From Parapedobacter pyrenivorans (GTDB lineage: Bacteria; Bacteroidota; Bacteroidia; Sphingobacteriales; Sphingobacteriaceae), in contig NZ_BMER01000001.1 in the NCBI RefSeq assembly GCF_014636865.1, positions 298,718 through 362,717 on the forward strand: a stretch of DNA of 64,000 nt. Reading direction: 5' to 3'. The notes beneath the pieces are model-generated. The model was not told the origin of the DNA and did no database searches. It was given only the letters and a program-made list of their open reading frames with translations. Both the position numbers and the translations under genes were made by a program. Shown in pieces: positions 1 to 64,000 of the stretch; positions within the stretch are counted from its first letter, which is position 1; every line of letters begins with the position of its first letter.

Positions 1-3000
1 GTCCGTATCTGTCGGGTCATTCGGATCAGGCGTGCCCGGGTCATCCGAGGGAACCTCCGTGATCGGTGTGCCATCCGGACCGTCTCCATTAACCAATGCC
101 TGGTTGGAGACGATGCCGTTGTCCAGGTCAGCCTGCGTGATTACATGCGTAACCGTAACAGTAGCGCTTGCGCCGGGTGCAAGCGTGCCAATGTTCTCTT
201 CGCCCACAGGGATAACAGCATTATCGTCCGTCAGTACAATGTTATCGATCGTCACGTTGCCCGTGTTGGATACAACGATGTCGTAGGTGATCTCATCACC
301 GACCGCATTGTAAGGGCCTGCGCTCGTGATCACTTTCGTCACCGCCAGTTCGGGGGTCTGCGTGCCAGGGGTTTCCTCCTCGCCGTCCGTAGGGTCTTCC
401 GGGTCAACCGGACCGCCGTCCGGATCCTCACCCGTGGCCGTAGCCGTGTTCAGCACCGAACCGCTATTCAGGTCGTCCTGATCGATTGTATACGTCGTCG
501 TGAAGGCCTCAACAGCATTAGGAGCTAGGTTTGCAATCGTCTGATCGAAGCCGGTAAGCGGATCGGTGACGTTGACATTGCTTAATGTCACGTTGCCCGT
601 GTTGGTTACCGTGATCGTGTATTCCAGTTCATCGCCTACCGCACTGTAGCTTGTCGTGGCCGCATCGCCGTTGATCGCAGTCAATGCCTTCACCAATTTG
701 AACGACGGGATCTGCTCAACATCCGTATCCGTCGGGTCACCGGGATCCGGTGTGTCCGGGTCATCCGAGGGAATCTCCGCAATCGGTGTACCGCCCGGAC
801 CGTCTCCGTTTACCGTGGCCTGGTTGGAAACGCTGCTGTTGTCCAGGTCAGCCTGCGTGATGGTGTGTACCACCGTGACAGTAGCGCTTGCGCCGGGTGC
901 AAGCGTGCCGATGTTCTCTTCGCCCGCGGGGATAACAGCATTCGCATCCGTCAGCACGATGTTGTCGATCGTGACATTACCCGTGTTGGATACAACGATG
1001 TCGTAGGTGATCTCCTGGCCGACCGCATTGTACGGACCCGCACCCGTGATCACTTTCGTGACCGTCAGTGCAGGCGTCTGCTCAACATCAGTATCCGTCG
1101 GGTCTCCGGGATCCGGTGTGCCCGGGTCATCCGAGGGAACCTCCGTGATCGGTGTGCCGTCAGGACTGTCCCCGTTCACCATGGCCTGGTTGGAGACGAT
1201 GCCGTTATCCAGGTCAGCCTGCGTGATTACGTGCGTAACCGTAACAGTAGCGCTTGCGCCGGGCACCAATGTGCCGATGTTCTCCTCTCCCGAAGGGATG
1301 TCCGCATTGGCATCCGTTAGTACAATATTATCGATCGTTACGTTGCCCGTGTTGGATACAACAATATCGTAGGTGATCTCCTGGCCGACCGCATTGTATG
1401 GACCCGAACTCGTGATCACTTTCGTGACCGTAAGCGCAGGCGCCTGCGTGCCAGGGGTGGTTACCTCGCCGTCATCCGGATTCTCTGGACCCACCGGATT
1501 ATCCCCGGGGTCCTCGCCCGTAGCAGTAGCCACATTCAGCACACTGCCGTTGTCAAGGTCAGCCTGCGCAACAGTGTATGTGGTAGTAAAGGTCGCTACG
1601 CCGTTAGGTCCTAGGCTTGCAATCGTCTGGTTGAAGCCCGTCAGCGGATCGGTGACGTTGACATTGCTTAATGTCACGTTGCCCGTGTTGGTTACCGTGA
1701 TCGTGTATTCAAGTTCGTCACCTACCGCACTGTAACTCGTTGTGGCTGCATCGCCGTTGATAACCGTCAATGCCTTCACCAGTGTGAACGACGGGGTCTG
1801 CTCAACGTCCGAATCCGTCGGGTCACCGGGATCCGGTGTGCCCGGGTCATCCGAGGGAACCTCCGTGATCGGCGTACCGTCAGGACCGTCTCCGTTTACC
1901 ATGGCCTGGTTGGAGACGATGCCGTTGTCCAGGTCAGCCTGCGTGATGGTGTGTACCACCGTGACAGTAACGCTTGCGCCGGGTGCAAGCGTGCCGATGT
2001 TCTCCTCATCCGCGGCAATGTCCGCATTATCGTCCGTCAGCAAGATGTTGTCGATCGTCACATTGCCCGTGTTGGATACAACAATATCGTAGGTGATCTC
2101 CTGGCCGACCGCATTGTATGGACCCGAACTCGTGATCACTTTCGTGACCGTAAGCTCTGGGGTCTGCTCAACACCCGTATCCGTCGGGTCACCGGGATCC
2201 GGTGTGCCCGGGTCATCCGATGGAATCTCCGTGATCGGCGTACCGTCAGGACCGGCTCCATTGACCAATGCCTGATTGGAAACGCTGCCCGCATCAAGGT
2301 CAGCTTGTGTGATGGTGTGTACCACCGTGACAGTAGCGCTTGCGCCGGGTGCAAGCGTGCCGATGTTCGCGTCGCCCGAAGGGATGTCCGCATTATCGTC
2401 CGCCAGCACGATGTTATCGATCGTCACGTTGCCTGTGTTGGATACTACGATGTCGTAGGTGATCTCCTGGCCAACTGCATTGTATGGCCCCGCACTCGTA
2501 ATTACTTTCGTGACCGTAAGCGCAGGCGCCTGCGTGCCCGGCGTGGTTACCTCGCCGTCTTCCGGATCCTCCGGATCAACAGGATCCCCGTCAGGGTCCT
2601 CGCCCGTGGCCGTAGCCGTATTCAGCACCGAACCGTTGTCCAGGTCGGATTGCAGAATCGTGTAGGTCGTCGTAAACGTCTGCACGCCATCGGGAGTCAA
2701 TGTAGCGATGGTTTCCGTTAAGCCGGTCAGCGCATCGTTTACCTCAATATTGCTCAGCGTTACATTACCCGTATTCGTAACCGTGATCGTATATGACAGC
2801 TCGTCGCCTACCGCATTGTATTCCGTTGTGGCAGCATTGCCGTTAATTGACGTCAGCTCTTTTACCAGTGTGAACGATGGCGTCTGCGTGCCCGGTGTGG
2901 TTACCTCGCCGTCCGTAGGGTCTTCCGGGTCAACCGGGCCGCCGTCCGGGTCATCGCCCGTGGCCATAGCCGTGTTCAGCACACTACCTGCATCAAGGTC

Positions 3001-5755
3001 AGCCTGCGTAACTGTATATGTGGTAGTAAAGGTCTCTACGCCGTTAGGCTCTAGGCTTGCGATGGTCTCCGTTAGGCCGGTAAGCGGATCGGTGACGTTG
3101 ACATTTACCAGCGTCACGTTGCCCGTGTTGGTTACCGTGATCGTGTATTCCAATGCATCGCCGATTGTACTGTAGCTTGTCGTGGCCGCATCGCCGTTAA
3201 TGGCAGTCAATGCCTTCACCAGTGTGAACGACGGGGTCTGTTCAACGTCCGTATCTGTCGGATCGTCCGGATCAGGCGTGCCCGGGTCATCCGACGGGAC
3301 CTCCGTGATCGGTGTGCCGTCAGGACCGTTCCCGTTCACCAATGCCTGGTTGGAGACGATGCCCGCATCAAGGTCGTCCGGTGTGGTAACATGCGTAACT
3401 GTGATCGTTCTGCTCTCTGTCGGTGCGAGCGTGCCGATGTTCTCCTCGCCCGCTGGGATGTCCGCATTATCGTCCGTCAGTACAATGTTGTCGATCGTGA
3501 CATTGCCCATGTTGGATACCACGATGTCGTAGGTGATCTCCTGACCAACCGCATTGTATGGGCCCGAACTCGTGATCACTTTCGTGACCATCAGTACAGG
3601 CGTCTGCGTGCCCGGTGTGGTTACCTCGCCGTCTGTTGGGTCTTCCGGATCAACATCGTTACCATCCGGGTCCTCGCCCGTGGCGGTCGCCGTGTTCAGT
3701 ATACTGCCCGCATCAAGGTCGTCCTGATCGATTGTGTATAACGTCGTGAAGGTCTCAATAGCACCGGGAGCCAGGCTTACAATCGTCTGGTTGAAGCCCG
3801 TCAGCGGATCATTGGCCGCAATGTTTTCAAGGGTCACGTTACCCGTATTGGTTACCGTAATCGTGTATTCCAGTTCATCACCGACCGCACTGTAGCTTGT
3901 CGCGGCCGCATCGCCGTTAATGGCAGTCAATGCCTTCACCAGTGTGAACGACGGGATCTGTTCAACGTCCGTATCTGTCGGGTCATTCGGATCAGGCGTG
4001 CCCGGGTCATCCGAGGGAACCTCCGTGATCGGTGTGCCGTCAGGACCGTCTCCATTCACCAATGCCTGGTTGGAGACGATGCCGTTGTCCAGGTCAGCCT
4101 GCGTGATTACATGCGTAACCGTAACAGTAGCGCTTGCGCCGGGTACCAATGTGCCGATGTTCTCTTCTCCCGAAGGGATGTCCGCGTTTGCATCCGTCAG
4201 CACGATGTTGTCGATCGTTACGTTGCCCGTGTTGGCTACCACGATATCGTAGGTGATCTCCTGGCCGACCGCATTGTACGGACCAGCACTCGTGATCACT
4301 TTCGTGACCGTAAGTGCAGGGGTCTGCTCAACGTCTGTATCCGTCGGATCGTTCGGATCAGGCGTACCCGGGTCATCCGAGGGAACCTCCGCGATTGGTG
4401 TACCATTCGGACCGTCTCCGTTCACCAATGCCTGGTTGGAAACACTGCCATTGTTTAGATCTTCCTGCGTGATTACATGCGTAACCGTAACGGTAGTGCT
4501 TGCACCGGGTGCCAATGTGCCGATGTTCTCCTCACCCGGAGGGATGTCCGCATTAGCGTCCGTCAGTACAATATTATCGATCGTTACGTTGCCCGTATTG
4601 GATACAACAATATCGTAGGTGATTTCCTGGCCGACCGCATTGTATAGACCCGAACTCGTGATCACTTTCGTAACCGTAAGTTCAGGGGTCTGCGTGCCCG
4701 GCGTGGTTACCTCGCCGTCATCCGGATCCTCAGGACCGACAGGATCGCCGCCCGGGTCCTCGCCCGTAGCGGTCGCCGTGTTCAGTACCGAGCCGTTGTC
4801 CAGGTCGGACTGGGTAACCGTATACGTGGTCGTGTAGGTCTCAACAGCACCGGGAGCCAGGCTTACAATCGTCTGGTTGAAGCCGGTAAGCGGATCGGTG
4901 ACGTTGACATTGCTTATTGTCACGTTACCCGTATTGGTCACCGTAATCGTGTACTCCAGCTCGTCCCCTACCGCACTGTAACTCGTTGTGGCTGCATCGC
5001 CGTTGATACCGGTCAATGCCTTCACCAGTGTGAAGGATGGGGTCTGGTCAACATCCGTATCTGTCGGGTCATTCGGATCCGGTGTGCCCGGATCATCCGA
5101 GGGAACCTCCGTGATCGGCGTACCGTCAGGACCGTCTCCGTTCACCAATGCCTGGTTGGAAACACTGCCGTTGTCCAGGTCAGCCTGTGTGATTACATGC
5201 GTAACCGTAATGGTAGTGCTTGCGCCGGGTGCCAGTGTGCCGATATTATCTTCGCCCGCTGGGATGTCCGCGTTAGCGTCCGTCAGCACGATGTTGTCGA
5301 TCGTGACATTGCCCGTGTTGGATACCACGATGTCGTAGGTGATCTCCTGGCCAACCGCATTGTATGGCCCTGCACTCGTAATCACTTTCGTGACCGTCAG
5401 TGCAGGCGTCTGCGTGCCCTGGGTTTCCTCCTCGCCGTCCGTCGGGTCTTCCGGGTCAACCGGACCGCCGTCCGGATCCTCGCCCGTGGCCGTAGCCGTA
5501 TTCAGCACCGAACCGTTGTCCAGATCGGATTGCAGAATCGTGTAGGTCGTCGTAAACGTCTGCACGCCATCGGGAGCCAATGTAGCGATGGTTTCCGTTA
5601 AGCCGGTCAGCGCATCGTTTACCTCAATATTGCTCAGCGTTACATTACCCGTATTGGTAACCGTGATCGTATATGACAGCTCGTCGCCAACCGCATTGTA
5701 TTCCGTCGTGGCAGCATCACCGTTGATGGACGTTAACGATTTTTCCAAGATAAAG
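1..5755 (-). repeat. Tandem coding repeat array, 16 modules of ~360 bp in two types
   Basis: The C-terminal part of the giant protein is built of two module types. Type B (motif PYNAVGQEITYDIVVSNTG) is centred near 308, 1020, 1384, 2108, 2471, 3548, 4267, 4632 and 5352. Type A (motif AVGDELEYTITVTNTGN) is centred near 638, 1726, 2811, 3165, 3885, 4971 and 5693. Reading from the N-terminus the order is A B A B B A B A A B B A B B A B. Copies are very similar at DNA level: bases 1-177 and 3967-4143 differ at about three positions by eye. The array continues past the window start. Confidence 0.9.
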
Positions 5756-8700
5756 GATGGGGCTGCCGGATTTAGACAAAAAGAAGTTGGATCAACCAAT
5801 TCAGCGGTTTCCGGATTGTCGCTGTTTACCGAAGTCCCCCCAAACGAAATCGATGCTTGGTTATCGAAGCAGTCTCCCCCTTCCGCAGTATTGGCAATCT
5901 GCACAGAAACCGTAAATGTTAACGGAATTCCTCCGTTCGATACCAAAGGATCAACTGTAATCCCGGTTATCTGCAGTAAATTGCCCGAAATAGAGACTGT
6001 TCCGCTTCCGGATCCGGCAAAAACAACAGAGCCCTCAACCCAACTAAGATTAGAAGAAGTCAACTCGTCTTCGAAATCGACAGTTATTGGTAAAGACTGG
6101 TTATTGTAGATACTAAACTCAAAGTCAATGATATCTCCTGGACCTACGCCGTCCACCGGCATGATCACGCGTTTTTCCAACCGAGTAGGGAAACATGCCG
6201 TAGCGTCAAAAGTTGGATAAGTTGTAACCGCAGATAGATCATTCAGCAGTTGATTGGATGGATCGTATTGAAACAAGCGCCCTGATCCTACTGTAGGACT
6301 TCCCAGATTCACATAAAAATAAACCCTTCCCTGCGCGTCATTCCACGCCCCTCCGGCAGCGGTAGGTGCAGTAGCAGATCCCGATGCAAGCGTTACGATC
6401 TCTTGTACCCCCGATGCGGGGTTTGTCCGATATACCTGTCCCTGAAAAATCCCATATAAATAGCCATCATATGGCGAAAAGGCAAGATCATCCATCCCAA
6501 AGACATTCAGTGATAGCGGCACCGTCGTATACGTCATGGAGGTTAAATCGACCTTGGCTAAATAAGATTCAGTAGTATTATTCGTTCTAACCGGTGTATA
6601 AAATATATTATTTACACCAACAACACCGGTCGGGATATAGACATTTCCCCCGTTAGGATTAACGACCGGATCCGTCGTCCAAGTAGCCAATCCGGTCGTT
6701 GATCCTGAAGGATCGGGCTGAGGCTGTCCGAGGTCCCTGACGGCGCCGTTTGCTCCGAACCGAACCACATTTCCCCGCGCAATAGCACCCGTACTCCCCT
6801 CGGAAAATCCGTAGATATAATTATCTTCAATGTTATAGCCGATTCCATTGTATTTTTCGGCTATCAACGGCGTGATCGTGGCCACAACGGTACTTGGGCT
6901 ATTGGGTTCGATAACATAGATCGTTGATGGATTTAAGCCACCTGAAGGAGCGCTGATCAGGTAAGCCGAGCCATTACAATCAAACGGAGGCAACTCGGGT
7001 ATTGCATTCAGCTTGATATTGTTCGTTTGACTTAAATCGATGGTCGCCGGATCTTCGAGGGCTACGCTCGCATAATCCGTCCAGATACCATTAGCCTCAT
7101 AAAACGGATCTGTAGGCGGATTTGACAGATCGGGATTTGTCGCATTAATATCGGTATAATCATCAGGCCTGAGGATCGTTGCCCAAGTGTAAATATTCCC
7201 GTCAAACACGGACACCGTGCCGACAACGGAAGCCTTCACGGAAATCGTCGCCCCGCAATCTGCCGGCATGTCGACCAACACCTCAAAAACCCCGCTACTG
7301 AATGTCGGTGTTCCCACTAAAACTGCACAGCCCGAACCGAAGGTCATGTCCGAAGGATCCGTGCTGATAGCGATGCCCTCCGGCACATACAAGCGAAAAA
7401 TTGCTCCCCGCGTGATGGCACCATTTAAAGGGTCTGTATTGGTCTCCACCGCACTTGGCCCATGGTTATGGATTACGCTGGTATAAGTATATTCATCTCC
7501 CACTGAACCCATTCCCGACGAATTCGAACTGATACTTACTACCTCTAAATCGGATTGGTTTACCCTGACGACAGTTGAAACGGTCTCCTCCTCCCCTACA
7601 ATAAAAGTCCAGGTATCCAACGATTTATTGTCCCCAAAAGAAACACTAAAAATATGCCCGTTGCTGTTGCTGCTAACGCCCGAACTGTTCGCCGGCGGGA
7701 GGTGGCTGTTGTTGACCGGGGTGGGGGGTATTGAAGTTGGAAATAACGGCGTGATATCCGAGTCATCCCAATACACCATATCCGACACCGCGTTGCTTAA
7801 ATTATCCGGATCAAGCAATTCAATCACAATACCATTTCTATTCTCCTCCACATCGAAGTATGGGAAATGCACTTCCGCCCCCTGCATCTTTACCGTCACC
7901 AAAACTGGAATATCCCCCTCCGGGAGCATGACGCCATCACCGTCTTTGCCGTCCCAAAACACTTCGTTACCGCCGATACGAGCTATTCCGTATAAGGTTT
8001 TTTTGGCAAAAGCGGCGGGAATCTCCTGACTTTCGATTTCCACGGTATATTGTCCCTGGGCATCGGTATCAAACGAAATATATCCGCCCTTGTTGCTCAC
8101 CTGCCCGACGGTCCCGTCTATCCCGGTGATCTGTACATCCTGCACATTGGGACTGACTACTGTGTTTATTAACCACGTATTCCCTCCCGGCACCGCACCG
8201 GGAGCCGATGCCGGCAAATCCCCGGCGGGCAGAGTGTAAAACGTCTTATGTGTGATACTCGTTTCCGTGTCCGCAGTATTGGGGTCGTGAATCTGATGGC
8301 CATCGTCTGTAATCACACTCATTGTCGTGGTATTCAGACTCTTGTAGAGCGGCAAGTTGTTTTCTATATCGGTAAAACCATTGTTGTTGGCAAAAAAGGT
8401 AAACAGATAGCCCATCATGCCATTCGCATTCACCCGGTACGTATACCCGTCCTTCGTTAAGATATATACTGTTCCGTGAAAAACGTCTCCTGATGCGTTT
8501 GCCGCGAGGTTCAGGACATTGGCATATACCCGTCCGGGGATAAACCCACCTTCATCCGGATTAAATACAGATATATCCCACGCAGATACATATGAATCTG
8601 TTCCCGATATCCAGTCAGCATCCGCCAAACCAACTCGGCCGCTTCCATAGCCCACGAAACTTACCCTGTAAATACCGGTTTGCGTTGCCGTATGGTAAAT

Positions 8701-9150
8701 TGGGGTATATTGGCTGCCAACCGCACTCGCAGCCGGTTCAGCCGGACCCGCCAGCTCCGCAGCTCGATCGGCAATATGCCCCGCGCTGCCCGAGATGGTA
8801 AGCGCTACTTCTATACCCGAAGGATCGTATAGTCGGATGCGCTGCGTTCCGGCCGACTGTTGTGCACTGGACGCCAACGTAATGGTTTCTCCTGCCTGCG
8901 CATATACATAATGTATGCCGACATTGGGAAATGGATAGTTCGGACTGACTGTTGTGTAAGTACTTAGTCCAGCCCGGCTACCCTCAATACCAACCGGGTA
9001 TAGATCTTTGGAACCATCGGCATAACTCGTTGAAGGAATTATGGTAAAAAACAACCCTATCGCAAACCACAAGGAAGCAATCACGCTCGAACCCTGCCGA
9101 CTGAAAAAATTGAATGTTTTTAGTCTAGTCGAAGTAACATTTTTTTCCAT
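1..9150 (-). CDS. Giant secreted DUF11-repeat surface protein (C-terminus outside window)
   Basis: Open frame of ~3050 codons from the ATG at 9150 to the window edge without a stop. Residues ~1-45 look like a long signal peptide (hydrophobic core SLWFAIGLFFTIIP, then STSYADG). Residues ~45-540 form an unassigned beta-rich region. About 540-720 reads as a first DUF11-like domain. About 720-965 resembles a DUF6923-type domain (starts FDCNGSAYLI, later NYIYGF). From ~1130 the protein is a tandem array of ~120-aa modules carrying NAVG(D/Q)E, VTNTGNVT and LDNGSV motifs, joined by Asp/Pro-rich linkers such as DPNDPTDTD. DUF11 proteins are typically exported surface or adhesive stalks; adhesion here is inference. 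The missing C-terminus might hold a type IX sorting domain. No Shine-Dalgarno sequence is obvious, which is normal for the phylum. Confidence 0.88.
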   Translation of the reverse strand, partial: MEKNVTSTRLKTFNFFSRQGSSVIASLWFAIGLFFTIIPSTSYADGSKDLYPVGIEGSRAGLSTYTTVSPNYPFPNVGIHYVYAQAGETITLASSAQQSAGTQRIRLYDPSGIEVALTISGSAGHIADRAAELAGPAEPAASAVGSQYTPIYHTATQTGIYRVSFVGYGSGRVGLADADWISGTDSYVSAWDISVFNPDEGGFIPGRVYANVLNLAANASGDVFHGTVYILTKDGYTYRVNANGMMGYLFTFFANNNGFTDIENNLPLYKSLNTTTMSVITDDGHQIHDPNTADTETSITHKTFYTLPAGDLPASAPGAVPGGNTWLINTVVSPNVQDVQITGIDGTVGQVSNKGGYISFDTDAQGQYTVEIESQEIPAAFAKKTLYGIARIGGNEVFWDGKDGDGVMLPEGDIPVLVTVKMQGAEVHFPYFDVEENRNGIVIELLDPDNLSNAVSDMVYWDDSDITPLFPTSIPPTPVNNSHLPPANSSGVSSNSNGHIFSVSFGDNKSLDTWTFIVGEEETVSTVVRVNQSDLEVVSISSNSSGMGSVGDEYTYTSVIHNHGPSAVETNTDPLNGAITRGAIFRLYVPEGIAISTDPSDMTFGSGCAVLVGTPTFSSGVFEVLVDMPADCGATISVKASVVGTVSVFDGNIYTWATILRPDDYTDINATNPDLSNPPTDPFYEANGIWTDYASVALEDPATIDLSQTNNIKLNAIPELPPFDCNGSAYLISAPSGGLNPSTIYVIEPNSPSTVVATITPLIAEKYNGIGYNIEDNYIYGFSEGSTGAIARGNVVRFGANGAVRDLGQPQPDPSGSTTGLATWTTDPVVNPNGGNVYIPTGVVGVNNIFYTPVRTNNTTESYLAKVDLTSMTYTTVPLSLNVFGMDDLAFSPYDGYLYGIFQGQVYRTNPASGVQEIVTLASGSATAPTAAGGAWNDAQGRVYFYVNLGSPTVGSGRLFQYDPSNQLLNDLSAVTTYPTFDATACFPTRLEKRVIMPVDGVGPGDIIDFEFSIYNNQSLPITVDFEDELTSSNLSWVEGSVVFAGSGSGTVSISGNLLQITGITVDPLVSNGGIPLTFTVSVQIANTAEGGDCFDNQASISFGGTSVNSDNPETAELVDPTSFCLNPAAPSFILEKSLTSINGDAATTEYNAVGDELSYTITVTNTGNVTLSNIEVNDALTGLTETIATLAPDGVQTFTTTYTILQSDLDNGSVLNTATATGEDPDGGPVDPEDPTDGEEETQGTQTPALTVTKVITSAGPYNAVGQEITYDIVVSNTGNVTIDNIVLTDANADIPAGEDNIGTLAPGASTTITVTHVITQADLDNGSVSNQALVNGDGPDGTPITEVPSDDPGTPDPNDPTDTDVDQTPSFTLVKALTGINGDAATTSYSAVGDELEYTITVTNTGNVTISNVNVTDPLTGFNQTIVSLAPGAVETYTTTYTVTQSDLDNGSVLNTATATGEDPGGDPVGPEDPDDGEVTTPGTQTPELTVTKVITSSGLYNAVGQEITYDIVVSNTGNVTIDNIVLTDANADIPPGEENIGTLAPGASTTVTVTHVITQEDLNNGSVSNQALVNGDGPNGTPIAEVPSDDPGTPDPNDPTDTDVEQTPALTVTKVITSAGPYNAVGQEITYDIVVANTGNVTIDNIVLTDANADIPSGEENIGTLVPGASATVTVTHVITQADLDNGIVSNQALVNGDGPDGTPITEVPSDDPGTPDPNDPTDTDVEQIPSFTLVKALTAINGDAAATSYSAVGDELEYTITVTNTGNVTLENIAANDPLTGFNQTIVSLAPGAIETFTTLYTIDQDDLDAGSILNTATATGEDPDGNDVDPEDPTDGEVTTPGTQTPVLMVTKVITSSGPYNAVGQEITYDIVVSNMGNVTIDNIVLTDDNADIPAGEENIGTLAPTESRTITVTHVTTPDDLDAGIVSNQALVNGNGPDGTPITEVPSDDPGTPDPDDPTDTDVEQTPSFTLVKALTAINGDAATTSYSTIGDALEYTITVTNTGNVTLVNVNVTDPLTGLTETIASLEPNGVETFTTTYTVTQADLDAGSVLNTAMATGDDPDGGPVDPEDPTDGEVTTPGTQTPSFTLVKELTSINGNAATTEYNAVGDELSYTITVTNTGNVTLSNIEVNDALTGLTETIATLTPDGVQTFTTTYTILQSDLDNGSVLNTATATGEDPDGDPVDPEDPEDGEVTTPGTQAPALTVTKVITSAGPYNAVGQEITYDIVVSNTGNVTIDNIVLADDNADIPSGDANIGTLAPGASATVTVVHTITQADLDAGSVSNQALVNGAGPDGTPITEIPSDDPGTPDPGDPTDTGVEQTPELTVTKVITSSGPYNAVGQEITYDIVVSNTGNVTIDNILLTDDNADIAADEENIGTLAPGASVTVTVVHTITQADLDNGIVSNQAMVNGDGPDGTPITEVPSDDPGTPDPGDPTDSDVEQTPSFTLVKALTVINGDAATTSYSAVGDELEYTITVTNTGNVTLSNVNVTDPLTGFNQTIASLGPNGVATFTTTYTVAQADLDNGSVLNVATATGEDPGDNPVGPENPDDGEVTTPGTQAPALTVTKVITSSGPYNAVGQEITYDIVVSNTGNVTIDNIVLTDANADIPSGEENIGTLVPGASATVTVTHVITQADLDNGIVSNQAMVNGDSPDGTPITEVPSDDPGTPDPGDPTDTDVEQTPALTVTKVITGAGPYNAVGQEITYDIVVSNTGNVTIDNIVLTDANAVIPAGEENIGTLAPGASATVTVVHTITQADLDNSSVSNQATVNGDGPGGTPIAEIPSDDPDTPDPGDPTDTDVEQIPSFKLVKALTAINGDAATTSYSAVGDELEYTITVTNTGNVTLSNVNVTDPLTGFDQTIANLAPNAVEAFTTTYTIDQDDLNSGSVLNTATATGEDPDGGPVDPEDPTDGEEETPGTQTPELAVTKVITSAGPYNAVGDEITYDIVVSNTGNVTIDNIVLTDDNAVIPVGEENIGTLAPGASATVTVTHVITQADLDNGIVSNQALVNGDGPDGTPITEVPSDDPGTPDPNDPTDTD

Positions 9151-9226
9151 AGAAAGTTATTTCAGAATATGATGTTAATCCAGCTGGTAGAGCGGGTAAC
9201 ATGATAGAAATTATTAAGTAGGCTGA

Positions 9227-9448
9227 CTAAAGATTAGTCCTAATACCGTCCTCTCGGCATATCGCCAAATATTGTTCAATAGTGGAAAGACCGATATTAT
9301 CCAATAGTTCGGTGCTGCCAAAATAGCTAATTGCAATGCTGATGTCGATCTCCTGTAGAAGTTCGGCATATCGGCTTTCAGAATTATTGTCGATAGCTTG
9401 TTTCATCTCAACAATAGTTAATTTATAAATTGTCGAAGTACCCAACAT
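9227..9448 (-). CDS. Possible small hypothetical protein (73 aa)
   Basis: An ATG-initiated 73-codon frame in the 464-bp gap between the giant repeat gene and the response-regulator gene. The product is acidic and helical-looking (MKQAIDNNSESRYAELLQEI, then ELLDNIGLSTIEQYLAI), with no signal peptide or known domain. It would be transcribed towards the giant gene, ending 77 bp before its start. Composition is protein-like, but there is no ribosome-binding site or family match to confirm it. It could be chance. Confidence 0.3.
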   Translation of the reverse strand: MLGTSTIYKLTIVEMKQAIDNNSESRYAELLQEIDISIAISYFGSTELLDNIGLSTIEQYLAICREDGIRTNL

Positions 9449-9524
9449 GAATGCAGGAATAGATCGTCATAAGTAAATATTCAGCAATTAAACGGATATT
9501 TTTTTCAACCTAAATGAACGATAA

Positions 9525-9553
9525 AAGCAAATAGCAAAAATTTGCTATTGCTT
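9525..9553. promoter_or_regulatory. Inverted repeat upstream of the LuxR-type regulator
   Basis: AAGCAAATAGCAAA (9525-9538) and TTTGCTATTGCTT (9541-9553) are complementary over 13 bp with a one-base bulge and a 2-bp centre. It lies ~60 bp before the response-regulator start in AT-rich DNA. The tight, nearly loopless palindrome fits a dimer-bound operator better than a terminator. Function is inferred. Confidence 0.4.
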
Positions 9554-9576
9554 ACGATAATTATAGCATATATTAG

Positions 9577-9599
9577 CTATTGATAAACCCTATTGATAA
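9577..9599. repeat. 10-bp direct repeat CTATTGATAA
   Basis: CTATTGATAA occurs at 9577-9586 and again at 9590-9599, a 13-bp period, 15 bp before the likely start codon of the response-regulator gene. Spacing and position suggest a binding site or promoter-proximal element. The AT-rich background makes chance possible. Confidence 0.35.
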
Positions 9600-9614
9600 T
9601 CGAATGGTTATTTG

Positions 9615-10286
9615 ATGAATCATTCCCATACATTTGTCTCATTGCATTTGCTTATGGAAAGAAAGAACGCCATTGCCATCATTTTTGATGATCACAGTTT
9701 ATTTGCTGATTCCTTCTCAGCTTTGATTGAACGGCTGGAACTTTTCAGGGCGGTACACACCTTCAACGATGAGAGAGAATTTACGAGGTTCCTTGTCCAA
9801 AATCCTCAAACACCTATTTATTTATTTTTGGATTATTATTTAAAGGATAAAAATACGCTACCCCTCATTAATGAAATCAGGCGGTTGAACCGGTATACAA
9901 TGGTCATTGTAATTAGCTCCGTAGCCAATCCTACTACAGTGGGCAACATCATGGCCTATAGTCCAAATGCCTTTATCAGCAAATCATCTGGCTTCAACAC
10001 CATACTCGAATGCCTGTCTGTCATAGCTCAAGGTGAACAATATACCTGTCCGGTAATCCGAGAATTTATCACATTTAAAAACCAACCAAACCAAATACCA
10101 TTTACTGCACGAGAATTGGAAATTTTGCAGTATTTTGCGCAGGGATTATCGATTGTCCATACCGCTGAACATATGCACCTAAGCAAACACACGATTGTGG
10201 CCCACCGGCGCAAAATGATGGCTAAGGTAAATGTAAATTCTATCACAGAATTACTGGCGTATGCGCGTGTGCATGAGTTAATCTAG
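9615..10286 (+). CDS. LuxR-family two-component response regulator
   Basis: A REC receiver domain followed by a LuxR/GerE helix-turn-helix. The receiver begins AIAIIFDDHSLF, with acidic pocket residues DD; the likely phospho-acceptor is the Asp in IYLFLDYYLKDK, and the lysine is in AFISKSS. The DNA-binding domain starts at FTARELEILQYFAQG, and its recognition helix includes LSKHTIVAHRRKMMAK. The first ATG is at 9615; a second in-frame ATG at 9654 (MERKNAIAII) starts nearer the receiver domain and may be the real start. It sits 33 bp before two HisKA_3 kinases, the kinase class that normally partners this regulator type, so the three genes probably form one signalling unit. Targets are unknown. 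Confidence 0.85.
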   Translation: MNHSHTFVSLHLLMERKNAIAIIFDDHSLFADSFSALIERLELFRAVHTFNDEREFTRFLVQNPQTPIYLFLDYYLKDKNTLPLINEIRRLNRYTMVIVISSVANPTTVGNIMAYSPNAFISKSSGFNTILECLSVIAQGEQYTCPVIREFITFKNQPNQIPFTARELEILQYFAQGLSIVHTAEHMHLSKHTIVAHRRKMMAKVNVNSITELLAYARVHELI

Positions 10287-10319
10287 CAGCGCCCATGAAA
10301 ATCTATATTTTATACGTTA

Positions 10320-12272
10320 ATGAATATCAAACTTTACCGTTCCGCAGGGAATTTAGTTTGCTTTACACTGTTGTTTATCGGCATGGTCAGCCAAAACAAG
10401 ACTGCCTTCGCTCGATCACCAACTCGACCACAAGCTGAATTTGACAAGCTAGCCAAAGCTTACCATTCGAATCGCATATCAGCGCAGCAGTATTTTGTTA
10501 AGGCCGATTCATTGACTCACCAGCTGTTCTCCGAGGGAAAGCACTTTGAAACCAAGGAACTGCTGGGTCTGCTCAGCTTATACGAAGAAATCGCTTGGAG
10601 CAACCCCGAGCATGGCCGTGCCCGCGCAAGCTACTTCTTCCTACTCTTTAACAACGCACGTATGTTCAAAAAGAGAGGTGCGTCCATGTATTATGCCGAA
10701 AAAATCACGGAGGAGCTTAAAAAACTGGGGCAAGAACATCCGTTGGTGGAACCGTTACAAAAAACTAAAATCTATCAGGAACTGCGGTTATATGACAAAG
10801 TCATTTCGGTATACGAAAATGAACGCAGCTACCTGGCAAGTTTGCCTGAGCTGCTGCAAGCGGATCGCGTGGATGAGTCGGTAGGCTTAAACGCGATGTA
10901 TATTTTGTCTCCCGTCTTAACTGGGTATGTCAAAATGAATGATACGGCATCGGTATATCAAACAGCATTGCTGGCAAAGCAAATTGGCACCGCGCTCCAA
11001 CGTAGCGACTCGATTTCCAGAACCCAGAAACTATACAATGACCTACTGATGATTGAAATGGCCCATTCCATAGCCAACTTTGAGCACAGATACGACAGCG
11101 TTGCCGCCATCCTGAATCGTATGGAAGCACTGAAAACAACCTATAAAGATCAGGCGACGAACTTTATCGACATCAACCTGATTCGTCTGCGTTTAGAAAA
11201 TTATCGCAATCTAAAGCATCCTGACAGTCTCCGTTTCTATCTTGAAAAATACGAATCTTCCCCCATTTTCGGTGACAGTCAGCGGGCAGATGTCGACGAA
11301 TTTACAGGCCAGCTACAGGCCATGCACGGTAATTATCAGGAAGCCTATGTATCGGTTACTAAGGCGTTGAAGCATGAGCGCGAACTGCAAATGGCGCTGA
11401 TGGCAGAATCAAGTGATCTCCTCTACGCGTATACCCAAGCAGAACATAACGAAATTGCCCTGCAAAAGGCAGAGAACGTAAAACAACAGCGAACGCTGTG
11501 GTTGATAATCATTTCATCTGCTGCAGCGATTATCGTGCTAGCCATTTATATGATCATGCTCCGCCAGAGCCGGAAAGCGAAAGAACAGCTAGATGCCCTC
11601 AACGACACGGCGAATACGCAGGTCATGGCGATGGAGGAAGCGAAGCACCAAGCGGTAAGAGACGAGCAACAGCGATTGGGCCAAGATCTACACGATGGCC
11701 TTTCCTCATCCATTGCAGGCATCAGGCACCAACTCGAAGTGATGTCTATGGATACCGACGATGCTTCATTGAAAAATAAGCTAGGCATATTGCAAACGGA
11801 GGTATCAAATGTTTACGAAGTGGCTAGAAACAAAAGTCACGAATGGTTCGCTGCCGCAGAAGAACGTGAGGAGCAGTCGTTTGCACGTCGAATTAAACTC
11901 CTTACGGATAGCGCCTTACCCGATAGCCACTACCACAAAGACATCCACATCGACGACCGTTCATTGGCACGCGTCAATGCAGATACCCGGATTGCCTTGC
12001 TTCGTATCATCCAGGAGGCCATCACCAATATCATCAAACATGCCAGGGCTAAAAGCGTGGGCATCCTGATTTATGAAGAGATTGATAATCTGCTATTGGT
12101 CATCAGTGACGACGGGAAAGGGTTAGGGGAAAAGAAACCGGACAATGGCAAATCAACGATGGGTTTACAATCCATCCGCCGTCGCGTTCTGTATCTCAAC
12201 GGCGAGACGAATATACAATCAACGACAAAGGGCACCGAGATAACCATCTCTATTCCGCTAACGACATCGTAA
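10320..12272 (+). CDS. TPR-type sensor histidine kinase (HisKA_3/HATPase)
   Basis: 650 aa. A signal-peptide-like N-terminus (LVCFTLLFIGMVS) is followed by ~350 residues of helical, TPR-like repeats predicted to be periplasmic. One membrane helix (~392-415, LWLIIISSAAAIIVLAIYMI) and a short coiled coil follow. The HisKA_3 dimerisation domain has the motif QDLHDGLSSS with phospho-acceptor His458. The HATPase domain shows N-box EAITNIIKHA, G1 DDGKGLG and G2 MGLQSIRRR. HisKA_3 kinases phosphorylate NarL/LuxR-type regulators, matching the gene just upstream. The next gene is a close paralogue 14 bp downstream, so the three are probably co-transcribed. The signal sensed is unknown. Confidence 0.9.
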   Translation: MNIKLYRSAGNLVCFTLLFIGMVSQNKTAFARSPTRPQAEFDKLAKAYHSNRISAQQYFVKADSLTHQLFSEGKHFETKELLGLLSLYEEIAWSNPEHGRARASYFFLLFNNARMFKKRGASMYYAEKITEELKKLGQEHPLVEPLQKTKIYQELRLYDKVISVYENERSYLASLPELLQADRVDESVGLNAMYILSPVLTGYVKMNDTASVYQTALLAKQIGTALQRSDSISRTQKLYNDLLMIEMAHSIANFEHRYDSVAAILNRMEALKTTYKDQATNFIDINLIRLRLENYRNLKHPDSLRFYLEKYESSPIFGDSQRADVDEFTGQLQAMHGNYQEAYVSVTKALKHERELQMALMAESSDLLYAYTQAEHNEIALQKAENVKQQRTLWLIIISSAAAIIVLAIYMIMLRQSRKAKEQLDALNDTANTQVMAMEEAKHQAVRDEQQRLGQDLHDGLSSSIAGIRHQLEVMSMDTDDASLKNKLGILQTEVSNVYEVARNKSHEWFAAAEEREEQSFARRIKLLTDSALPDSHYHKDIHIDDRSLARVNADTRIALLRIIQEAITNIIKHARAKSVGILIYEEIDNLLLVISDDGKGLGEKKPDNGKSTMGLQSIRRRVLYLNGETNIQSTTKGTEITISIPLTTS

Positions 12273-12286
12273 TACCGGAACACATC

Positions 12287-14107
12287 ATGTATGCACTAAA
12301 ATTTACAACTTCCTTACCCCTATTCGTTCTGATCTTTCTTTGTGCTAACCCAGCAAAAGGCCAAATCCAACAAATCCAAAAGGAGCTACACAGGCTACCT
12401 TTGTTCAAAGACAGCATCAGCCTGGTCAACAGTTTGAACCGCTTGGGGACACTTTACCGAACCAGAAATGCAGACAGCTGCTTTTACTATGGTATGGAGG
12501 CCAAACGTACAGCGACCACTATACGGTATCGGAAAGGACAGACAGATGCAGACCACTTAATTGCTTTTGCTTTATTTACAAAAGGACTGTACGCGGAATC
12601 GCTGGAACTGCTCAGCGACGTGCTGTCCCAGTATCAAAGACTTGGTGATACCGAAAAAATTGCTCTGGTCTATCTGGATATGGTCAGAGTTGAGAACAAA
12701 GGCATCTCTGACAGGGAAAAAATCACATCACTTTTGCTAAAAGCTATCGAAGCTGGAATAAAAACGGAAAACGACAGCATTATGTCAGAAGTTTATTTAA
12801 CCTATCTCTATCAAGGGCCAGACCTTTCTGAAGACAGCATCCGGTACTACCACGAGAAATCACGAGAAATTGCCAACCGCTATAAGGATGAAATCATGCT
12901 GATTGCCATTGATTCGTGGGAAGCAAACCAATTGGTTTCAATTGGTAAAAAGGAGGAAGCACTGCCCCTTATGAAGCAGTCACAATCCGATGCGAAGCGT
13001 ATTGGCAACACAAAGCTGGAGTTCAACTCACTCGCTACATTGATTAATTATGAGAATAATCCGGAAAAAAAACTTGAATATCTCTATAAGGCATATGAAG
13101 TGGCACAGCGTAGCGGCGACAAATCCTTAGAAATCTACATTTTAAACAATGCTTTAGAAGTTGCTAAACTACTGGGCGATAAAGACGAGATCATCAAAAT
13201 CTATGTGGAATTGGAAAAGTCGATGTCTGCGGAATGGGAAAGGTCGAGAAAATTTATGGGGGACTACGTCAAGTATAATGGCATACAACATGACAACAAG
13301 CTATTAAGTGAGAAAAATGCGCGACGGGCCCTTTGGCTGATAATCATTTCGGCTGCCGCATCGATTATTGTGCTGGCTATTTATCTGATCATGCTTCGCC
13401 GTAGCCGGAAAGCGAAAGAACAGATCGAGACCATCAACACTGCTGCCAACATGCAGATCATCGCCATGGAGGAAGCGAAACACCAGGCGGTCAGGGACGA
13501 GCAGCAACGGCTTAGTCAAGATCTTCACGATGGTCTTTCCTCATCCATTGCAGGCATTGGGCATCAGCTTGAAGTGATATCCATGGATACCGATGATCCC
13601 GCTTTAAAAAATAAGTTGGCCCAGTTACAAACGGAGGTTGCGAAGGCCTACGAAACAGCGAGAAATAAAAGCCATGAATGGTTCACTGCCGCAGATGAAC
13701 GTGAGGAGCAGTCGTTTGCGCAACGGATTAAGCTACTTACAGACAGCGCCCTACCCGATAGCCGTTATCATAAAGACATCCACATTGACGACTGCTCGGT
13801 ACTTCGCGTCAATGTGGATACCCGCATTACCTTGCTCCGCATCATCCAAGAGGCCATCACCAATATTATCAAACATGCCCGGGCCAACCGAGTGGGCGTC
13901 CTGATTTATGAAGAGGCGGATAACCTTATACTGATCATCAACGACAATGGGAAGGGACTGGGACAAATTAAAAGCGCCAACTTAAAATCAGCGATGGGCC
14001 TGCAATCCATCCGCCGTCGAACTCGATACCTCAACGGCGAAGCTAACATCCAGTCAGACAGCAATGGTACTGAAATAACGGTATCCATCCCTTTGCTCTC
14101 CGCTTAG
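12287..14107 (+). CDS. TPR-type sensor histidine kinase, tandem paralogue
   Basis: 606 aa, same architecture as its upstream neighbour: signal peptide, helical TPR-like sensor region, membrane helix (~349-371, LWLIIISAAASIIVLAIYLI), HisKA_3 motif QDLHDGLSSS with His414, and HATPase boxes EAITNIIKHA, DNGKGLG and MGLQSIRRR. From the membrane helix onward the two proteins are nearly the same. Their periplasmic halves differ strongly in sequence and length. This indicates duplication followed by divergence of the sensory part, or homogenisation of the kinase part. Both kinases could feed the same regulator. Confidence 0.9.
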   Translation: MYALKFTTSLPLFVLIFLCANPAKGQIQQIQKELHRLPLFKDSISLVNSLNRLGTLYRTRNADSCFYYGMEAKRTATTIRYRKGQTDADHLIAFALFTKGLYAESLELLSDVLSQYQRLGDTEKIALVYLDMVRVENKGISDREKITSLLLKAIEAGIKTENDSIMSEVYLTYLYQGPDLSEDSIRYYHEKSREIANRYKDEIMLIAIDSWEANQLVSIGKKEEALPLMKQSQSDAKRIGNTKLEFNSLATLINYENNPEKKLEYLYKAYEVAQRSGDKSLEIYILNNALEVAKLLGDKDEIIKIYVELEKSMSAEWERSRKFMGDYVKYNGIQHDNKLLSEKNARRALWLIIISAAASIIVLAIYLIMLRRSRKAKEQIETINTAANMQIIAMEEAKHQAVRDEQQRLSQDLHDGLSSSIAGIGHQLEVISMDTDDPALKNKLAQLQTEVAKAYETARNKSHEWFTAADEREEQSFAQRIKLLTDSALPDSRYHKDIHIDDCSVLRVNVDTRITLLRIIQEAITNIIKHARANRVGVLIYEEADNLILIINDNGKGLGQIKSANLKSAMGLQSIRRRTRYLNGEANIQSDSNGTEITVSIPLLSA

Positions 14108-14143
14108 CTGTTAGCTGATGTATCACGTGGCAAGCCCGGTGTA

Positions 14144-15445
14144 TTATTTCTGTCGGAAATACACCTCTACAGGCACTCCTTCAAAATCAAAGTTCTCGCG
14201 CAGTTTATTTTCGACGAAACGCTTATAAGGCTCTTTAATATATTGCGGTAGGTTACAGAAAAAGGCAAACATCGGCGACTTAGCTCCTACCTGGGTCACG
14301 TATTTGATTTTGATGTATTTCCCTTTGGTAGCCGGAGGTGGGTAATTTTCAATGATGGGCAGCATCACATCGTTCAACTTCGATGTTGATATTTTCTTCA
14401 CCTTGTTATCGTAAACCTTAGCGGCGGCTTCTATTGCTTTGAATATTCGCTGCTTCTCTGTCACTGACGTGAAGACGATCGGTACATCCGTAAACGGCGC
14501 GATCTTCTCCCGGATGAGGTCTTCAAACACCTTGGTCGTCTTGTTGTTTTTTTCAATCAGGTCCCACTTATTGACCAGGATAACCACTCCCTTCCGATTC
14601 TTCTCGGCCAAATGAAAAATATTGATATCCTGGGCTTCGATCCCCTCGGTGGCGTCCAGCATCATGATAACCACATCCGATTCTTCCAATGCTTTGATGG
14701 TGCGCATTACCGAATAAAATTCGATGTTTTCTTTTACCTTGGTTTTGCGCCGCAGTCCGGCAGTATCGATGAGGACAAAATCATGCCCGTATTGCTTGTA
14801 ATCTATGCGGATGGAATCCCTGGTGGTGCCTGCTACAGCTGTTACAATATTGCGTTCTTTACCCACCAACGCATTGATGAGTGATGACTTACCCACGTTG
14901 GGCCGACCCACGATGGCGTATTTTGGGCGCTCGTCTACTTCTTCCTCTTCCTGCTCAAAGTGCTCGACTACCTCATCCAATAACTCCCCGGTGCCGGACC
15001 CGGTCATCGACGATACGGGGTAGATTTCGCCGAGGCCAAAGCTGTAGAAAATACTGGCTTCCTGCTGCAGCAATGGGTGGTCTACCTTGTTCACTACGAC
15101 GAAGACCGGCTTCTTGCTCCGGCGTAGTACATCGGCTATAGCGTCGTCCAAATCGGTAATGCCCGTCTTTACGTCTACCATAAATAGGATGACGGAAGCT
15201 TCTTCAATAGCAATCAATACCTGCTCGCGGATCGCCGACTCAAATACATCCTCCGAGCCATGTACATATCCACCCGTATCCACTACCGTAAACTTCTTTC
15301 CGATCCATTCGCCCTGTCCGTAATGCCGGTCGCGCGTCACGCCACTGAAGTCGTCCACAATGGCTCTCCGGCTTTCCGTCAGCCGGTTATACAGTGTTGA
15401 TTTTCCGACGTTCGGCCGACCTACTATTGCGATGATATTTGCCAT
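14144..15445 (-). CDS. der: Ribosome-assembly GTPase Der (EngA)
   Basis: 433 aa, the usual Der length. Two tandem TrmE-Era-EngA GTPase domains are visible: the first with G1 [12 protein letters not shown] near the N-terminus and the second with [16 protein letters not shown] at ~180, each followed by DxxG (DTGG, DTAG) and NKxD motifs (NKVD, NKWD). A C-terminal KH-like domain runs from ~350. Der acts in late 50S subunit assembly. It lies 37 bp downstream of the GH3-family gene on the same strand, so it may be the last gene of the recJ-lptB-GH3-der run. Confidence 0.97.
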
Positions 15446-15482
15446 AAGCGTACAAAGGTAAGGATAAGGAATGGTAAACGGA

Positions 15483-17000
15483 TTAAGTTCGGTTCAGTCG
15501 TTCCAAAATATCGTCGAGGTATGTGCGCTCGTTGGCCAGCCTCGGCACCTTGTTTTGGCCGCCAAGCTTGCCTCGCGACTTCATCCAACGGTAAAACGTG
15601 CCGTCCGGAACATTGTGAATGATCGGGAAACGCAGCGCCATGTCATTGAATCGTTTGGCATCATAATCTGAATTAACCTCGCGTAAGGTGGCATCCATTA
15701 CCTGGCAAAACTTATCGAAATCATCGGGTTGCTCCTCAAATTCGATAATCCATTCATGTGCACCCGCCTCGCTGTCTTTAAAATAAACCGGACCTGCCGT
15801 GTAATCACGGATGGTGGCTCCGGTTTCAGCACACGCACGCTTCAATGCATCATCAGCATTGTCCACGATGACTTCTTCACCAAAGGTATTGATATATTGT
15901 TTGGTACGTCCGGTGACCTGAATACGATAAGGGTGCAGGTTTACAAACTTGATCGTGTCGCCTAGCATATATCGCCATAGCCCCGCATTGGTAGAGATGA
16001 TAAGCGCATAGTTTCTTCCCAGCTCCACTTCATCGAGTCGCAATGTTTTGGGGTGCTCGTCAAACAGGTTTTCCATGGGTAGAAATTCATAGTAAATACC
16101 ATAGTCGAGCATGAGCAACAAATCTTCAGAATCGGATTGGTCTTGCAGGGCGAAATATCCTTCCGAGGCGTTGTAGTTTTCCAGGTAATACATGCTGTCG
16201 GATGGGATCAGTTTCCTGAAGTGCTCACGGTAAGGTTTAAAACTAACGCCGCCGTGGCTATAAAATTCGAGATTGGGCCACACCTCCAACAGGTTTTCCT
16301 TACCGGCAATCTCCAGCACACGCTTGGCCAACACGACATTCCATGTAGGCACCCCGGACAGATTGGTCACATTTTCGCGTAACGTAATCTGTGCCACCGT
16401 TTCTATTTTTTCCTCGAAATTAGGGTTCAATGTAGTTTCCAAATCAGGCGTGCGATGTATCTCTGCCCAAAAGGGGAGATTACGAAGGATGATGGATGAA
16501 AGATCTCCGTAGTACGAATCCGGATTGAAGCTGTTGATTTGGGAACTTCCACCTAGGACCACGGTTTTACCAGTCAGTATCTTGGTGTCGGGCCGATTAT
16601 GGCAATACACCGAAAGCATATCCTTGCCTCCCTGGTAATGGCAATCTTCTAACGCCTCCTCGCTTACAGGAATAAACTTACTGCGGTCTGCAGTGGTGCC
16701 GGATGATTTGGCAAACCATTTGATATCCGACGGCCAAAGGATGTTCTGTTCACCCTTGATCATACGGTCGATATATGGCTTTAGGCTATTATAATCCTGT
16801 ATTGGCACGCGCTCCTTATAGGTTTCGGGAGTTAGTATGGAGTTGTAGTCATATTTCTTGCCCCATTCGGTCGCTTCGGCCGTAGAGATCAGGCTTTGGA
16901 ACCATTCGTCTTGTACCTCATGAGGGTACTTCATGAAAAGCTCGATCTGATGGATGCGCTTCTTCATGATCCACGTAAATATCGAATTGATCAGGGCCAT
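15483..17000 (-). CDS. GH3 auxin-responsive promoter family protein (acyl-adenylate-forming fold)
   Basis: 505 aa, matching bacterial GH3-family proteins. The ATP/AMP-binding loop is visible as [18 protein letters not shown] (~100-117), and a second conserved region includes [13 protein letters not shown] and YIINTFGEE-like [15 protein letters not shown]. Plant GH3 enzymes conjugate amino acids to acyl acids through acyl-adenylates; the substrate of the common Bacteroidota homologue is not known. It is 16 bp downstream of lptB, an arrangement recurrent in the phylum. Start codon is ATG at 17000. Confidence 0.92.
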
Positions 17001-17016
17001 GGTAATCGTTAGTAAA

Positions 17017-17751
17017 CTAAAGTTTCTTTCTCCTCAGCTCAAAATTCCGGCCTAAGTAAAATTTGCGGGCCATTTCATTCACCGCTATTTCCTCCGGTGT
17101 GCCGTCGAGCATGATTTTACCTTCTGTCAATAAGTAAGCACGGTCGGTGATGGATAGCGTTTCCTGCACATTGTGGTCGGTAATCAAAATCCCGATATTG
17201 CGGTGTTTGAGCTTGGAGACGATGGTCTGTATTTCTTCTACGGCAATAGGATCTACACCCGCAAACGGCTCATCCAATAGGATGAAGTTGGGATTTGCTG
17301 CTAAGGCACGCGCGATCTCCGTCCGGCGGCGTTCGCCCCCCGATAGCAAATCGCCTCGATTCTTTCGCACCCGATTCAAGCTAAACTCCGCCAGAAGTTG
17401 CTCCAGCTTTTCCTTCCGGTCTGCTTTATCCTGATGATGGATTTCCAATACGGCCATGATGTTGCTTTCCACAGACAGCTTCCTGAATACCGATGCTTCT
17501 TGCGCCAGATAACCGATCCCTTTCTGTGCCCTACGGTACATCGGATCTTCCGTAATCTCTTCACCATCGAGGTAAACATGCCCTTCATTGGGTTTGATGA
17601 GGCCAACGATCATATAGAACGATGTGGTTTTACCGGCGCCATTTGGCCCTAACAGCCCCACGATTTCACCCTGCGCCACTTCAAAGGATACATCGTTTAC
17701 CACGGTGCGTTGCCTGTATTTCTTGATGAGGTGTTCCGCTTTTAGTATCAT
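17017..17751 (-). CDS. lptB: LPS export ABC transporter ATP-binding protein LptB
   Basis: 244 aa ABC ATPase. Walker A is GPNGAGKTT, the signature is [17 protein letters not shown], Walker B runs into [13 protein letters not shown], and the switch histidine is in [11 protein letters not shown]. These, the length and the ERRR signature are typical of LptB, which powers extraction of lipopolysaccharide from the inner membrane with LptF/LptG. Its ATG abuts the TAG of recJ directly, indicating translational coupling. Confidence 0.95.
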
Positions 17752-19473
17752 CTAAATTCTAATATCCTTCACATTCAACTGCAAACTCCGCTTGTCACGC
17801 CACACATTTTCTTCTATCGTATAGCAGAGATCAAACTCCCGGCCAGCATTGATGGCGTCTACGTAGTCCGCCAAACCAAACCCGATACAATCAAAACTGG
17901 AAGTTCCTTCCTGCATCACGGTCATTTTAAGGTGGCTACCGCCCACCACCATCGCCATTCCATAAACCTGCACCTTTTTACTCATAAACAACGGAGCTTC
18001 ATTTTGTGGTCCGAATGGCTCAAATTGACGCAAAATACGGAAAAATTTGGCGTTGATTTCCGATAACTCCAGTACCGCATCAATATGCATCTCCCGTTGG
18101 AGCATATCGGGCAGGATGCTCGCTGCGACGACATGCTCGAATCGTCGCCGAAAGGATTCGACGTTTTCCGGTTTCATGGTAAGGCCCGCGGCATACTTAT
18201 GCCCTCCAAACTGATCCAGCAGATCGCTGCATGCACTTAGCGCTTCATACAGGTCAAATCCCACCACCGAACGGGCCGAGCCCGAGACATGTCCATTGGT
18301 TTGGGTCAACACCACGGTTGGGCGATAGTACTTTTCGGTTAGCCTCGTGGCTACGATGCCGATGACTCCTTTGTGCCAATCGGGTTGGAAAACCACTGTC
18401 GTTTTCTGCCGTTTCAGTGCTTCATCACCATCGATGATGGCCAACGCTTCCTCCGTAATACGCAAATCGAAGTCCTTCCGTTGCGTATTCTGAACGTCTA
18501 TGCTGGTGCTGTAAACTGCCGCTTCTTGCAGCGACTTGGAAACCAACAATTTCACCGCATCTTTGGCATGATCTATCCTTCCGGCCGCATTAATGCGCGG
18601 CCCAATCTGAAAAATAATATCATTTACAGTAAAATGGCCACTCCGGTGGGTAGACAGGTCGATCAGCGACTGTAACCCGCAACACGGATTGGTATTGAGC
18701 TTCTGTAGGCCGTAATGTGCGAGTACCCGGTTTTCGCCGGTAATGGGTACGATATCCGAAGCGATTCCCACAGCCACCAGATCCAGGTATTGGTAACACG
18801 TGTTGATGTCCATACTGTTTTTTTGGATGAATGCTTGGATGATCTTGAAACCAATACCACACCCAGGCAGTTCCTTGTAAGGGTATGGGCAATCGGACCG
18901 CTTGGGGTCCAGCACTGCTACGGCATCGGGCAGGCGATCACCAGGGAGGTGATGGTCGCCAATGATGAAATCGACACCACGCTCGCGGGCATAAGTCACT
19001 TTGTCCACAGCCTTGATGCCGCAATCCAATGCGATGATGAGTGTAAAGCCGTTTTCCGCCGCATAGTCGATGCCCTGTCCGGATATACCGTATCCTTCCG
19101 CGTAGCGATCAGGCAGGTAAAATTCCAAACCCGAATGAAACTGCCTGAAAAAACTATACACCACGGCTACGGCCGTCGTGCCATCCACGTCATAGTCCCC
19201 ATAAATCAACACCTTTTCCTTATTGCCGATGGCCTGCTCAATGCGTAAAATGGCTTTATCCATATCACGCATGAGGAATGGGTCATGCAGCGATGACAGG
19301 TCTGGCCGGAAGAATCGTCGCGCGTCTTCAAAGGTTCCTACTCCCCTACTTACCAAGAGTTCAGCCAATACCCTGTCGACACCTAGCTCATCGCTTAGTT
19401 TTTGTGTTACTGCCTCGTTACGGCAAGAAGCGATTGCCCATCTTTTTTGCATATGTTTCCTCAATAGAGCCAT
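17752..19473 (-). CDS. recJ: Single-stranded-DNA-specific exonuclease RecJ
   Basis: 573 aa. DHH phosphoesterase motifs are present: [12 protein letters not shown] (~80), [21 protein letters not shown], then [12 protein letters not shown] and, in the DHHA1 domain, [10 protein letters not shown] and [10 protein letters not shown]. The C-terminal OB-fold region is present to the stop. RecJ degrades single-stranded DNA 5'->3' in recombination and repair. Start ATG at 19473 ([12 protein letters not shown]); a second ATG seven codons later is possible. It is the first gene of the minus-strand run and has a 163-bp promoter region shared with the divergent MBL gene. Confidence 0.96.
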
Positions 19474-19577
19474 TTTCTACTTGAACAATTTCTTTTAATG
19501 GTGTTCAAGAGGGCTTCGCCGTTCTCAATGGCGACCGAGCAGATCGATCAATTTGTTCCTTTATGCAACCCGTTAAA

Positions 19578-19608
19578 TTTGCAAAGAAGGCAAATTTAGC
19601 TAAGTTTG
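19578..19608 (+). promoter_or_regulatory. Bacteroidota-type promoter for the MBL hydrolase gene
   Basis: TTTG (19578-19581), then 19 bp, then TAAGTTTG (19601-19608). This is an exact match to the TTTG-N19-TAnnTTTG consensus of the phylum's primary sigma factor. It lies 28 bp before the ATG of the MBL-fold gene. Confidence 0.75.
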
Positions 19609-19636
19609 TGCACTACGAAGGGGTAAAGATAAAAAC

Positions 19637-20428
19637 ATGCAAGCACATTCCTTATTCGAAGGCTCATTTTCCGTAGATTCTTCCAAAAAGTTCGTTCCGT
19701 TTGACGCCAGTAAAGACAGCAAAAAAGATCGGCCGGGGTCGCTGTTCATCCATGTCCATCCATTCTTGATCGAATCGGCAAATGGATTACTGCTGCTTGA
19801 TACCGGCATCGGCTTCGCCGACAACGATGGCGACCTCCAACTGCGTTACAACATCCGGAAAGCTGGCTTTGAACCGAATAACGTCCGGTATGTACTGCTT
19901 TCTCACCTGCATAAAGATCATGCGGGCGGCATGGTCGTGGATCGAAATGGCACCTTCCGGCTTGCCTTTCCGGAAGCAGAGTACGTGGTACAGCGGGGCG
20001 AATGGGAGGATGCTTATAGCGGCAAATCCGACTCGTACCGAACGGAAATCTTTGACGTGTTACAGCGCAGCGGCAATCTCCTGTTGGTAGAAGGTAACGG
20101 CGTGCTGAATGACGAAATTAATTACGAAGTATCAGGAGGCCATACCCCCCATCATCAGGTCTTCCATATCCGTACCGGTGGCGAGCATTTCTTTTTCGGT
20201 GGAGACGAAGCCCCCGAGCCGGAGCAGTTTTTCCGCCAGTTTGCAGCCAAGTACGATTATGACGGGCGCAAGTCGATGGCGCTACGCCAGCAGTACTGGG
20301 ACCAAGGGAGTGTGGAAGGTTGGATTTTCCTGATGTACCATTCTACCAACATTGCCATCGGTAGGCCCGAAGTTAAGGAAAATGGGGAGTATCGGCTGGT
20401 CGATGCGGCTTCTCCAAAGAAAGCTTAA
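19637..20428 (+). CDS. MBL-fold metallo-hydrolase
   Basis: 263 aa without a signal peptide, so cytoplasmic. The metallo-beta-lactamase metal motif HLHKDHAGG sits at ~93-101. Further candidate ligands are the His of SGGHTPHHQVF and the Asp of FFFGGDEAPEPEQF. The fold covers glyoxalases, lactonases, phosphodiesterases and others; nothing fixes the substrate. A canonical promoter lies just upstream and a hairpin follows the stop codon, so it is probably monocistronic or loosely coupled to the next small lipoprotein gene. Confidence 0.85.
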   Translation: MQAHSLFEGSFSVDSSKKFVPFDASKDSKKDRPGSLFIHVHPFLIESANGLLLLDTGIGFADNDGDLQLRYNIRKAGFEPNNVRYVLLSHLHKDHAGGMVVDRNGTFRLAFPEAEYVVQRGEWEDAYSGKSDSYRTEIFDVLQRSGNLLLVEGNGVLNDEINYEVSGGHTPHHQVFHIRTGGEHFFFGGDEAPEPEQFFRQFAAKYDYDGRKSMALRQQYWDQGSVEGWIFLMYHSTNIAIGRPEVKENGEYRLVDAASPKKA

Positions 20429-20429
20429 T

Positions 20430-20453
20430 CAATCGAAAAAATTGGTTCGATTG
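20430..20453 (+). terminator. Hairpin after the MBL gene
   Basis: CAATCGAA (20430-20437), an 8-nt loop and TTCGATTG (20446-20453) form a perfect 8-bp stem beginning 1 nt after the TAA. There is no real T-run, so termination is uncertain. The arms resemble the AATCGATT operator-like motif seen elsewhere in the window. Confidence 0.4.
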
Positions 20454-20472
20454 TTGCCCCTACCTATCTATC

Positions 20473-20715
20473 ATGAAAAAAATAGTATTTTATTTGGCAT
20501 TATCGGTGAGCATTGGTGCTTTGGCATCGTGTGCCGCACATCCGCATGGGCGAGGAAATCGGGGGCTTCCACCCGGACAGGCCAAAAAGATTTTTGGCAC
20601 CAAATCCGCCAAACCTTTTGCACCAGGTCAGCAGAAAAAGAAAGGCAAAAAGCATAGAGGCAGTCATCACCGCCATGACGTTCATTATTTCAATCTTAAT
20701 CTATCCACCGATTAG
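20473..20715 (+). CDS. Small basic lipoprotein (80 aa)
   Basis: Lipoprotein signal MKKIVFYLALSVSIGALASC with lipid-modified Cys20. The mature ~60 residues are very rich in Lys, Gly, His and Pro (GLPPGQAKKIFGTKSAKPF, then APGQQKKKGKKHRGSHHRH). Short lipoproteins with the GLPPGQAKK motif recur in Sphingobacteriaceae with no established role. The high charge and His-rich tail could suit binding of nucleic acid, polyanion or metal, which is only inference. It ends 18 bp before the convergent EEP-family gene. Confidence 0.75.
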   Translation: MKKIVFYLALSVSIGALASCAAHPHGRGNRGLPPGQAKKIFGTKSAKPFAPGQQKKKGKKHRGSHHRHDVHYFNLNLSTD

Positions 20716-20733
20716 CCGTATGGTCGTCGTGGC

Positions 20734-21681
20734 TTAGTTTAAGACGAGCTCCACTACCACCGCCCGGTGGTCCGAAGGCCAAGTATCTATGACGATGTCA
20801 CTCATAGGCGAGGGTTCGCCCATGACCTGGGCTTCGATTACATTAAACCTATTTTTGCTTACATAAATCAAATCAATGCGATCGTGGATTTCGGGCGTGC
20901 GCCACAGCCCTTCCACGGACGTCCACGTATAGGCCGGCTTCTGTTTTATGTCCGGATAGACTTCCCGGTAAGCGTCCTTAAATCCTTTTTCAATAAGCAA
21001 CGCGGTAGCCGGCCAATTGACGGCAAAAGGCAATAGCGTGTCGCCCCGCTCCTCGATGGCTTTCTCAGTCCAGTCTAGGCAACTCGGCTCATTGAAATCG
21101 CCCACCAACACGGTAGGGAGGTCGGCATAAGCCGCTATTTGGTCTAGCATATCCTGCACCTGATATAACCTCGTTTCGCAGGCAGAGGCTTCAGCAGCTT
21201 CCGTGCTCAGCAGTTTCTTATCCGCAATATCGTACGGTTCGTATGGTGTATACATCAGGTGCATCACCCCGAATACGATTTCTTTATCACCGGGCAGCTG
21301 CAACAGTACAGCCTGTGAGTCTTTGACGCTACCGACCGGCTTCATGCCATATTTCGATATCATCGCTCGGCTTCCATCCACGATGTGGCACTGCCAGCCC
21401 AGGCTATCCGCGAGCAGCTGTGCCCGCGATTGATTATCGCTTTGGTTGGTGGTCTGCTCCTGAAAACCCACCACGTCGGCTTTTGCCTTGCGGATGGCTT
21501 CCAGTTGGTACTTGATTGTCGTATCGCGAGGAAGCTTTACCGCATCGCCGCCATGCCAGAGGTTGAATGTCATGACGCGCAGTTTGCTCAGCTCATCGGC
21601 TCCCCGATTAGCGGCAGACTGGCAAGAAATACAGAAAAAGGCAATAACAAATGCTTGGATGGTTATCATTGATCTGTTCAT
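20734..21681 (-). CDS. Endonuclease/exonuclease/phosphatase (EEP) family lipoprotein
   Basis: 315 aa. A lipobox-like FFCISC near residue 19 suggests a membrane-anchored periplasmic or outer-membrane lipoprotein. The EEP core is complete: VMTFNLWHGG (Asn), GFQEQT (catalytic Glu), VGDFNEPS (Asp/Asn) and the terminal SDHRAVVVEL (Asp/His). The family hydrolyses phosphodiesters or phosphomonoesters such as nucleic acids, sphingomyelin and phosphoinositides; the substrate cannot be read here. It lies 12 bp after a second EEP gene and downstream of a metallophosphoesterase and a SusCD pair, pointing to extracytoplasmic processing of an imported phospho-substrate. Confidence 0.88.
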   Translation of the reverse strand: MNRSMITIQAFVIAFFCISCQSAANRGADELSKLRVMTFNLWHGGDAVKLPRDTTIKYQLEAIRKAKADVVGFQEQTTNQSDNQSRAQLLADSLGWQCHIVDGSRAMISKYGMKPVGSVKDSQAVLLQLPGDKEIVFGVMHLMYTPYEPYDIADKKLLSTEAAEASACETRLYQVQDMLDQIAAYADLPTVLVGDFNEPSCLDWTEKAIEERGDTLLPFAVNWPATALLIEKGFKDAYREVYPDIKQKPAYTWTSVEGLWRTPEIHDRIDLIYVSKNRFNVIEAQVMGEPSPMSDIVIDTWPSDHRAVVVELVLN

Positions 21682-21693
21682 CGTTCTGGTATT

Positions 21694-22578
21694 TTATTTT
21701 TTGATTTCAAAAGTAGTCATTACCGCTGCGTGGTCTGAAGGGTACACGACAGGGTGTGTGTCGATCGTTTCTGAATTAACGGCTTTTAAGCTATTCCCCC
21801 GGTAAAAAATATAATCGATACGGTCTTGAAAGGCTTGCGGAAAAGCAGGGCTCCAAGTAATCCCGCGCATCGTCATGGGGTCAGGATGTATTTCACGGAA
21901 TGAATCGATGAACCCCCATTGTTCCATCAACAACGTGGCCGGAAAAGGCATGACATACCCTCCGTTGAGGTGCCGGGTCTCTAGCACCCAGTCCAAATGG
22001 GATCCGGTATTGAAATCTCCGCAGATGATTACGGGTACACGATCCGAATTTTCGATGGCAGGGCTTAGTGTGGCTACGATTTCACGCAGGATACCGGCGT
22101 TCTTTTCGCCCTCAAACTGCTCCCGCCACGCTACCGAATCAATCCGTTTCCCCTTTTCAAGCAGGTCCCAGTAGTCGAAGGGATAATTGAGCCAATTGCT
22201 GGCCACAACGATAGGCTGGCCACCCACGTCAATCGTTACCGCTCCGCTGTTGAAAGGGTCGTATGCATCCAATGTATCCACAATGGGGTAGCGGCTTAGG
22301 ATAGATAGGTTTGTACTGCGGAGATAAAAGTGATAACCCAACGCTTCGGCGATCCGCTCGCCTGAGCCATAGGTTTCCTGCATGGCCACAATATCGGCAC
22401 CCGAATCACGGATCACATTCACAACACGCATCGGGCCTTCCTCCTCCCCGGTTTCCCGGCCACCGTGCCAGATGTTGAAGGTCATCACCTTTAGGTATTG
22501 TGCCTGCACATCTGCTTGGATAGCTGTGGTAAGCAGGATTGTTAATACGTATTTCCATGTATTCCAGACGTTCCTCAT
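21694..22578 (-). CDS. Secreted endonuclease/exonuclease/phosphatase family protein
   Basis: 294 aa from the ATG at 22578, with a signal peptide (YVLTILLTTAIQADVQA). The chosen start follows the stop of the preceding gene by 2 nt and has AGG a few bases upstream; a longer frame from 22599 would overlap that gene. EEP motifs: VMTFNIWHGG, AMQETYG (Glu), CGDFNTGSHLDW and PSDHAAVM. It is related to the next gene but clearly diverged, and lacks the lipobox. The two may act in sequence or on different positions of the same phospho-substrate. Confidence 0.88.
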   Translation of the reverse strand: MRNVWNTWKYVLTILLTTAIQADVQAQYLKVMTFNIWHGGRETGEEEGPMRVVNVIRDSGADIVAMQETYGSGERIAEALGYHFYLRSTNLSILSRYPIVDTLDAYDPFNSGAVTIDVGGQPIVVASNWLNYPFDYWDLLEKGKRIDSVAWREQFEGEKNAGILREIVATLSPAIENSDRVPVIICGDFNTGSHLDWVLETRHLNGGYVMPFPATLLMEQWGFIDSFREIHPDPMTMRGITWSPAFPQAFQDRIDYIFYRGNSLKAVNSETIDTHPVVYPSDHAAVMTTFEIKK

Positions 22579-22580
22579 AC

Positions 22581-23444
22581 TTACCTGGCTACCTCCCATC
22601 CGTAGTCAACGTATTCCCAGTCGAAATCATCACCCGCTATGTCCACTTTCAGGAACCCTTCTTCCGTACCGTGGAAGGCGCCGCCCCACCAATTGGCGCT
22701 CACCGCTCCCGCGGTAATGAATTGTACGCCCTTCACCTTGATTTCCTCATACAGGTGCTGATGGCCTTGAAGCACCAATTTAAGATTGTGCGCCCCAAAC
22801 ATATCGAAAATTTCCTTTTGGTTGACGAAGGTATCCGCATCGGTATATTTTCCTTCCAACACAGGGTAGTAGAGTGACAGGAAAGGCACATGCGTGGATA
22901 CGATGATGGGCTGATCGGCAGGGGTTCGCGCAAGCAAATCAGATAGCCATAGCTGCTGTGTGTCATCCACGCAATATTGCCCGTCACAGATCTGTGCAGA
23001 GTTCAGGACGATAAATAGCCACCCTCTATGTTCAAATGAATAATAGGTCTCCCCGAAAAAAGATTCGAACAGCTTTTCGCCATACGTGCCGCTTTTCTCA
23101 CCATCGCCCCAATACCGGTCATGGTTGCCGATGGTGTATTTAAAAGGGAGTGATGATTGATCAACAACTGCTTTGTATTCGCTGAACAGCCTGACCGCGG
23201 TTTCACGTTGATTGCTTTTCATTGCATCGACATCAGCGTTGTCGCCTCCAGTCAGAATGAAGTCCACGCCTTTTGTTTCGGCCAATTGGATGGCTTGTTT
23301 GAAACCCTCCAAACTCCTGGATTTAGGATTCGTATTGGTATGGATATCCGTTAAAAATGCGAATGAGAAAGCTTCTTGGGCATGCACCGAGAATAGGGTT
23401 AGCAAACCGATACATACCGTACCTAAAATTTTTTTCAACATCAT
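22581..23444 (-). CDS. Secreted calcineurin-like metallophosphoesterase
   Basis: 287 aa from the ATG at 23444 (MMLKKILGTVCIGLLTLFSV, signal peptide ending near HAQ). An upstream frame extension to 23501 lacks signal character. All dimetal motifs are visible: FLTDIHTN (DxH), LTGGDNAD (GDxx), TIGNHDRYWG (GNHD), STHVPF and LQGHQHLYE (GHxH). It is a phosphomonoesterase or phosphodiesterase acting outside the cytoplasm. Spacing to the EEP gene is 2 nt, so these three are one operon. A hairpin separates it from the small secreted gene upstream. Confidence 0.9.
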   Translation of the reverse strand: MMLKKILGTVCIGLLTLFSVHAQEAFSFAFLTDIHTNTNPKSRSLEGFKQAIQLAETKGVDFILTGGDNADVDAMKSNQRETAVRLFSEYKAVVDQSSLPFKYTIGNHDRYWGDGEKSGTYGEKLFESFFGETYYSFEHRGWLFIVLNSAQICDGQYCVDDTQQLWLSDLLARTPADQPIIVSTHVPFLSLYYPVLEGKYTDADTFVNQKEIFDMFGAHNLKLVLQGHQHLYEEIKVKGVQFITAGAVSANWWGGAFHGTEEGFLKVDIAGDDFDWEYVDYGWEVAR

Positions 23445-23463
23445 TTCGTTTTCTATAAGGTTA

Positions 23464-23498
23464 CCCGTACAGTCGTGCAGGTTACACGACCGTCTGGG
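23464..23498 (-). terminator. Hairpin between small secreted gene and phosphatases
   Basis: GTCGTG and CACGAC form the core of an imperfect stem, with outer CCC/GGG pairing, between 23464 and 23498 and a ~7-nt loop. It sits in the 113-bp gap between the small secreted gene and the metallophosphoesterase. It has no T-run, so it may be a partial terminator or mRNA stabiliser that sets SusCD expression above that of the enzymes, as often seen in such loci. Confidence 0.35.
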
Positions 23499-23557
23499 CA
23501 ACCGGTATACATAGTTGTTGTCAGCTATTTCGTACTTGAAACAAATTCTCTTCAGAT

Positions 23558-23950
23558 CTAAAAAAGACTTCGTTGTGAAGCAGTAATGCCTGCAGCTTGT
23601 CCAAATTCGTCTAAAACACTAAAAGATGGACCTTTATTTGATAATCCTCCAGAGTTATTGACATAACTTGTCAATAACGAAACGGCTTCGGCTAACGTAT
23701 AAGAAGCGCCAGAGAAATTGATTAAACAGTAATCTCCACTACCTGAAGGACACATATCATGGGTTGGAGGAGAATAAATCTGTGACCAGGCTCCTGGATC
23801 TGAGGCCCCAGAGGGGCCGCTTCCTGCATAAAAGTAAATGTTAGCGGCTGCAGTTGGTGTGGCATCGACAACTTTGTCTTTTCCAGTAAAGGAAATTGTG
23901 CAGACAGAAAAAAACAGCAGGCAAACAAAAACAAATTGACTCTTTTTCAT
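23558..23950 (-). CDS. Small secreted hypothetical protein
   Basis: 130 aa with a clear signal peptide (MKKSQFVFVCLLFFSVCTIS). The mature part is Ser/Gly/Pro-rich and uncharged (NIYFYAGSGPSGASDPGAW), with two Cys spaced eight residues apart (DMCPSGSGDYCLINF) that could form a disulfide. I do not recognise the family with certainty; short secreted DUF6520-like proteins are a possibility. It starts 43 bp after susD and precedes the phosphoesterases, so it is probably transcribed with the SusCD pair. Confidence 0.6.
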   Translation of the reverse strand: MKKSQFVFVCLLFFSVCTISFTGKDKVVDATPTAAANIYFYAGSGPSGASDPGAWSQIYSPPTHDMCPSGSGDYCLINFSGASYTLAEAVSLLTSYVNNSGGLSNKGPSFSVLDEFGQAAGITASQRSLF

Positions 23951-23993
23951 GATTAACCCTGTTTAAATTAAAGTTAAATAATTATTCCAAAGA

Positions 23994-25784
23994 CTACTCC
24001 CAGTCAAACAGCTGATACAAATTGGTATTCAGTATTGTTTCGGAATTTGGCACGGGCCGGTAGTAATACTTGGGCTCGATAAAGTTGCGCTCCCGATCAT
24101 CAGTGACCAAGAAGCCGCCGTTCACGCCATTTTCGAGATAAATGGAAGCACCACTGCCTATTGTTCCGATGGTATAATAGATCAACTGCACGCCAAGCGA
24201 ATTTCGCTCGCGCTCAGCGGGAATGGTCTGCCCGTCGGGAATCAGCCGGATATCGGGAACACCGTCACCGGTTAAATCGTAATCGCCCACACCGGGGAAA
24301 TACATGCCCACCGGGATCCCTTCCAACAATTTACCGGCATGCCAGCGCATCAAATCATCGTACCGTATGTTTTCAAATGCAAATTCCACACGACGTTCGC
24401 GTCGGATCTCGAGGATTACGCCCCGGTTGCCGTCGGTGAGGTTTGGATACCTTGCCGCCAACACAGGGTCAACATCAGCATTGGCTTCGGTAAAATTCAA
24501 ATGTGGCATGCCGACACGGTCACGCAACACATTGACGGTATTGTCCAAATCGGTTTGGGTAAGTGTGCCCAATTCGGCTTTTGCCTCCGCCAGTATTAAC
24601 AATACCTCTGCATAACGGTGTACAGGTACGTCCGAACTATTCAGGATCACTTGATCCGTACTATTGACATAACCCTTTAACTGGTGGTATCCGGAGAAAT
24701 TCCGAGCTATAAACTGCACATATGGCGCATTGTCCTGCGCCCGCTGCCAACCGGGGTAAGCGAGGGTCTGGGCCAAACGGGGGTCACGGTTTTCAAATTC
24801 TTCTACGAAACCCATCGTCTCGTAGCCGGATTGATCAGTAAAACGTGAGCCATCGGCCATCAAATAGGTCTGCACCAGATCCCGTGCCGGTGATTGCTCA
24901 TAATTACCGAATATACCGGTGTTTTGATTTCCGCTTACGTTTTTGGTCTGGTCGAAGCTATTCACCAAAATCATCTCGCTATTACTCATCAGGTCTTGGT
25001 TGCCAAACAGGTCTGCATAATCGGATGCAGGGTTGCCGGTATTGTGAACGCTGAATCCGCCCTCAGCCATGATGCGTTCGGCTGCCGCCGCTGCCCGTTG
25101 CAGAAAAGCCTCGGCCGTGCTTTGCAGTTCCAACTCCGGATGGTATTTCCGGTAAGTGCCTTCGTAGAGTGCGATCTTGGCATCCATCACCGCTACGGCC
25201 CATTTTCCGGGGGTACCGGTTGGCACGTCCTCACGCACATTTGCAAGGGCAAAATCGAGGTCTGCCATCACGTTATCCATCACCAATTCCCGGGGATCCT
25301 GGGCCTTGAAGAGTTCTTCATCACCCGGATTGAGTGTGCCCGAATACCACGGCACATCGGAAAACCGCTTGACCTTGTCGTGATAGAAAATGGCGCGGTA
25401 GTAGCGGGCCAAACCCGCATAGTGGTTCTTTACTTCATCAGTCACAGCAGCCCGATCGTAGTTTTCCAGAAAGTAGTTGATCGTACGCAACCGTCCCCAC
25501 GACCACCCGCCTGAGACGTTTTGCGACGAAGGATTTCCGGTCATGATATTTTTCACCTCAACGGCCGCTGTTGTCGCCAGGTTATCTGTGCTTTGGTCGG
25601 AGATGTACATGCCGTGGCTCGATAGGCTTAATAGTCCGTTTGCGTAAAGCGCCAAATCCTCTTCCGTATTGAAGAAGACTTCCGGCGTGATGGAAGTCTG
25701 CGGATAGCGATCGAGGAAGTCCTTTTCACAGGAAACCGTCATCGTCATTAGCCCGATCAAAAATAATATGTGATATCTTTTCAT
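23994..25784 (-). CDS. SusD/RagB-family nutrient-binding outer-membrane lipoprotein
   Basis: 596 aa from the ATG at 25784 (MKRYHILFLIGLMTMTVSC, lipid Cys19); an ATG four codons upstream is possible. Features: EKDFLDRYPQTSITPEVFF at the mature N-terminus, a TPR-like helical core with ARYYRAIFYHDKVKRF, and the C-terminal signature RRERRVEFAFENIRYDDLMRW. SusD proteins cap the SusC channel and bind the ligand at the cell surface. SusC is immediately upstream. Downstream genes are phosphoesterases rather than glycosidases, suggesting a phosphorylated ligand. Confidence 0.95.
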   Translation of the reverse strand: MKRYHILFLIGLMTMTVSCEKDFLDRYPQTSITPEVFFNTEEDLALYANGLLSLSSHGMYISDQSTDNLATTAAVEVKNIMTGNPSSQNVSGGWSWGRLRTINYFLENYDRAAVTDEVKNHYAGLARYYRAIFYHDKVKRFSDVPWYSGTLNPGDEELFKAQDPRELVMDNVMADLDFALANVREDVPTGTPGKWAVAVMDAKIALYEGTYRKYHPELELQSTAEAFLQRAAAAAERIMAEGGFSVHNTGNPASDYADLFGNQDLMSNSEMILVNSFDQTKNVSGNQNTGIFGNYEQSPARDLVQTYLMADGSRFTDQSGYETMGFVEEFENRDPRLAQTLAYPGWQRAQDNAPYVQFIARNFSGYHQLKGYVNSTDQVILNSSDVPVHRYAEVLLILAEAKAELGTLTQTDLDNTVNVLRDRVGMPHLNFTEANADVDPVLAARYPNLTDGNRGVILEIRRERRVEFAFENIRYDDLMRWHAGKLLEGIPVGMYFPGVGDYDLTGDGVPDIRLIPDGQTIPAERERNSLGVQLIYYTIGTIGSGASIYLENGVNGGFLVTDDRERNFIEPKYYYRPVPNSETILNTNLYQLFDWE

Positions 25785-25802
25785 GATGTAATTCATTAAC
25801 GA

Positions 25803-28800
25803 CTAAAAACCTATATTCACTCCGAATGCAAACCTACGCTGGAAGGGGTAGGCCCAAGCGCTGTTATCTGTGCTGTTGTTGATGGCTTCCGGATCGACAA
25901 AGCGCTTCACTGCGGAAAACTCGAAGATGTTTTCGCCAGTGACAAAAAACCGCAGCCGACCCATTCCCCAACGTTGAATCACCTCGTGGGGGAGCGAATA
26001 GCCGAGGGTAATATTCTTTACCCGTAAATAGGCACCGTTGAGCAAATATTGCGTATTTGGAATGGCAAGACCTGACCAATTAAGGTCTGAGGTGGTATAA
26101 TTATAGTCTGCCAGCCAAGATTGCAATACCGGATAAGAGGCATCGAGGTTGGCATTTGCAAGCCCTGAAGCGATATAAGCCGCTGAGTGTTTGGCCATTT
26201 GCTCCGGAGCATCATCAGCGGCACGGTAGTGATCCAAATGCCATGGGTAGACATTCGCGTATGGCTGCTGATAAGGTCCCCAAAACAAATAATGCTGCGG
26301 ATAAAAATCACGTTTCAGCACGCCTTGTAAAAATACAGAGGCATCAAATCCGTTCCAATCCATATTGAGGTTGAACCCGATCCGGTAACGATCTGCCGTG
26401 TTGCCGATGATGGTACGGTCTTTCATGTCATCGGCCGTTTGTCCGAGTTCGATTTTACCATCCCCGTCCAAATCCTTGAACTTCGGCCATCCGGGCACGA
26501 TATCGAGCGCTCCCCATGGGATGATGGCGGTTTCGTCCAATTGATCAATTTCTTCCTGTGACTGGAAGAAGCCATCGCCAACCAGGCCATACAATGTCCC
26601 GAATTCATAACCTTCGAAATATTCGTTTCTTATAGTTCCGTTGGGATTTCGTGTTAGCAAAATCCGCTGATCATTCTTGAATTTGGTGACATGTGCCCGA
26701 GAGTCGGAAAGCAACAGCTTCGCTTCCAGTCCGAAGGGTTTAGAAGCTACCGTATACTGATCACGGTAGGTCAGCGAAAGCTCCCAGCCCTTGGTTCGCA
26801 AATCAGCCGAATTCTGACTGGGAACACCTGTTCCCAAAACTGCCGGCAATTGCTCCCCGGCTGTAAGCATACCCGTGGTTTCTCGGATGTAGTAATCGAA
26901 ACCCGCGAAAATGCGGTCACGTAGTAGCCCGATATCCGTACCGAAATTCAGGGTGGCCACATTTTCCCATGTATAGTTAAAGGGGTCAATGGTGAGTGAA
27001 GGTGCACCCGTAATGATTTGGCGTTGGCCGCCATCGATGAGGTAGCCGGAAAGCGCGGTGCCCATAGTTTGGATATAGGAAAAATCACCTACCGCTTGGT
27101 TACCCAGACTGCCATAAGAAGCGCGGAGTTTCCAATTGGAGAATGTTGGCTTCAGAGACTCGAAGAAAGGCTCATTACTGACAATCCATGCGCCGGATAT
27201 CGAAGGGAAGAAACCCCAGCGGTTGGTGGAGGGGAAGCGTGACGAACCATCGTACCTACCTGTGGCCTCAAGGATATAACGTTCATTAAGCGTATAGTTG
27301 AACCGCCCAAAGAAACTCCTTGTGGCATAGGTACTATACTCGGCATTGAGGCGGGCTTCACCGGTAGTTAACTGCAAATAGGGCAACGTGGAAGAAATCA
27401 ATTGGTCTCGCTCGGCAATGGTCGTGGCCCATACGTAGTCTTCCTGATTGTAGCCAGCGGTCAGGCTGAACGCATGGATGCCGAATTGCTTGTTATAATT
27501 GCCGTAAAGGTTAAACACATTGTTCTGGATCTCGCCCCGCCGATCATACACAAACCCGTTGCCGCCTTCTTCGCGAATATCATCTGGCCCATAGCCGATT
27601 TTGTATTTTTTCGAATTTTGGGGGTAGCGCCAGTACTCCCGTTTGAAGCTGGCATCACCCGTCACGGTCAGGTCGCCGTTGAGGAAGGTACCTACTGCAT
27701 TGAAAATATTCTGAAACCCAAACATCTGTTCGTTCCGGTTTCCGCCATCAACCAATTGTGCGGCCAGCCGCCCTGCAGCGTTATTCGCCCATGTACCATC
27801 TGGATTTTTGACCACGTTGGTGGGTTGGAGGTAATACAGATCGGTAATGCGCGCGTAGGGCTGCGCGATATCCGTTTGGTAGACGTTCATGTTATTATCC
27901 AGCTTCAACCAATTTAGCGGAGAAAACGAGAGCCTCCCCCGTATACCTTTCCGTTGCCAATAGTCATCGGCCAGTTTATTCAGCCCGTTGTCTTTTGTAT
28001 AATCGGCGGATAGGTAATACGAAATAGGTTTATCCTTAATCGTTGCACCGCCGGAAAGGGCGAGGCTATGGACCTGGGAAACCGTAGATTTCTTAAAAAA
28101 ATAGTCGTTCCAGTTATTATTCCCCATATACTCCCACCGATTTGCATCCGTTGGACTGATTCTGACATCCGGCAGCGAAGGGTCATCCGAACGTTCTTTG
28201 GCCCATTGGTAATACTCTTCACTGAACTGCACGTAACTCGGTCCATTCCAAGGTGTGTTGAGCGTTGATGTTTCCAGTACACGCGAAAAAATATAGGGGT
28301 CGGTCACCGGATCTGGCAATTCGGTGGGACGTCCGAAAGCCGTGGTCAGATTGTAACTGATGCTTTGTGTACCCTGGCTACCTTGTTTGGTGGTGATCAA
28401 GATTACCCCATAAGCCGCCCTTGCGCCGTAGATCGCTGCAGATGCCGCATCACGTAAAACCGTATAGGAAGCTACATCACTGGGACTGATTCGAATCATG
28501 TCATACGTATCGGATACCGGGATTCCGTCAATTACGATTAATGGTGCCCCCCCGTTGATGGAGGTTGTACCCCTGATGTTGATATTTGGAATTCCGCCAG
28601 GGCTACCGTTGCCATAGGTGATGTTCAGGCCCGGACTTGCTCCTTGCAAGCCCTGCATGATATTCGCTACCGGACGTGACTCCAGTTGCTTACCCGATAT
28701 CTGGTCTATGGCACCCGTTACGTTCACTTTCCGCTGTGTACCATAGCCTACCACAATCACCTCATCCAGGTTGCCGGCATCGGCTTCCAACGGCACATCC

Positions 28801-29111
28801 AATTGGGACTGCCCGGTAAACTGGATTTCCTGCATTTTGTAACCGACCATGCGAAACACCAATGTGGCCCCCGTCTCAAGACCTTCGAGTATATACTGTC
28901 CACCGTCGTCGGTTGCTGTCCCCAATGGTGTACCCTGTACGACTACACTCGCGCCAACCAGCGTCTGTCCGGATTGGTCCGTTACCTTCCCCACCAATCG
29001 ACTCTGTGCCATGGCTTCAAAAGGCACGATCTGCATCAATGTCAGTACAACACCAATGCAACTTTGAATAACCCACCATTGGGTCTTACTTTGTTGTCGT
29101 TGTTCTTTCAT
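25803..29111 (-). CDS. SusC/RagA-family TonB-dependent outer-membrane transporter (no STN domain)
   Basis: 1102 aa. Order: signal peptide; carboxypeptidase-regulatory-like domain (~36-115, LVGKVTDQSGQTLVGASVVV); TonB-box-like VIVVGYGTQRKVNVTGAI; plug domain with the SusC signature (RGTTSINGGAPLIVIDGIPV, AAIYGARAAYGVILITTK); then a long beta-barrel ending RFAFGVNIGF. There is no STN domain and no linked ECF sigma/FecR, unlike the other two SusC proteins here, so control must be different. A divergent TetR-family gene lies 401 bp away. The SusD gene starts 18 bp after the stop. Confidence 0.96.
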   Translation of the reverse strand: MKEQRQQSKTQWWVIQSCIGVVLTLMQIVPFEAMAQSRLVGKVTDQSGQTLVGASVVVQGTPLGTATDDGGQYILEGLETGATLVFRMVGYKMQEIQFTGQSQLDVPLEADAGNLDEVIVVGYGTQRKVNVTGAIDQISGKQLESRPVANIMQGLQGASPGLNITYGNGSPGGIPNINIRGTTSINGGAPLIVIDGIPVSDTYDMIRISPSDVASYTVLRDAASAAIYGARAAYGVILITTKQGSQGTQSISYNLTTAFGRPTELPDPVTDPYIFSRVLETSTLNTPWNGPSYVQFSEEYYQWAKERSDDPSLPDVRISPTDANRWEYMGNNNWNDYFFKKSTVSQVHSLALSGGATIKDKPISYYLSADYTKDNGLNKLADDYWQRKGIRGRLSFSPLNWLKLDNNMNVYQTDIAQPYARITDLYYLQPTNVVKNPDGTWANNAAGRLAAQLVDGGNRNEQMFGFQNIFNAVGTFLNGDLTVTGDASFKREYWRYPQNSKKYKIGYGPDDIREEGGNGFVYDRRGEIQNNVFNLYGNYNKQFGIHAFSLTAGYNQEDYVWATTIAERDQLISSTLPYLQLTTGEARLNAEYSTYATRSFFGRFNYTLNERYILEATGRYDGSSRFPSTNRWGFFPSISGAWIVSNEPFFESLKPTFSNWKLRASYGSLGNQAVGDFSYIQTMGTALSGYLIDGGQRQIITGAPSLTIDPFNYTWENVATLNFGTDIGLLRDRIFAGFDYYIRETTGMLTAGEQLPAVLGTGVPSQNSADLRTKGWELSLTYRDQYTVASKPFGLEAKLLLSDSRAHVTKFKNDQRILLTRNPNGTIRNEYFEGYEFGTLYGLVGDGFFQSQEEIDQLDETAIIPWGALDIVPGWPKFKDLDGDGKIELGQTADDMKDRTIIGNTADRYRIGFNLNMDWNGFDASVFLQGVLKRDFYPQHYLFWGPYQQPYANVYPWHLDHYRAADDAPEQMAKHSAAYIASGLANANLDASYPVLQSWLADYNYTTSDLNWSGLAIPNTQYLLNGAYLRVKNITLGYSLPHEVIQRWGMGRLRFFVTGENIFEFSAVKRFVDPEAINNSTDNSAWAYPFQRRFAFGVNIGF

Positions 29112-29162
29112 AATCGAATTTTAAGGTTTCTTAATTTATTAATTGAACATTTAGTCAATAAA

Positions 29163-29170
29163 CAAAAATA
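29163..29170 (-). promoter_or_regulatory. -7 element upstream of susC
   Basis: CAAAAATA on the plus strand reads TATTTTTG on the minus strand, an exact TAnnTTTG -7 element, 51 bp before the susC ATG. No convincing TTTG -33 box is present at the right distance, which would fit an activator- or repressor-controlled promoter. Confidence 0.45.
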
Positions 29171-29222
29171 CTTCTGTCTTATGAACTTGAGTTAACCGAA
29201 ATGTTATTTATTCTTTAATCGA

Positions 29223-29238
29223 TTGGTTTGCAAGCCAA
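29223..29238. promoter_or_regulatory. 16-bp near-perfect palindrome upstream of susC
   Basis: TTGGTTTGCAAGCCAA is self-complementary except for one base pair. It lies 53 bp upstream of the susC -7 element, in the intergenic region shared with the tetR-like gene. It is a candidate operator for the TetR-family protein or another dimeric regulator. The overlapping AATCGATT at 29217-29224 resembles motifs before the glycosidase genes. Confidence 0.4.
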
Positions 29239-29362
29239 CTACACGTATATCTTCTTCGATCTTATCGCCGATTCTTCACACTCAACCAGTGAGCGACACG
29301 TTATTGATTAGTTATTTTCTTACCAGCAATTATAAATGCTTTTCATTTAATCTACAAGGGAA

Positions 29363-29412
29363 AAAATAACGCAATCGGTTGATAAGCACCAATCAAACGG
29401 TTGCGTTATTTT
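29363..29412. promoter_or_regulatory. Large inverted repeat in the susC/tetR-like intergenic region
   Basis: Arms of 21 nt (29363-29383 and 29392-29412) pair at 19 of 21 positions around the 8-nt loop AAGCACCA. The outer half is AAAATAACGCAA/TTGCGTTATTTT. It sits between two divergent genes, where no terminator is needed, although its A-stem-T shape is terminator-like. It begins 101 bp before the tetR-like ATG's nearest arm end and is a candidate operator or attenuator. The remaining 29112-29512 sequence holds the elements listed separately and no further gene. Confidence 0.5.
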
Positions 29413-29512
29413 CATTGGTAAAAATACATTGAATGAACATACAATTAATAAAAAAATGAAGTTTAATACTAACGAATTTTTTTATTTTCGCTTCGGTTAT
29501 AAACACACACCC

Positions 29513-30127
29513 ATGGGACGAAAAAGCTTAAGGGAAACCCGGCAATTGGAGATCATCAAGGTCTTTTATAAAGTTGCCAAGAAGGAGGGCTTGGAAAACA
29601 CGTCAATTGCCAAGATTGCTAAGGTAATGGATATCAACCCCAGCCTGATCATCCATTATTTCCAGACCAAGGAAGAACTTACCTATGCGCTCATCGATTA
29701 CATCCTCGACAAATACTTGCTGATCTATAAAATTGGCAAGGATAATAATATCCCATTAAAACAAGCATTGATCACCGTCATCGACGACCTGTTTTCAAAA
29801 AAGTGGAATAAATTGTTTGATGATGGGCTATTCTATAGCTGCTACGCATTAGCTTTCCGCGATAAAAAGGTAAAAGCGATGTACAAAGGCTTAACCGACT
29901 CGTTAAGGGAGCGGCTTACTGCACTGATAGATCGTGGTAAAGCCGCACAATTGGTCGAGGTCGACGACCCACGCCGGACCGCGGATCTTATTTTTGCATT
30001 GGTGGATGGTGCCTATTTCTATTTAAGTTTGGCAACAGATACCAAAGCTTTCGACGAAAAAATCACGGAATACAAAGCCGAGGCCTTTCGCTTGCTAAGT
30101 ATCCGTGACACGATTGCTTCGCCCTGA
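29513..30127 (+). CDS. TetR/AcrR-family transcriptional regulator
   Basis: 204 aa from the ATG at 29513 (MGRKSLRETRQLEIIKVFYK). Earlier in-frame codons to 29429 are possible, but they cover promoter-like DNA (TTTATTTTCG). The N-terminal helix-turn-helix has the TetR pattern SIAKIAKVMDINPSLIIHYF followed by QTKEELTYALIDYIL. The C-terminal ligand/dimer domain is helical and diverged. It is divergent from the SusC/SusD/phosphoesterase locus, making it the natural candidate regulator of that locus and of itself. Its 3' end overlaps the convergent small membrane-protein gene by 33 bp. Confidence 0.9.
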   Translation: MGRKSLRETRQLEIIKVFYKVAKKEGLENTSIAKIAKVMDINPSLIIHYFQTKEELTYALIDYILDKYLLIYKIGKDNNIPLKQALITVIDDLFSKKWNKLFDDGLFYSCYALAFRDKKVKAMYKGLTDSLRERLTALIDRGKAAQLVEVDDPRRTADLIFALVDGAYFYLSLATDTKAFDEKITEYKAEAFRLLSIRDTIASP

Positions 30128-30376
30128 CCTGCCGCCTCGCCTCGAATAGCGAGCCAATCCAAACAAGCCAATAAGCACCCACATACCGTTTGCAGCAAGA
30201 TTGGGCGTATCGGCAAAATAAAACGCACTAATAACCAAACCCAGCCCGCCAATCACGTTCAATGTTTGATAGAGCGCACCGTCAAAACGCAGCACCTTGA
30301 CGTTGAGCAACAGATATGCCACCGTGCAAAAAATAAATCCCAGCCAGCCAATAATCGTTACCGTTGTTTCCGTCAT
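30095..30376 (-). CDS. Small CBU_0592-like membrane protein
   Basis: 93 aa with three predicted membrane helices (TIIGWLGFIFCTVAYLLLNV, TLNVIGGLGLVISAFYFA and NGMWVLIGLFGLARY) and a basic C-terminal tail. The length and GxLYQxLNxIG-type pattern (DGALYQTLNVIGGLGL) match the CBU_0592 family of unknown function. The 3' end overlaps the convergent TetR-family gene by 33 bp, so its last 11 codons are antisense to that gene. Confidence 0.75.
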   Translation of the reverse strand: MTETTVTIIGWLGFIFCTVAYLLLNVKVLRFDGALYQTLNVIGGLGLVISAFYFADTPNLAANGMWVLIGLFGLARYSRRGGRSGRSNRVTDT

Positions 30377-30496
30377 CGTTTCAATCTACTGATAGGAGGC
30401 TAAAGTACAGAAACTTTACCAAAACCGGTTATTTTCCCGCTGCCAATGTCAAACTACGTCTGGCTAATCTTGATGCCGCTTGGTCGCAATAAGCAG

Positions 30497-30575
30497 CTTT
30501 TTCAAAAACAGGCAGGATATAATACCGATGATATGATGATAAATAATATTTTTACAGCCATCAATTAACTTTTTT
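30497..30575 (+). repeat. Left copy of duplicated gene-end/promoter segment upstream of cstA
   Basis: 30497-30575 aligns with 43874-43953, upstream of the intact cstA: shared runs include TCAAAAACAGG, ATGATATGATGATAA-type sequence and CAGCCA. In the right copy this segment contains the last codons and stop of the SGAT-motif gene plus the cstA promoter. So the left copy still carries a fossil of the end of that upstream gene. The -7 element TATATTTG of the right copy has decayed here. Confidence 0.7.
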
Positions 30576-31188
30576 ATCGAATTTCTAAACGGCATCAACG
30601 CGCTTACCCTGGTCTTTGCATCCCTATTGATCTTTGCTATCGCCTACCGTTTCTACGGCATCTTCATGGCACAAAAGGTGTTGCGCCTTAGTGCACGTAA
30701 TGTGACGCCGGCGGTATCCATGGCTGATGGTCGGGATTACGTGGCCACCAACAAGAACGTGCTCTTCGGCCACCACTTTGCCGCCATCGCCGCTGCGGGA
30801 CCATTGGTAGGCCCGGTGCTGGCCGCCCAGTTCGGCTAACTCTAGTAGCATATGGCCCTTATTCGGCATCAGCAACCAACTGCTGGCCGCATGCGGGCTG
30901 ATCGTGTGTACGACCATGCTCATCAGGCTCAACCGCGGCAAATACGCACTCGTCTCGGCAATCCCCGGCGTGTTCAAGGCCGTGATCACCTTCTGGGCCG
31001 GATACGCCCAGATGGCGGATATATACCTCCCCAACAGCCAGTACCTGCCCGCTAGCTTGGCCATATTGGCGATGCCGCTCATGGCATTCGTATTCGTTGG
31101 GGCATTCCGGAAATGGTACCGGCTCTTGGGGATATCAACTGAAAAGGTCGATAGCTATGGCGAACGGGTAAAAGAAACCGTCAGCTAG
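30576..31188 (+). pseudogene. cstA pseudogene: start codon lost, ~1.2 kb internal deletion
   Basis: Translation matches the intact CstA gene in this window. 30576-30836 corresponds to codons 1-87 (EFLNGINALTLV... to LAAQFG), and ~30850-31188 to about codon 500 to the end (WPLFGISNQLLAACGLIV to KVDSYGERVKETVS). The start codon is ATC instead of ATG. At the junction come TAA, TAG and TAG stops plus a frame change, and about 1.22 kb (roughly 410 codons) is missing. Remaining DNA is still very similar to the intact copy, so the duplication is fairly recent. It lies just before the ECF sigma gene of the locus that ends with the intact cstA. Confidence 0.93.
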
Positions 31189-31265
31189 CTATCGCCTAGC
31201 CGACGCGTTGGGTTGTCAGGAAAATTATTAGCGAGAAAAAAAAAGCATTGTTATCCAAAAATATC

Positions 31266-31273
31266 TACTTTTG
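31266..31273 (+). promoter_or_regulatory. -7 element before ECF sigma gene
   Basis: TACTTTTG is an exact TAnnTTTG -7 element, 14 bp before the sigma-factor ATG, giving a very short leader. No clear -33 TTTG is seen at the standard distance. Confidence 0.5.
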
Positions 31274-31287
31274 GATAAAATCCAATT

Positions 31288-31893
31288 ATGCTCCGTCTCT
31301 CATCGGATATCACAATTACCTTGCTGCGTAGATTGCGTAATGGAGATACTGTGGCTTTTGAACGATTGTACAAGGCCTTCGCTCCGGTACTTTACCAGCG
31401 CCTGCTGCGGTTGTTTAAAGATACCGATACCGTTGAGGAAATCATACAAGACACGTTTCTGAAACTTTGGGAAAAGCGTGAGCAGATCAATCCGGAACAA
31501 GCAGCCAAAACTTACCTGTACCGCATTGCGGACAACCTAGCTGTTGATGTATTCCGCAAAATAAGCCGCGACAAGGCTTTGCAAGAAGAATTATGGGCCA
31601 GTACCGTAAGCTTCTACCTCCAAACTGAAGAAACGCTGATTGCAAAAGAACAGTATCAGCTCGTCCACCAAGCCATCGAACACCTCTCTCCCAAGCGTAA
31701 ACAGATCTTGCTGCTATGTAAACTGGAAGGCAGGAGTTATCAAGAGGTTGCCGAAATGATGGGCGTTTCGGTATCGACAGTGAGCAGCCACTTGGTTAAA
31801 GCCGTTAAAGAGGTTAAACGGCACATCCTGAGAGCTACACATGGTGAAGAGATTGTACTTTTATACCTCATGGGCCTAGCGCTTGCCGCCTAA
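31288..31893 (+). CDS. ECF RNA polymerase sigma factor (FecI/SigZ-like, Bacteroidota type)
   Basis: 201 aa. Sigma region 2 includes TVAFERLYKAFAPVLYQRLL and VEEIIQDTFLKLWEKREQI; region 4 includes HLSPKRKQILLLCKLEGRSY and the helix-turn-helix EVAEMMGVSVSTVSSHLVKA. Such factors pair with a FecR anti-sigma protein and an STN-domain SusC, both encoded directly downstream. It is expected to direct transcription of this import locus when the substrate is bound. Confidence 0.93.
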   Translation: MLRLSSDITITLLRRLRNGDTVAFERLYKAFAPVLYQRLLRLFKDTDTVEEIIQDTFLKLWEKREQINPEQAAKTYLYRIADNLAVDVFRKISRDKALQEELWASTVSFYLQTEETLIAKEQYQLVHQAIEHLSPKRKQILLLCKLEGRSYQEVAEMMGVSVSTVSSHLVKAVKEVKRHILRATHGEEIVLLYLMGLALAA

Positions 31894-31977
31894 CCAAAAA
31901 AAATTCATTTTCCAGTAGTGTGTTTTTTCCGCCCGAACGTATAGGGATGAAACGGATTATAAACGAATTACCAAACT

Positions 31978-33147
31978 GTGGAAAATAACCACCGTATTGC
32001 GCAACTGCTGACGGAGTATTTAAACAAACAAATAAGCCGTACAGAATTTGATCAGCTTTTCTCCCAGTTGGCCACCATGGAAGACGAAGAGATGAAGACA
32101 ATCATACTACGGGCATTAGACAACGAGCCGGAAACCATCACCGATACCTCGTTTGTTGACGAACAGGTCGCTGCGTTATACCGACGGCTGCAAACTAAAT
32201 TGACACAACCTGCCAAACCAAAGGTAAACCGTTTACTCATCTGGCGAAGCGTCGTTTCTGCCGCGGTGATTTTGGTATTTGTGGCTATCGTATGGTACTT
32301 TACTGGCAAAAGCGAACCCCATGACCTTATTGCTACGATTACGCCCGAACGGGTATTACCCGGTACAAACCGGGCGACTTTGGAATTAGACGGTGGTCGC
32401 ACCATCGATTTAAATGCAGCGCAGAATGGGATTGTTGTGGGCGATGAAATTACCTACCTTGATGGTTCATCAGTACTCGATGAACCGGTAAGCCAACTGG
32501 CGCTCAGCACACCACGTGGCGGCCAGTACCAGATTACCTTGTCAGATGGTACACTCGTTTGGCTAAATGCTGCTTCCAAGCTGGAGTATCCTAGCCGGTT
32601 TAGCCGTAAGGAGCGCATCGTTAAATTGGAAGGCGAGGCCTATTTTGCGGTAGCGAAAGATAACAAGCGACCTTTCAGGGTGCTTAGCGAGCGGCAGGAA
32701 ATAGAAGTTTTGGGCACCGAATTCAATATTTCAGCCTATCCCGATGAAAACGAAATCCGGACAACACTTGTAGAAGGTAGTGTAGCACTAACGGCCTACA
32801 ACCAGCAGCCTACCCCCTTAAAACCCAACCAACAAGCCACACTTTACAATGGCACCGTTGCTATCAGCGATGTGGATGTTTCGGCAGCCATTGCCTGGAA
32901 AGATGGTCTATTTAATTTCCATGGCCTCAGCATCGATGAATCGCTGAAGCAGGTGGAGCGCTGGTATGACGTTGATGTCATTTACCAAGGCAAAAAACCC
33001 GCTGGGTACCTAGGTGGGAAAATGAGCCGTGGAGTTAAACTATCTACGTTCCTCAACTTCCTGGAAAAAGATTTCCAAATCAAATCCGAATTAAGGGCAG
33101 ACCGTACATTGGTCCTTTATGCTTCGGAAAAAAATAAAACCGACTGA
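31978..33147 (+). CDS. FecR-family anti-sigma factor
   Basis: 389 aa, apparently starting at GTG 31978: the frame is closed by a stop just upstream and contains no earlier ATG. Cytoplasmic N-terminal ~80 residues bind sigma (QLLTEYLNKQISRTEFDQLF); one membrane helix at ~87-107 (SVVSAAVILVFVAIVWYF); then a periplasmic FecR domain (TPRGGQYQITLSDGTLVWLN, KLEGEAYFAVAKD, EVLGTEFNISAY) and a C-terminal DUF4974 domain (FNFHGLSIDESLKQVERWYD) that contacts the STN domain of SusC. It relays substrate occupancy of the outer-membrane transporter to the sigma factor. Confidence 0.93.
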   Translation: MENNHRIAQLLTEYLNKQISRTEFDQLFSQLATMEDEEMKTIILRALDNEPETITDTSFVDEQVAALYRRLQTKLTQPAKPKVNRLLIWRSVVSAAVILVFVAIVWYFTGKSEPHDLIATITPERVLPGTNRATLELDGGRTIDLNAAQNGIVVGDEITYLDGSSVLDEPVSQLALSTPRGGQYQITLSDGTLVWLNAASKLEYPSRFSRKERIVKLEGEAYFAVAKDNKRPFRVLSERQEIEVLGTEFNISAYPDENEIRTTLVEGSVALTAYNQQPTPLKPNQQATLYNGTVAISDVDVSAAIAWKDGLFNFHGLSIDESLKQVERWYDVDVIYQGKKPAGYLGGKMSRGVKLSTFLNFLEKDFQIKSELRADRTLVLYASEKNKTD

Positions 33148-33316
33148 TTGATAAACTAAAAATGATTGATATGATGAAAACCCCACCATAACCCCCAAAG
33201 GGATACCAAAGAAAAGCAGGGAAGTGTTTGCACCACTTACCCCGCCATAAGCTACAGGTACCCTGATACGATAATCGGATTATTTCACCAAAGTATAACC
33301 TTAGCATTACAAAGTT

Positions 33317-36300
33317 ATGAATAAAAAGCGAGGCCTGGAAGGCTTTTGCCTGCGCCCCGGACCGTATACCAATAGATCTATTTTACGGCAAGTCATTATG
33401 GTCATCAAAGTAAGTTATGTATTGCTCTTGATCACTTGCATGCAACTGCATGCACGAAGCTATTCGCAGACAATTACGTTAAACTCGAAACGTACTCCAC
33501 TCGAAAAAATCTTCCAATCCATTGAGCAGCAAAGCGGCTATGTGGTATTGTACAATTATGAAGAGCTGAAACGCGCCAAACCGGTAAGTATTTCGGTAGA
33601 CAACATGGAGATGACCAAATTGCTGGACAAGCTTTTCGCAGCCCAGCCTTTTACGTATACCATTGAAGATAAGACCATTTTGGTCACCCATAAAAAGCAG
33701 CCTACACTACCCCTGCGGACAACCTCTAGACCAGTAATCGCCATGCCACAACAAGCGGTGAGCGGTAGGGTTATTGATGAGCAGCAAAATCCATTGGAGG
33801 GGGTAACGGTAACGATCAAAGGCACTACTGCTGCTACCACTACCGATGCCAATGGCTATTTCCGGATCACGCCACAGTCAGCAGGAGGTACACTGGTATT
33901 TTCCATGCTGGGCTATAATGCTACAGAACGCCCCATCGGCACCAACCCGACCGTCAATGTCACCTTGACCGCTTCGGTGAGTGACCTGGAAGAGGTGGTG
34001 GTGGTAGGCTACGGGACATCCCAAAAAAGAGATTTAACGGGAGCCGTGACTCGTGTTAACCTTGATCAAAACCGACAGCAACCCAATATAAATCCGGTGC
34101 AAAACCTGAGAGGAACCGTTGCTGGTGTGAACATCACCGATAACGGCCGGCCCGGCTCGGATGGCACCATCCGAATCCGCGGGGCCAATTCCATTTCGGC
34201 CAGTAACAATCCGCTGATTGTATTGGACGGGATCATTTACGCGGGCGGTAGTTTATCCGACATTAACTCCACCGATATTGAATCCATTGACATCCTAAAA
34301 GATGCGAGCGCTTCCGCGATCTATGGATCACTGGCTGCAAACGGGGTTATTTTGATTACCACCAAAAAGGGCATGACCGATAAGCCACGGATTGCACTGA
34401 ATTCGTATGTGGGCTTTTCGGACTTTGCCCACATCCCCAAATACCTCGATGCGGAGAAGTACCTTCAGGTACGGAAAGATGCCGAGATCGCCGATGGTGG
34501 CGCCATTCCGTTCAACCCATTGGAGCAGGACAACATCGACGCCGGGCGCACAATCGATCCTTTTGATGAAATACGTCAAAATTCACCCATTCATAGCAAT
34601 GAATTGAGTGTGTCGGGCAAAAGCAAAGCGTTTACCTATTACTTCTCGGGATCCTACTCGGGCGTCAAATCGCCCGTAATGGGCGATAATTTCAGCCGAC
34701 TAGGTACGCGGGTCAATTTGAATGTCAAGGTCACCGATTGGCTCAGCATCGGAACCAATTCGGGTTACACCGCGAAAGACAATTCGGGCGTAAGAGCAAA
34801 CTTGGAGATGACTACCTTTTTAAGCCCCTATGCAGATCTTTATTACGAAGATGGGGTTCCACGGCCGCTTCCGATGAATGTAGGGCAAGTGAAAAGCCCG
34901 GTTCGGAATGCGCTTTTGAACGATAACCTCGACAAAACAAATACGTTGTTTTCCAACAATTACCTGGACGTCAAACTTCCGCTCGAAGGACTGACCTTCC
35001 GGCTAAACACGGGTTATACGCAGAGAAACGACAAAACGTTCAATTATGAGCCTACATTTAACCGCGCAGAATTTTTTAATTTAGGAAATGGAAGTCAAGC
35101 GTTCGCGGAATCCCGGAACCTGACGGTAGAAAACATATTGCGCTACGATCGGGCCGTTGCGGAAGACCATGCATTTAATGTGACATTGATGTATGGGGCT
35201 TATAAATCAGCCGATAACACTGCGAACCTTTCAAGCGATAATATATTCAACGATGCGCTGGGCTACAATGGCTTGGAAATCGGTGAGAATTTCAACATCA
35301 ACACCGACGCGGGTGAAGACCAACAGGTATCTATGATGGGGCGGGCCGGCTATCGGTATAAGGGAAAATACATCATTGACGCCACCATTCGGAGAGACGG
35401 TTTTTCGGCCTTCGGAAAAGGCCGGAAATATGGATTATTCCCTTCAGCGGGGGTCAGCTGGGTGGTTTCTGAGGAAGACTTTTTAGCCGGAAATCCCTAC
35501 ATCAACAGCCTGAAAGTGCGGTTGTCGTGGGGCAGGAATGGAAACCGGGGGGTAAGTCGGTATTCTTCGTTAAGCTCCGTTGCACAAACCAATTACGTGT
35601 TCGGGAATGGTGCCGCGCCGTCCGTCGGCCTTTACACCAATTCGATGGGTAACCCCAACCTGGGCTGGGAAACCACCAGTAGTACGAACTTCGGTGTGGA
35701 CTTTGAATTGTTTTCGAACCGGGTTAACGGCTCCGTAGAACTGTATCACAGCAATACATACAACCTGCTGTTGAGACAGCGTATTCCGAACATGTCTGGA
35801 TTTACTTCATTCCTGCGTAATATCGGGGAAACTGAAAACAAAGGCGTTGAAGTAACGCTGAATACGGTGAATATCCAAAAGGGTAGCTTTAGCTGGGAAA
35901 CCCGCGTTGCCTTTTCCCTGAACCGGAACAAGATCTTGAAACTGACCGGGAATGATCTGGATGGAAACGGAATTGAAGACGATGACATTGCCAGTGGATG
36001 GTTCATCGGCTACCCGCTTGGGTCAAACTTTGACTATGTTTTTGATGGCATTTATCAAGAAGGCGACGACTTTTCCCTGCTTCCCGGCTCCAAGGCCGGC
36101 GATGTAAAATTCGAGGATGTAAATGGCGATGGCAGCATCACACCGGCTGATCGACGCGTGCTGCATAATACCCACCCCGATTTCTTAGCCGGTATCACCA
36201 ATACGTTCTCGTATAAACAGTTTTCGCTCATGGTCATGTTTAACGTCCGCCAGGGCGGCAATAGCGCCAATCCATCGATTAATATCGGTCGGAATTTCTA

Positions 36301-36637
36301 TTACGAATCCAATACCCTCGATGTGCCCTATTGGACAGCAGAAAACCCGATCAACGATTATCCGGCCATTAATTACGGAAACCCTCTGGGGTACGGTTTT
36401 TACCAATCCCGGAGTTTCGTCCGTTTACAGGACGTATCGTTAAGCTATAATTTTTCCAGCTCCCTGCTTGAAAAAATGCGGATTCAGAACCTACGGTTAT
36501 TTGTCAGCGGCAAAAACCTATTTACCTGGACCAAATGGAACGGATGGGATCCGGAATATGGCGGTGGTGGAAGGGGCCCGGAGAATAATGGCCCTATACT
36601 CAAGTCGTACACAGTCGGTTTAAATTTCCAATTGTAA
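33317..36637 (+). CDS. SusC/RagA-family TonB-dependent transporter with STN signalling domain
   Basis: 1106 aa. A long N-terminus ahead of the signal core (VSYVLLLITCMQLHARSYSQ) is typical for the family. An STN domain follows (~52-115, SKRTPLEKIFQSIEQQSGYV), then a carboxypeptidase-regulatory-like domain (VSGRVIDEQQNPLEGVTVTI), TonB-box region VVVVGYGTSQKRDLTGAV, the plug with RGANSISASNNPLIVLDGII, and the beta-barrel to YTVGLNFQL. It imports the ligand bound by the downstream SusD and signals through FecR. The 169-bp gap before it shows no gene. Confidence 0.96.
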   Translation: MNKKRGLEGFCLRPGPYTNRSILRQVIMVIKVSYVLLLITCMQLHARSYSQTITLNSKRTPLEKIFQSIEQQSGYVVLYNYEELKRAKPVSISVDNMEMTKLLDKLFAAQPFTYTIEDKTILVTHKKQPTLPLRTTSRPVIAMPQQAVSGRVIDEQQNPLEGVTVTIKGTTAATTTDANGYFRITPQSAGGTLVFSMLGYNATERPIGTNPTVNVTLTASVSDLEEVVVVGYGTSQKRDLTGAVTRVNLDQNRQQPNINPVQNLRGTVAGVNITDNGRPGSDGTIRIRGANSISASNNPLIVLDGIIYAGGSLSDINSTDIESIDILKDASASAIYGSLAANGVILITTKKGMTDKPRIALNSYVGFSDFAHIPKYLDAEKYLQVRKDAEIADGGAIPFNPLEQDNIDAGRTIDPFDEIRQNSPIHSNELSVSGKSKAFTYYFSGSYSGVKSPVMGDNFSRLGTRVNLNVKVTDWLSIGTNSGYTAKDNSGVRANLEMTTFLSPYADLYYEDGVPRPLPMNVGQVKSPVRNALLNDNLDKTNTLFSNNYLDVKLPLEGLTFRLNTGYTQRNDKTFNYEPTFNRAEFFNLGNGSQAFAESRNLTVENILRYDRAVAEDHAFNVTLMYGAYKSADNTANLSSDNIFNDALGYNGLEIGENFNINTDAGEDQQVSMMGRAGYRYKGKYIIDATIRRDGFSAFGKGRKYGLFPSAGVSWVVSEEDFLAGNPYINSLKVRLSWGRNGNRGVSRYSSLSSVAQTNYVFGNGAAPSVGLYTNSMGNPNLGWETTSSTNFGVDFELFSNRVNGSVELYHSNTYNLLLRQRIPNMSGFTSFLRNIGETENKGVEVTLNTVNIQKGSFSWETRVAFSLNRNKILKLTGNDLDGNGIEDDDIASGWFIGYPLGSNFDYVFDGIYQEGDDFSLLPGSKAGDVKFEDVNGDGSITPADRRVLHNTHPDFLAGITNTFSYKQFSLMVMFNVRQGGNSANPSINIGRNFYYESNTLDVPYWTAENPINDYPAINYGNPLGYGFYQSRSFVRLQDVSLSYNFSSSLLEKMRIQNLRLFVSGKNLFTWTKWNGWDPEYGGGGRGPENNGPILKSYTVGLNFQL

Positions 36638-36649
36638 AAAGTATTGAAG

Positions 36650-38332
36650 ATGAAAGCAATCACCACGATAATAACGAGTTTGGCAGCTGTGGCGCTGTTC
36701 AACGGATGCGGCAGCAAATTCCTGGATGAAATACCGCTCGATCGCTTCAGTCCGGAGAACTTTCTGGTAGACGAAGCGGGGTTTGAAGCGGCCACCGTAG
36801 CCCTCTACCAGGCTGCACGGGACGAACACATGAACGGAGGCGCTAATTTTGACTATATGAATCTCGGGACGGACCTCGTTGAATGGGGACGGTACGATTC
36901 ACGGGGATTCAAAGACTATCACTTGTTAACGTCCCAAGAAGATGCGGTAAGTAAGTATTGGGAGTGGGCGTATCAGGATATGATCCGTCAGTGTAACCTG
37001 ATATTGGATAAGGTGAACGACCCCGCCATTGAGCTCGACGTAGATGCCCGCCACAGGTTTGAAGCACAGGCCAAGTTTTTCAGGGGGTACACGTACAACA
37101 TCCTAGCCACCTTATATGGGGGCGTACCGATTGTCACCGAGGTAATCGCTGAGCCTAAATTCGATTTCCAACGCGCTACCAAAGAAGAAGTGCTCCAATT
37201 TGTCCGGCAGGACTTGGAAGAGGCCGGGGCGCAGCTTCCCGTTGTAGGGAGTGTATCCGACGGACGAATCTACAAGGCGGCAGCCTACCACGTGTTATCC
37301 GAAGTCTATCTGTCACTAGGTCTGGAAACCAATGATGCCTCCTATTACGATCTGGCCATTGATGCAGCCAGTAAAGTAATCAATAAGGAAGTAGGCGATT
37401 ATCGGATCATGACGGAGCGGTTCGGCGACCTATCCCGCCCCGGAGACGTCTTTTCCGATCTGTTTCAAACCGATCAACGAAGCCGTGAATCGGGTAACAT
37501 GGAGGTAATCTGGAGTTGGCAATTTGAAAGCTTTACCTTGGGCGGGGGAACCAGCGGGGGCAATAGTGGAAACAATTCTCCCCGGTTGTGGTTTCCGCAA
37601 TGGGAAAAGATTCGCAGCCCTAATGGTGCCCTTAACCTCACTACGGATAGCATGCTCCGCGGAATCGGCGTCAATTCGCCGTTGAATTATGTCAAGTATG
37701 ACATCTGGCGGATCGATCCGAACGACATGCGTAATTCGCCGTACAACATCCGGCGCGTGTATTATTACAATAATCCGGATGATCCGGAATACTTCGGCAA
37801 ACCCATGGAAACTGCCATCAATACCAAGGGAGAGAAAGTGCTCGTCCGGAATGATGGCACACTTTCGGATGTGGTACTAGATACCCTGATGCAATATTAT
37901 CCCTGGATTCGGAAAGCCGACGGAAAAGCCTTCGACGATAATGTTGTCGGTGGACAGTCTGAAAATGACTTTATCAAAATGAGACTGGCGGAAACGTATC
38001 TGTTCCGGGCCGAAGCCTATTTTAGAAAAGGCAACTTACCTGACGCCGCTGCTGACATTAACGTGCTGAGAAATCGGGCGCATGCCCTCCCCATTGGCCC
38101 GCAAGATGTCACCGTGGATTTCATTCTGGATGAGCGGGCCCGAGAACTGATTGTGGAAGAACCGCGCAGGCGTACGCTATCAAGAATGGGTGTTTTATAC
38201 GAACGAGTAAAAAAGTACAACCCGTCCTCTGGCACATCCGTGCAGCCACATAACGAACTGTGGCCCATTCCACAAAGCGTGATCGACGCCAATACGGGAG
38301 CCGAAATGACGCAAAATCCCGGATATAATTAA
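36650..38332 (+). CDS. SusD/RagB-family outer-membrane lipoprotein
   Basis: 560 aa from the ATG at 36650 (MKAITTIITSLAAVALFNGC, lipid Cys20); an in-frame TTG two codons upstream is less likely. Mature start GSKFLDEIPLDRFSPENF. SusD features include QAKFFRGYTYNILATLYGGV and the C-terminal DERARELIVEEPRRRTLSRM. It starts 12 bp after susC. It should be the surface ligand-binding lid; the ligand is probably linked to the unusual enzymes encoded downstream. Confidence 0.95.
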   Translation: MKAITTIITSLAAVALFNGCGSKFLDEIPLDRFSPENFLVDEAGFEAATVALYQAARDEHMNGGANFDYMNLGTDLVEWGRYDSRGFKDYHLLTSQEDAVSKYWEWAYQDMIRQCNLILDKVNDPAIELDVDARHRFEAQAKFFRGYTYNILATLYGGVPIVTEVIAEPKFDFQRATKEEVLQFVRQDLEEAGAQLPVVGSVSDGRIYKAAAYHVLSEVYLSLGLETNDASYYDLAIDAASKVINKEVGDYRIMTERFGDLSRPGDVFSDLFQTDQRSRESGNMEVIWSWQFESFTLGGGTSGGNSGNNSPRLWFPQWEKIRSPNGALNLTTDSMLRGIGVNSPLNYVKYDIWRIDPNDMRNSPYNIRRVYYYNNPDDPEYFGKPMETAINTKGEKVLVRNDGTLSDVVLDTLMQYYPWIRKADGKAFDDNVVGGQSENDFIKMRLAETYLFRAEAYFRKGNLPDAAADINVLRNRAHALPIGPQDVTVDFILDERARELIVEEPRRRTLSRMGVLYERVKKYNPSSGTSVQPHNELWPIPQSVIDANTGAEMTQNPGYN

Positions 38333-38366
38333 GTATGGCCAATCCATAGATAGTAAACGCATAAAT

Positions 38367-39635
38367 ATGAATCGCAGAACACATTTAAAAAAACTGATGC
38401 TGCTTGCCGGCGCATCATGCCTTCCATTGCCCCGGCTACTGGCGCAGTCAGCGAAACCAAAAACCATCCTACTCGTATCGGGATGGCAATATTATAACAT
38501 CGGTGATATCGCCCATACCCCCGGCTTGCTGGCGCTGTTAAATATTTACCTGCCAGACACCAACGTCATCCTTTGGCCCGGTCATGAAGTGCGGGCAATC
38601 GATCAAATGCTATTACAAAAGTACCCGGACTTGCAAATTGTTACGGGATCCCTCAGGGATGGCAACGTGGAAAGTGAAGCGGTAATCCGCGCCGCGGAAA
38701 CTGCCGATTTCATGCTGCACGGCTCGGGCCCTTCGGTGGTAGCGCAGCCTAAACTGCAATGGTGGAAATCCCACATCAAAAAACCTTATGGCATCTACGG
38801 GATTACCGTTGAAGACATCGGGGCGGAGCGGCGGGATGTATTGGATAACGCAGCATTTGTGTACCTCCGTGATAGCCTTTCGGAAAAAAACCTCCGAGAC
38901 AACAACATCAAAGCAGGCGCGATAGGCTTCGCTCCTGATGCCACGTTTGCGATGGACCTCCGCAATGACCACGATACCGTCAACTTCATGAACACACACC
39001 AATTGCAACGCAAGCAATTCCTCTGCGTGGTTACCCGGCTCCGGCGAACGCCCTACTATCAGTTGGGTAGGGATTGGAGTGCCGAACAGATCAAGGAGGT
39101 GGATACGTTGAATGACCAGCATAAAGAGGAAGACAACAAGAAGCTCCGTGAAGCCATCATCACCTGGGTGAGGCAAACCGGATTGCCGGTAGTAGTCTGC
39201 CCGGAGATGAGCTACCAGCTTTCCATCATGGACGAATTGGTTATCGATCCCCTACCACCAGATGTACGCAGCCACGTCATTAAGATGGATCGATACTGGT
39301 TTTGCGATGAGGCAGCCTCTTTATATGCAAGCGCAACGGCAGTAATCAGCATGGAATGCCACTCACCCATTATTGCGTGTTTTAACAACACGCCCGCCTT
39401 TTATTTGCGGCAACCGCAGGATACCATCAAAGGACAGATGTGGTATGACATCGGGCTGGAAGACTGGGTTTTTGAAATTGAAGAAACCACCGGCCAGGAA
39501 ATCGCTTCTCGGCTCATGGAAGTGTATGATGACTACGGCGCTGCGCAAAGGAAACTGGAAACGGCGATGGATTCGGTACGCAATAGTTACCGCGAAACGA
39601 TGCTCGACGTAAGAAACAGAATATTGAATGCTTAA
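38367..39635 (+). CDS. Tat-type secreted polysaccharide pyruvyltransferase-fold protein
   Basis: 422 aa. Signal with twin arginine (MNRRTHLKKLMLLAGASCLP) suggests Tat export. The body matches the polysaccharide pyruvyl transferase family (PS_pyruv_trans): an N-terminal nucleotide-type fold (TILLVSGWQYYNIGDIAHTP), then HGSGPSVV, YGITVEDIG, VYLRDSLSEKNL, and a C-terminal half with PVVVCPEMSYQ and SMECHSPIIACFNNTPAFYL. The family normally works in the cytoplasm, moving pyruvyl from PEP to sugars to make ketals. A secreted copy in an import locus, where PEP would not be available, suggests a different reaction. A broader glycosyltransferase-like role is possible. Its end overlaps the earliest possible start of the next gene. 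Confidence 0.8.
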   Translation: MNRRTHLKKLMLLAGASCLPLPRLLAQSAKPKTILLVSGWQYYNIGDIAHTPGLLALLNIYLPDTNVILWPGHEVRAIDQMLLQKYPDLQIVTGSLRDGNVESEAVIRAAETADFMLHGSGPSVVAQPKLQWWKSHIKKPYGIYGITVEDIGAERRDVLDNAAFVYLRDSLSEKNLRDNNIKAGAIGFAPDATFAMDLRNDHDTVNFMNTHQLQRKQFLCVVTRLRRTPYYQLGRDWSAEQIKEVDTLNDQHKEEDNKKLREAIITWVRQTGLPVVVCPEMSYQLSIMDELVIDPLPPDVRSHVIKMDRYWFCDEAASLYASATAVISMECHSPIIACFNNTPAFYLRQPQDTIKGQMWYDIGLEDWVFEIEETTGQEIASRLMEVYDDYGAAQRKLETAMDSVRNSYRETMLDVRNRILNA

Positions 39636-39648
39636 TTTCCAGAAAAAT

Positions 39649-42600
39649 ATGAACAGACGAAATTTCATAAAACTCAGCGTGCCGGCCACCGGCATGGCTT
39701 TATTGGCGCCCTCACTGGCCTCACAGGCACTGGCCGATATCAACCGCCAATTTACCGGCCGGGCCGATTTCGATATGTATGACATCGTCATCAACGGCGG
39801 CGGCTTGCGCGGCTATTTTGCGGCACTCCATGCGGTAAAAGCGGGTAAGCGGGTGCTGCTGGTTGAACGGCGGAGCAGCTTCGGTTACGAATTAGCTGCC
39901 AAAGGCAGGCTTTGGCTGGGCGCCAATGGCATGGACGAACTACCGGAAGATATCCGCGATCTACTTTGGTCAACTGCTGAATCATCTGAAGTACATGCTA
40001 CGGCGGGTACAGGGCCGGGCGGCGGCGTTTTTGGCGATGAGCTGGCATTGATGGCCGGTAGCTTTAAGAAAGCATTATTGCACAACGCATTGACCCACAA
40101 GGTGGACATCCTGCTGATGACCGATGTGTGCGGGTTGTTTACCGAAGGGAAAAGCGTGCAGGGAGCACTCCTTGCCTGTAAGCACGGCCTTTTCGGGGTA
40201 AAATGCCGCCAGTTTATTGATGCATCAGAGCATGCGCTATTTAGCCGCCGCCTGCTGGGCAGCGATGTACGCCTGGCGGAGGCGACATTTACGTTGGAAA
40301 TCTGGAAGACCGAATCGCCTGTGAGGAAATCCATCACGGTGCCATCCTCACTCGGGGTAACGGACGATGCGGTCAACATCCATCGTGGTAAACACGCCGA
40401 CCACCAGGTTTTCCTCGAATTCGGGTTCGACGCCACCGATCTGGACATGGAAACCGTGGAGCACCGTGCACGTGAGCTGGCCGTGGTCATCGGAAAGACC
40501 CTGCCCTCGCTTGATCCGATGTTTGCCGGAGCAGAGATCATGCAGTTTGCCTGGGAAACCACGGCGAAGTTGGTTGATCCCACATTGCCAAAAGCCAGAC
40601 TTTCAGGCCACCACATCATCAGCGATACCACCGCTCCGGCAGATTGCGCACAGTTGCTGGCCATCCAGCAAGAAGCTGCGCAATTGGTAGCGGGGCTACC
40701 GAACGGATCCACAGCCGCGGCAACACTCGCCGAGTTGATGATCGTCGGTTCCACGATCCCGAAGCGGGGTGTGGCATTATCGGAAGTTGATGAGCCCGGA
40801 CTGGCCATTCCGCTTAAACGATGCACCATCGATAGCGCGGCAATCACTGGCCGGCACGATTGCCAAGTATTCGTGGCCGGCGGGGGCACCGCGGGTGCCA
40901 TGGCGGCCATCGGTGCGGTCTCAAAAGGAGCAAGTACCATCGTAGCCGATTTTTTCCAAGACCTCGGCGGCACCAAAACAATGTGCGGTGTGATGGGCTA
41001 CTACCATGGCTACCGCAGCCAGCCCTATTTCAAGCAGCAAGACGATGAAGCAAATCGACTGGCCATTGAAGCACACATGAGTAAGCGCTTGGGGCGGATG
41101 GCTTATTTACTGCAACAGACGGTGCAGGGTGATGGGCGGTTTTTCGGGAATGCGATTCTTTGTGGGGCATTGCATTCGGACCGTAACGTACAGGGCGGGC
41201 TGGTATGCCGCTATGGCTCACTGGAAGCAGTACATGCGGACGTATCCATCGACGCCACAGGCGACGGTGACCTGGCTGCTTTCGCCGGGGCTTCCTTCGA
41301 CCACGGCGATGCCCGTACCGGCAAAACACAGAACTACAGCCAATGGGATATCCGCGGTGCGGGCAAAATGCCTTCCAATACGAATCGCGATTATGATATC
41401 ATCGACAACACCCGGATCGGCGAGGTGCAGCGTGCACTGTTCATTTCCCATTACGAAGCCCACCATTATGATTTCTACCCGATGATGGCTGTCCGCGAAT
41501 CAAGGCGAACCAAGGGTGAATATGAGCTCACCTTGCTAGATGCCGTGGAAGGGACACATTTTGCGGATGTATTGTGCTTGGCGAGCAGTGACTTTGACCC
41601 GCACTACGTGGGAATGTCTGATTATACGCGCTGTGGCTTTTTATTGCCGCATTCCAATGATATTTTAGTGGAAATCCCATACCGAAGCATCGTACCGAAA
41701 GACCTGAATGGGCTGCTGCTTTCGGGCCGTGGCTTCAGCCAGACGCAAGAGGCTTACCAGTTTACACGGATGACCTCGGACCTGATCGTACTGGGTTACC
41801 TGACCGGCCAGATCGCTGCAGACCTCTCATTCACCGATACAAACGCCCGTGACTATGAGGTATCAACCCTTCAGCAGGAATGGGCGGCGCTGGGGTATTA
41901 CCCCGAAGGATTACTATCGAAGCCCGCGGGCAACCGGAGCGGCTCTCCGGCAGAAGTTAAGCGCCGCGTGGAAGCGCTGTCTCAGGGTAAGCGAGAGTTT
42001 TTATACGACTGCATTAAACTGCCAAAGGATGAGACTGTGCCGCTGCTCCAGCATGCACTTCAGTCAGTATCAGATGCCCCTACCCGGCTACTCATCGCGC
42101 AGGCGCTCGCGTGGTTCGGGGAAAAAACGGGCAATGAACTCATCATGGCTGATTTGGAAGCACTGTACACAGAAGAACGGACAGCAGGTTATCCCGCAGA
42201 TTTTGTGGATAACTACGATCTCATACGCGGCCGCAAACACAATGTTTTGGAGGGACTCTATTGGCGTATCAACCAGCACATTGCCCTCTTGGCGCGGGCG
42301 GGGTATGCCCCAGCTAAAGGCACGATCCGCACCATTCTGGAACACACCACATCCGGAGGCCCCATGATGAAACGAGAAAGCGACTATTTTGACGGCCGGA
42401 TCGATCTAAAGCTGGTTCCATTTCATAACCGTATCCTGAACTTGAGTTATTTTATCGAACGGCTGCCAGATGCGCAGTTTATCCCCGGTTTGGAAGCGCT
42501 ACTGCAAGACCAATATATTGGCGGATACCGGACTTCCCAATACGAAAAAACACGTTGGCGGGTATACGGTGGTGATCTGGAACTTTTCCTGGCGGCCGCA

Positions 42601-42798
42601 TTGGCGCGGTCTGGCGGAAAACGAGGTTATGAATTACTGGCTGACTACCTGCATGACGTGCACCATACCTTCAAAACCTTCGCGGCCTCCGAACTGCATA
42701 TCATAACCGGGAAGGAATTCAACTACGATGCCGCCGCATGGGAGCGCCTCGTCGGTTCGCTGGATTATCCTCGCCCTAATGTGCCGTTGAATAGTTAA
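39649..42798 (+). CDS. Tat-type secreted FAD-dependent oxidoreductase with two FAD-type modules
   Basis: 1049 aa from the ATG at 39649 (MNRRNFIKLSVPATGMALLA, Tat motif RRNFIK); an ATG at 39628 overlaps the previous gene. The first dinucleotide-binding motif is YDIVINGGGLRGYFAALHAV (~40-60), followed by a Glu (LLVERR). A second complete motif, CQVFVAGGGTAGAMAAIGAV, lies near residue 406, followed by DLGGTKTMCGVMGYYHGY as in the FAD_oxidored family. The last ~280 residues are helical, HEAT-like. Doubling of the flavin fold in one chain is unusual. Probably acts in the periplasm on an imported or surface-bound carbohydrate; electron acceptor unknown. The next gene begins 5 bp later. Confidence 0.85.
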   Translation: MNRRNFIKLSVPATGMALLAPSLASQALADINRQFTGRADFDMYDIVINGGGLRGYFAALHAVKAGKRVLLVERRSSFGYELAAKGRLWLGANGMDELPEDIRDLLWSTAESSEVHATAGTGPGGGVFGDELALMAGSFKKALLHNALTHKVDILLMTDVCGLFTEGKSVQGALLACKHGLFGVKCRQFIDASEHALFSRRLLGSDVRLAEATFTLEIWKTESPVRKSITVPSSLGVTDDAVNIHRGKHADHQVFLEFGFDATDLDMETVEHRARELAVVIGKTLPSLDPMFAGAEIMQFAWETTAKLVDPTLPKARLSGHHIISDTTAPADCAQLLAIQQEAAQLVAGLPNGSTAAATLAELMIVGSTIPKRGVALSEVDEPGLAIPLKRCTIDSAAITGRHDCQVFVAGGGTAGAMAAIGAVSKGASTIVADFFQDLGGTKTMCGVMGYYHGYRSQPYFKQQDDEANRLAIEAHMSKRLGRMAYLLQQTVQGDGRFFGNAILCGALHSDRNVQGGLVCRYGSLEAVHADVSIDATGDGDLAAFAGASFDHGDARTGKTQNYSQWDIRGAGKMPSNTNRDYDIIDNTRIGEVQRALFISHYEAHHYDFYPMMAVRESRRTKGEYELTLLDAVEGTHFADVLCLASSDFDPHYVGMSDYTRCGFLLPHSNDILVEIPYRSIVPKDLNGLLLSGRGFSQTQEAYQFTRMTSDLIVLGYLTGQIAADLSFTDTNARDYEVSTLQQEWAALGYYPEGLLSKPAGNRSGSPAEVKRRVEALSQGKREFLYDCIKLPKDETVPLLQHALQSVSDAPTRLLIAQALAWFGEKTGNELIMADLEALYTEERTAGYPADFVDNYDLIRGRKHNVLEGLYWRINQHIALLARAGYAPAKGTIRTILEHTTSGGPMMKRESDYFDGRIDLKLVPFHNRILNLSYFIERLPDAQFIPGLEALLQDQYIGGYRTSQYEKTRWRVYGGDLELFLAAALARSGGKRGYELLADYLHDVHHTFKTFAASELHIITGKEFNYDAAAWERLVGSLDYPRPNVPLNS

Positions 42799-42803
42799 AA
42801 CGA

Positions 42804-43892
42804 ATGGCCAAGGGATTTTTGATATTGCATAGCCTCCTTTTTCTGGCATTTGACCCGCAACCAGCGGTGTTCTACAGCAGTCCAACATTGCGGAGCGAGC
42901 GCCTCGATCCTGCGCATTACGAATTTGAATACACCATCAAGGACGACTACGGACAGCCGATGTCTGTGGTCGCCTTGACCGGCGATAGTGGGACGCGTTA
43001 CTGGTACCGGCGTATTTTTACGCCGGTATGCCTCACCGGCGAATGCCGGCCCGTGGATATTGGCATCTATTGGCACTTTACCGGCAAATATGTGGGCATC
43101 GAAGTATACGGCGAGCCGCTAACCAAGACCGATCATAGCGAATTCGCTCCCCTCGACTACGCCCGCCTGGAAAACATCCTCCAAAATGAATGGTCAGATC
43201 TGCGGGAATATACTGCTGAAGAGCTCGTTGAGCCCTCAGGTAATGTAAGCGAAGAACTAGACGGTGTTTCCGGCGCCACCAAACAGGCCGTCAGTGAAGC
43301 AGCGGTGAAAGACGCCGTGTACACCACGCATACCATTTGGCACCTCATCCATGTGGGCGAGCCGGAGCAACTGAGTTTGCTTGCCCTCGGTAAGACAGCC
43401 GAAAACCCATCCATTGCCCACGAATTGCTGGCCGCTCCGAACACGGCGAACCGCAATTTTGTCCTCAACGGGGTAATTGATGGGAACCTTCCGTCTGACC
43501 CCACCATCGAAAGAACCGTACTTGAGGGGCTTACCAGTACGGATAAATCCCTACGCAGCCTCTCCTTCAAAGCGCTGACCGGTCTCAACCTCGCTGATAA
43601 AACCGTGCAGGATGGGCTTGCAATTGCCTATCTACAGCTGGAAGCCAGCGAAAAAGTGCGGGTGTTGACACCGCTCGAACGGGCAACCGAACTCCACCCT
43701 GCGTTGCGGGCCACGCTCCTCGCCGAATTTACCACGGCGACACAGCCTTGGGTGCTCATCAAGATATTAACGTTGCTCGAGCAAAGCCGTACGCCACTCA
43801 CCGCAGCAGAACGGAAAAAAATCAGTAAGGTGGTAGACACACAACATGCCCCGTTGAAGGCCGCGCTGAGTAACTTTCTCAAAAACAGGTAG
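42804..43892 (+). CDS. Secreted protein with FMN-binding-like SGAT motif
   Basis: 362 aa. Signal peptide MAKGFLILHSLLFLAF. Residues ~40-175 contain a domain ending in ELDGVSGATKQAVSEAAV. The DGVSGAT motif (S156-G157-A158-T159) matches the site in FMN-binding domains of RnfG/NqrC type where FMN is joined to Thr. The residue usually found after T-x is not Ser/Thr here, so covalent flavin is uncertain. The remaining ~190 residues are helical repeats (TSTDKSLRSLSFKALTGLNL). Two CxxxxC-type cysteines lie in TPVCLTGECRPVD. It is 5 bp after the FAD oxidoreductase gene, so a redox partner role is a reasonable inference. Confidence 0.65.
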   Translation: MAKGFLILHSLLFLAFDPQPAVFYSSPTLRSERLDPAHYEFEYTIKDDYGQPMSVVALTGDSGTRYWYRRIFTPVCLTGECRPVDIGIYWHFTGKYVGIEVYGEPLTKTDHSEFAPLDYARLENILQNEWSDLREYTAEELVEPSGNVSEELDGVSGATKQAVSEAAVKDAVYTTHTIWHLIHVGEPEQLSLLALGKTAENPSIAHELLAAPNTANRNFVLNGVIDGNLPSDPTIERTVLEGLTSTDKSLRSLSFKALTGLNLADKTVQDGLAIAYLQLEASEKVRVLTPLERATELHPALRATLLAEFTTATQPWVLIKILTLLEQSRTPLTAAERKKISKVVDTQHAPLKAALSNFLKNR

Positions 43893-43923
43893 GATATCGT
43901 GCCTGTGATATGATGATAACTTA

Positions 43924-43931
43924 TATATTTG
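43924..43931 (+). promoter_or_regulatory. -7 element before cstA
   Basis: TATATTTG is an exact TAnnTTTG element 22 bp before the cstA ATG. So cstA can be transcribed on its own besides read-through from the locus. The matching position in the left, pseudogene copy has lost the final G. Confidence 0.55.
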
Positions 43932-43953
43932 CAGCCACCATTTGACTTTTTTT

Positions 43954-45789
43954 ATGGAATTTCTAAACGGCATCAACGCCCTCACGCTTGTCTTCGCATC
44001 CTTACTGATTTTCGCTATCGCTTATCGGTTTTACGGTATTTTCATGGCACAGCGCGTGCTGAAGCTGAACGGAAACAACATAACACCCGCAATATCCATG
44101 GCCGATGGCCGCGATTACGTAGCTACAAACCGCAACGTGCTCTTCGGCCACCATTTTGCAGCTATTGCGGCCGCCGGGCCATTAGTGGGGCCAGTACTGG
44201 CCGCCCAGTTCGGCTACCTCCCCGGAACGCTGTGGATCCTCATCGGTTGTGTGCTTGGTGGTGGTGTACATGACATGGTGGTACTCTTCGCCTCCGTACG
44301 TCACAAAGGGCAGAGCCTAGCCACCATCGCTTCCAAAGAAATTGGTAAAACCACCGGCGTTGTCGCAGGAGTGGCCGTGCTGTTTATCCTTATCCTTACG
44401 CTTGCAGGTCTTTCTCTGGCCTGCATCAGTGCCATGCATGAGGCCTCCTGGTCGCTGTTTACGGTTATCGCCACCATGCCTATCGCAATCATCATGGGGC
44501 TGATTATGCGCTACAGGAAGAACAGCGTAACCTTCGCAAGCATATTGGGTGGCATCCTGCTGGTTATCGGCATCATCGGCGGGCACGGACTTATGCAGTA
44601 TGAAACCATCAGCAACCTGTTTCATTGGGATATCAAAACAATTTCCATCGCCATTGCCGTATACGGCTTTCTGGCTTCCGTATTGCCAATATGGTTGCTG
44701 CTGGTACCCAGGGATTACCTATCTACCTACCTGAAGATCGGCACGATCCTGATGCTTGCCGTAGGAATTATCTTCGTCCATCCCACATTGGAGATGCCCG
44801 CCATCACACAGTTCGTTTCGGGGGGCGGGCCCATCATCGGTGGCCCCGTGCTGCCGTTTATTTTCATCGTCATCGCCTGTGGTGCTATTTCTGGCTTCCA
44901 CGCCATCATTGCAACCGGCACTACTCCCAAAATGCTCGTCAATGAGAAGGACATCCTTTTCGTTGGGTACGGTGCCATGCTGGTAGAAGGCTTTGTGGCG
45001 CTGATGGCGTTGATAGCTGCGTGTACGCTAATGCCGGGCGACTATTTCGCTATCAATACCCCTGCGCATGCTTATGAAAGTTTCCTCGCGGCCAACCCTT
45101 CTCTCCATCAAGTAGAATTGCAGCATTTCGTGGACAAGATCGGCGTGGAGCTCCAAGGCCGTACAGGTGGTGCGGTATCCTTGGCCGTGGGTATGGCGCA
45201 TATCTTCAACAGCATCCCATTCATGGACGAGGTGATGGCCTACTGGTATAATTTTGCCATCATGTTCGAAGCCGTGTTTATCCTCACCGCCATCGACGCG
45301 GGCACAAGGGTAGGACGCTTCTTCCTTCAGGAGATGCTGGGTGGGGTTTTCCCCCGCTTCCGCGACAAGAACTGGGTACCGGGTATGCTGATTGCCAGCC
45401 TGCTGTTTACCTTCGCGTGGGGGTACTTAGTGTATACGGGCAACGTAAGCAGCATCTGGCCATTGTTCGGCATCAGCAACCAATTGCTGGCCGCATGTGG
45501 CCTGATCGTGTGCACAACCATGCTCATCAGGCTCAACCGCGGCAAATACGCACTGGTTTCAGCGATTCCGGGAGTGTTCATGGCCATCATCACCTTCTGG
45601 GCCGGGTACGCCCAGGTGGTAGATATTTATGTTCCCAACGGTCAGTTCCTACTCACTGGTTTGGCGATATTGGCTATGCTATTGATGGCCTTTGTCTTCG
45701 TCGGAGCTTTCCGGAAGTGGTATCGGCTGTTGGCTATACCTGCGGAACGCGTGGATAGTTATGGCGAACAGGTGAAAGAGGTGGTGTAA
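43954..45789 (+). CDS. cstA: Carbon starvation protein A (peptide/pyruvate transporter family)
   Basis: 611 aa from the ATG at 43954 (MEFLNGINALTLVFASLLIF); a TTG four codons upstream is less likely. Multi-span inner-membrane protein with the CstA signature DGRDYVATNRNVLFGHHFAA, then AAAGPLVGPVLAAQFGYLPG, and 14-16 hydrophobic segments. CstA and its relative BtsT/YjiY are known carriers for peptides and pyruvate. The C-terminal CstA_5TM part is present (TMLIRLNRGKYALVSAIPGV). A decayed second copy lies 13 kb upstream. Position at the end of a locus with a pyruvyltransferase-fold protein raises the possibility that pyruvate is the product taken up. Confidence 0.96.
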   Translation: MEFLNGINALTLVFASLLIFAIAYRFYGIFMAQRVLKLNGNNITPAISMADGRDYVATNRNVLFGHHFAAIAAAGPLVGPVLAAQFGYLPGTLWILIGCVLGGGVHDMVVLFASVRHKGQSLATIASKEIGKTTGVVAGVAVLFILILTLAGLSLACISAMHEASWSLFTVIATMPIAIIMGLIMRYRKNSVTFASILGGILLVIGIIGGHGLMQYETISNLFHWDIKTISIAIAVYGFLASVLPIWLLLVPRDYLSTYLKIGTILMLAVGIIFVHPTLEMPAITQFVSGGGPIIGGPVLPFIFIVIACGAISGFHAIIATGTTPKMLVNEKDILFVGYGAMLVEGFVALMALIAACTLMPGDYFAINTPAHAYESFLAANPSLHQVELQHFVDKIGVELQGRTGGAVSLAVGMAHIFNSIPFMDEVMAYWYNFAIMFEAVFILTAIDAGTRVGRFFLQEMLGGVFPRFRDKNWVPGMLIASLLFTFAWGYLVYTGNVSSIWPLFGISNQLLAACGLIVCTTMLIRLNRGKYALVSAIPGVFMAIITFWAGYAQVVDIYVPNGQFLLTGLAILAMLLMAFVFVGAFRKWYRLLAIPAERVDSYGEQVKEVV

Positions 45790-45906
45790 ATGGGCATCCC
45801 GATATATCTGCGGATAAGAAACCTGATTTAACGATAAGGTCATCGCTTCTTAACGCTCAATTTCGCCCGAAAACGTTTATTTGCCCAAAACAAAAAACAA
45901 CTCATC

Positions 45907-47487
45907 TTGAAAAAGCTACTCACAATCCTTTCCATGCTGGTTTTCAGCAGTGTCTTATACGCTCAAATGACCGCGACAGGTTATGTCTACAACGATACCA
46001 ATGGCAACGGCCGGCGTGACCGGCGCGAACCAGGCGTCGCCGGCGTTTCGGTAAGCAACGGTGTACAGGTCGCGGTAACGAACGCAAGCGGCCACTACGA
46101 GCTACCGGTAGGGTTGGACAACATCATCTTTGTCATCAAGCCATCGGGCTACACAATCCCCACGGATGCACACAACCTACCGAAATTTTACCACATTCAC
46201 AAACCCCAGGGCTCGCCAACGCTTAAATATGGTGGTGTGGCACCAACCGGGCGGTTGCCCAAATCGGTAGATTTCCCCCTGATCCAACATGTTGAACCGA
46301 CTGATTTCACCGCTTTGATCTTTGGCGATCCGCAAGCCTACACCGAGCAGGAGATCGCCTATTTCGCCAAGGGCGTGGTGGCCGAACTCGAGGGGGTGGC
46401 AAACATCGCTTTCGGATTGAGCCTGGGCGACCTGGTAGGTGATCGCCTGACCTTGCACAATCCCTATATCAAGGCCGTTGCCAAAGTTGGCATCCCGTGG
46501 TACAACCTGATGGGCAACCATGACATGGATTACGATGCGCCCGCCGATTCCCTGGCCGATGAAACGTTTGAAGCGAGCTTTGGCCCCGCAAACTATGCTT
46601 TTAACTACGGTAACGCGCACTTTATCGTGCTAGACGATATTCTGTATCCCGATCCGCGTGATGGCAAGGGCTATTGGGGTGGTTTCCGTAAGGACCAACT
46701 GGATTTCGTGGAAAATAACCTGAAACACGTGAGCAAAGATAAATTGATCGTACTGGCTTTCCACATCCCGTTGCAGCACACCGATGAAGACGCATTCCGC
46801 AACGCAGACCGGCAACGGCTGTTTGATTTGCTAAGGGACTTCCCGAATACCTTGTCCATGTCGGCGCACAGCCACCTCCAACGGCAGAATTTTTACGGCA
46901 GGGAAGATGGGTGGCGGCAAGACACCCCCCACCATGAATACAACGCAGGCACCACATCCGGCGATTGGTATTCCGGCGTATCCAATGCCCTGGGCGTACC
47001 GGCATCTACCATGCGTGATGGCACCCCGAAAGGCTACGCATTCCTTCGTATCAACGGCAACCAATACACCATAGACTATAAAGTAGCCGGAGAGCCCGAT
47101 AGCCTTCAGATCAACCTATTTCACCCCAAGGTGGTTGCCCAAGGTCGCGGCACACAAGCCGGCATCTTCGCCAACTTCTTTATGGGCCATGAAGGTAACA
47201 CCGTGGAATACCGCATCGGTGACGGTGATTGGCGGCCAATGCACTACGTAGAAGCACCAGATCCGGCCTTTCTGAGCCAATTATTCCAATGGGATATGGC
47301 AGATGAGCTGGTTCCGGGCCGTCGGCCCTCCAATGCGGTCAACAGCAAGCATCTGTGGCGCGGAAACATAATGACCAACCTGCCCGTCGGTGAGCACCGG
47401 ATTGAGGTGCGGGCCACAGATATGTTTGGCAGAACATTCACTCAGCAAAGTTCTTATCGGCTTGCCGAGCCGGTAACCATCCCATAA
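45907..47487 (+). CDS. Secreted calcineurin-like phosphoesterase with N- and C-terminal beta domains
   Basis: 526 aa, apparently starting at TTG 45907, which gives a clean signal peptide (KKLLTILSMLVFSSVLYAQ); no in-frame ATG lies between the upstream stop and it. An SdrD-B-like beta domain (~22-100) contains YNDTNGNGRRDRREPGVAGV. The phosphoesterase core shows FGDPQAYTEQ (Gln in place of the usual His), SLGDLVGDR, LMGNHDMDYD, AFHIPLQH and SAHSHLQR. A C-terminal metallophosphoesterase-type beta domain follows. Homologues with this layout are common near SusCD loci; substrate unknown. A GC-rich hairpin follows the stop. Confidence 0.9.
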   Translation: MKKLLTILSMLVFSSVLYAQMTATGYVYNDTNGNGRRDRREPGVAGVSVSNGVQVAVTNASGHYELPVGLDNIIFVIKPSGYTIPTDAHNLPKFYHIHKPQGSPTLKYGGVAPTGRLPKSVDFPLIQHVEPTDFTALIFGDPQAYTEQEIAYFAKGVVAELEGVANIAFGLSLGDLVGDRLTLHNPYIKAVAKVGIPWYNLMGNHDMDYDAPADSLADETFEASFGPANYAFNYGNAHFIVLDDILYPDPRDGKGYWGGFRKDQLDFVENNLKHVSKDKLIVLAFHIPLQHTDEDAFRNADRQRLFDLLRDFPNTLSMSAHSHLQRQNFYGREDGWRQDTPHHEYNAGTTSGDWYSGVSNALGVPASTMRDGTPKGYAFLRINGNQYTIDYKVAGEPDSLQINLFHPKVVAQGRGTQAGIFANFFMGHEGNTVEYRIGDGDWRPMHYVEAPDPAFLSQLFQWDMADELVPGRRPSNAVNSKHLWRGNIMTNLPVGEHRIEVRATDMFGRTFTQQSSYRLAEPVTIP

Positions 47488-47514
47488 CTCACAGCTTTCA
47501 ATAATCAACCCAAT

Positions 47515-47543
47515 ACACCCGTGCACCGGAAGGTGCCGGGTGT
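47515..47543 (+). terminator. GC-rich hairpin after the phosphoesterase gene
   Basis: ACACCCGTGCACC and GGTGCCGGGTGT pair around the loop GGAA with one bulged base, 28 bp after the stop codon. No T-run follows, so it is intrinsic-terminator-like at best. Confidence 0.5.
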
Positions 47544-47568
47544 GATTTCATCATTCCCAATAAAGTCG

Positions 47569-47576
47569 TATCTTTG
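47569..47576 (+). promoter_or_regulatory. -7 element before the antiporter operon
   Basis: TATCTTTG is an exact TAnnTTTG match 29 bp before the ATG of the regulatory subunit gene. A strong AGGGAGAGA ribosome-binding-like sequence (47592-47600) follows, unusual for this phylum. Confidence 0.55.
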
Positions 47577-47605
47577 TTGGATTTTAAACTTAGGGAGAGA
47601 CGATT

Positions 47606-48082
47606 ATGTCAATTGTAAGAGAATCAGACCTGATTGGTATCGGCAAGAAATATCAAATTGAAACCGAGGCCGGAGACAACATGGTTGTGGTCATCCACGA
47701 CGACGGACGGCGCGAACTCTATCGCTATGACCAAGAGGAAAGCGAGTCGAAGTGCGTGATGACCCTGTCTGATGAGGAGTCACGCCAAGTGGCTGGGATT
47801 ATCGGCGGACTGTCCTACAAACCAAAGGCCCTCGAAACCATTGAGGTTGCGCTGGATGACCTCAGCATCGAATGGATTAAAGTAAGTGCCGGTTCCCCAA
47901 GCATCGGAAAATCAATCGGAGAATTAGAGGTGCGCAAACGTACCGGCGCATCCATCATTGCGGCGATAAAAGCGGAGGACACCATCATCAATCCCGGCCC
48001 CGATTACGTCATCGCCGCAGCCACCACCATGGTGGTAGCGGGCAAGCGTAGCCATATCAAGTTATTAAAGGAAATACTATAG
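47606..48082 (+). CDS. RCK_C (TrkA_C) regulatory subunit of a cation antiporter, KhtT-like
   Basis: 158 aa, cytoplasmic. The N-terminal half ([20 protein letters not shown]) matches the AmhM/KhtT type. The C-terminal RCK_C domain has [20 protein letters not shown] and [18 protein letters not shown], the nucleotide-sensing fold of KhtT and TrkA. It lies 28 bp before the membrane antiporter gene, so the two form a KhtTU-like pair for regulated K+ (or NH4+) efflux in exchange for protons. KhtT-type subunits respond to cyclic dinucleotides and pH in other bacteria; not shown here. Confidence 0.88.
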
Positions 48083-48110
48083 TAGCTCATCGTAAGATTA
48101 AAGAAACCGG

Positions 48111-49361
48111 ATGCTGTCACATACCCTGATATTAGAAATAGGTATTGCCGTAGGGTTGGTAGCGCTTGTCGGACTGATATCGAACAGGCTCCGGTTTTCA
48201 GTGATTCCTTTTTTCATTTTAATTGGCATGGTGCTTGGCCAGCATGCGCCGACGTTCGGTAATATTGATCTCACCTTTACCGAAAGCAAACCGTTCATCG
48301 ATTTCATGGGGCGCTTGGGGGTACTATTCCTGTTGTTTTACCTCGGACTGGAATTTTCTGTCGGCAGGCTCATCAAATCGGGAAAGTCTATCCTCACGGG
48401 CGGCACATTTTACGTCATTCTCAATTTTTGCTCGGGGTTACTCATCGGCTGGCTGATGGACCTACCCTTTAAGGAAATCATGGTACTTTGCGGCATCATG
48501 ACGAGCTCATCCACAGCTATTGTGGCCAAGGTGCTTACTGACCTGAAGCGCACCGCGAACCCTGAAACGGAGGTAATCATGGGAATGATCATGTTTGACG
48601 ACCTGTTTATCGCCATGCATATTTCCTTCCTTTCGGGATTGATATTGACTGGCAGCAGCTCTTTTTGGACAGTAGCGGGTACATCGCTGCTCGCTTTGGG
48701 ATTCATCCTGGCCTTCCTGATCTTGGGCCGGAAACTGGTTCCCGCCATCGATAAAATCCTCCAGGATAAATCATCCGAACTGTTCGTATTGGTTATCTTT
48801 GCCCTCCTGTTCATCGTAGCTGGTTTCTCCGAGACCATCCACGTGGCAGAGGCCATTGGCGCGCTCATGGCCGGATTGGTCCTCGCTGACTCGCAATACA
48901 TCAAGCGTATTGAACAGCTTGTGTTGCCTTTCAAAGACTTCTTCGGGGCCATGTTTTTCTTCAGCTTCGGGCTTTCCATAGACCCCATGTCCTTGGGCGG
49001 TGCTGTCTTCTGGGCCGCCGTTGCGGCTGGGGTGACCATCATATGCAACGTTGCATCGGGCTATTTCGCTTCCCGTTTTTCGGGGTTGAAGAAAAGAAAT
49101 TCGGTGGATATCGGTTTCACGCTAGCCGCTCGGGGAGAATTTTCCATTATCATGGCCAACATCGGCAAAGCAGGCAATTTACTCCCGGTCATCCAATCCT
49201 TTGTGGTCGTATATGTCTTAATCTTAGCGATTGTGGCACCCCTGCTGACCAAAGACTCGCGCAACATCTGGAATGCATTGTTTGGAAAGGATAACGTGGA
49301 AAAAAAGCCTGTAAAAACACTGAGCGATTTGGAAAACCAATCCGATAATAAAAACACGTAG
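48111..49361 (+). CDS. Cation:proton antiporter (CPA2/KefB family), KhtU-like
   Basis: 416 aa with ~12 membrane segments. CPA2 features: FIDFMGRLGVLFLLFYLGLE, MTSSSTAIVAKVLTDL and the ion-site region VIMGMIMFDDLFIAMHISFL with paired Asp; also TLAARGEFSIIMANIG. It lacks a C-terminal TrkA_N domain, consistent with use of the separate RCK_C subunit encoded just upstream. Likely a K+/H+ exchanger for pH and potassium control. The next gene starts 2 nt after its stop. Confidence 0.92.
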   Translation: MLSHTLILEIGIAVGLVALVGLISNRLRFSVIPFFILIGMVLGQHAPTFGNIDLTFTESKPFIDFMGRLGVLFLLFYLGLEFSVGRLIKSGKSILTGGTFYVILNFCSGLLIGWLMDLPFKEIMVLCGIMTSSSTAIVAKVLTDLKRTANPETEVIMGMIMFDDLFIAMHISFLSGLILTGSSSFWTVAGTSLLALGFILAFLILGRKLVPAIDKILQDKSSELFVLVIFALLFIVAGFSETIHVAEAIGALMAGLVLADSQYIKRIEQLVLPFKDFFGAMFFFSFGLSIDPMSLGGAVFWAAVAAGVTIICNVASGYFASRFSGLKKRNSVDIGFTLAARGEFSIIMANIGKAGNLLPVIQSFVVVYVLILAIVAPLLTKDSRNIWNALFGKDNVEKKPVKTLSDLENQSDNKNT

Positions 49362-49363
49362 CT

Positions 49364-49975
49364 ATGAAAAACACCCTCATCATGTTACTATCGGTCGTCG
49401 TACTGGCCTCATGCAGCAATGCACCGAAAACCAATGGCGGCAGTGGGGATGCAGCGCCTTTATTTGCCCTGACTAACAATCCTGAGAACCCTAAGTACAT
49501 CGCGATGCGGTTGTTGGATCGAAGGGATGGGGATACGGCTATCACGTACTCCGCCAGGGCGATCTACGAGCAGGACACGGTGGGTTTCACCATCCAGTTG
49601 GATAAGGATATCCCGGCGGGAATCAATTCCGACGGTTCCGTAAACGAAGAGGTTGGATTCAAGACCGGCACCATCACGTTCCTCCGGTCAGGCCCAGAAA
49701 GCGACAGGTTCGTGGCGGCATTGGCTACCTTGTGGAAGGTCGAGGGGGTTACCCGGATGAAAGCGCAGCCGGTACAGCCACTGGCGTTCTCATCAAATCG
49801 GGCGCCCGTAGACCACAATAAGCCGTTTACGAATAGCTTCAAGCTCTTTTTCGAGGAAAATGCGCCAGTGCCGGGTGAAGTATTCTTCACGTATGACACC
49901 TACAAGAAAACCATCGAATTTCAGGAGAAAGGTACACAGTACCGTGCGCAGATTGTGCGCACCTTTGGCGAATAG
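49364..49975 (+). CDS. Hypothetical lipoprotein
   Basis: 203 aa. Lipobox VVVLASC with lipid Cys17 followed by SNAPKTNGGSGD, so an envelope lipoprotein. The mature part has a beta-sandwich-like character (SARAIYEQDTVGFTIQLDKD, then PVPGEVFFTYDTYKKTIEFQ). No family is recognised. Its ATG is 2 nt after the antiporter stop, so it is almost surely in the same transcript, but a functional link to ion transport is not evident. Confidence 0.8.
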   Translation: MKNTLIMLLSVVVLASCSNAPKTNGGSGDAAPLFALTNNPENPKYIAMRLLDRRDGDTAITYSARAIYEQDTVGFTIQLDKDIPAGINSDGSVNEEVGFKTGTITFLRSGPESDRFVAALATLWKVEGVTRMKAQPVQPLAFSSNRAPVDHNKPFTNSFKLFFEENAPVPGEVFFTYDTYKKTIEFQEKGTQYRAQIVRTFGE

Positions 49976-50000
49976 GGAATCTGCCTGTCCGAGGTAGCCA

Positions 50001-50321
50001 TTACATAAACCCAAGCTCTAAACGCGCCACGTCGCTCATCATGCTTTTGTCCCAAGCGGGGTCAAAGGTCAGTTCTACCAGTGCTTGCTTCACACCTTCC
50101 ACTTCGCCTACTTTGCGCTGTACTTCGTCTATAATATCACCGGCTACTGGGCAACCCGGTGCTGTGAGTGTCATCACTACCTTGGCAATGCCGTCTTCCT
50201 TGGTAATCACCTCATACACCAATCCCAATTCAACAATATTGACAGGAATTTCCGGATCGAACACGGTTTCCAATACGTCGGTGATAGCTGGTGCAAGATG
50301 CAGGGGGTCATTGATAATCAT
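50001..50321 (-). CDS. MIP18/DUF59-family metal-sulfur cluster assembly protein (SufT/PaaD-like)
   Basis: 106 aa. Family signature: VFDPEIPVNIVELGLVYEV near 20-38, MTLTAPGCPVAGDIIDEVQ with the conserved Cys, and ELTFDPAWDKSMMSDVAR. Such proteins help iron-sulfur cluster maturation (SufT) or form part of phenylacetate oxygenase maturation (PaaD). With no paa or suf genes nearby, the SufT-type role is more likely. Both neighbours are on the other strand. Confidence 0.9.
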   Translation of the reverse strand: MIINDPLHLAPAITDVLETVFDPEIPVNIVELGLVYEVITKEDGIAKVVMTLTAPGCPVAGDIIDEVQRKVGEVEGVKQALVELTFDPAWDKSMMSDVARLELGFM

Positions 50322-50443
50322 GGTTCTTCCTTCAATTATGACTATGCAAAGCTAACGTATTTTCCGCACTTCATCCTATTGCGCTCCGTCTTCTTGACAT
50401 TATACCCACAAAGCCTTAACTTTAAACGACCAATAGAAAACAG

Positions 50444-51928
50444 ATGAACAGCATCCTTACGTCCGCGCAAATGCGGCTAGCCGACCAACATACCATCGAG
50501 GTCACTTCGATCGCGTCCATCGACCTGATGGAACAAGCCTCATCGGCCTTCGTAACCGCAGTTATGCAGCTTTATCCCGACAAGAATACGAGCATAGTGG
50601 TCTGCTGCGGCACAGGAAACAACGGTGGGGATGGCCTGGCCATTGCCCGGTTGCTCCAAGTGCGCGGTTACGATGCCATCACCGTATGGATTGCACGATT
50701 TAACAGCTATGAAAGCGATGATTTTGCCTTTAATCTTTCCAGATTATACCACACACCCATCGCCGTCACCGAGTTTTTTCCAGCAGATCAATTACCGGAT
50801 ATCCATCAGCACGTTGTCATCGATGCATTATTGGGTTCGGGGCTAAACAAACCGCTGGAAGGCGATTGGCTACGAATGGCGCAACATATCAATCAGGCCA
50901 ATCGGCAGACGGTCGCCGTTGACATTCCATCCGGTCTTCGGGCAGACGGCGCCATTCCCGAAGGAGAATATACCGTTCGCGCGCATGAGGTCGTGACGTT
51001 CCAACGGCCCAAGCTCAGCTTCTTCTTCCCGGAATCTGCCAATTCCATGGATGCTTTCCAGGTCGTCGATATCGGTCTGGACGAAGATTTTATCGAAAGT
51101 CTCCCTAGCGATTTCGGGCTAGTGGAAGCTGCCGATATCCAGCGTATCTACCGCAAACGGAAACCGTTCTCCCATAAAGGCACCTACGGCCATGCATTGA
51201 TCATTGCTGGCAGTACGGACACCATGGGAGCGGCACTGTTATCTTGCGGCGCAAGCCTATATTCCGGAGCAGGGCTTACTTCGGCATGTATCCCAAAAGA
51301 AGGCCTTGTTGCATTAAATGCCAGCCATCCCGAAGTCATGTATTGCTCCTGGGCTGATTTGCCCTATACTTGGGGTAGCTTTGACGCTGTGGGTATCGGG
51401 CCGGGTCTCGGCAAGGCATGCGATAACTTACCAACTATCCTCACCTATTCGTCAAAACCACTCGTGGTCGATGCCGATGCCCTTTCCTTCCTCGGCGGAA
51501 AGACAGCATTGCTTAAGCAGCTACCCCTGCACAGCATTCTCACACCCCACATGAAGGAATATGACCGCTTATTTGGTCCGCATGGCAATTGGTGGGATCG
51601 CGTACAATCAGCAAGGGAGCAAGCTGTGGCCCTTCAAGCGATCATCGTATTGAAAAACCGGTACACTTTTATCGTGCTGCCCGACGGAACCGTGCGCATA
51701 AACCCTACCGGCAATCCGGCGATGGCCAGTGGCGGCATGGGCGACGTACTGACCGGGATGCTGGTATCGTTTCTCGCACAGGGTTACGATCCACAGGAAG
51801 CAGCTGTACTGGCGTGTTACCTGCACGGGGCTGCCGGCAACCAGCTGGTTGCAGCGGGAATGGCGGTGGTGCCAGCGTCGCGATTAATAGCAGAGCTCCC
51901 ACGAGCCATCGCATCGGTGGGCATCTGA
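50444..51928 (+). CDS. nnr: Bifunctional NAD(P)H-hydrate epimerase/dehydratase
   Basis: 494 aa. N-terminal YjeF_N epimerase domain (~1-215) with VVCCGTGNNGGDGLAIARLL and VDIPSGLRADG. C-terminal ADP/ATP-dependent dehydratase domain (~225-494) with KGTYGHALIIAGSTDTMGAA, GIGPGLGK, LTPHMKEYDRLFG and the phosphate-binding NPTGNPAMASGGMGDVLTGM. Together they repair damaged NAD(P)HX back to NAD(P)H. Length and domain order are standard. Monocistronic on its strand. Confidence 0.96.
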   Translation: MNSILTSAQMRLADQHTIEVTSIASIDLMEQASSAFVTAVMQLYPDKNTSIVVCCGTGNNGGDGLAIARLLQVRGYDAITVWIARFNSYESDDFAFNLSRLYHTPIAVTEFFPADQLPDIHQHVVIDALLGSGLNKPLEGDWLRMAQHINQANRQTVAVDIPSGLRADGAIPEGEYTVRAHEVVTFQRPKLSFFFPESANSMDAFQVVDIGLDEDFIESLPSDFGLVEAADIQRIYRKRKPFSHKGTYGHALIIAGSTDTMGAALLSCGASLYSGAGLTSACIPKEGLVALNASHPEVMYCSWADLPYTWGSFDAVGIGPGLGKACDNLPTILTYSSKPLVVDADALSFLGGKTALLKQLPLHSILTPHMKEYDRLFGPHGNWWDRVQSAREQAVALQAIIVLKNRYTFIVLPDGTVRINPTGNPAMASGGMGDVLTGMLVSFLAQGYDPQEAAVLACYLHGAAGNQLVAAGMAVVPASRLIAELPRAIASVGI

Positions 51929-51930
51929 AA

Positions 51931-51942
51931 CAATCGATTGCG
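51931..51942. promoter_or_regulatory. CAATCGATTGCG motif, copy 1
   Basis: CAATCGATTGCG begins 2 nt after the nnr stop and ~145 bp before the GH36-like gene. It contains the perfect 10-bp palindrome CAATCGATTG. A 12-bp identical copy occurs before the GH123-like gene. A LacI-type dimeric regulator site is one possibility. A small hairpin, CATCTT-CGCT-AAGATG, follows at 51943-51958. Confidence 0.4.
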
Positions 51943-52084
51943 CATCTTCGCTAAGATGATGGATTGTTAGGGTAATAGAAATGAATACGATAAACTTTAT
52001 TTTAGGTAAATATGCAGTGAACCAATAAGTTGTTCTGTTGCTCACATACGCTAATACAGACAACGCTGAGAAATAACAACCCTG

Positions 52085-54925
52085 ATGATAAATCGTACCC
52101 TAATAAGATTTCTGGCTGCTGTCATCGTGGCTTTCTGCAGCCTCCCTCATGGAATGTCGTTAGCCCAACCGCTTACCGACGACATGACAAGTCTACCGAG
52201 GTACACAGATCAGCCATCCGTACAAAAAGACTGGCTGATCAATAGCGTCTCCCAAAAAGCAACAGTCTATCAGACAATAGACAACCATCTCGCCCTAAGC
52301 AACGGGCTGATCACACGTACATTTTCAATAACCCCCGGCGGGGCCACCATCGGTTTGGACAACCTGACTACCGGAGAAGCATTGCTCCGGTCGATATCAC
52401 CCGAGGCCGTCTTGTGGATCAATGATCACGAAATCAAGGTGGGTGGACTGATCGGGCAACCCGTTCAAAACTATCTCGACCCTACATGGATACCGCAACT
52501 CGAGGCCGATCCCCTCAGTCTGAAGTTGGTATCGTGGGATAGTCAACCCCTTGAAAACCGCTTTGCGTGGACGCCCCGTAGCGAATGGTTATCAAAACCA
52601 CCGGAAGAAGCAAAAGGCACGATGCTGCGGTTTTCATACCAGGCAGACGAGGCGACCATCCAACAGCATCTCGTGCGGCTTACAAGTGACGATCAACGAC
52701 AGAAACTATTGGACGATCCGTTTACTACGCTTTCCCAGGCATGGAAGTTGGTTTCGGCAAACGACGACAGGAGCGCGTCATTTATCAATGAAGGAAAGCC
52801 CGGCGAAATGATGGCCCCCCAAAACCATCCTGTTTTTGCCGAACAACCGCTGCCTACGGATACCCGCGTGGTCATTGCACGGATCAATGCCGGCACCGAC
52901 CAATCCACCGAATACGGTCCGGGCATCACATTGGTCTACGCCGAAGATAATCTTAAACTATTCCTTTCGCCCGGAAATCGCAGCTTTGGATTGCTTCACA
53001 ATGGGTCCACCCAATATTTCCGTGGCATGGATCCTTCCGTATCCCATTTTTTACGACTGCAACTGGAAGAAGGGGAAGTCCGCTGCGCCGTCTCGGCAAA
53101 CGGCAAAGAATACCAAACGTTGGCCGTTGTCAACACAACAGCCATAGCCGAAAAAATCAGGATCGGAAAAACAGATCCGTCTGGAGACGCCACATCAGGT
53201 CCGAAAACGGAACATATTGGAAGAAGTCGTGTGGAAAACCTGGTACTACTTGGCGACCCGGTGGCCCCGTCTCGCGACATGGATTTCCTCCGTGATCTAA
53301 CGGTTCATGTTCATTATGAGCTATATAACGGAATTCCCTTGTTGAGCAAGTGGATAACCGTCGAGTATGACGGGAACGATGAGGTTATCATCAACAACAT
53401 CCGCACGGAGCATCTGGCCGTAACCGAGGCGGAGAGCGCCGTCGAACACAAACAGCGCTGGCATCTTCCGCCGATTTTCGCGCAAAGTGATTTTGCATTT
53501 GGCTCCATGTCGCCAAACGCATCGGAAAATGCCGGTGTGGAATGGCGCGAAGATTCTACCTACACCACACAAGTCAACTACCTACTCAAAACGCCAACTG
53601 TACTGGTCTGTGAACCGAAACACGGTGTGGGGCAGGAAGTGTCTCGGGGGATGCCTTTTGAAAGCATGCGCCTATGGGAAATGCTCTACGACAGTTCCGA
53701 CCGCGAGCGAAGGGGACTGGCACAGCGGAAAATGTACCGCACCATCGCCCCTTGGACGCAGGAAAATCCGATCATCATGCACGTACGGAGTGCCGATGAC
53801 GCTTCTGTCAAAAAAGCGATCGACCAAAGTGCCGACGTAGGTTTCGAAATGGTGATCATGACGTTCGGTAGCGGGTTCAACATCGAAGACACCACCGAGG
53901 CCAACATCCAACGAATGAAAGCATTGCGAGACTATGCGCATAACAAAGGGATTGCTTTGGGTGGCTATTCGCTATTAGCCAGCCGATCCATCGATGCGGA
54001 CAACGACGTGGTGATGCCCCCGGGCATGAAACCAACATTTGGCCGTTCCCCCTGCTTATTAAGTGAATGGGGCGACCGCTATTTCAAAACGCTCTATGCT
54101 TTCTATGAAAAGACTGGCATGGATATCCTTGAACACGATGGGTCTTACCCGGGCGACGTCTGTGCATCGCATAACCATCCCGGTCATCGGGGTCTCGAAG
54201 ATTCGCAATGGAAACAATTCGTCCAAATACGCGATTTCTACCGCTGGTGCCGGTCGAGGGGAATCTATCTCAATGTGCCGGACTGGTATTTTCTGCAGGG
54301 TAGTACCAAAATCGCCATGGGTTACCGGGAGACCAATTGGTCGCTGCCCCGCGAATACCAGGAAATCATCGAACGACAGAATATCTACGATGGTACTTGG
54401 GAAAAGACCCCCTCCATGGGCTGGATGTTTGTCCCTTTGGTCGAATACCACGGCGGTGGCCCAGCCGCTACCATCGAACCGCTCCATGATCACCTCCCCC
54501 ACTATGAACAGCGTCTCGCCAATCTTTTTGGAGCGGGGGTACAGGCCTGTTACCGTGGGCCCCAACTCTACGATACGCCCGAAACCAAGGTGCTTGTAAA
54601 AAAATGGGTGGACTTCTACAAACGCCACCGTCGGATACTCGATAGCGACATCATCCACCTGCGGCGGCCCGACGGACGAGACTACGATGCCATCCTACAC
54701 GTCGACCCTATGGGCGAAGAAAAAGGGTTACTGATGGTCTACAATCCGTTGGATACCCCCATCGAACGGACGCTCACGGTAGACCTCTATTATACGGGGC
54801 TGCGAGACAAAGCGACGGTCAGCACAAACGATGGAGGCTCGAAAGTAATGTCCTTGGACGGCACTTCGTTGCAGCTGCCCATAACCATCCCGGCCAATGG
54901 ACAGGTTTGGTATGTATTGAAGTGA
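52085..54925 (+). CDS. Putative GH36/alpha-galactosidase-like glycoside hydrolase with inserted beta-sandwich
   Basis: 946 aa with signal peptide (FLAAVIVAFCSLPHGMSLAQ). The N-terminal supersandwich (HLALSNGLITRTFSITPGGA) is interrupted at ~180-400 by a DUF1349/LamG-like beta-sandwich (FLSPGNRSFGLLHNGSTQYF). The catalytic barrel starts near TIAPWTQENPIIMHVRSADD. It contains MDILEHDGSYPGD, where Asp685 is the likely nucleophile by analogy with clan GH-D enzymes. A C-terminal beta domain ends the chain. Clan assignment is by overall layout and the barrel motif, so moderately sure; alpha-galactosidase or alpha-N-acetylgalactosaminidase activity would fit with the GH123-like neighbour. It leads a locus with sigma/FecR/SusCD. 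Confidence 0.65.
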   Translation: MINRTLIRFLAAVIVAFCSLPHGMSLAQPLTDDMTSLPRYTDQPSVQKDWLINSVSQKATVYQTIDNHLALSNGLITRTFSITPGGATIGLDNLTTGEALLRSISPEAVLWINDHEIKVGGLIGQPVQNYLDPTWIPQLEADPLSLKLVSWDSQPLENRFAWTPRSEWLSKPPEEAKGTMLRFSYQADEATIQQHLVRLTSDDQRQKLLDDPFTTLSQAWKLVSANDDRSASFINEGKPGEMMAPQNHPVFAEQPLPTDTRVVIARINAGTDQSTEYGPGITLVYAEDNLKLFLSPGNRSFGLLHNGSTQYFRGMDPSVSHFLRLQLEEGEVRCAVSANGKEYQTLAVVNTTAIAEKIRIGKTDPSGDATSGPKTEHIGRSRVENLVLLGDPVAPSRDMDFLRDLTVHVHYELYNGIPLLSKWITVEYDGNDEVIINNIRTEHLAVTEAESAVEHKQRWHLPPIFAQSDFAFGSMSPNASENAGVEWREDSTYTTQVNYLLKTPTVLVCEPKHGVGQEVSRGMPFESMRLWEMLYDSSDRERRGLAQRKMYRTIAPWTQENPIIMHVRSADDASVKKAIDQSADVGFEMVIMTFGSGFNIEDTTEANIQRMKALRDYAHNKGIALGGYSLLASRSIDADNDVVMPPGMKPTFGRSPCLLSEWGDRYFKTLYAFYEKTGMDILEHDGSYPGDVCASHNHPGHRGLEDSQWKQFVQIRDFYRWCRSRGIYLNVPDWYFLQGSTKIAMGYRETNWSLPREYQEIIERQNIYDGTWEKTPSMGWMFVPLVEYHGGGPAATIEPLHDHLPHYEQRLANLFGAGVQACYRGPQLYDTPETKVLVKKWVDFYKRHRRILDSDIIHLRRPDGRDYDAILHVDPMGEEKGLLMVYNPLDTPIERTLTVDLYYTGLRDKATVSTNDGGSKVMSLDGTSLQLPITIPANGQVWYVLK

Positions 54926-54943
54926 TCCATCGACAAAATTGCA

Positions 54944-54955
54944 CAATCGATTGCG
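54944..54955. promoter_or_regulatory. CAATCGATTGCG motif, copy 2
   Basis: An identical 12-bp copy of the motif before the GH36-like gene, here 18 bp after that gene's stop and ~75 bp before the GH123-like ATG. Each of the two glycosidase genes is thus preceded by one copy. A looser relative, TAATCGATTTGCAT, occurs at 56837-56850, ~200 bp before the sigma-factor gene. Confidence 0.4.
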
Positions 54956-55030
54956 TGATCATTGTATTTGCGAAACAGGCTCGCATTATGTAACATTGGA
55001 TTATAATCCGTTCATGATTCCGTTATAAAG

Positions 55031-56806
55031 ATGAAATATAAACGAGAATATAACCAAAAGAGATACCTTATTCTCTTCTTGGGTACCGTACTGATTGCCG
55101 CCTGTAATCAATCGCGCCCGACAAAATCTTGCGAGACTTATACCGAAGCCAATGACCCCGACACCACCCATGTCGATTGGTCGCAAGTAGATGGGCTACA
55201 CTACTCGTTTGGGACGATCGATCAGCGGTACGCCAAATCGGCCATCCCCCAAGTTGATCCATCCACGTCATGGAGCGGTAGCGGCTGGCGTGGCGAGACC
55301 ATTTCCGCGCAACTTGTACTGTGGTCAGACCAAGCCGTCGATCAGATCGAATTTGAGTTTTCAACGTTCAAGGCTGATAACGGATCAACGATGGATGCGG
55401 CCATCGGCCAAGCACGGTTTGTCAGGTATGTATTAACCGATATTTTCGCTCCCGGCTGCGGTTACCGGAAACCCAAAGACTTTCCCGTATCCTTATCCGC
55501 AGATGCCCTGGATAACGTGGCGTGCTTTGACATGGCGGCCAATACTACGTTACCCGTATGGCTAAGCTTTGATATCCCCTCGGATGTTTCTCCGGGCAGC
55601 TATACTGGCACCCTAAGTATGCAAACGCAAAATGCCGGCACGAAAAAGCTAAATATATCGATCGAAGTGCTTCCGCAAACCCTCCCACCACCAAGCGACT
55701 GGATATTCCACCTCGATCTATGGCAACACCCGTCGGCTATCGCTCGCGTGCACGGCGTGAAGGTCTGGTCCGAAGAACACTGGAAGCTGATGGAAGTCCC
55801 GATGAAGATGCTGGCCGATGCCGGTCAGAAAGTCATCACCGCCAATGTGAACAAAGACCCGTGGAACAACCAGTGTTTCGACCCCTACGAGGATATGATC
55901 CGCTGGACAAAAAAAGCAAACAACACGTGGGAATACGATTATGTTATCTTTGATCGATGGGTCAATTTCATGATGGATCTTGGTGTCGACAAGCTGATCA
56001 ATTGCTATTCACTGCTTCCCTGGAATCACGAAATCCACTACCTCGATGAGGCATCGGGAGATACCGTTAACGTGAGCGCCAAACCAGGAAGTAAGGAATT
56101 TACCGAGCTTTGGACGCCGTTCCTCACATCGTTCCGTGACCATCTGAAAGACAAGGGATGGTTGGAAATGACCAATATTGCCATGGACGAGCGCGCACCG
56201 GAAGAGATGAAGATCGCGCTGGCGCTATTGGAAAAGGTTGTACCGGATCTGGGAGTGGCGTTGGCTGATAACCACAAAAGCTACCAACAGTACCCCATGC
56301 TGAAAGACATTTGCATCGCTTTTGGAGCGGAGTTCGATGAAAAGGATCTGGCTTTCCGGAAGGAAAATGACCTGATCAGTACTTACTACGTATGCTGTGC
56401 TGACGAATTCCCCAACGTCTTTACGTTTTCAGACCCGTCCGAAGCCGTTTTTATGGGCTGGTATACGCGAGCTGTCGGGCTCGACGGCTACCTGCACTGG
56501 TCTTATAATTCGTGGACCGAAAGTCCGTTGACCGATTCCCGATTCCGTACATGGCCCGCCGGCGACACCTATGTCATCTATCCCGATGGCAGGAGCTCCA
56601 TCCGGTTTGAGCGGATGAAGGAAGGCATTCAGGATGCCGAGAAAATCCGTATCCTGCGCGAACAATTTACTGTGGGGGCTGATGCGGAGAAACTAGCGGT
56701 ACTGGAAGAAGTGCTGGCCCGGTTCGACATCAAAGCGGCACCGGAAGTTGGCACTGCCGCATTGGTTAACCAGGGAAAGAAAGTACTAGCGGAATTAAGC
56801 AGATAG
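55031..56806 (+). CDS. GH123-like glycoside hydrolase (DUF4091), lipoprotein
   Basis: 591 aa; lipobox LIAAC (lipid Cys near 25). The N-terminal half is a beta domain (WRGETISAQLVLWSDQAVDQ). The C-terminal barrel has IFHLDLWQHPSAIARVHGVK and AMDERAPEEMK, whose Asp386-Glu387 pair matches the catalytic acidic pair of GH123. It ends with HWSYNSWTESPLTDSRFRTW and an extended helix. GH123 enzymes cleave beta-N-acetylgalactosaminides by substrate-assisted catalysis; many DUF4091 relatives are uncharacterised, so the precise activity is uncertain. Surface or periplasmic. Follows the GH36-like gene with a shared upstream motif. Confidence 0.75.
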   Translation: MKYKREYNQKRYLILFLGTVLIAACNQSRPTKSCETYTEANDPDTTHVDWSQVDGLHYSFGTIDQRYAKSAIPQVDPSTSWSGSGWRGETISAQLVLWSDQAVDQIEFEFSTFKADNGSTMDAAIGQARFVRYVLTDIFAPGCGYRKPKDFPVSLSADALDNVACFDMAANTTLPVWLSFDIPSDVSPGSYTGTLSMQTQNAGTKKLNISIEVLPQTLPPPSDWIFHLDLWQHPSAIARVHGVKVWSEEHWKLMEVPMKMLADAGQKVITANVNKDPWNNQCFDPYEDMIRWTKKANNTWEYDYVIFDRWVNFMMDLGVDKLINCYSLLPWNHEIHYLDEASGDTVNVSAKPGSKEFTELWTPFLTSFRDHLKDKGWLEMTNIAMDERAPEEMKIALALLEKVVPDLGVALADNHKSYQQYPMLKDICIAFGAEFDEKDLAFRKENDLISTYYVCCADEFPNVFTFSDPSEAVFMGWYTRAVGLDGYLHWSYNSWTESPLTDSRFRTWPAGDTYVIYPDGRSSIRFERMKEGIQDAEKIRILREQFTVGADAEKLAVLEEVLARFDIKAAPEVGTAALVNQGKKVLAELSR

Positions 56807-57052
56807 ACGGCTCGATATTCGCCGATTAACCGGCTGTAATCGATTTGCATACAAGCGGATCATAATTAAATTATGACCCTATTTTTTTAATGTGTAATAT
56901 TGGGCGTTTTTCGAACGAACCAAAGATTTGTTTATTAAACGGCCAGTTATACATACTAAGTAACAAAGCGTTATACACCGCCATCCAGTGTGCGCATGTG
57001 AGCACTTTTCGGCTGCAAGATAAACCATCTTAAATAAAAATTAGGGAAAAGT

Positions 57053-57640
57053 ATGCACATTAATGATCAACATCATGAATCTGAATTACTCATTTCACTA
57101 AAAAAGGGTGACGTCTCCGCCTTTGAAAAACTGTATTATCTTTACAGCAAAAGACTGTATGGCAATATCCTAAAAATGGTCAAATCTACGGATGTCGCTG
57201 AAGAGATTCTACAAGACTTATTTCAGCGCGTGTGGGAAAAGCGCGAAACTATTGATCCCTCGAAAGCATTCAAATCATACCTCTTTACTATTGCGAAGCA
57301 CCTGGTGTACGATTTCTTTCACCTACAAACCAGGCGACGAAATATCGAAGCCTATTTAATCGGAAAATCAACCGCATCGTATATGCATATCGATGAGGAA
57401 ATGGCCTTCAAGGAAACCCATGCCATCATCACCAATGGAATTCTGCAGCTCCCCCCACAACGTCGGCTGGTCTATACCCTCTGCAAGATAGAGGGCAAAA
57501 GCTATGAAGACGTTAGTCAAACACTTGGTATTTCCATCTCTACCATCAGCGACCACATCGTCAAAGCCACCAAATCACTCAAGGCGCACTACCGGTCTGA
57601 ACATGCGATTGCCCTGGCATTTGCACTCTATCTCTTATAA
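57053..57640 (+). CDS. ECF RNA polymerase sigma factor (Bacteroidota FecI-like)
   Basis: 195 aa with AGGGAAAA just before the ATG. Region 2: DVSAFEKLYYLYSKRLYGNI and VAEEILQDLFQRVWEKRETI. Region 4: QLPPQRRLVYTLCKIEGKSY and SQTLGISISTISDHIVKATK. It is followed by FecR and an STN-type SusC, the same set as the other locus, but is clearly a different orthologue. The 246-bp gap before it (56807-57052) is AT-rich and contains no gene. Confidence 0.93.
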   Translation: MHINDQHHESELLISLKKGDVSAFEKLYYLYSKRLYGNILKMVKSTDVAEEILQDLFQRVWEKRETIDPSKAFKSYLFTIAKHLVYDFFHLQTRRRNIEAYLIGKSTASYMHIDEEMAFKETHAIITNGILQLPPQRRLVYTLCKIEGKSYEDVSQTLGISISTISDHIVKATKSLKAHYRSEHAIALAFALYLL

Positions 57641-57741
57641 TGAACCATTCGCATCATAAAATTAGCGATCTGGCAAAAAAAATCATTAACAAGCAGAGGG
57701 AGTATACCCATTTCCCGTATTATATATAAAGTAACGAGTAA

Positions 57742-58890
57742 ATGGGCGACAGTCAGGATATTCATGCGCTATTTAAAAAATTCCTCAGCGATTCCTGTAC
57801 CCCGGAAGAAGCAGCCCAATTAATCCACCTGCTCCAGTCGGGTAAGGATAAGGCGCTCTTTGTGCAACTCATCAACAAACACCTCCATAACGAGGAGGAG
57901 TCCACCGTAGACGACGCCGTGCTCTCCAGGGTTTTTGCAAGGCTAAACTTAGGGGACGACAAGAGAAAGAAACCTATTAAATCACTGACCTTCTACCTGA
58001 AGATAGCTGCAGCTGCGGTGATCTGCATGGTCGCCGGCATCGGGGCCTATTACCACGTTCAACATAAAGATCAGAAAACCGACAAGACAATAGTCGCCCA
58101 CGACATTACACCGGGCGGCAATCGCGCGACACTGATGCTTGAAGGCGGTCAGCACATCGAATTAAGCGGTAACCAGTCTGGTATCGTCGTTACAGACGAA
58201 GAAATCTCATACAACGATGGGACGAAATTGGCGACATCGTCCGCTGTTATCCATAAATTGGTTACGCCAAAGGGTGGCCAATACCAAATCACACTGCATG
58301 ACGGTACAAAGGTGTGGCTAAACGCCCTGAGTACGCTGACGTATCCCAAGCAATTTGCCAAGGGCGAGCGTATCGTCGAGTTGGAAGGTGAAGCCTATTT
58401 TGAGGTCAGTACCTGGCTGGAAGATGGACAACGTATCCCATTCCGCGTAAAAACAAAATCGCAGACTGCAGAAGTTCTTGGAACGCAACTCAATATCAAT
58501 GCCTATGACGATGAAAACACCACCACCACCACATTGTTAGAAGGAGCGGTTCGTGTCGTTACCCCGCATTCATCCGCCTCGTTGAAACCCGGACAGCAAT
58601 GTAAAGTGGGGTCTCAGGGTATCGCCATCGATGAGGTAGATGTGGAAACCGCAGTGGATTGGAAAAATGGGGATTTTATTTTCGTCGACGAAAATCTGGC
58701 AAGTATCATGCGCAAAATAGCCCGTTGGTATGACGTCAAGATTGTTTACGAACGGGATTTACCTGACGAATTATACAATGCCCAGATTTCGCGTAATAAA
58801 AACCTGTCCGAGATATTACGCATATTAGAACTGTCAGGTGGATTGACGTCCCGGATAGAAGACGATACCCTATTTCTCTCGTCGAAATAG
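57742..58890 (+). CDS. FecR-family anti-sigma factor
   Basis: 382 aa. N-terminal sigma-binding part (DIHALFKKFLSDSCTPEEAA), one membrane helix near 87-105 (IAAAAVICMVAGIGAYYHV), the periplasmic FecR domain (TPKGGQYQITLHDGTKVWLN, ELEGEAYFEVST, EVLGTQLNINAYDD) and the C-terminal DUF4974 part (FIFVDENLASIMRKIARWYD). Partner of the sigma factor 101 bp upstream and the STN-type SusC downstream. Confidence 0.93.
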   Translation: MGDSQDIHALFKKFLSDSCTPEEAAQLIHLLQSGKDKALFVQLINKHLHNEEESTVDDAVLSRVFARLNLGDDKRKKPIKSLTFYLKIAAAAVICMVAGIGAYYHVQHKDQKTDKTIVAHDITPGGNRATLMLEGGQHIELSGNQSGIVVTDEEISYNDGTKLATSSAVIHKLVTPKGGQYQITLHDGTKVWLNALSTLTYPKQFAKGERIVELEGEAYFEVSTWLEDGQRIPFRVKTKSQTAEVLGTQLNINAYDDENTTTTTLLEGAVRVVTPHSSASLKPGQQCKVGSQGIAIDEVDVETAVDWKNGDFIFVDENLASIMRKIARWYDVKIVYERDLPDELYNAQISRNKNLSEILRILELSGGLTSRIEDDTLFLSSK

Positions 58891-59072
58891 GATACAGGAC
58901 AAAATAACCGATTATTAACAAGCAAAACACACAATTATGAAAAATCACGACCATACTTAGCCAGACACAAATGGAAAAACCGGGAGTGCCCGCCAGCATC
59001 CCGGTATCCATTGGGAAACATTCAATACGTACTTGATATTAAATTAATTATTCACCCAAAGTTCACAAAGAT

Positions 59073-62000
59073 ATGCATTTTAATCTTTGCGGAAATGGTC
59101 GTGCATGCACCCCACTTCCATCACACACATTGAAGCTTATCCTACGCATGAAGCTTATTATCCTAATTATGATATCCGCCTGTATGCAAGTCTCAGCCTC
59201 GGCACTTGCCCAACAGGTAACACTTCACGAACAACAAGCAACTCTTCAACAGGTACTCCGTGAAATCCGTCGGCAAAGCGAAGTAGATTTCATTATCAAA
59301 ACGAACCAAATCAGAAAGTCACATCCAGTGACCATTGACGTGAAGGATAAACCATTGGAAGAAGTGCTGAAAATGATTTTTGCCCATCAGCCCATTGACT
59401 ATGTGGTAGACAATAAAACCATCATTATACTGGATAGGAACGAAACCTCATTTAAGCCATCGGTGCTATCCAGCAACTCCTCATTACGGCTACAACAGAC
59501 CCTAACAGGGCGGGTCATTACCTCCAATAGTGAGCCTTTGCCAGGTGTGAGTGTCGTAGAAAAGGGTACAAACAACGCAACGCTGACGAATGACAACGGG
59601 CAGTTCTCATTGTCGGTAACGAAAACCCCGGCAGTACTAGTATTTACATATATCGGTTTTGTCAGTCAAGAAGTCACTGCCACGACTACTACACCAGCAT
59701 TAGTAACGATGCATGAAGACTTAGCCAGCTTAGACGAGGTGGTCGTGGTCGGCTACGGTACAGTCGATAAGCGTGACCTAACCACGGCCGTCACCACCAT
59801 GCGGCCCAAGGATTTGATTCAAGGTGCCGTGTCGCCATTGATGGCCATACAGGGAAAGGTTCCTGGCCTTACCATTGCTTCAACAAATGGGACAGACCCC
59901 AATGCGAACCTGAGTATCCAATTGCGCGGAATTAATTCCATCAACGCATCACAGGGACCACTAATCGTCATTGATGGGGTACCAGGCGGTAGTATGAGTA
60001 CGGTGGTACGCGAAGACATCGAGTCCATTAACGTTCTCCGGGACGCTTCCGCTGCGGCGATTTACGGCACAAGGGCGTCCGGCGGCGTTATTCTGATTAC
60101 CACAAAACGTGCGAAGGCCGGCACAGCCAGCATTACATATACCACAGAAGGATTTGCCGAATCCATACGTAGGCGCCCCGAAGTTCTTTCCGCTGAGGAA
60201 TTTTTAGCCAATGAGCGCGGTGAGGATCTCGGCCATCGAACAGACTGGTATGACGAAGTGACCAACGACAACCCGTTTAGTCATCGGCATGTCGTCAACC
60301 TAAGCGGCGGCACCGAAAATGCTCAACTATATGCTACCTTCAACTACCGCGATGCCAAAGGTATCGCCATTGGGTCTAGTCGAAAAGAATATGGCGGGCG
60401 GATAAACAGTACATTTAAACTACTCAACGGATTAGCGGAAATTTCAAGCAATATTGCCTATAACCACAGCAACGCCAATTATTCTCAACTGAATACTGAT
60501 CGAAACGATAATGGCATCTTCAATATGGCGCTTGTTTTGAATCCGACCGAAACCCCCTACGATGCAAGTGACCCCACTGGGTATAACGTATGGACCGGTG
60601 GGTATGAATACTGGAACCCAGTCGCTGAAGTGATGTTACTGAAGAACCAAACGGAATATAAGAATCTCTTGGCCAACTCCACGTTGAAACTCAACATTAC
60701 CGACTACTTAAACACGTCGGTCATGGTCGGGATTAACAACCGTTCCGACCACCCGGTGTTTTACCGCTCTGCACAACACCGTGTTTCGCGAGAGAACGGC
60801 ATCGATGGATTTGCGCGGCAGGCGTACGGCCGCGGAAATGACCGCACATTTGAATGGACGGTCAACTTCAACAAAAGAATCAATGACCACAATATCAACG
60901 CTGTGGCTGGATACAGCTACCAGGATTTCAACAGCCGCGGATTTGACGCCAGCAACTCCAATTTCCCTGTAGATGGGTTGGAAGAAAATGGGCTCGGCAA
61001 TGGCACGTTCCTGAAAGAAGGGAGTGCGGGCATGGGCTCCTGGCGAAACCCATCCGTAAAACTTGCTGCTTTCTTTGGACGGGTAAACTACACCTTTTTA
61101 GATCGTTATATTGTTACGGCCACGCTGAGGCGAGAGGGATCCTCGAAATTTGCTAGGGAAAACCGCTGGGGTACATTTCCGGGAATATCCGTTGGATGGC
61201 GGGTATCAGAAGAAGGATTTCTGCAAAACAGCAATATCCTCAGCGACCTGAAACTACGGGCAGGCTACGGCGAAACCGGCAACGAAGGGTTCGACTCCAA
61301 AGTTGCGTTCCGGATGTACAGCCCCGACACCTGGTACCGCTCTGGAGGTAAGTGGATACAGACATTTGGTGTTGGCCACAACCAAAATGCAAATATCAAG
61401 TGGGAAGTGAAAAAGGAACTGAACGTGGGACTTGATTTTGGCTTCTTTGATAATAGACTCACCGGTCGCTTCGATATCTATAACAGAAAGGTAGACGACA
61501 TGCTCTATGATATCAGTGTTTCACAACCACCTGCCATTCACGACAAAACGACCATGAATGTGGGCAACATGGAAAACCGAGGTTTCGAAGGAGACTTGAC
61601 AGGCGTAATCGTGACCAATGAAAACTGGGAATACTCGACCACCCTAGCCTATTCACACAATAAAAGTGTGTTGACATCGTTGTGGGGCAGTACTACGTTC
61701 CAAGACCGTAAAGGCTTTCCTGCCCCTGGATCTCCCGGCAATGCGGTACGGCTTTATCCCGGCGAAGAAATCGGTCGGTTCTTTATCTGGCGACATGCAG
61801 GTTTCACGGAAGACGGTAAGTGGATGCTATACGATAAAGATGGAAATGCCTTTGACTCCTCAAAGCAAAGCAAAACACTAGCCGATAAATCCTTTGTAGG
61901 CAACGCCATTCCCCGCATCATCCTGTCGTGGAATCATTCGCTACGCTACAAAAATTTTGATGCTAGCTTGTACATGCGCAGCTGGCTTGGCTACGACGTG

Positions 62001-62360
62001 TTCAACATGATCAATATGTACTATAGTGTTCCCATTGTCGCCGGCCAGAACGTACTTAAGAGCGCTTACGAGGACCATAAGCATATCACAGGAGAAAAAG
62101 AACTCAGCGATTATTGGCTGGAAAAAGGAAATTTCCTCAAAATTGATGCGCTGAGTGTGGGATACACATTCCCGAATCACTTTATCAGGCCGCTCAAAAA
62201 CCTGAGGCTCTATGCGACGGGGAGGGATCTTTTTGTATTTACTAAATATTCTGGCCTTGATCCGGAGGTGAATATCAACGGATTGGAACCGGGATTCGAA
62301 GAGCGGCACGCGTACCCCAAAACACGAACATTCATGTTGGGTGTACAAGTAAGTTTCTAA
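59073..62360 (+). CDS. SusC/RagA-family TonB-dependent transporter with STN domain
   Basis: 1095 aa. A family-typical extended N-terminus (MHFNLCGNGRACTPLPSHTL) precedes the signal core (LIILIMISACMQVSASALAQ); the ATG at 59148 is an alternative. STN domain ~50-115 (EQQATLQQVLREIRRQSEVD), carboxypeptidase-regulatory-like domain (LTGRVITSNSEPLPGVSVVE), TonB-box region VVVVGYGTVDKRDLTTAV, plug with RGINSINASQGPLIVIDGVP, and a barrel ending TFMLGVQVSF. Imports the glycan bound by the adjacent SusD and signals through FecR. Confidence 0.96.
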   Translation: MHFNLCGNGRACTPLPSHTLKLILRMKLIILIMISACMQVSASALAQQVTLHEQQATLQQVLREIRRQSEVDFIIKTNQIRKSHPVTIDVKDKPLEEVLKMIFAHQPIDYVVDNKTIIILDRNETSFKPSVLSSNSSLRLQQTLTGRVITSNSEPLPGVSVVEKGTNNATLTNDNGQFSLSVTKTPAVLVFTYIGFVSQEVTATTTTPALVTMHEDLASLDEVVVVGYGTVDKRDLTTAVTTMRPKDLIQGAVSPLMAIQGKVPGLTIASTNGTDPNANLSIQLRGINSINASQGPLIVIDGVPGGSMSTVVREDIESINVLRDASAAAIYGTRASGGVILITTKRAKAGTASITYTTEGFAESIRRRPEVLSAEEFLANERGEDLGHRTDWYDEVTNDNPFSHRHVVNLSGGTENAQLYATFNYRDAKGIAIGSSRKEYGGRINSTFKLLNGLAEISSNIAYNHSNANYSQLNTDRNDNGIFNMALVLNPTETPYDASDPTGYNVWTGGYEYWNPVAEVMLLKNQTEYKNLLANSTLKLNITDYLNTSVMVGINNRSDHPVFYRSAQHRVSRENGIDGFARQAYGRGNDRTFEWTVNFNKRINDHNINAVAGYSYQDFNSRGFDASNSNFPVDGLEENGLGNGTFLKEGSAGMGSWRNPSVKLAAFFGRVNYTFLDRYIVTATLRREGSSKFARENRWGTFPGISVGWRVSEEGFLQNSNILSDLKLRAGYGETGNEGFDSKVAFRMYSPDTWYRSGGKWIQTFGVGHNQNANIKWEVKKELNVGLDFGFFDNRLTGRFDIYNRKVDDMLYDISVSQPPAIHDKTTMNVGNMENRGFEGDLTGVIVTNENWEYSTTLAYSHNKSVLTSLWGSTTFQDRKGFPAPGSPGNAVRLYPGEEIGRFFIWRHAGFTEDGKWMLYDKDGNAFDSSKQSKTLADKSFVGNAIPRIILSWNHSLRYKNFDASLYMRSWLGYDVFNMINMYYSVPIVAGQNVLKSAYEDHKHITGEKELSDYWLEKGNFLKIDALSVGYTFPNHFIRPLKNLRLYATGRDLFVFTKYSGLDPEVNINGLEPGFEERHAYPKTRTFMLGVQVSF

Positions 62361-62383
62361 GGTTAGTCTCAAAAAATTACGTG

Positions 62384-64000
62384 ATGAAAAATATAAAGAT
62401 TCAAGCGACATTGCTCGTATTTGCGTTAGTTTGCGCTACGGGTTGCACAAAACTCGAACAAGATTGGCACGACAAGGTAGTACCGGAGACCTTCTTCAAA
62501 AGTAAAAAAGACGTCGAAGCTGCACTATTCCGGCCATTTACACACGCGCGATGGTACATGGGCGAAGATCGCTGGGCCCTTCAGGAATACCCCGCAGATC
62601 AATTTGCGATTTCGACCAAGGGCAGACACTGGTACAATGGCGGTGAAAACGAACGCTTCCATTATCACCGGTGGACACCCGACGATGGATGGATTTGGGG
62701 AACGTGGCGAGGCACGTTGATGGGCGTTGCTTTAGCACTTGATACGAAGCAAGATCTCGAAAAAGTAGACTACGAAGCGTTGGCGCTTACTCCGGCTGAC
62801 AAAGAAGCACACATCAACCAGCTCAATACACTCATCGCATTTTTCTTCATGCGCGGACTGGATTACTTTGGGGGTATGCCCCTCTTCGAATCGTTGGACA
62901 TTGAGGCTCCACCCCGAAATACCGATCAGGAAACATTTGACCACGTTGAAAAACTACTCAAGGATGCGCTAGACAAAATACCAGCAAAAACCGCTGGTCA
63001 GAAAGAAGAGGGTGCGATCTCCAAGGCTGCTGTAGCTGCACTTTTAGCTCGGCTGTATTTTAACGCTGAGGCCTATACGGGCCAAGCGCGCTTTGGTGAT
63101 GCGGCAATCCTTTGTCAAGAAATCATTGATCAAAAATATGGACCATATAGCTTGGATGCGACATGGTATGGACCCCATTCATTTAACAATGACACGTCAC
63201 CAGAAATCATATGGTCCATCCCGTCTGAACTCAACTACCTCCAGTACGATTGGTTTTTTAATTTCTTCTACCATTACAATACGGTTAAGAATTTCGACAC
63301 CGAAGGCAGCCCCTGGAACGGCACACACCTCACTCCATCTAAAAAGCCGGATGGATCGAGCTATCGCTCAGATTTTAAACTCGGCTCACCATTCGAGAAA
63401 TTTGAAGACGCTGATTTAAGAAAGCGACAGTACAAATACCTCGGTGGTGATCGATACGAGGGAATGTTTATCGTGGGGGAACACCTAACACCTTCGGGCG
63501 AACCAATCCTCGGTGGCGAAGAATACAAAGACCTGCCGTTGACTTTCATTGATCAGGTAGCAAGATTTACAGAAGTCGGTCCAGGCAAGGAGTACGCATC
63601 CATCAGTGAATTACCTTCTACAATGTCTGAAGGCGAAGAAAACACGGGAATACGACTGGTCAAAGTTCCAATACCGAATAATGCAGACCGAAGCAGGCGC
63701 TGGGCGGCAGATAATCCCGTTATTCGCCTTGCAGAAATCTACTATATGCTCGCCGAATGCAAATTCAGAGCTGGAGACGGTGCGGGCGCTGCAAGCCTGA
63801 TCAATGCCGTACGGGAACGCAACTTCGAAGAGACGGATCCTAATCCTGTGACCGCAGCCAACCTGGATGAATACCGCATGCTTGACGAATGGGGTATCGA
63901 GTTCTTGGGCGAAGGTCGACGAAGGACTGATTTGATACGTTGGAATAAGTTTACCACCGAAACGTGGTGGGATCATACCCCAACGTCTGATCACCTCAAG
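62384..64000 (+). CDS. SusD/RagB-family lipoprotein, 3' end outside window
   Basis: 539 codons open to the window end, from the ATG at 62384 (a GTG lies directly before). Lipoprotein signal MKNIKIQATLLVFALVCATGC with lipid Cys21, then TKLEQDWHDKVVPETFFKS. SusD features include LIAFFFMRGLDYFGGMPLFE, AALLARLYFNAEAYTG, the C-terminal RLAEIYYMLAECKFRAGDGA and EWGIEFLGEGRRRTDLIRWN. Only the last few dozen residues appear to be missing. Starts 23 bp after susC. Confidence 0.93.
   Translation, partial: MKNIKIQATLLVFALVCATGCTKLEQDWHDKVVPETFFKSKKDVEAALFRPFTHARWYMGEDRWALQEYPADQFAISTKGRHWYNGGENERFHYHRWTPDDGWIWGTWRGTLMGVALALDTKQDLEKVDYEALALTPADKEAHINQLNTLIAFFFMRGLDYFGGMPLFESLDIEAPPRNTDQETFDHVEKLLKDALDKIPAKTAGQKEEGAISKAAVAALLARLYFNAEAYTGQARFGDAAILCQEIIDQKYGPYSLDATWYGPHSFNNDTSPEIIWSIPSELNYLQYDWFFNFFYHYNTVKNFDTEGSPWNGTHLTPSKKPDGSSYRSDFKLGSPFEKFEDADLRKRQYKYLGGDRYEGMFIVGEHLTPSGEPILGGEEYKDLPLTFIDQVARFTEVGPGKEYASISELPSTMSEGEENTGIRLVKVPIPNNADRSRRWAADNPVIRLAEIYYMLAECKFRAGDGAGAASLINAVRERNFEETDPNPVTAANLDEYRMLDEWGIEFLGEGRRRTDLIRWNKFTTETWWDHTPTSDHLK

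Follow-up and report, generated by a model that had tools for sequence, protein, structure and literature searches.

SusCD-like pairs that adjoin secreted phosphodiesterases or phosphatases and no CAZymes have been described in Flavobacterium johnsoniae as PUSI and PUSII (PusCD1 and PusCD2). According to the excerpted text of PMC8115612, these loci carry PF16670 or PhoA, phosphate depletion is their sole inducer, PUSI carries an ECF sigma gene and a PF00149 enzyme, PUSII carries FecR, and PusD is polyphyletic; excerpts of PMC8812569, PMC12442346, and PMC2628434 served as further literature. The locus studied here is, by analogy of layout, related in kind to these systems, and a PF00149 enzyme is common to it and PUSI. 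As far as the excerpts describe PUS/PusCD, it differs in combining EEP-family enzymes with the PF00149 enzyme, in having a TetR-type regulator with a betI-like palindrome in place of an ECF sigma or FecR gene, and in the choline genes that accompany some of its relatives. The second point of comparison is the Escherichia coli betIBA-betT divergon, in which a TetR-type gene also stands divergent from a transporter gene.

The window analyzed is a stretch of 64,000 nucleotides from Parapedobacter pyrenivorans (contig NZ_BMER01000001.1, positions 298,718 to 362,717). Its minus strand holds a run of six genes, with intergenic gaps of 6, 43, 113, 2, and 12 bases. A SusC/RagA-type TonB-dependent outer membrane transporter (25803 to 29111; TIGR04056, 771 bits [cut-off, 368]; Plug and CarbopepD_reg_2 domains) is followed by a SusD-family surface lipoprotein (23994 to 25796; PF07980, 151 bits), a small secreted protein of 130 amino acids with no known family and no profile match (23558 to 23950), a calcineurin-like phosphoesterase (MPE) (22581 to 23444, starting at ATG 23444; PF00149 Metallophos, 53 bits), and two EEP-family enzymes, EEP1 (21694 to 22578, starting at the internal ATG 22578; PF03372, 85.5 bits) and the probable lipoprotein EEP2 (20734 to 21681; PF03372, 69.9 bits). 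The sequence-only reading had proposed this run and these families, with phosphoesterases in place of glycosidases, and the profile searches bore it out: three phosphoesterase-family genes and no glycoside hydrolase or lyase family were found at 20734 to 29111, which sets the locus apart from a classical polysaccharide utilization locus. SusD scored only 25.5 bits against the starch Sus model NF033071 (cut-off, 725). Judged by eye, SusC, the small protein, MPE, and EEP1 have signal peptides and SusD and EEP2 have lipobox-like cysteines, in agreement with the proposed export of all six products. SusC had no STN domain in its profile search, as had been noted, and the claim that no sigma/FecR pair is linked also held; a pair at 31288 to 33147 lies on the opposite strand, ahead of a second SusCD. 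The earlier reading missed a divergent TetR-type regulator (29513 to 30127, plus strand; PF18665, 138 bits; PF13977 [BetI type], 31.8 bits). Convergent with it is a 93-amino-acid membrane protein of the CBU_0592 family (30095 to 30376, minus strand; NF047864, 48.2 bits [cut-off, 25]), a recurrent neighbor with a profile match in 34 of the 56 named TetR loci described below. Promoter and terminator scans were both near background (15 versus 15.1 and 16 versus 12.5 [SD, 3.4], respectively).

Within the window's genome, 111 SusD matches were found. An EEP gene lies within 4.5 kb of 5 of these and a calcineurin-like gene within 4.5 kb of 2, and the window locus is the sole one with both. PF01663 matches, mostly partial and weak, occur within 4.5 kb of seven other SusD genes. 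By these counts, phosphoesterase-type neighbors of SusD are uncommon, yet not unique, in this genome.

To compare loci, we took the best 80 of at least 518 SusD relatives (the named loci), a sample that for this reason leans toward close relatives; the search did not select for phosphoesterases. Gene content was counted in 79 of them, as the SusD of L159 was not called as an open reading frame. A phosphoesterase gene of the MPE, PF01663, or EEP type was present in 70 of these 79 loci (MPE in 52, PF01663 type in 49, and EEP in 10), and 35 of the 70 held at least two kinds. None was recognized in the other nine, three of which are on contigs shorter than 10 kb. We rejected L056, L057, L060, and L160 as phosphoesterase-free loci, as their PF01663 gene stands on the other side of the TetR gene. 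All 23 loci fetched from the same family (L041 to L063; SusD identity, 48 to 82%), four of which repeat named loci, had at least one phosphoesterase. In L041, the locus of the nearest relative, all six genes recur, including MPE (73% identity) and the small secreted protein (71%), which was recognized in no other locus compared. The phosphoesterases found next to relatives of the window SusCD thus belong to three or more unrelated folds, and the phosphoester theme is therefore conserved while the enzyme changes. This gives good support to the earlier proposal that the locus takes up a phosphate-containing substrate. Regulators vary among the same 79 loci: TetR is present in 56, FecR without TetR in 12, where the palindrome is absent, and neither in a further 11.

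By profile score, the nearest curated family of the window TetR is BetI, at a level far below the cut-offs (TIGR03384, 48.3 bits [cut-off, 201.3]; NF001978, 49.2 bits [cut-off, 118]). These two BetI models were the only curated models matched by all 10 of the TetRs scanned. Its identity to E. coli BetI is 16%, and a very long branch separates the two proteins. As the curated cut-offs were not reached, its candidacy as a BetI orthologue is weakened.

A palindrome was learned by expectation maximization (EM) from 69 regions upstream of Bacteroidota TetR genes, after setting aside near-duplicate regions (L081, L087, L160, and L151) and one region that was too long (L109). The divergent promoter region of the window contains two predicted operators, one proximal to SusC (29138 to 29159; 21.1 bits with the 22-column matrix) and one proximal to TetR (29428 to 29449; 25.8 bits). 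Sites of at least 15 bits precede TetR in 55 of the 56 named TetR loci, which are training data, and elsewhere in the 1.64 Mb of loci from relatives, sites of this strength lie upstream of SusC (10 loci) or betB (L141), with no others. Three independent TetR regions found later (L173 to L175) all had the palindrome. In the E. coli betI-betT intergenic region, the palindrome matched with 21.9 bits, and the next best match in 9 kb scored -0.5; with a 20-column matrix, it scored 20.5, and the highest value among 200 base shuffles was 13.8. In Echinicola shivajiensis, where betB-betA-SSS forms a separate operon, the palindrome likewise precedes it (22.1 bits). The betI box of R. pomeroyi has another spacing and scored low with the Bacteroidota matrix, and no palindrome was found at betA in five Cyclobacterium genomes or in the genome of L154.

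Choline oxidation genes are part of the SusCD locus itself in three lineages: Cerina, Tangfeifania, and Algoriphagus. In Cerina (L131), SSS-betA-betB-TetR is divergent from SusC-SusD, a gene for a 289-amino-acid protein, and MPE-EEP-PF01663-e(P4)-BCCT; TetR, betB, and betA follow one another as betI, betB, and betA do in E. coli, with SusCD in the place of betT. In Tangfeifania (L141), the locus contains betB-betA-SSS and an MPE 63% identical to that of the window, and in Algoriphagus (L101, L104, and L108), betA lies 63 to 65 bases behind the PF01663 gene. In a search that left out the genomes of L101, L128, and L088 and did not count matches below the cut-off (genomes of L145 and L158), betA was over the cut-off in 11 of 91 genomes, in 4 of which it lay inside the SusCD locus; the chance expectation is about 0.4% (20 kb of 5 Mb). 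None of the 14 same-family genomes searched had betA over the cut-off, nor did the window's genome, a difference from E. coli, as are the low BetI score of the window TetR and a transporter consisting of SusCD with phosphodiesterases. The BCCT transporter of the window's genome scored 531 bits with the BetT model (cut-off, 695) and 522 with the glycine betaine model.

Of the candidates in the sequence-only reading, a phospholipid headgroup, specifically phosphocholine esters, fits best, because of the betI-betT palindrome and the choline oxidation genes inside relatives' loci; nucleic acid fragments have some support from fold neighbors and from e(P4) in relatives. Judged by relatives and by the DNA switch, the import system, of a type that ordinarily serves sugar uptake, is probably tuned to phosphocholine-containing molecules. 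We consider it somewhat more likely than not that the locus is a choline-responsive system that imports and hydrolyzes phosphocholine-type diesters. A TetR-type, BetI-like repressor would sit on the two palindromes of the divergent promoter region and would leave them once choline or a closely related derivative indicates that phosphocholine-containing material is present. SusC and SusD would bind a diester of the phosphocholine type, either glycerophosphocholine or a comparable soluble headgroup ester, and import it across the outer membrane, and the secreted calcineurin-like and EEP enzymes may cut its phosphoester bonds to yield choline, phosphate, and the remaining alcohol. With the BetA and BetB encoded in the same locus, some relatives would then oxidize choline to glycine betaine. 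Against this reading stand the lack of betA over the cut-off in the window's genome and in the same-family genomes searched, the distance of the TetR from BetI, the betA genes and the R. pomeroyi betI box that do not fit the palindrome, the loci with FecR or with neither regulator, those, and L180, in which no phosphoesterase was recognized, and the sugar enzymes of some relatives.

The fold evidence is at the superfamily level. The MPE motifs D-x-H, GGD, GNHD, H, and GHxH are invariant in alignments, and the nearest folds to its AlphaFold model (pLDDT, 85) were Rv0805, purple acid phosphatases, and GpdQ, with SMPDL3A and acid sphingomyelinase further down the Foldseek list. GpdQ, the glycerophosphodiesterase of Enterobacter aerogenes, shares the calcineurin-like fold (TM-score by query length, 0.67 to 0.69) but only 12% identity, and by E value it comes behind Rv0805 and the pig purple acid phosphatase. 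For EEP1 (pLDDT, 81), the nearest folds were a Beutenbergia EEP protein, TDP2, and ExoIII, with neutral sphingomyelinase at rank 25; some EEP1 relatives have an added LamG-like domain. Foldseek returned no solved structure close enough to fix the enzyme substrates (12 to 21% identity), and matches in PDB profile searches with the PF01663, TetR, MPE, and EEP alignments were too distant to name them.

General phosphorus scavenging, in which phosphate-starved cells would take up mixed phosphodiesters and the system would not be specific for choline, would follow the plan of the phosphate depletion-induced PUSI and PUSII, with their SusCD-like pairs and phosphodiesterases or phosphatase (excerpts of PMC8115612), and would accommodate the e(P4)-type acid phosphatases in L131 and L144 and the PhoA and PHP proteins in L159. 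We regard it as unlikely, as a TetR gene with a betI-like palindrome takes the place of the ECF sigma gene of PUSI and the FecR of PUSII described in those excerpts, and bet genes in the loci of three lineages would be out of place in a plain phosphate system. The same choline genes and palindrome speak against uptake of nucleotides or nucleic acid fragments, in which the EEP enzymes would be nucleases, the MPE and PF01663 proteins would be nucleotide phosphodiesterases, and e(P4) would be a 5′-nucleotidase. That reading draws on the proximity of the EEP1 model to TDP2, ExoIII, and AP endonucleases, on Rv0805 as the nearest fold to MPE, and on the e(P4) 5′-nucleotidase family (over the cut-off in L131, its Pfam family in L144), but fold matches at such low identity do not fix substrates, and we find it quite improbable.

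We give an equally low probability to a polysaccharide utilization locus specialized on phosphoester decorations, with a phosphorylated or phosphocholine-decorated glycan as the substrate. Few neighbors were Pfam scanned, and among these, sugar enzymes did appear in relatives' loci (GH110-like and GH95 in L082, GH3 and SASA in L133, a GH109 type in L131, and a pectate lyase-like protein in L134); the LamG domains point the same way, as do L125 and L141, where Calx-beta and DUF5018-related proteins follow SusD. The window locus itself, however, has no glycosidase family.

If the phosphocholine reading is true, it would add a SusCD family with a phospholipid headgroup as the ligand and a Bacteroidota route for recycling such headgroups in soil and sea, and further systems of this kind could be found by their operator. 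The regulator, the predicted operator, and the neighboring catabolic genes would then name a likely SusCD ligand outside the glycan world; we know of no ligand for most SusCD pairs in general. Among the matches listed, we found no choline- or phosphocholine-linked SusCD in open-licence PMC papers. Chances seem about even that Bacteroidota have a widespread phosphocholine ester importer, in which SusCD replaces the choline transporter of a betI-type regulon, the phosphodiesterases are interchangeable and belong to several unrelated folds, control is by choline sensing and not phosphate starvation, and the ligand is not a glycan.

In L179, TetR and the palindrome precede another SusCD, an EEP gene, and a phosphocholine-specific phospholipase C gene (TIGR03396, 754 bits [cut-off, 580]). 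This phospholipase C is present in 53 of 65 chosen genomes, so its position in L179 may be due to chance and its value as proof of the substrate is weakened; the palindrome was near 1 of 30 such genes examined. In L180, TetR and the palindrome stand beside a SusC fragment, and no phosphoesterase was recognized in 19.5 kb. When no more than three mismatches were allowed, a pattern search for the palindrome in the window's own genome returned the two places in the window and one place with three mismatches, which adjoins a gene that, by eye, reads like ribD.

The locus at 20734-29111 lies on the minus strand and holds, in transcription order, the row of genes named in the sequence-only reading: SusC (TIGR04056, 771 bits), SusD (PF07980, 151 bits), a secreted protein of 130 aa with no family match, a calcineurin-like phosphoesterase (MPE; PF00149, 53 bits), and two PF03372 enzymes, EEP1 (21694-22578; 85.5 bits) and EEP2 (69.9 bits). 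With ATG starts at 23444 for MPE and 22578 for EEP1, the intergenic gaps from SusC to EEP2 are 6, 43, 113, 2, and 12 bases. The same reading had called SusC free of an STN domain and the locus free of a linked sigma/FecR, and both points hold: a domain search of SusC found no STN domain, and the pair at 31288-33147 points the opposite way, ahead of a second SusCD. Absent from that description was a TetR-type gene at 29513-30127 (plus strand), divergent from SusC; of all the genes here it proved the most informative. A membrane protein of the CBU_0592 family (93 aa; 30095-30376, minus strand) is convergent with TetR and overlaps its end; its profile matches in 34 of the 56 named TetR loci, making it a possible extra component of the system.

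The combination of enzymes is rare in the window's own genome. Among its 111 SusD matches, an EEP gene lies within 4.5 kb of five and a calcineurin-like gene within 4.5 kb of two, and only this locus has both. PF01663, a further phosphoesterase kind, has a match within that distance at seven other SusD genes, mostly partial. Three paralogous loci (G000 C2:273.8-278.0k, C5:345.1-347.7k, and C1:832.3-835.0k) are a second EEP-SusCD group, in which EEP immediately follows SusD and calcineurin-like genes are absent within 4.5 kb.

All six genes are retained in the nearest relative (L041), and each of the 23 fetched same-family loci (SusD identity, 48 to 82%) has at least one phosphoesterase. The named loci are the best 80 of at least 518 SusD relatives, leaning to close relatives, with 79 countable and genera including Pedobacter, Dyadobacter, Chitinophaga, Algoriphagus, Echinicola, Cyclobacterium, Arenibacter, Tangfeifania, and Lewinella. 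Using purpose-built profiles, verified by Pfam on examples, we detected MPE (52 loci), PF01663 (49), or EEP (10) genes in 70 of these 79 and two or more kinds in 35. The profiles found no phosphoesterase in nine (L086, L100, L102, L137, L145, L149, L153, L154, and L158), of which L137, L154, and L158 sit on contigs of only 5.2 to 9.6 kb. The MPEs are of two types, the second 22 to 30% identical to the window's. PHP phosphoesterases occur in L079 and L159 (by profile also L141), e(P4)-type acid phosphatases in L131 and L144 (by profile also L134), and PhoA in L159. The phosphoester theme is constant across relatives while the enzyme kind varies. The PHP-domain proteins at L079:9299-10516 and L159:12858-13985, near related SusCDs, carry a DUF5001 Ig-like domain and represent a fourth phosphoesterase fold. 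In Desertivirga arenae (L054/L151), the MPE gene is in two ORFs (143 and 129 aa) and the PF01663 gene is whole.

TetR accompanies 56 of the 79 loci; 12 have FecR without TetR, and 11 have neither. A palindromic motif search over 69 nonredundant TetR upstream regions yielded a predicted operator, whose 18-column form is ATTGAATG-ta-CATTCAAT and whose 22-column form is ATTgAtTGAAcgTTCAaTcAAT, with two copies in the window (29138-29159 and 29428-29449). At ≥15 bits it lies upstream of TetR in 55 of the 56 TetR loci, which are the training data (the exception, L146, scores 10.2). All remaining sites of that strength across the 80 loci (1.64 Mb in total) lie upstream of SusC (L101, L103, L104, L108, L110, L111, L112, L128, L130, and L160) or betB (L141, 17.0 bits); L103 is the only one of the 24 loci lacking a called TetR to carry such a site. 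In three TetR regions identified afterwards, the scores are 21.3, 24.0, and 26.8. As an outside test, the betI-betT intergenic region of Escherichia coli K-12 scores 21.9 bits, with the rest of the 9-kb bet region at or below −0.5; a 20-column matrix gives 20.5 there versus a maximum of 13.8 over 200 base shuffles. A LuxR consensus, identical in its outer half-sites, scores −4.2. The Ruegeria pomeroyi BetI1 box, ATTGACG*CGTCAAT (PMC12442346), differs in spacing and has a low matrix score. Two BetI models are the only curated models that all 10 of the scanned TetRs match; the window's TetR is far below the cutoffs of these models (48 bits versus 201), and E. coli BetI is placed very far from these TetRs in the tree. 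In silico, then, TetR looks as though it works like a BetI, and we do not class it as one.

Choline oxidation genes lie in the SusCD locus itself in several relatives. In Cerina litoralis (L131), SSS-betA-betB-TetR is divergent from SusC-SusD-289-aa protein-MPE-EEP-PF01663-e(P4)-BCCT; its TetR-betB-betA order equals the betI-betB-betA order of E. coli, with SusCD standing where betT is. In Tangfeifania (L141), whose MPE shares 63% identity with that of the window, betB-betA-SSS is ahead of TetR and the predicted operator is 278 bases before betB. Three Algoriphagus loci have betA 63 to 65 bases behind the PF01663 gene, and Echinicola shivajiensis has betB-betA-SSS apart from its SusCD locus, bearing a predicted operator of 22.1 bits. 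The betA of L131, L141, and L104 exceeds the TIGR01810 cutoff, betB of L131 and L141 is above NF009725 and slightly below TIGR01804, and the SSS symporters score below TIGR00813. Across the 91 genomes searched (77 of the named loci and 14 of the same family), 11 have a betA over the cutoff, which is inside the SusCD locus in 4 of the 11; by length, about 0.4% would be expected for each. The TetR tree has three lineages with in-locus bet genes at three places, and L131 and L141 fall together in a weakly supported set of 10. No betA over the cutoff was found in the window's genome or the 14 same-family relatives searched, and no predicted operator at the betA of five Cyclobacterium genomes or the L154 genome.

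Searching 395 Bacteroidota genomes for TetR (E value, 1e-25) returned five: the window's own, G016 (L045), and three new. In L178, TetR has PF01663 on one side and, on the other, a different SusCD with MPE behind it; in L180, it is by a SusC fragment, with no phosphoesterase recognized within 19.5 kb. In L179, it is ahead of a different SusCD (SusC broken into two ORFs), an EEP, and a phosphocholine-specific phospholipase C (754 bits; cutoff, 580), a weak single case because 53 of 65 genomes have that phospholipase. An operator-like site lies near 1 of the 30 such phospholipase genes examined (L192).

In the most probable mechanism, choline or a derivative would release TetR, SusCD would take in a phosphocholine-type diester, MPE and the EEP enzymes would hydrolyze it, and choline would enter via a BCCT transporter, with phosphate and alcohol used. 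The window's genome has a BCCT transporter scoring 531 bits with the BetT model and 522 with the glycine betaine model, both below cutoff. Counting against a choline phosphodiester are sugar-active enzymes in some relatives' loci: GH110-like (GLAA-B) and GH95 genes after SusCD, on the same strand, in Dyadobacter L082, with genes of similar length at that place in Dyadobacter L083, L084, and L100; GH3 and SASA in L133; a GH109-type enzyme in L131; and a pectate-lyase-like protein in L134. These finds come from the minority of neighbors in the 80 loci that were scanned against Pfam. The fold does not settle the substrate, since all three enzyme folds include both choline-phosphodiester and nucleotide hydrolases. 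The MPE has metal-binding motifs conserved in alignments, and the closest folds to its model (pLDDT, 85) are Rv0805, purple acid phosphatases, and GpdQ; SMPDL3A and acid sphingomyelinase come lower in the list. For the EEP1 model (pLDDT, 81), a Beutenbergia EEP and TDP2 are closest and ExoIII comes next, while neutral sphingomyelinase ranks 25th.

Phosphoesterase-bearing SusCD loci are already known: the PUS/PusCD systems of Flavobacterium are induced by phosphate depletion, and lipid headgroups and nucleic acids have been suggested as substrates (PMC8115612). They share the plan of this locus and differ from it in enzymes and regulator. Among the matches listed in literature searches of open-licence papers, no choline-linked SusCD appeared.

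EEP2 has a histidine (VMHL) at a position occupied by tryptophan (SNWL/F) in EEP1 and many relatives. If this position is that of the catalytic histidine of DNase I-like enzymes, EEP1 may use other chemistry. Directly behind the locus on the opposite strand (19637-20428, plus) is a metallo-beta-lactamase-fold protein, AHL lactonase-like below cutoff, whose gene is kept together with RecJ in L055. A MetallophosN/MetallophosC calcineurin-like protein is encoded at 45907-47487 (plus), with the second SusCD and a gene for CstA close by.
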